A stretch of DNA of 16,272 bases. It comes from Thermoplasmatota archaeon. GTDB taxonomy: Archaea > Thermoplasmatota > Thermoplasmata > RBG-16-68-12 > JAGMCJ01. The stretch spans positions 1-16,272 of the forward strand of contig JAJISH010000161.1 in NCBI GenBank assembly GCA_022848825.1, in the 5' to 3' direction. Under the pieces are notes generated by a model. It was not told where the DNA came from. It did no database searches and saw only the letters and a list, made by a program, of their open reading frames with translations. A program made the translations under genes and the position numbers. Shown piece after piece: positions 1 through 16,272 of the stretch (its first letter is position 1; every line of letters starts with the position of its first letter).

Positions 1-1
1 C

Positions 2-1351
2 ACTCGTTTCCAGGACAAGCCCTTCATGATCACTATGGAAGAGATCGCCAAGGCGGAGGGCATCGCCATCCTTGCGGCAGACAAGGTAAAGAGGAAACCA
101 ATGGCGGCATCGAAACCTCCGAGACCGAGGACCCGCGACGTGGGGTCTTCCGCCAAGGACTGTGAGAGCGACATCCACATCCTGAAGGACATCACGGGAG
201 AATCGACATGCCAAGGCTCGATAGATGACTTCCACTGCCATTTCAGGAACAGGTTTCACCAGCTCTCAGGAATACTCAAACACAGGAGAGAGCTGAGGGG
301 ATGCGAGGACATCTCGAAGGCAAAGCGGCTGATGAGGGAGATCAGTTTTGTCTGCATGGTCCACAAGGTGAACAGGACCCGCTCGGGCCATCTCATCCTT
401 GATGTGGAGGACGAGACAGACACCGTGTCGGTTCTGATACCCCCCGAGATGCACTCGGATGACTTCATCCCCGATGAGGTCCTCGGGATCATGGGAAAGA
501 CAGGCAAGAACGATCTGATGATCGCTAAGAGGGTGTTCAGGCCCGACGTGCCACCAGGCAAGCGGTTCAACGAGGCCGACGTTCCCGTGTCCGTGGCCTT
601 CCTCGGTGATATCCATGTGGGAAGCAAGACATTCCTTCCCGACCGCTGGGCGAAGCTCGTGGAGTGGCTTGGGAACTCGGACGACCTGGCGAGAAGGGTG
701 AAGTATGTCGTCGTTCCGGGCGATGCGGTCGACGGAATAGGTATCTATCCCGGCCAGGACAAGGACCTTGAGATCGATGACATATACGGGCAGTACGAGA
801 GACTTGCGGGCCTTCTCTCCCAGCTTCCCGATCACGTGGAGATAATCCTCCAACCCGGGAACCACGACGCCGTCCGACCCGCAGAGCCTCAGCCAGCTCT
901 TCCCTCCGATGTGAGGAAGGTCTTTCAGGACAACGTGACCTTCGTCGGAAACCCGTGCCTGCTCAGCCTTCACGGCGTCGAGATTCTGTCCTATCACGGC
1001 AGGAGCCTCGATGACTTCGTCGGAGCTTTCCCCGAGGTCTCGTACGAGAAACCGCTGACGGGGATGAGGGAGATGCTCATCCGGCGTCACCTCGCACCCA
1101 TATACGGCGGGAAGACCCCGATTGCCCCCGAGAGAGAGGACTATCTAGCGATCGCCAGGGTTCCTGACGTCTTTGCCACGGGACACGTTCACTGGGCCGG
1201 TATCGAGGAATACAAGGGAGTTGTGATGATCAACTGCTCGACCTGGCAGTCACAGACGGCATTTCAGAGGATGCACAACATGAACCCCATTGTCTGCCGC
1301 GTTCCGATAGTCAATCTCGAGAGCGGTGCGTACACGATGCTCGAGTTCTAG
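2..1351 (+). CDS. dp1: DNA polymerase D small subunit DP1 (5'-truncated by window edge)
   Basis: Small subunit of the archaeal replicative family-D polymerase. In this family it carries the Mre11-like 3'-5' proofreading exonuclease and partners the large subunit DP2, which is not in the window. Numbering from the in-frame ATG at 26, an OB-fold-like stretch lies near residues 105-175 and the calcineurin-like phosphoesterase domain near 188-410. All metal-binding motifs are visible: DIH at 195-197, GD at 232-233, GNHD at 278-281, YHG at 323-325 and GHVH at 386-389. The C-terminus has the family-typical STWQ...F.RM..MNP signature. The frame is open back to base 2 with protein-like sequence (TRFQDKPF) before the ATG, so the gene very likely begins upstream of the window and the ATG at 26 is internal. 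Residues 24-46 look like a flexible basic linker. It lies about 1.4 kb from the convergent orc1/cdc6 gene; replication genes cluster similarly in other Euryarchaeota. Confidence 0.95.
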   Translation, partial: TRFQDKPFMITMEEIAKAEGIAILAADKVKRKPMAASKPPRPRTRDVGSSAKDCESDIHILKDITGESTCQGSIDDFHCHFRNRFHQLSGILKHRRELRGCEDISKAKRLMREISFVCMVHKVNRTRSGHLILDVEDETDTVSVLIPPEMHSDDFIPDEVLGIMGKTGKNDLMIAKRVFRPDVPPGKRFNEADVPVSVAFLGDIHVGSKTFLPDRWAKLVEWLGNSDDLARRVKYVVVPGDAVDGIGIYPGQDKDLEIDDIYGQYERLAGLLSQLPDHVEIILQPGNHDAVRPAEPQPALPSDVRKVFQDNVTFVGNPCLLSLHGVEILSYHGRSLDDFVGAFPEVSYEKPLTGMREMLIRRHLAPIYGGKTPIAPEREDYLAIARVPDVFATGHVHWAGIEEYKGVVMINCSTWQSQTAFQRMHNMNPIVCRVPIVNLESGAYTMLEF

Positions 1352-1584
1352 GCTGTGTTGTCCCAAAATCCCCAGCAACGGAAGAGCAAGGACGGGCTCG
1401 TCTTTACCGAGGGAGCGCATACCTGGAAGCACATCGACTTGGTGCACTCACGCACATCAACCTAGGAGCCTCTCCCCCGCTTGCGCATGTGGTACTTCAC
1501 ACTCTTCCCGTCCCGCTCGTTCGGCAGGTCACTGTCGTCGAGATCGACGCTTAGACATCCTTCCAGAGAGCGCTGCGAGAAAGG

Positions 1585-1590
1585 TTTAAG
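1585..1590 (+). promoter_or_regulatory. Putative TATA box for the signal peptidase gene
   Basis: TTTAAG is preceded by the purine-rich GAAAGG, resembling an archaeal BRE/TATA pair. A start of transcription about 25 bp downstream (near 1613) would fall just before the ATG at 1626 and would exclude the upstream in-frame GTG at 1590. This is a motif-only prediction. Confidence 0.4.
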
Positions 1591-1625
1591 TGAAATCCCT
1601 GGTATCTTATTCGCTGAAGGTGCGC

Positions 1626-2729
1626 ATGGAGTCAGAACCCGAGGACAAGGAGAAGAAGGACCGGAAGAGGAGGTGGATCCGTTCCATCCTCTTCCTGCTC
1701 CGGGACCTGGGCGTCGCTGCCCTTATCGTGGGGATTATCCTTCTCTCTCTGTTTCTTTACACGGGCAACTGGCCCCCGATGGTCGTCGTCGAGAGCAAGA
1801 GCATGCAGCACAGCGACACGGAGAGCTTCGTTGGAGTCATAGATACCGGCGACCTGGTCCTTGTCCAAGATGCGCATTCGAAGTCGGACATAATCACCTA
1901 TGTGGAGGGTCGAGCCACGGGATACGGCACGTACGGCGAGTTCGGTGACGTCATCATTTACAAACAGGGCGGGAACTACGAAGCCAAGAGCATCATACAT
2001 CGTGCATTAATCCGCTTGGATTGGAACGAATCGAGCGGGACAATCGACATCCCCGATTTGGACAGATTGGAACTCGGCGCGGACTGGTCCGGGAAGACGT
2101 CGGGCGGTGAGAACGTCACGTCGCCCTATGGACTTAACGGTACGATAATGCTCTACCATGTTGGCTATGCCAAGGTGAACATCACCCTTCCGATTGGTAC
2201 TTACATCCTCCAGTTCAACCAAGGCGACCCTGGTGGGAGCGCGTTTGTTGCCCTGGGAGACCACAACGATGGCAACACCGATCCGCGCATAATCATGCAG
2301 GATTGGATAGAGGGAAGGGCAAGGGGCGAGATCCCCTGGTTCGGGTTGCTGAAGCTCACTCTTTTCCGAGACCCAGGAGCTCCGTGTTGCAGCGAGATAT
2401 ACGATTCTGCTGCCCCGCGGAACAGCTGGGATGCGCTTCTGGTTGCCATAGTACTGATAATCGCTGTTCCGATTGTCCTGGATTTCGGAATCAGCTATGC
2501 CCTGGATTTCCGTAGGAAACGCAAGGAAGCGGCGGAAGAAGCGCCCTCTGAGATAACAGATGAGACCACTGAGCCGGAAGTTACCGAGCCCGAAACGCCG
2601 CTGGAAGAAGAGGCGGAGACGTTCGACGATCTAGACGAGCTCGATGCGGACATCGAAGAACTCGAGGAACAGATGGAAGGTTCTCGCAGCGCTCAGGAGA
2701 CCGAAACGGTCGAGAGGGAACCGGAGTAG
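1626..2729 (+). CDS. Archaeal type I signal peptidase (S26B, Sec11-like) with long acidic C-terminal tail
   Basis: Membrane endopeptidase that removes signal peptides from secreted proteins. Numbering from an upstream in-frame GTG at 1590 (subtract 12 for the preferred ATG at 1626), there is a basic N-terminus, TM1 at about 31-57 and the catalytic Ser in ESKSM (S71). The archaeal-type general-base His lies in IIHRA (H137) and the Asp in the GDHND motif (D224, with D231 further on). TM2 is at about 281-303. Archaeal and ER-type enzymes use His where bacterial LepB uses Lys, which fits. The catalytic domain is enlarged: about 85 residues separate H137 from the GD motif, with several N-X-S/T sequons (146, 175, 183, 197). 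The roughly 70-residue tail after TM2 is strongly Glu/Asp-rich and probably cytoplasmic. The ATG is preferred because the candidate TATA box overlaps the GTG. It ends 3 bp from the convergent cdc6 stop. Confidence 0.85.
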   Translation: MESEPEDKEKKDRKRRWIRSILFLLRDLGVAALIVGIILLSLFLYTGNWPPMVVVESKSMQHSDTESFVGVIDTGDLVLVQDAHSKSDIITYVEGRATGYGTYGEFGDVIIYKQGGNYEAKSIIHRALIRLDWNESSGTIDIPDLDRLELGADWSGKTSGGENVTSPYGLNGTIMLYHVGYAKVNITLPIGTYILQFNQGDPGGSAFVALGDHNDGNTDPRIIMQDWIEGRARGEIPWFGLLKLTLFRDPGAPCCSEIYDSAAPRNSWDALLVAIVLIIAVPIVLDFGISYALDFRRKRKEAAEEAPSEITDETTEPEVTEPETPLEEEAETFDDLDELDADIEELEEQMEGSRSAQETETVEREPE

Positions 2730-2732
2730 ATC

Positions 2733-3965
2733 TCATACAAGGGTCGTCTGGAACTTCAATCGGAAGTTCCTGACATTCGAGAGGAGCTCATCCCTTTCCA
2801 ACACCCGTCTCGTCTCGAGCGCAGGGACACTCGACTGGATCTCCTTCGTCCTACCTCCCCTCCCAAAGGATTTCACACGGGCACTCACGAGCCCGAGCAT
2901 ATCGAGCTCGGATATGAGGTCCGTTATGCGTCTCTGCGTGAGGACGCTCATGCCGGTCCTCCGGCAGAGCTGCTTGTACATGTTGTACACATCACCGGTC
3001 GTCATCCTCGTGGCCCCCATCTCCTCGTTCATGATTATCCCGAGAAGGATGAGCTTCGACTGTGTGGGAAGCGACTTGACGGCCTCGATGACGCAGTCGA
3101 GCTCGAGCTGGTTCTTCGCCCGAAGCACGTGCTCGTCCGTGATCTTGTCCTCATTGTTCCTCTCGGCGATCTCGGCCGCGACCCTGAGAAGATCAAGGGC
3201 TCTCCGCGCGTCCCCGTGCTCTTGCGCCGCGAGGGCCGCGCACAGAGATGTGACGCTTTCGTCGATGACACCGTCGTCAAAGGCCAGATCCGCTCTCTGA
3301 CCGAGTATGTCCTTCAGCTCCTCGGCGTTGTACGGAGGGAAGACCATCTTCTCATCGCTCAGTCTGCTCTTGACCCTGGGATCGAGGAACTCCGTGAACT
3401 TGAGATCGTTGGATATGCCGAGGATGCTGACCTTAGCCTTCTTCAGGTCCTCGTTTATCTGCGTCAGGTGATAGAGCACTTCGTCCCCGCTCTTGTAGAT
3501 GAGCTTGTCAATCTCATCGAGCACGACGACCACCACGCGCCTCTCCTCATCGAGCTTCTCCCTCAGGATGTTGTAGACCCTCTCCGTCGACCAACCCGTG
3601 AAGGGGATCCTCTCGTCGAAGTCCTCGATGAACCTGTTTCCCAGGTTCTGGAGAACGCTGTACTGCGTGTCGGTCACCTCGCAGTTCATGTAGAGGTAGT
3701 CGACGCGCGACCACTTCTTCGCCTTCTCCACCTCCTTCTGCAGGTACTTCACCGTCGCGGTCTTTCCCGTTCCGGTCTTCCCAAAAATCAGGACGTTGGA
3801 AGGTCTCTCGCCCCTCAAGGCCATTACTAGGATGGAAGCCAGCTGCTTGATTTGCCTCTCCCTGTGAGGCAGTTTCTCTGGGATATAGGAAGGTCTAAGG
3901 ATGTCCCTGTCCTTCTTGAAGATGGCCTTCGTTGCCAGGTACGGCTCGAATATGCTGTCTTCCAT
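2733..3965 (-). CDS. cdc6: Orc1/Cdc6 family replication initiator
   Basis: AAA+ ATPase that recognises archaeal replication origins and recruits MCM. At 410 residues it has normal family length. Walker A is GKTGTGKT at 62-69, and Walker B ends in VVVLDEID with D150 and E151. Sensor 1 is at N186 (GISND), an arginine-finger region DPRVKSR at 196-202 and sensor 2 GDARRAL at 251-257. The C-terminal winged-helix DNA-binding domain covers about 300-375 (TQSKLIL...; QRRITDLISELDMLGLV). The ATG is supported by a GGGGGAG Shine-Dalgarno at 3970-3976, four bases upstream. The gene is convergent with the signal peptidase and divergent from the membrane winged-helix gene. Many archaeal origins lie beside orc1/cdc6, but I could not identify convincing origin-recognition boxes in the 179-bp upstream region. 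Confidence 0.95.
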   Translation of the reverse strand: MEDSIFEPYLATKAIFKKDRDILRPSYIPEKLPHRERQIKQLASILVMALRGERPSNVLIFGKTGTGKTATVKYLQKEVEKAKKWSRVDYLYMNCEVTDTQYSVLQNLGNRFIEDFDERIPFTGWSTERVYNILREKLDEERRVVVVVLDEIDKLIYKSGDEVLYHLTQINEDLKKAKVSILGISNDLKFTEFLDPRVKSRLSDEKMVFPPYNAEELKDILGQRADLAFDDGVIDESVTSLCAALAAQEHGDARRALDLLRVAAEIAERNNEDKITDEHVLRAKNQLELDCVIEAVKSLPTQSKLILLGIIMNEEMGATRMTTGDVYNMYKQLCRRTGMSVLTQRRITDLISELDMLGLVSARVKSFGRGGRTKEIQSSVPALETRRVLERDELLSNVRNFRLKFQTTLV

Positions 3966-3992
3966 GCCTCTCCCCCTGAGAATGCGAAAACG

Positions 3993-4018
3993 CCCTTCCG
4001 CGCCGGATGCGAGAAGGG
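3993..4018 (-). promoter_or_regulatory. Inverted repeat in the cdc6 5' leader
   Basis: CCCTTC (3993-3998) pairs with GAAGGG (4013-4018). The inner arms CGC (3999-4001) and GCG (4009-4011) extend the stem across a single bulged base and leave a 7-nt loop. On the minus strand it would lie at or near the very 5' end of the cdc6 transcript if the TATA-like element at 4041-4052 is used. It could be an RNA hairpin or a protein-binding dyad. Function is unknown. Confidence 0.35.
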
Positions 4019-4040
4019 AGACAAGGTATTGCCGAGTCCC

Positions 4041-4052
4041 TACAAATACCTT
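4041..4052 (-). promoter_or_regulatory. Possible TATA element for cdc6
   Basis: Read on the minus strand this is AAGGTATTTGTA, an A/T-rich element preceded by AAAA. Transcription about 25 bp downstream would start near 4018 and give a leader of about 50 nt. The match to a TATA box is weak. Confidence 0.3.
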
Positions 4053-4109
4053 TTCTTGACGCCGGAAACCCGTCGTTGTCGGCTCTCTCGAACACGCAAG
4101 GCCGGGAAG

Positions 4110-4118
4110 TTTGATATA
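4110..4118 (+). promoter_or_regulatory. TATA box for the membrane winged-helix gene
   Basis: TTTGATATA is centred about 31 bp before the ATG at 4145. This predicts a transcription start within a few bases of the start codon, and no Shine-Dalgarno sequence precedes that ATG. The transcript is therefore probably leaderless or nearly so. Confidence 0.5.
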
Positions 4119-4144
4119 CGTCCCAAAGATATTAACGAAGTGAC

Positions 4145-4717
4145 ATGGCTCTCAAAAGGAAGTTGACCGTTTCCGGGATTGGAATAGTGGTAGGCATAGT
4201 CCTCATCGTGATAGCCATTGTGTATTTCGTGACCGAGACAGGTAGCGGCCGAGGTCATTGGATGACCGGGGAGGAATCTCTCACGAGCGCCGGATGGGTT
4301 ACGATCACGGTCGGAGTCATACTCATCGTCCTCTCTCTTGTCTATCTTGTCATGCCCACTAGGGCACCGGAAAAGAGGAGCGTGACCAAGCTCTACCCGG
4401 ATCTTGCGGTCATAAGCATCAAGGGAAAGGAAGCTCTCAGGAGCGACATCCCGCCAGAAACCCCTTCCCCGCCCGACGAGGAGCCTTCCGTGTCCTTTGA
4501 GCAGATGGCCTTGAGGTTACTCGAGGGGGATGAAAGGAGAGTATACCGCAAGGTCGTTGAGGGTGGAGGGGAAATCCTTCAGAAGGACATCGTCTCAGCC
4601 GTGCCGTTCTCCAAGGCCAAGGTATCGAGGATCATCGACAAGTTGGAGGAAAGGGGACTCATCTCGAAAGTCAGGCACGGCTACACCAACAAGATTTTAC
4701 TCGCTAAGGCGCAGTAA
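4145..4717 (+). CDS. Two-TM membrane protein with C-terminal winged helix (putative membrane-anchored regulator)
   Basis: The 190-residue protein has a short basic N-terminus, TM1 at about 11-29, a roughly 20-residue loop with GS and GRGHW, TM2 at about 51-70 and a Pro/Glu-rich linker (about 98-117). A winged-helix domain follows (about 118-190), with recognition-helix-like sequence FSKAKVSRIIDKLEERGLI and a wing around KVRHGYTNK. The positive-inside pattern places both termini in the cytoplasm, so the domain could reach DNA from the membrane. The architecture is common in archaea and often annotated as a MarR- or IclR-like membrane regulator; no target can be assigned. The start is supported by the TATA box at 4110-4118. 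It is divergent from cdc6, and the secreted repeat-protein gene lies 121 bp downstream, making that gene a possible target or co-transcribed partner. Confidence 0.8.
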   Translation: MALKRKLTVSGIGIVVGIVLIVIAIVYFVTETGSGRGHWMTGEESLTSAGWVTITVGVILIVLSLVYLVMPTRAPEKRSVTKLYPDLAVISIKGKEALRSDIPPETPSPPDEEPSVSFEQMALRLLEGDERRVYRKVVEGGGEILQKDIVSAVPFSKAKVSRIIDKLEERGLISKVRHGYTNKILLAKAQ

Positions 4718-4788
4718 TCTGCCCGATTTCACGAGCTTTTCACTTTTTGAAACCGGTTCCACGAAGGTATGATAGGTCGTTTCAGCCG

Positions 4789-4842
4789 ATGAAGAGGACA
4801 ATGGTTGCGAGGAGGACCTCGGACCAGGAGGTGAAAGAATGA
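4789..4842 (+). CDS. Possible 17-codon leader ORF overlapping the next start (ATGA)
   Basis: ATG at 4789 opens a 17-codon frame (MKRTMVARRTSDQEVKE) whose TGA at 4840-4842 overlaps the ATG at 4839 of the secreted repeat protein as ATGA. That junction is typical of translational coupling. The peptide is basic at its start and unlike any family I know, and the frame also covers the strong Shine-Dalgarno of the next gene. It may be chance; there is no clear ribosome site of its own. Confidence 0.25.
   Translation: MKRTMVARRTSDQEVKE
4827..4833 (+). promoter_or_regulatory. Strong Shine-Dalgarno for the secreted repeat protein
   Basis: GGAGGTG lies five bases before the ATG at 4839, a near-complete anti-16S match. 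It fixes the start of the downstream signal-peptide gene. Confidence 0.75.
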
Positions 4843-5255
4843 AGGCAAAAATAATAGCGGCCTTTGCGGTAATCGCCCTGTTGGGAACAGTAGGGACGGC
4901 CTTTGCGCTCGATTCCGCCTCGGTCACGGGGAGCAATGCAGACGACCAGATATCGGACATGGGGGAGCAGAACAACTGCGCGAACGGTAACGAGTGGAAA
5001 CACCAGTACAAACCACAGTACCAGCACAACGAGGACGGTGCCCAAGAGTCGCAGAACCAGGACATGAGCCAGAACAGGTTCCAGTACCAGTACAAGTACA
5101 ACGAGACCTCCGACAACGACGGAAACCAGTTCAAGCATCAGTACAAGAACGAGGGGGAGAATCCGAACGATCCGGCCTGCGACCAGAGTCAGGATAGGTT
5201 TAGGCACCGAGATCAGGACCACGAGAGGCCAGGGCCAGGGCCTGACGGACCGTAG
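4839..5255 (+). CDS. Small secreted Q/N/Y/H-rich repeat protein, function unknown
   Basis: A 138-residue protein I do not recognise. Residues 1-23 are a clear Sec signal peptide (KAK n-region, hydrophobic core, TAFA then LDSA as likely cleavage site). The mature part is highly polar, dominated by Gln, Asn, Asp, Lys, Tyr and His, with almost no hydrophobic core. It contains a degenerate repeat: W/F-K/Q-H/Y-Q-Y-K at 53-58 (WKHQYK), 81-86 (FQYQYK) and 98-103 (FKHQYK), each followed within a few residues by N-E, plus a weaker copy FRHRDQ at 121-126. Two cysteines (47 and 114) bracket the repeats and could form one disulfide. The end is Pro/Gly-rich (PGPGPDGP). There is no C-terminal anchor. The strong ribosome site and following terminator suggest a well-expressed single gene. 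It could be a metal-binding or surface-matrix protein; this is speculation. Confidence 0.8.
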   Translation: MKAKIIAAFAVIALLGTVGTAFALDSASVTGSNADDQISDMGEQNNCANGNEWKHQYKPQYQHNEDGAQESQNQDMSQNRFQYQYKYNETSDNDGNQFKHQYKNEGENPNDPACDQSQDRFRHRDQDHERPGPGPDGP

Positions 5256-5282
5256 AGCAACGCAAGCTCACCCACTCTAGAA

Positions 5283-5314
5283 GGGGACGCAGGTCCCCAC
5301 CTTTCCCCTTTTTT
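5283..5314 (+). terminator. Hairpin plus T-tract terminator
   Basis: GGGGAC (5283-5288) and GTCCCC (5293-5298) form a perfect 6-bp GC-rich stem around the tetraloop GCAG. TTT (5302-5304) and a run of six T (5309-5314) follow. It sits 28 bp past the stop of the secreted repeat protein and before the promoter of the PKD protein, so it likely insulates the two. T-tracts alone suffice for archaeal RNA polymerase termination; the hairpin is extra. Confidence 0.7.
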
Positions 5315-5354
5315 CGACCTGGATTGTGAAGTCATCGACGGTCTGGGGCAAAAC

Positions 5355-5365
5355 ATTAATACATA
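5355..5365 (+). promoter_or_regulatory. TATA box for the PKD surface-protein gene
   Basis: ATTAATACATA is preceded by the A-rich AAAAC. A start about 25 bp downstream (near 5385) leaves a short leader carrying the Shine-Dalgarno at 5391-5400. Confidence 0.5.
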
Positions 5366-5390
5366 GCCAGACTCATGTAGTAGGAAAGCA

Positions 5391-5400
5391 GGGGGAGGGG
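5391..5400 (+). promoter_or_regulatory. Shine-Dalgarno that decides the GTG start at 5404
   Basis: GGGGGAGGGG ends three bases before GTG at 5404. Together with the signal peptide starting right after that GTG, it argues against the more upstream in-frame GTG at 5326, which lies before the predicted promoter. Confidence 0.6.
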
Positions 5401-5403
5401 AAC

Positions 5404-7776
5404 GTGCGTATTCCTTTGTATGAGAAAATCTTCGTTACAACAATAGGGGCTTTGTTACTGACAGGGAGTCTGCTTGCATGTGTTGGAAACATCGCCGATG
5501 ATAGCGCGGATGATGGAATCGTCATCCAGTCGGGTAGCTACGAAGGCATTCCGTCAGTCGATCCTAACGATGGGAAGTTTGTCTTGATAGCGTCAGCCGG
5601 ACATGAAACAATAGAGTCAAAGGTCGTGGCCTATATCGGCCTTCCCGCGAACGAGTCGACGTTCGAGGTGGGTATATTCGACGGCGATGTTGGGCAACAT
5701 TGGGATTATGTTGGTGACTTGCCAACAACCTTCACCCTTTACATGGACCCGTTGAAGAATGGAACGACCGCCTTATTCGTCGAGAGTTGGAGTAGCAGCA
5801 GCGGTGTTCTGCCAGATGATGATTGGTTCACCGAGTCTTTCTCGGTCTCTCCCGACGCTCAGGCTCCCAGCGGGAACTACTTCTACAGGCTCGTTGCTGA
5901 GTGGGAAGGCGGGACCCCTTCAACCGGGCTGAACGACTTCAAGGTAAGGACGACCGGTCAGATTAGCCTTGCAGCTGGTCACGAATTCGGATTTGCTGGC
6001 GGTCCTCAGGCTGGTATCGATCCGAATTTTGGAACACCGGACAACACCTACGACGGCGAATGGTGCTACAACTTTTACGTTCCAATAGCGAAATCCAGAG
6101 TTTTCTTCCTCGACGGTGACGCTGACCATATTTACGATACAGACGATCCCAACACTCCCAACACTCCCCCTTATGATGAAGGGCAGAATTGGGGGCAGCC
6201 TAAGGACGACAATCCAGATTCAAAGTACCGAATCAGTCCGAACATTCACGTGCTCGTCACGGATCCCGATGGCAACGAGTACCTGAATTCCAATCCCTCT
6301 GGAAACAAGGAATGGGAGATTTTCAGCATAGGAGACCTCGCTGACGATGACTACCCTGTCAACTACTCTTTGTCTCCTGGCCTCTGGAAGTATGAGGTCA
6401 AAGGGATGGATGCCCATAATGCCAATTTCCTGGAAACGACATACGAGGTCTTCGTATGCGGTTCCACGCCCCCGCTCCCCGTGAATCCTCCTCCAGAGGT
6501 GGAACCAGACCACGACGAAGACGTGCCTGGAGGCGCAACCTACCATTACCCGCACACAGTTTCTAACAGGGGTGTTGATCAAGCCTATGACCTTACTGGG
6601 GAATCCACTCTCGGCTGGTTTGCTGGGATATACGAAGACACCAACGCCAACGGGGTCTACGATGTAGGTGAGCCTGAGGTCAGCATAACACCAGATTTGG
6701 ACACCAATGCGACCTACTATGTCCTCGTTGCCGTGGATGTTCCTGGGGGTCCGCCGGGAACCACCGATACGATTTCACTTACGGCGACTTCTAGAATCGA
6801 ATGGGCTGTTCAGGACTCAGCCGGCGATGAGATAAGGATAAATCAACCGCCTGATCCGCATGCGGGAGGTCCCTACCTTGCGGACGAGGGCGATACGGTG
6901 ACCTTTGACGCCAGTGGCTCGTTTGATCTAGATGGAGATCCCCTGCAATACATGTGGGACATCGATGATGATGGGGTTTTCGAGACCAACTACTCGAGCA
7001 GCCCGACATACAGCCATGCATTCGGCGATGACTACACTGGAACAGTGAGAGTGAGGGTAACTGATGGCACGTATGAGGTAGAGGCGTTGGCGGATGTGAC
7101 GATAGTGAACGCCGCCCCGTCCGTGCAGGGCTACCTCGACTCGCGCATCCTTACCGGAATCACTTTCAGGATCGCAGGGGAGAAGTGGCACGACGTCGAG
7201 TTCTTCCTCTACGAGGACGGAACCGAGGTCGCATACGCGCAGATTGTGCGTTATCCAGGCAGTCCGGACGATCAGGCCGTCACCGTGTCCGGCCTTAACA
7301 TATCCCTATCCAGCGAGTACTCCGTCCTGGCACTGTACACGCCCATGGACGATCCCATAAACGGACAGATATGGGGCTCCACTCCCGCCTGGGTAATCCT
7401 GGACTTCGATGACGGCAACGACACGAGGATACATCACACGTTCAACGCCAGGCACAACGAGACTTGGACGTGGGAGATAGAGAGGCTGAACGAGTACTTC
7501 GCGGGGCAGAACCTCACGTTCCACGCATCCGCGTATGACCCAGGAAGCGATGATCTCACTTTCATGTGGGACTGGGGCGACAACAGCACAGAGGCGCGAA
7601 CCTATTTCAACAACGGAATTGGTCCTGACCCGTATCCGTCCCCGGATGTGAATCCGATCTCGATGGATGATGTCGCGACTCACGCATACCCGGGCGGAGG
7701 CACGTATGTAGTCACTCTCACCGTGACCGACGATGATGGGGGCTCTACTATCATCACATTCACTGTCAGCATCTGA
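5404..7776 (+). CDS. Large secreted PKD-domain surface protein, possible lipoprotein
   Basis: 790 residues from the GTG at 5404. The N-terminus is a signal peptide with core FVTTIGALLLTGSLLAC; LLAC matches a lipobox, so Cys26 could be the lipidated residue. No C-terminal membrane segment or sorting motif exists to anchor the protein otherwise. Residues about 45-360 are beta-rich, Asp/Asn/Gly-rich sequence of no family I recognise. An Ig-like region at about 370-465 has a calcium-loop-like DTNANGVYDVGEP. PKD domain 1 is at about 481-572 (GDTVTFDASGSFDLDGDPL; MWDIDDDGVFE), followed by a second beta region (about 573-695) and PKD domain 2 at about 699-790 (MWDWGDNST; YVVTLTVTDDDGG) ending flush with the C-terminus. 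Many N-X-S/T sequons support an extracellular place. PKD domains usually mediate protein or sugar contacts. The 5' two-thirds of the gene is clearly poorer in GC than the rest. It ends 8 bp from the convergent usp stop. Confidence 0.85.
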   Translation: MRIPLYEKIFVTTIGALLLTGSLLACVGNIADDSADDGIVIQSGSYEGIPSVDPNDGKFVLIASAGHETIESKVVAYIGLPANESTFEVGIFDGDVGQHWDYVGDLPTTFTLYMDPLKNGTTALFVESWSSSSGVLPDDDWFTESFSVSPDAQAPSGNYFYRLVAEWEGGTPSTGLNDFKVRTTGQISLAAGHEFGFAGGPQAGIDPNFGTPDNTYDGEWCYNFYVPIAKSRVFFLDGDADHIYDTDDPNTPNTPPYDEGQNWGQPKDDNPDSKYRISPNIHVLVTDPDGNEYLNSNPSGNKEWEIFSIGDLADDDYPVNYSLSPGLWKYEVKGMDAHNANFLETTYEVFVCGSTPPLPVNPPPEVEPDHDEDVPGGATYHYPHTVSNRGVDQAYDLTGESTLGWFAGIYEDTNANGVYDVGEPEVSITPDLDTNATYYVLVAVDVPGGPPGTTDTISLTATSRIEWAVQDSAGDEIRINQPPDPHAGGPYLADEGDTVTFDASGSFDLDGDPLQYMWDIDDDGVFETNYSSSPTYSHAFGDDYTGTVRVRVTDGTYEVEALADVTIVNAAPSVQGYLDSRILTGITFRIAGEKWHDVEFFLYEDGTEVAYAQIVRYPGSPDDQAVTVSGLNISLSSEYSVLALYTPMDDPINGQIWGSTPAWVILDFDDGNDTRIHHTFNARHNETWTWEIERLNEYFAGQNLTFHASAYDPGSDDLTFMWDWGDNSTEARTYFNNGIGPDPYPSPDVNPISMDDVATHAYPGGGTYVVTLTVTDDDGGSTIITFTVSI

Positions 7777-7784
7777 TGTGGCGA

Positions 7785-8612
7785 TTACCTCCGGAAAATC
7801 AGCGTGGGCCTGAGCGAGTGATGCATCACCTTGGAGGCCACCTCTCCTAGAAGCATGTCTGCAACGGGCGACGTCCCCCGGTAGCCCATCACGATCAGAT
7901 CGAAGTCCTGCCTCCTCGCCTCGGCCAGTATCTCTTCGGCGGGCTTGCCGATTCTGACCGTTTCTCCAGCGGTCACTCCGTGTTCCTTGAGTATCTCGAC
8001 CCCCGCATGCGCGAACTCCCAGGCTTGGTTCACGGCTTCGCTCGACTTCCACGGCGAGATGGAGAGTACGGTCACTTCCGCTCCTGCCGCCTTCGCAATG
8101 CTCGCCGCGTACCTGATGGCCCTGAACGAGCATTTCGACCCCGCCGTGCACATCAGAATGTTGGCGACATCTCTCATCTTCTTGACGACGATGACGGGCT
8201 TCTTCGTGTGATGGACTATCTGCGACGAGATGCCTCCGAGCAGGAACTCCATCACCGCCGAAGCGCCGTGCGAGCCGACAACGAGGAGGTCGTACTCCTC
8301 CTCGTGGAGTTCTCTGAGTATCTCTGCCGAGGCGGATGTCCCCTCCCGGATCTTGACGCCGATGTCCATCTTCCATTTCTTTCGGTACTTCGAGATCTCT
8401 GTGTCCATTCTGTGCAGTTGCCTGTCGACCTCTCTCTTGGTCTTGGTGACTATGGCGCCCCAGCCCGGGTAGACAAGGGCGTCCTCCACAACATGGATGA
8501 CCTCGACCTTCGCCCCTAGGACGCGTGCGAGGTTGATTCCATAATGGAGCGCGATGTTCCCCTCTATGTTCTCGTCAACAGCCACTAACATTCTCTCGAT
8601 ATCACCTGTCAT
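7785..8612 (-). CDS. Tandem-domain universal stress protein (UspA family)
   Basis: 275 residues in two UspA domains (about 5-145 and 150-275). The ATP-binding signature G-X2-G-X9-G is present in both: GSHG at 113-116 with G126, and GYRG at 243-246 with G256. Each domain begins with the expected beta strand (ERMLVAVDEN; ANILMCTAG) and ends in P-V/T-x-x-V/F. The retained ATP motif suggests an ATP-binding sensor or regulator rather than the ATP-less UspA type. The start is set by a GGTGA ribosome site at 8617-8621 that overlaps the stop of the upstream permease gene; only four bases separate the stop from the ATG. Usp proteins are often encoded beside transporters and may gate them, so this one may regulate the TauE-type permease; that link is inference. 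Confidence 0.92.
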   Translation of the reverse strand: MTGDIERMLVAVDENIEGNIALHYGINLARVLGAKVEVIHVVEDALVYPGWGAIVTKTKREVDRQLHRMDTEISKYRKKWKMDIGVKIREGTSASAEILRELHEEEYDLLVVGSHGASAVMEFLLGGISSQIVHHTKKPVIVVKKMRDVANILMCTAGSKCSFRAIRYAASIAKAAGAEVTVLSISPWKSSEAVNQAWEFAHAGVEILKEHGVTAGETVRIGKPAEEILAEARRQDFDLIVMGYRGTSPVADMLLGEVASKVMHHSLRPTLIFRR

Positions 8613-8616
8613 TTCT

Positions 8617-9393
8617 TCACCCTACCCATCCAAATGCCACCTTTACGAGCGTCACGATTCCCAGGGCGCAGATGGCTATGCCAACCATGACCCTTAGATT
8701 CCTTGCGTGGATCTTCTTCACCGTGAATGCGGCTGCGGGTACGGAGACCAATCCACCAAGAAGGAGCCATGGTACCAGCCCCCATTCTGCAGCGGGTACA
8801 AAGAAGAAGAAGAGAACCGCCCCGACAGCAGAGGTCAGCCCCTCAGCCACGGAGGCTATGCCAATCGCGCTTTTGCTGTGCACACCAGACAGGATCTGTC
8901 CGCCGGTCGCGATCGGACCGTAGCCACCGCCGCTCAGACCCTTGTTGAAAGCCGCGAAAAGGCCGAGCCCCATGATTTTCTTCATGGTCAGGACGAACGT
9001 CCTCTCGAATGTGAGGAGAATGACGGCGCCGATACAGAGAACAAGTATTCCGATGTAGAGCTGGATGTACACCTCGGGAACGCTGACGAAGGCGACCACC
9101 GAGATCGCCACACCGATGATGCTGAACAAGGTGAGGACGCCTGTAATCCTCAAGTCTCTTGAACCGACACTAAGGTCCACGTTCCCGAAGTACTGATGGA
9201 ACAACCCCCCCACCATCCCGGTTATGAATTGGCTGAGCAGGAGAGCGGGGACTATCTCGAACAAGCCGAAGCCAATGACCAACAGGAGTGGAGTGAGGCT
9301 GGTCCCGTAGCCCATGCCGAGAGAGGCATCCGTGTACTGGAATACGAACGCCAGTATGGTTATGAGAACGATTGTCTCCAGTTCCAAGTCCAC
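8617..9393 (-). CDS. TauE/SafE-family (sulfite exporter-like) permease
   Basis: 258 residues from a GTG at 9393, the usual length for the family, with about eight hydrophobic segments. Two family repeats carry the conserved glycine-rich half-motifs: DASLGMGYGTSLTPLLL near residues 22-38 and FNKGLSGGGYGPIATGG near 149-165. Members move sulfur-containing or organic anions (sulfite, sulfoacetate, thiosulfate and others) across the cytoplasmic membrane; substrate and direction cannot be read here. The frame is open upstream to 9567, but that extension is Arg-rich and unlike the family, while the GTG at 9393 has GGAGAGG five bases upstream and begins just before TM1. It is the first gene of a tight operon with the tandem usp gene. 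It lies next to a block of thiol and sulfur genes, which favours a sulfur-anion substrate but does not prove it. Confidence 0.88.
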   Translation of the reverse strand: MDLELETIVLITILAFVFQYTDASLGMGYGTSLTPLLLVIGFGLFEIVPALLLSQFITGMVGGLFHQYFGNVDLSVGSRDLRITGVLTLFSIIGVAISVVAFVSVPEVYIQLYIGILVLCIGAVILLTFERTFVLTMKKIMGLGLFAAFNKGLSGGGYGPIATGGQILSGVHSKSAIGIASVAEGLTSAVGAVLFFFFVPAAEWGLVPWLLLGGLVSVPAAAFTVKKIHARNLRVMVGIAICALGIVTLVKVAFGWVG

Positions 9394-9398
9394 AGATT

Positions 9399-9405
9399 CC
9401 TCTCC
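9399..9405 (-). promoter_or_regulatory. Shine-Dalgarno that decides the permease start
   Basis: Minus-strand GGAGAGG lies five bases before GTG at 9393. It supports this start over the longer open frame reaching 9567. Confidence 0.6.
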
Positions 9406-9480
9406 ATCACGTGGGCGACTGACCCATCGATTCGCATCATCCCTTCGTTCGGGGAACCACGATGCAGATGGAACACGCCG

Positions 9481-9490
9481 ATTTAATATG
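9481..9490 (-). promoter_or_regulatory. Probable TATA box for the permease-usp operon
   Basis: Minus-strand CATATTAAAT is the most A/T-rich point between the two divergent genes. A start about 25 bp downstream would give a leader of about 65 nt. The element also reads as TTTAATATG on the plus strand, so its direction is not certain. Confidence 0.4.
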
Positions 9491-9547
9491 TATCTCCTTG
9501 AGTCGCCCGCTGAGCCTCTCACTGTCCTTGCCCCCTCCATGAATGCC

Positions 9548-9558
9548 CTTATATAACG
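9548..9558 (+). promoter_or_regulatory. TATA box for the Cys-rich protein gene
   Basis: CTTATATAACG is a good TATA match. Transcription would begin near 9579, directly at GGGAGAGG (9580-9587). The first canonical start codon in the coding frame is only at 9637, which makes the true start uncertain. Confidence 0.5.
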
Positions 9559-9636
9559 ACCGGGCAATCGCTCGGCCGAGGGAGAGGAACGCCCGAGGAC
9601 ATAGTCGAAATCAACCCCTGCACCGAAGACGGATTC

Positions 9637-10545
9637 GTGACTCTCGAAGCTAGATTCGACCTGAGCAAGATATCAGGATGCACATTCGGCGAGTACATCG
9701 ACCCGAAACAGATGTGCCATCTGATGCGTACCATCGAGTTCTTCGACCGCTTCAGGTGCTCAGATGAGATGGGCTATGCCTACGGGGAATCTGGCGGCAG
9801 ACGCATTCACGCCTTTCAAGGCGGGAAGATAATCGTGCGCAGAGCAGAGGATGAGGCGGACGCTCGACGGATCCTCAGAGCACTCGCGCGCGTCATGTGG
9901 GGGTCCGTGAAGTGCGATTGTGAGCATGCGATGGTCCACTGTCTCTCAGGTGCGTGCGATGACTGCCTGGATGATGTCTGCGGGTGTCAGCTCGAACCGC
10001 CAATGGAAGGCAGGGAGTCTGAAGGACGGCTCAAGGGATGGGAGGTTCTGGACTTCGCCCAATCGCTGGAACACGGCGACACGTACGGCTCCGCCGCTCA
10101 CAATCTCAGACAGGCGGGGGAGAAGCTGGCAGAGCTCACCGAAATGCTCTCCCGTGGGAAGGAGGGTCTGGCGAGGCTGGAGAACGAGGTCAGGGCGCAC
10201 TGCGTCGAGGCTGGACGGCTGGCAACATCCTTCATCATCGAGACCGACAACGGCTTTCATGCGGGCTTGGGCTTCCTCCTCCATGGGGTAGCTCTTAACA
10301 TGCTCACTGGCCTGGAGGCGCTCATCGACCTCAGCGGGAAGAATGGCCACGAGACCCTCACGGGCATTCCCGAGTTCGTCTCCGAATGTCTCACGACCTT
10401 CTTCGAATCCGAGCACGAGAACCTCGAGAAGCTCACGCGTGATCGCGAAAGGATTCTGAGCAGTGTTTCTGATGAGGACGTGATCATGATCATGGACGCT
10501 GGCTATCACACGGCGAGAATCCTGGGAAAGAGCTTTCCCAAGTGA
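9637..10545 (+). CDS. Unrecognised Cys-rich protein with seven-cysteine cluster and helical C-terminus
   Basis: 302 residues from a GTG at 9637; I do not recognise the family. The N-terminal part (about 1-92) is a mixed alpha/beta domain with C15, C27 and C41 and a strand-turn pattern GRRIHAFQGGKIIVRRA. It is followed by seven cysteines in 25 residues at 93, 95, 102, 107, 110, 115 and 117 (C-X-C-X6-C-X4-C-X2-C-X4-C-X-C, also with H97 and H101). That spacing suits an Fe-S cluster or zinc site. Residues about 140-302 are mostly helical with coiled-coil-like stretches (AGEKLAELTEMLSRGKEGL; ENLEKLTRDRERILSSV). No signal peptide or TM segment is seen, so it is probably cytoplasmic. The stop lies 44 bp before the iscS-like gene on the same strand, suggesting a functional pair. 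The frame stays open and protein-like upstream of the GTG without a canonical start, and no ribosome site precedes the GTG. Confidence 0.8.
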   Translation: MTLEARFDLSKISGCTFGEYIDPKQMCHLMRTIEFFDRFRCSDEMGYAYGESGGRRIHAFQGGKIIVRRAEDEADARRILRALARVMWGSVKCDCEHAMVHCLSGACDDCLDDVCGCQLEPPMEGRESEGRLKGWEVLDFAQSLEHGDTYGSAAHNLRQAGEKLAELTEMLSRGKEGLARLENEVRAHCVEAGRLATSFIIETDNGFHAGLGFLLHGVALNMLTGLEALIDLSGKNGHETLTGIPEFVSECLTTFFESEHENLEKLTRDRERILSSVSDEDVIMIMDAGYHTARILGKSFPK

Positions 10546-10552
10546 TAAATAT
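10544..10552 (+). promoter_or_regulatory. Possible internal TATA box for the iscS-like gene
   Basis: GATAAATAT overlaps the stop codon of the Cys-rich gene. A start near 10574 would leave a short leader holding the Shine-Dalgarno at 10579-10585. The gene could thus be expressed alone as well as with its neighbour. Confidence 0.4.
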
Positions 10553-10578
10553 GCCAGCGGTCGTTCCTGAACCTTGGC

Positions 10579-10585
10579 GGAGGTG
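10579..10585 (+). promoter_or_regulatory. Shine-Dalgarno of the iscS-like gene
   Basis: GGAGGTG lies four bases before the ATG at 10590 and fixes the start, where the protein begins with the family-typical RRVYLDYAA. Confidence 0.7.
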
Positions 10586-10589
10586 TTGA

Positions 10590-11762
10590 ATGAGGCGAGT
10601 CTATCTGGATTATGCTGCCGCGTCTCCCGTCGATCCTCGCGTGATGGAGGAGATGCTGCCTTATTTCACTGAGAAATACGGTAACCCTTCGAGCGTCTAT
10701 TCACTGGGTTTCGAAGCGAACTCGGCGGTCGAGGAGGCCCGTGAGAGGGTGGCGAACCTCATTGGGGCGGAAGCGAGGGAGATCATATTCACCTCCACTG
10801 GCACAGAGTCGATCAATCTAGCGCTCAAGGGCATGGCCCAGAAGAGGAAGAGCGATGGGAATCACGTGGTCACCTCAAGCATCGAGCACCCCGCTGCCCT
10901 CTCAGCGGTCGATGAGCTCGAGAGGGTCGGATTCTCGGTCTCTCGTCTTCCCGTGGATGACAGCGCAATCGTGGATGTGGACAAGGTAAGGGATGCGATA
11001 ACGGACAAGACGATACTCATCTCGGTGATGTCCGCGAACAACGAGGTCGGCGCCATCCAGCCGGTCAGAGAGATTGGGGACATCGCAAGGGAGAAGGGGA
11101 TTCCGTTTCACACAGATGCGGTCGCTGCAGCGGGAAAGATACCGATAGACGTGACCAAGGACAATATCGACCTGCTATCGTTATCGTCACAGGACCTGTA
11201 TGGCCCAAAGGGCGTGGCGGCTCTGTACGTGAGAAAGGGAACGTCGATCGTGCCCCTCCTCCATGGCGGGCGTCAAGAGAGGAAGCTCCGTCCGGGAACC
11301 GAGAGCGTCCCGCTCATCGTGGGCATGGGAAAGGCCGCCGAGATTGCGGCGCAGGAGATGGGCGTCGAATCGGAAAGGTTGAGCAAGATGAGAGACCAGC
11401 TGGTCAAGGGCCTGACGTCGACCGTGAAGGAGTGCCACCTGAATGGCAGGCTCGAGAAGAGGCTTCCGAACAACGCGAACCTCCGGCTCAGCTACATAGA
11501 AGGGGAATCAATCGTTCTGAACCTGGACATGAAGGGGATTCAGGCCGCAACGGGCTCCGCGTGCACGTCCGAGACGCTCGAGCCGTCACATGTACTCACC
11601 GCGATGGGAATCCCGCCAGAACACGCGCACGGGTCGATCGCGTTCACCCTGGGCAGATGGACGAAGGGGGACGATATCGACTACGTAATCGAGACGCTCC
11701 CGCCGATAGTGAAGGAACTCAGGGCAATCTCCCCGATGGTCCCCGAGGGCTGGACGGACTAG
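10590..11762 (+). CDS. iscS: NifS/IscS-family protein lacking the PLP-binding lysine
   Basis: 390 residues, full length for a class V aminotransferase-fold cysteine desulfurase. Conserved parts: LDYAA near the N-terminus, GNPSS at 31-35, the phosphate-binding TSTGTESINLALKG at 68-81, H100 (in IEHPA, the ring-stacking His), N150/N151 in SANNEVGAIQ, D176 in HTDA, and the persulfide Cys C325 in the loop TGSACTSETLEPSHVL. Against E. coli IscS (from memory), the segment SxHK becomes S199-S-Q201-D202 followed by LYGPKG. The Schiff-base Lys is therefore Asp and the preceding His is Gln. The pyridine-oxygen-contacting Gln in HVDATQ is A179. Without the lysine, normal PLP-dependent desulfuration is not expected. 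Archaeoglobus fulgidus IscS is a known homologue with Asp at this position. It probably acts as a scaffold or persulfide relay, perhaps with the Cys-rich protein upstream. No iscU is in the window. The stop overlaps the convergent gene by 3 bp. Confidence 0.9.
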   Translation: MRRVYLDYAAASPVDPRVMEEMLPYFTEKYGNPSSVYSLGFEANSAVEEARERVANLIGAEAREIIFTSTGTESINLALKGMAQKRKSDGNHVVTSSIEHPAALSAVDELERVGFSVSRLPVDDSAIVDVDKVRDAITDKTILISVMSANNEVGAIQPVREIGDIAREKGIPFHTDAVAAAGKIPIDVTKDNIDLLSLSSQDLYGPKGVAALYVRKGTSIVPLLHGGRQERKLRPGTESVPLIVGMGKAAEIAAQEMGVESERLSKMRDQLVKGLTSTVKECHLNGRLEKRLPNNANLRLSYIEGESIVLNLDMKGIQAATGSACTSETLEPSHVLTAMGIPPEHAHGSIAFTLGRWTKGDDIDYVIETLPPIVKELRAISPMVPEGWTD

Positions 11763-12901
11763 CGTTTACCGCCAGAAATCGCCCGCTCAAGATCCTCGAT
11801 TATGTCCTCGGAGTTCTCGATACCGATCGACAGGCGGATCAGGTTGTCAGGGATTCCGGATTCCCTTCTCTCCTTCGCGCTGATGTACTTGTGTGAGGTC
11901 TCCAGTGGAAGGGATGCGAGGCTCTCCACTCCTCCCAAGCTCGAGGCCAGTTTTATCAGATCGAATCTCCTGGAAACCTGCCTTGCGTCTTTCGCTGCCC
12001 GCCCCACCTCAAAGCTGACCATCCCGCCAAAGCCCTCCATCTGTCTCTTTGCCAGCGCATGTTGCCCGAAGGACCTGAGGCCAGGATAGTGGACCTTTCC
12101 GACTTGTTTCATGTCTTCCAGGGCTTCCGCCACGGCCATCCCGTTCTCATTGTGGACCTTCATCCTGAGGTCCAAGGTCTTCATCCCTCTCGCAATGAGG
12201 AAGGCGGCAAGCGGATCGGTTGACCCGCCGAAGAGCCTCCTTCTCTGCTCGATACTCTCAATCCACTCCTCCGAGGACACGGCGAATCCTGCGACGACGT
12301 CACTGTGTCCATTGAGGTACTTTGATGCGCTGTGAACGACAACATCGGCGCCCAGTTCCAGGGGCCTCTGGTTGATCGGCGTGGCGAAGGTGTTATCCAC
12401 AACAAGTATGGCAGAGTTCCGATGAGCCACCTCGGCGATCTTCTTCATGTCGAGGACCCTCAGTAGCGGGTTCGTCGGAGTCTCGATGAGGATGGCCCTC
12501 GTCTCCTCCGTGAGAGCGTCTTCAATGGCGGAAGAGTCCTCGCAATCCACAAGGCTCACCCCGATCCCGTGGCGGGGAAGTTCCTTGTCCAAGAGGACAC
12601 GGGTCCCTCCATACAGGTCCGGGATCGAGACGAGGTGGTCTCCCTTTTCGAGAACGGAGAGGAGCGTGGCGGTTATGGCCGCCATGCCCGATGAGAAGAC
12701 GAGACATCCGTCCCCGCCCTCGAGCGCGGCGAGCTTGCTCTCCGCGGCCTCTATCGTGGGGTTGGACAGCCTCGTGTAGACGTATTCCTTCTGCCATTCG
12801 GGGTAATAGAACGTGGACGTCTGGTATATCGGTGTGACAAGAGACCCAGTCGCGTCCTTCCTCTCCCCCGCGTGCACACAAACCGTGGAATTGCCTGACA
12901 T
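11759..12901 (-). CDS. Cys/Met-metabolism PLP enzyme (cystathionine gamma-lyase/gamma-synthase family)
   Basis: 380 residues, normal length for this fold-type I PLP family. Visible signatures: YTRLSNPT at 42-49 (Tyr and Arg that contact PLP phosphate from the partner subunit), FSSGMAAI at 69-76, the ring-stacking Tyr in DLYGGT (Y97), D169 in VVDNTFATP, and the intact Schiff-base Lys K194 in HSASKYLNGHSD. SLGGVESLASLP at 321-332 is the substrate-carboxylate loop. Members make cystathionine, split it to cysteine, or release sulfide or methanethiol; sequence alone does not decide between these. It converges on the lysine-less iscS homologue, so a role in cysteine or sulfide supply fits. A TATA-like element at 12931-12940 lies about 30 bp before the ATG and predicts a short or absent leader. 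The methyltransferase gene ends 47 bp upstream on the same strand. Confidence 0.93.
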   Translation of the reverse strand: MSGNSTVCVHAGERKDATGSLVTPIYQTSTFYYPEWQKEYVYTRLSNPTIEAAESKLAALEGGDGCLVFSSGMAAITATLLSVLEKGDHLVSIPDLYGGTRVLLDKELPRHGIGVSLVDCEDSSAIEDALTEETRAILIETPTNPLLRVLDMKKIAEVAHRNSAILVVDNTFATPINQRPLELGADVVVHSASKYLNGHSDVVAGFAVSSEEWIESIEQRRRLFGGSTDPLAAFLIARGMKTLDLRMKVHNENGMAVAEALEDMKQVGKVHYPGLRSFGQHALAKRQMEGFGGMVSFEVGRAAKDARQVSRRFDLIKLASSLGGVESLASLPLETSHKYISAKERRESGIPDNLIRLSIGIENSEDIIEDLERAISGGKR

Positions 12902-12930
12902 AGTATCCCGCGGACTCGAATGGGATGACG

Positions 12931-12940
12931 ATAGAAAAAC
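12931..12940 (-). promoter_or_regulatory. Possible TATA box for the Cys/Met PLP enzyme gene
   Basis: Minus-strand GTTTTTCTAT lies about 30 bp before the ATG at 12901 and just past the stop of the methyltransferase gene. It is T-rich rather than a clean TATA sequence. Confidence 0.3.
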
Positions 12941-12948
12941 CTAGTGAA

Positions 12949-13437
12949 TCAATCCAGGGCGCCCTCTAGCCTGAGGAGGAACCTCTTCAACCTCGCTCCA
13001 CCGCCGAAGTGGCCGATCGAGCCATCGCTCCTGACCACCCTGTGGCAGGGGATGACTATCGGTGTGCGGTTGTTCCCGACCGCGTTCCCGACGGCTCTGT
13101 ACGCTCTCGGTCTGCCCACCATCTCAGCGACCTGCTTGTAGCTTCTCACCTCACCCGAAGGGATGCTCGCCACGGCCTCGAGCACGTCTCTCTGGAACTC
13201 GGTGTAACCGGAAAGATCCAGGCTCAACCTGCCGAAATTGACGGAATCGCCGTTGAAGTAGTCCTTGAGAAGCCCCTTTGTCTCCTCCAGCAGCTCCGAG
13301 CTGTCTCCCTCGGCAAGAGGATCTCCGTCAAGCAGTATCTCGTAGAGGCGGTCATCGCTCTCGAAGATCTGTAGGCAACCATTGGAAGTGAAGAACAGCT
13401 TCGTCTTCATCATCAATGTCAATGCAGTGCCATACAT
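12949..13437 (-). CDS. ogt: Methylated-DNA--protein-cysteine methyltransferase (O6-alkylguanine repair)
   Basis: 162-residue suicide repair protein that moves O6-alkyl groups from guanine to its own cysteine. The active site IPCHRVVRSDG is present with acceptor C131. The helix-turn-helix with the base-flipping Arg reads RAYRAVGNAVGNN at 111-123, and the entry helix FQRDVLEAVASIPSGEV at 81-97 is typical. The N-terminal domain (about 1-75) is short and diverged, as is common in archaeal forms. The ATG at 13437 has minus-strand GGAGG at 13448-13452, ten bases upstream. ATGs at codons 9 and 10 are possible later starts that would trim a hydrophobic octapeptide. It is divergent from the Trx-CcdA fusion gene and leads toward the Cys/Met enzyme 47 bp downstream. 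Confidence 0.93.
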   Translation of the reverse strand: MYGTALTLMMKTKLFFTSNGCLQIFESDDRLYEILLDGDPLAEGDSSELLEETKGLLKDYFNGDSVNFGRLSLDLSGYTEFQRDVLEAVASIPSGEVRSYKQVAEMVGRPRAYRAVGNAVGNNRTPIVIPCHRVVRSDGSIGHFGGGARLKRFLLRLEGALD

Positions 13438-13474
13438 AAGGGATTTGCCTCCGCCAGCCTCCCGAAGCCAAAAA

Positions 13475-13485
13475 TGTATAAATGG
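13475..13485. promoter_or_regulatory. TATA box possibly shared by two divergent genes
   Basis: Plus-strand TGTATAAATGG gives a start near 13506 for the Trx-CcdA fusion gene. The same bases read CCATTTATACA on the minus strand and would place a start near 13453, a short distance before the methyltransferase ATG at 13437. The core is nearly symmetric, so one element could serve both genes; flanking BRE sequence would decide direction. Confidence 0.5.
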
Positions 13486-13516
13486 TGAATGTCTATCAAT
13501 GTAAGCCAGCAGGACG

Positions 13517-15292
13517 GTGATGTTGATACACAGATGTAGTCGTCATCTTGCAGGGATCTCGTTGCTCCTAATCGGGGCCCTGATATTCTCCCCTCTTCCT
13601 GCAAAGGCGGAACTCATACTCGACGTATCGCATTCGCCAGAGGTTCCGCTTCCTGGTGAGACAGTCAATGTGACAGTCAGAGTGGCCGATCCTTCGAACA
13701 TCTCCTTTGTGGAGATCACCTGGTGCTTTCGCGATTCGGGATCGTGTTATCCGAGCGATGTGTACTACGGAGGGAACGACACCTATTGGAGTGACATCGG
13801 TGGAAAAGGGACCATCATCAACGGTACCGTGATCGGATACAACGTCACCGTTGAGAACAAGACGGGGCACAGGGACACTTACCCAGAGGGGACCCAGTAC
13901 GTCGACATCACCTACATAGGCCCTTCCCCTCCGGCGAAACCCGCACCTCCGCTGATCACTCTCGAACTCGTGCTTGTCGAAGCCCTTCTCATAGGCATCA
14001 CAGTGGCCCTGCTAGGCATCTTGGCATGGAGGAAGATGAATGGCCTGGAGACGAGCAAGGTGGCTGCCATGGGGATTGTCATCCTCATCATCCTGGCCAT
14101 TGTCTACGGAGCCGTGACAATCCTCACTCGGCCCACTGAGGTCGAGATCGCCAAGGATTTCCAGGCCATCGATACAGACGGTCGCTCCTTCAACCTCACC
14201 GACTTCCGCGGGGAGATCGTGGTCCTCGATTTCATGTCAATCAGCTGTGGGGGCTGTGAGATCATCGCCGGGACGATTATGGACGACGTCTACTCCCATT
14301 TCGACGAATCGGAACTCGAGGTGATATCGATAGATGTGAGCGTTGCCGATGATCTCGATTCTCTTAGGGCATTCAAAGAGGACAAGGGATATCCCTGGCG
14401 GATGGCCATGGATCCTGGCGGTCTCGTAAACGACTATGCCGTGAGTTCCCTTCCAACGCTAGTGATAATCGACAAAGAGGGGTACGCGGTCAAGGTGGTC
14501 ACGGATGCCTACACCTCCGCGAGCAGCATGCGGGGCATGATCGACGATGCTCTGGCGGGGAGATCGCAAGCCATAGGAATCCAGGCGGTGGGCGGTATCC
14601 TCCTCGCAGTCTTCGCGGGATTCGCCACCTTCTTCTCGCCGTGCTCTTTCCCGATGCTCCCGGGGTTCGTGGCGTACTATCTGTCCGCAGAAGCGGAGCA
14701 AGAGAAGAAAAGCACACTCAAAGTGCTCGCCAGCGGGCTCGTCGCGGGCATAGGAATCATCCTCGTCTTCCTTGTCATAGGGTTCGCCTGGATAGCGGCG
14801 GGAACGGCTGCCAACGTGGAGGAGTACACGCCTGTTCTGGGACCAATCGTTGGGGCGGTCCTGATCGCCCTGGGATTGCTGATGTTCACGAACCTCCAGT
14901 ACCACGCTCTGCTGAGGCCGTTCACCCGACTTAAAGAGGCGATAACGAAGGGGAAGAGCAAGGAGACCGGAGGTTACTACCCGAAGCTCTTCGGCTACGG
15001 CGTCGGGTACGGGGCCGCGGCGTCAGCCTGCACCGCCCCCCTCTTCATAGCCGTGCTCGCGCAGTCATCCATAACAGGGGGTCCGACCGAGAGCCTGTTC
15101 ATCCTCCTCGTGTTCTCCCTCGTGATCGTGCTCCTGATGGTCGCTATCACGTTCATGCTCTCTGCCTTTGGTCAGGAAAGCGTGAGGAAGCTCAGCCAGT
15201 ACACGGACCTCATCAAGAAAGTGAGCGCGGTCGTGCTCATAGCCGTGGGCGTCTATCTGATATACTACTACTTCACAAGCCACATCATTTAG
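13517..15292 (+). CDS. Fusion of extracellular beta domain, thioredoxin domain and CcdA/DsbD-type thiol transporter
   Basis: 591 residues numbered from GTG at 13517; the next codon, ATG at 13520, is an equally good start. Residues about 10-31 are a signal peptide (PAKA then EL). Residues 32-140 are an Ig-like beta domain with C70 and C77 and six N-X-S/T sequons (51, 61, 87, 102, 109, 114), so it is extracellular. TM segments follow at about 147-171 and 181-203, with a basic loop between. A TlpA/AhpC-like thioredoxin domain (about 207-350) has active site CGGC (244-247) and the cis-Pro loop LPT (P313). The C-terminal 352-586 is a six-TM CcdA module with one Cys in its TM1 (C376, FFSPCSFPMLPG) and one in its TM4 (C505, ASACTAP), the pair that shuttles electrons across the membrane in CcdA and DsbD. 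One chain could thus carry electrons from cytoplasmic thioredoxin to the outer domain. The stop overlaps the convergent acyl-CoA synthetase gene by 8 bp. Confidence 0.9.
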   Translation: MMLIHRCSRHLAGISLLLIGALIFSPLPAKAELILDVSHSPEVPLPGETVNVTVRVADPSNISFVEITWCFRDSGSCYPSDVYYGGNDTYWSDIGGKGTIINGTVIGYNVTVENKTGHRDTYPEGTQYVDITYIGPSPPAKPAPPLITLELVLVEALLIGITVALLGILAWRKMNGLETSKVAAMGIVILIILAIVYGAVTILTRPTEVEIAKDFQAIDTDGRSFNLTDFRGEIVVLDFMSISCGGCEIIAGTIMDDVYSHFDESELEVISIDVSVADDLDSLRAFKEDKGYPWRMAMDPGGLVNDYAVSSLPTLVIIDKEGYAVKVVTDAYTSASSMRGMIDDALAGRSQAIGIQAVGGILLAVFAGFATFFSPCSFPMLPGFVAYYLSAEAEQEKKSTLKVLASGLVAGIGIILVFLVIGFAWIAAGTAANVEEYTPVLGPIVGAVLIALGLLMFTNLQYHALLRPFTRLKEAITKGKSKETGGYYPKLFGYGVGYGAAASACTAPLFIAVLAQSSITGGPTESLFILLVFSLVIVLLMVAITFMLSAFGQESVRKLSQYTDLIKKVSAVVLIAVGVYLIYYYFTSHII

Positions 15293-16271
15293 GTCTGACC
15301 TTCTCCCCGATCGTCATCCTCGCATCCACTATCTTCGCGCCCTTCTTCTTGCCGAAGACCATCATCGGATTGATGTCGAGCTCCTCGATCCGGTAGAAGT
15401 CGTTCACCAGCTGTGAGATCCGCTGGAGATGGTCTACGATGATGTTGACATCGGAGGCTTTCTCCCCTCGGACGCCCGTGAGGAGCGGATATCCTCTTAT
15501 CGACTTGATCATCCTGTCAGCCTCCGCGTCCGTGAGAGGCGTCAGCCTGAAGGCCACGTCCTTCAGTATCTCGACGTAGATCCCCCCAAGACCGAACATG
15601 AGAAGAGGCCCGAACTTGGGGTCGTTCTTCATCCCGAGGATGACCTCCTTCCCGCCTGTGACGAACTCCTGTACGAGATAGCCCGAGATGGAGGATCCAG
15701 ACCGCTTGATCCTTCTCGTGATCTTCTTCAGCCTCCGAGCCAGGTCCCTCTCGTCCTCGATGTCCAAAGCTATCCCGCCGAAGTCCGACTTATGGACTAT
15801 CTGAGGGGACATTGCCTTCAGGGCAACGGGGTACTCGATCTCTGCCGCGAGCTTCTTCGCCTCTTCGAGGTCCTTCGCCACACCGTACTTGGCCAGGGAG
15901 AAGCCGTAGGCCTCGAGAACCTGCAGGACCTCCACCTCGTTGAGTCTGCATCGGTCATTCTGTCTGCACGCATCGAATATCCTAGCCACCCTCTTGCGGT
16001 CGACCTTGAACTCCTTCACGGTCCCCCTGTCCCTCTGGAGGTATTGGCCGTAGGCATACATCGAGGTCAGAGCCTTTGCCGCGGACTCCGGGAAAAGGTA
16101 AGCGGGAATGCCGTTCGTCGTGAGGGCGATGAACCCCGGCGACTCTTCCGTGCTACCAAGAAAGCAGGACAGTATGGTCTTCTTCTTGTGCCTCTTGGCT
16201 ACTTTCAGGATGCTGTTTGCCACCGCCAGCTCGTCCACCATTGCAGGCGGGACGAATATCAAGAGGACAGA
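15285..16271 (-). CDS. ADP-forming acyl-CoA (acetate-CoA) synthetase, ATP-grasp C-terminal part (5' end outside window)
   Basis: C-terminal portion of an NDP-forming acyl-CoA synthetase, which makes ATP from an acyl-CoA, ADP and phosphate (or runs in reverse). The frame is open to the window edge (SVLLIFVPPAMVDE), and TTG at 16262 is internal, so the full gene is probably the roughly 700-residue fused alpha-beta form. Numbering from 16262: residues 1-80 are the end of the succinyl-CoA-ligase-like flavodoxin domain (FVPPAMVDE; SCFLGSTE). The ATP-grasp domain runs from about 108 to 320, with ALKAMSPQIVHKSDFGGI holding the conserved beta-chain His H157 that relays the phosphate, EFVTGGKEVILGM at 199-211, FGLGGIYVE at 223-231 and the metal-site ELDINPM at 294-300. 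These enzymes are typical of archaeal amino-acid and peptide fermentation. It is convergent with the Trx-CcdA fusion gene. Confidence 0.92.
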   Translation of the reverse strand, partial: SVLLIFVPPAMVDELAVANSILKVAKRHKKKTILSCFLGSTEESPGFIALTTNGIPAYLFPESAAKALTSMYAYGQYLQRDRGTVKEFKVDRKRVARIFDACRQNDRCRLNEVEVLQVLEAYGFSLAKYGVAKDLEEAKKLAAEIEYPVALKAMSPQIVHKSDFGGIALDIEDERDLARRLKKITRRIKRSGSSISGYLVQEFVTGGKEVILGMKNDPKFGPLLMFGLGGIYVEILKDVAFRLTPLTDAEADRMIKSIRGYPLLTGVRGEKASDVNIIVDHLQRISQLVNDFYRIEELDINPMMVFGKKKGAKIVDARMTIGEKVRPK

Positions 16272-16272
16272 A

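Follow-up and report, generated by a model that had tools for sequence, protein, structure and literature searches.

We propose that the IscS homologue encoded in an archaeal window (the whole 16,272-nucleotide stretch of DNA analysed here) is probably a non-desulfurase IscS that aids cluster building on IscU with sulfur obtained from elsewhere, and that it forms a derived branch linked to a six-cysteine protein, U302; sequence and gene order together point to this reading. In its favor are the joint alteration of three active-site residues, the grouping of the altered proteins in one clade, the retention of Cys328, the dN/dS ratio, the linkage of relatives to sulfur carriers, the spread of U302, and the absence of a SufB/D match in the genomes concerned. 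The window contig (C70) belongs to a 1.96 Mb assembly of 453 contigs that is 89% complete. The gene and its informative residues are as follows.

10590..11762, + strand: Lys-less IscS of the Q-D subtype, 390 aa (ORF, Pfam, NCBIfam, PDB match, AF2)
11184..11195, + strand: S199-S200-Q201-D202, replacing the desulfurase S-x-H-K (codons and alignment)
11124..11126, + strand: A179, replacing the Gln of E. coli Q183 (codons and alignment)
11562..11564, + strand: C325, the persulfide Cys, kept (E. coli C328; codons and alignment)
11271..11273, + strand: R228 (E. coli G234), a marker of the Q-D/E subclade (column comparison)

The product of this ORF is collinear with E. coli and A. fulgidus IscS across its full length, matches Pfam Aminotran_5 (4.6e-76), has A. 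fulgidus IscS (4eb5) as its top PDB sequence match, and yields an AF2 model with a pLDDT of 87.8. It also passes TIGR03402, the NCBIfam NifS equivalog (537.0 bits against a cut-off of 530.75), though the lysine is absent. From E. coli IscS to the window protein, five residues are unchanged (T76=T72, H104=H100, D180=D176, S203=S199, and C328=C325) and four are altered (Q183=A179, G204=S200, H205=Q201, and K206=D202). Among the features that define an IscS/NifS enzyme, the PLP-binding Lys is replaced by D202 and the PLP-site His205 and Gln183 by Q201 and A179; the mobile-loop persulfide Cys328 is retained as C325. The initial annotation of this DNA described the SSQD site and A179, with H100, D176, and C325 retained, and the codons and the alignment to E. 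coli IscS bear it out; the altered active site stands as described, although the feature had been started at 11127, and the A179 codon falls three bases earlier.

With A. fulgidus-type IscS the protein shares an acidic residue at K206 together with Ala at Q183 (D202 and A179), as well as membership in a clade with 4eb5 (support 100/100, trait columns omitted), but not the Asn of 4eb5 at H205, where the window has Q201 and its subtype has Gln in 30/30 sequences. That losing Lys, His, and Gln together might set the protein apart from A. fulgidus IscS had been suggested earlier; this is not supported, as 4eb5 has Ala, Asn, and Asp there, and the idea of a triad unique to the window was rejected on the same ground.

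We compared 326 distinct sequences comprising the window protein, E. coli IscS, 4eb5, two sets of 120 database proteins, and locus ORFs; each set consists of the 120 top-ranked proteins out of about 8000 scored, and the counts describe near relatives rather than the whole family. Lys is present at 206 in 67/326 sequences, and 67/67 of these retain Gln183 and His205 as well. The N-D class accounts for 223/326 sequences (Ala at 183 in 219/223) and the Q-D/E class for 30/326 (21 with Asp and nine with Glu; Ala at 183 in 30/30), with six sequences outside these three classes. C328 is kept in 223/223 N-D and 30/30 Q-D/E sequences, and H104, T76, and D180 are each kept in 222/223 and 30/30, respectively. 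The Lys, His, and Gln changes co-occur beyond chance, and they are maintained. Q-D/E sequences are further marked by Arg at E. coli position 234 (28/30) and Pro at 241 (30/30), with N-D sequences having Gly at 234 in 223/223. In one of the 120-protein sets, all 120 database proteins have the N-D site. Several proteins named cysteine desulfurase NifS (e.g., P0001, P0002, P0010-P0012, P0020, and P0022) lack the catalytic Lys, and such names should be used with caution.

In a first tree of 64 rows, thinned from the 326 by identity and with the trait columns and SufS-like rows omitted, all 35 Lys-less D/E/Q rows, including 4eb5, form one clade (100/100), and 17 window-type rows form a subclade (100/99.7; one row has Pro instead of Gln). 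N-D as a single clade was not rejected in this tree (AU p 0.44); in a second tree, the Q-D/E subclade groups with some N-D rows (98/90). The subclade is present in two Thermoplasmata families, f1 and f2, and the f2 copies are 56-61% identical to the window IscS, with the same three positions altered and Glu replacing Asp. The distinct archaeal subfamily suggested by the initial annotation is recovered in part: the Q-D/E branch exists, but it is nested within the bigger Lys-less clade, and that clade may be wider than Archaea, as it includes N-D proteins with Deltaproteobacteria, WOR-3, and Zixibacteria names, which are metagenome names. Four proteins so named (P0175, P0196, P0200, and P0252) have an N-D site and 76% identity to a second Lys-less IscS of the window's own genome, encoded on contig C340; either inter-domain transfer or mis-binned contigs would account for them. 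Overall, the window protein belongs to the altered IscS type already known from A. fulgidus, and what is specific here is the Q-D/E subclade.

Thermoplasmata also harbor a second Lys-less lineage, the His type, in which position 183 (E. coli numbering) is His, K206 is replaced by Thr, Ala, Val, Leu, or Pro, and H104 is replaced by Asp in 12 loci and by Arg in two (n = 14 loci: L028, L030, L031, L215, L247, L248, L250, L256, L257, L262, L263, and L267-L269). The best tree separates the two Lys-less lineages (100/99 and 99/96). Their origin as a single clade was not rejected (AU p 0.34), and for this reason we do not claim that they arose independently.

We sorted 147 IscS-family ORFs of the class by triad and neighbors; they include loci L027-L031 and one extra ORF found adjoining L215, and G051:C58 and G042:C68 were left out. 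TusA and/or DsrE were counted as upstream if their genes lay no more than 1 kb before IscS in the same orientation; within the class, only loci with 600 bp or more of preceding sequence entered these counts. These carriers precede 21/22 N-D/N-Q Lys-less IscS genes and 0/94 Lys-bearing ones, and the sole N-D miss, L027, has N runs immediately upstream of the match. They also precede the His-type IscS in 12/14 loci; L215 encodes a Lys-bearing IscS, then tusA and dsrE, and then a second IscS of the His type. The contrast is given as raw counts, Fisher's test having been set aside because it ignores relatedness, and the carrier profiles were made from Lys-less loci, a possible bias, yet they also detected the distant His-type pairs. 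Outside the class but in the same phylum, DsrE and/or TusA lie upstream in 28/28 Lys-less loci (two with less than 600 bp), and iscU lies downstream in 27/28. These loci (27 with the triad A-N-D and one with A-S-A) were the top matches when an N-D IscS served as query, and hence contain no Lys-bearing control; throughout, gene order was sampled within one phylum and from often fragmented genomes. The TusA CPxP cysteine is present in 33/33 aligned rows and the DsrE cysteine in 27/37, the other ten being partial hits gapped there (L215 is counted twice in both). Within the class, iscU lies downstream of IscS in 77/96 Lys-bearing, 10/23 N-D/N-Q, 13/13 His-type, and 0/10 window-subtype cases.

The window subtype departs from this tusA-dsrE-iscS-iscU arrangement. 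TusA and/or DsrE are upstream at 0/10 of its loci, and U302 is found there instead, directly upstream of IscS, at 8/10. The conserved neighborhood in the window consists of the following genes.

9586..10545, + strand: U302, a six-Cys protein directly upstream of IscS (ORF, synteny, model)
11759..12901, - strand: PLP enzyme of the cystathionine gamma-synthase/lyase family, convergent with IscS (Pfam Cys_Met_Meta_PP 2e-137, synteny)
12949..13437, - strand: O6-methylguanine-DNA methyltransferase-like conserved neighbor (domain match, synteny)
13517..15292, + strand: thioredoxin/DsbD-like membrane protein, conserved neighbor (domain match, synteny)

The six conserved cysteines of U302 follow the pattern CxCx6Cx4CxxCx4C. 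Its homology starts at 9586, and the first in-frame start codon following a stop is at 9637. The window's U302 has no Pfam or NCBIfam match above cut-off and no convincing PDB sequence match (best E 0.066); its predicted structure resembles TBP in the N-terminal part and PhoU in the C-terminal part. U302 occurs in 12/400 genomes of the class, namely 10/10 of those that carry the window subtype plus two more, and one scan of viral contigs with a single degenerate pattern found no relative. In genome G060, one of the two that lack the window subtype, L166 5073-9065 encodes a thiI-like gene, an HTH gene, a U302-like gene with a PF04060 Fe-S domain, iscU, and a Lys-bearing sufS-like gene, possibly a sulfur-transfer operon containing an undescribed protein. 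In the single-contig genome G018, U302 lies in two pieces 1.66 Mb apart (L057 13295-13609 and L170 6144-7175), one of which reaches into an N stretch; this reflects either rearrangement or misassembly. The neighboring PLP enzyme is assigned to its family rather than to a sub-function, with scores below cut-off in all 25 families displayed out of 63 NCBIfam families.

The carriers themselves were not lost along with the linkage, since TusA is present in 10/10 window-subtype genomes and a weak DsrE match in 9/10. In the window's own genome, C340 encodes a tusA-iscS(AND)-iscU operon containing the second Lys-less IscS. A second tusA adjoins a weak dsrE match at G000:C249:1664-2241, apart from any IscS seen, and a similar pair lies side by side in 9/10 f1/f2 genomes.

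Two IscU proteins are encoded in this genome, one adjoining the C340 IscS and the other on C137. The latter groups with an IscU of the five f2 genomes (93/86), and those genomes, which are 76-94% complete, show no IscS-like match at E <= 1e-60 other than the window subtype; two of the f2 genomes, G014 and G016, have an additional, more distant NifU_N protein. Proteins sharing at least 78% identity with the C137 IscU were found in 8/400 genomes of the class, each of which has the window subtype (next best 73%), and the two subtype genomes that lack one at this identity are 76 and 83% complete. The window IscS likely pairs with the C137 IscU, although shared f1/f2 ancestry could also explain the pattern. 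The SufB/D core was found in 0/10 f1/f2 genomes with the window subtype (completeness 76-95%; controls 14/14 positive). In these genomes, then, IscU is the recognized scaffold and the IscS-like proteins seen are all Lys-less. A Lys-bearing SufS-like enzyme is present in 8/10, with only pieces in G003 and none in G018. Sulfur could come from sulfide, TusA/DsrE, the SufS-like enzyme, or the neighboring Cys/Met PLP enzyme.

In the mechanism that we propose, an A. fulgidus-type Lys-less IscS would be unable to form the internal aldimine, so that cysteine desulfuration by the window IscS would very probably be absent. By analogy with the role reported for A. fulgidus IscS, the non-desulfurase role put forward in the initial annotation gains support. 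The IscS fold and mobile cysteine, which sequence and model indicate are retained, would most likely dock an IscU, probably the C137 paralogue; C325 would either take up and pass on sulfur or hold the growing cluster, and the sulfur would come from a source other than the PLP chemistry of the protein itself. In the parent clade, the TusA/DsrE pair encoded just upstream would be the likely donor; the gene order is observed but does not by itself demonstrate the direction of sulfur flow. In the window branch, where the linkage is gone, the Cys-rich U302 takes the upstream place and may supply sulfur, iron, or electrons, or accept the cluster. Several observations count against this reading: the window gene adjoins neither tusA/dsrE nor iscU (0/10 of the subtype); the SufS-like enzyme of 8/10 genomes may mean that cysteine is still the source; the carriers persist in the subtype genomes despite the missing linkage; and the residues that E. 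coli IscS requires for TusA binding are not conserved together (W45->F, E49->A/S/T, and D52->E in the subtype), and these positions vary in other IscS classes too.

A credible but rather unlikely alternative is that the protein acts as a passive scaffold, with C325 serving as the fourth ligand for an IscU cluster built from free sulfide, without any relay. The altered site matches 4eb5, this role was proposed for A. fulgidus IscS in the cited part of PMC7585200, sulfide can supply methanogen clusters according to the cited parts of PMC7585200 and PMC12192291, and no SufB/D match was found in the ten genomes. However, a passive scaffold leaves the TusA/DsrE linkage of nearly all other examined Lys-less relatives unexplained.

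It is improbable that the protein is still a PLP enzyme, with PLP bound non-covalently and Asp/Glu202 serving as the base, whether to desulfurate cysteine or in some other reaction. The subtype does keep H100, T72, D176, and T237 as well as the LGR-motif Arg, and the window protein retains S199. Yet Lys, His, and Gln are all substituted, and the S203 position (E. coli numbering), a phosphate contact, is Ala or Gly in 20/30 Q-D/E sequences; in addition, A. fulgidus IscS, with Asp in place of the Lys, is reported inactive in the cited part of PMC7585200. We find it quite improbable, likewise, that the protein is a regulatory or structural partner that joins the C340 paralogue in mixed dimers or keeps IscU from the Lys-bearing enzyme. 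Two Lys-less paralogues coexist in G000, G001, G003, and G004, but the subtype seems paralogue-independent in the five f2 genomes where it is the only IscS-like match.

Finally, a decaying pseudogene or sequencing error, for which no supporting point was found, is extremely improbable and was rejected: the gene is full length, dN/dS against three congeners is 0.08-0.13, and the three positions are also altered in other assemblies and in f2. This ratio indicates purifying selection and agrees with the earlier suggestion that the conserved loops around the altered cofactor site are selected rather than decaying. As for sequencing error specifically, loci L008-L011 of other assemblies (99, 98, 83, and 83% identity) and database proteins P0001-P0008 repeat the Ala at 183 together with sites of the SQD or ASQD type, and this recurrence, in near-identical alleles among others, makes an error very unlikely. 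Synonymous divergence of IscS between G000 and G001 (window 10590-11762 against L055 8255-9427) is 0.70, relative to 0.13-0.30 for six further window genes, as if a diverged allele had been gained by exchange in one lineage.

Beyond the window, we tentatively suggest that Lys-less IscS could be the hub of a desulfurase-free ISC pathway (tusA-dsrE-iscS-iscU) in which DsrE and TusA would pass sulfur to the cysteine of IscS, which would hand it to IscU; the His type shares this gene order, and in the window branch U302 would have replaced the TusA/DsrE linkage. The sulfur source for the Lys-less A. fulgidus IscS is left open in the published account as cited, and gene order supplies concrete donor candidates: TusA, DsrE, and, in the window branch, U302. 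It also pinpoints lineages where the only scaffold recognized in this analysis operates alongside Lys-less IscS proteins, and this opens the way to testing directly how sulfur enters the Fe-S clusters of anaerobes. A link between tusA-dsrE and Lys-less IscS was not found in the cited portions of the literature on these carriers and IscS, although it may already be published; a text search of PMC8351635 gave no occurrence of IscS.

Among known systems, the closest is A. fulgidus IscS (PDB 4eb5, 4eb7, and 4hvk; minimal ISC, or MIS, kind), whose residues at the three positions are Ala, Asn, and Asp and which is described in the cited part of PMC7585200 as lacking desulfurase activity and contributing a cysteine as ligand to the cluster on IscU. 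The window protein differs in having Gln in place of Asn at the His position, Arg at 234, and Pro at 241, in lacking an adjoining iscU, and in sharing its genome with a second Lys-less IscS. Methanosarcina acetivorans IscS1, part of one of three iscSU pairs, is also said to lack the catalytic Lys and is proposed to act as in A. fulgidus (PMC7585200, as cited), while the minimal ISC system is described with a cysteine desulfurase in the cited part of PMC12192291. For the TusA/DsrE carriers of Metallosphaera cuprina, the cited portion of the account names Hdr-like and dihydrolipoamide dehydrogenase neighbors and no IscS. Lastly, E. coli IscS, which has separate binding sites for IscU and TusA (PMC2854127, as cited), shares its fold and Cys loop with the window protein but has Lys206. 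The E. coli enzyme hands sulfur to TusA; in the Lys-less clade, gene order suggests the opposite direction, and the proposed pathway, if true, would reverse the E. coli flow.
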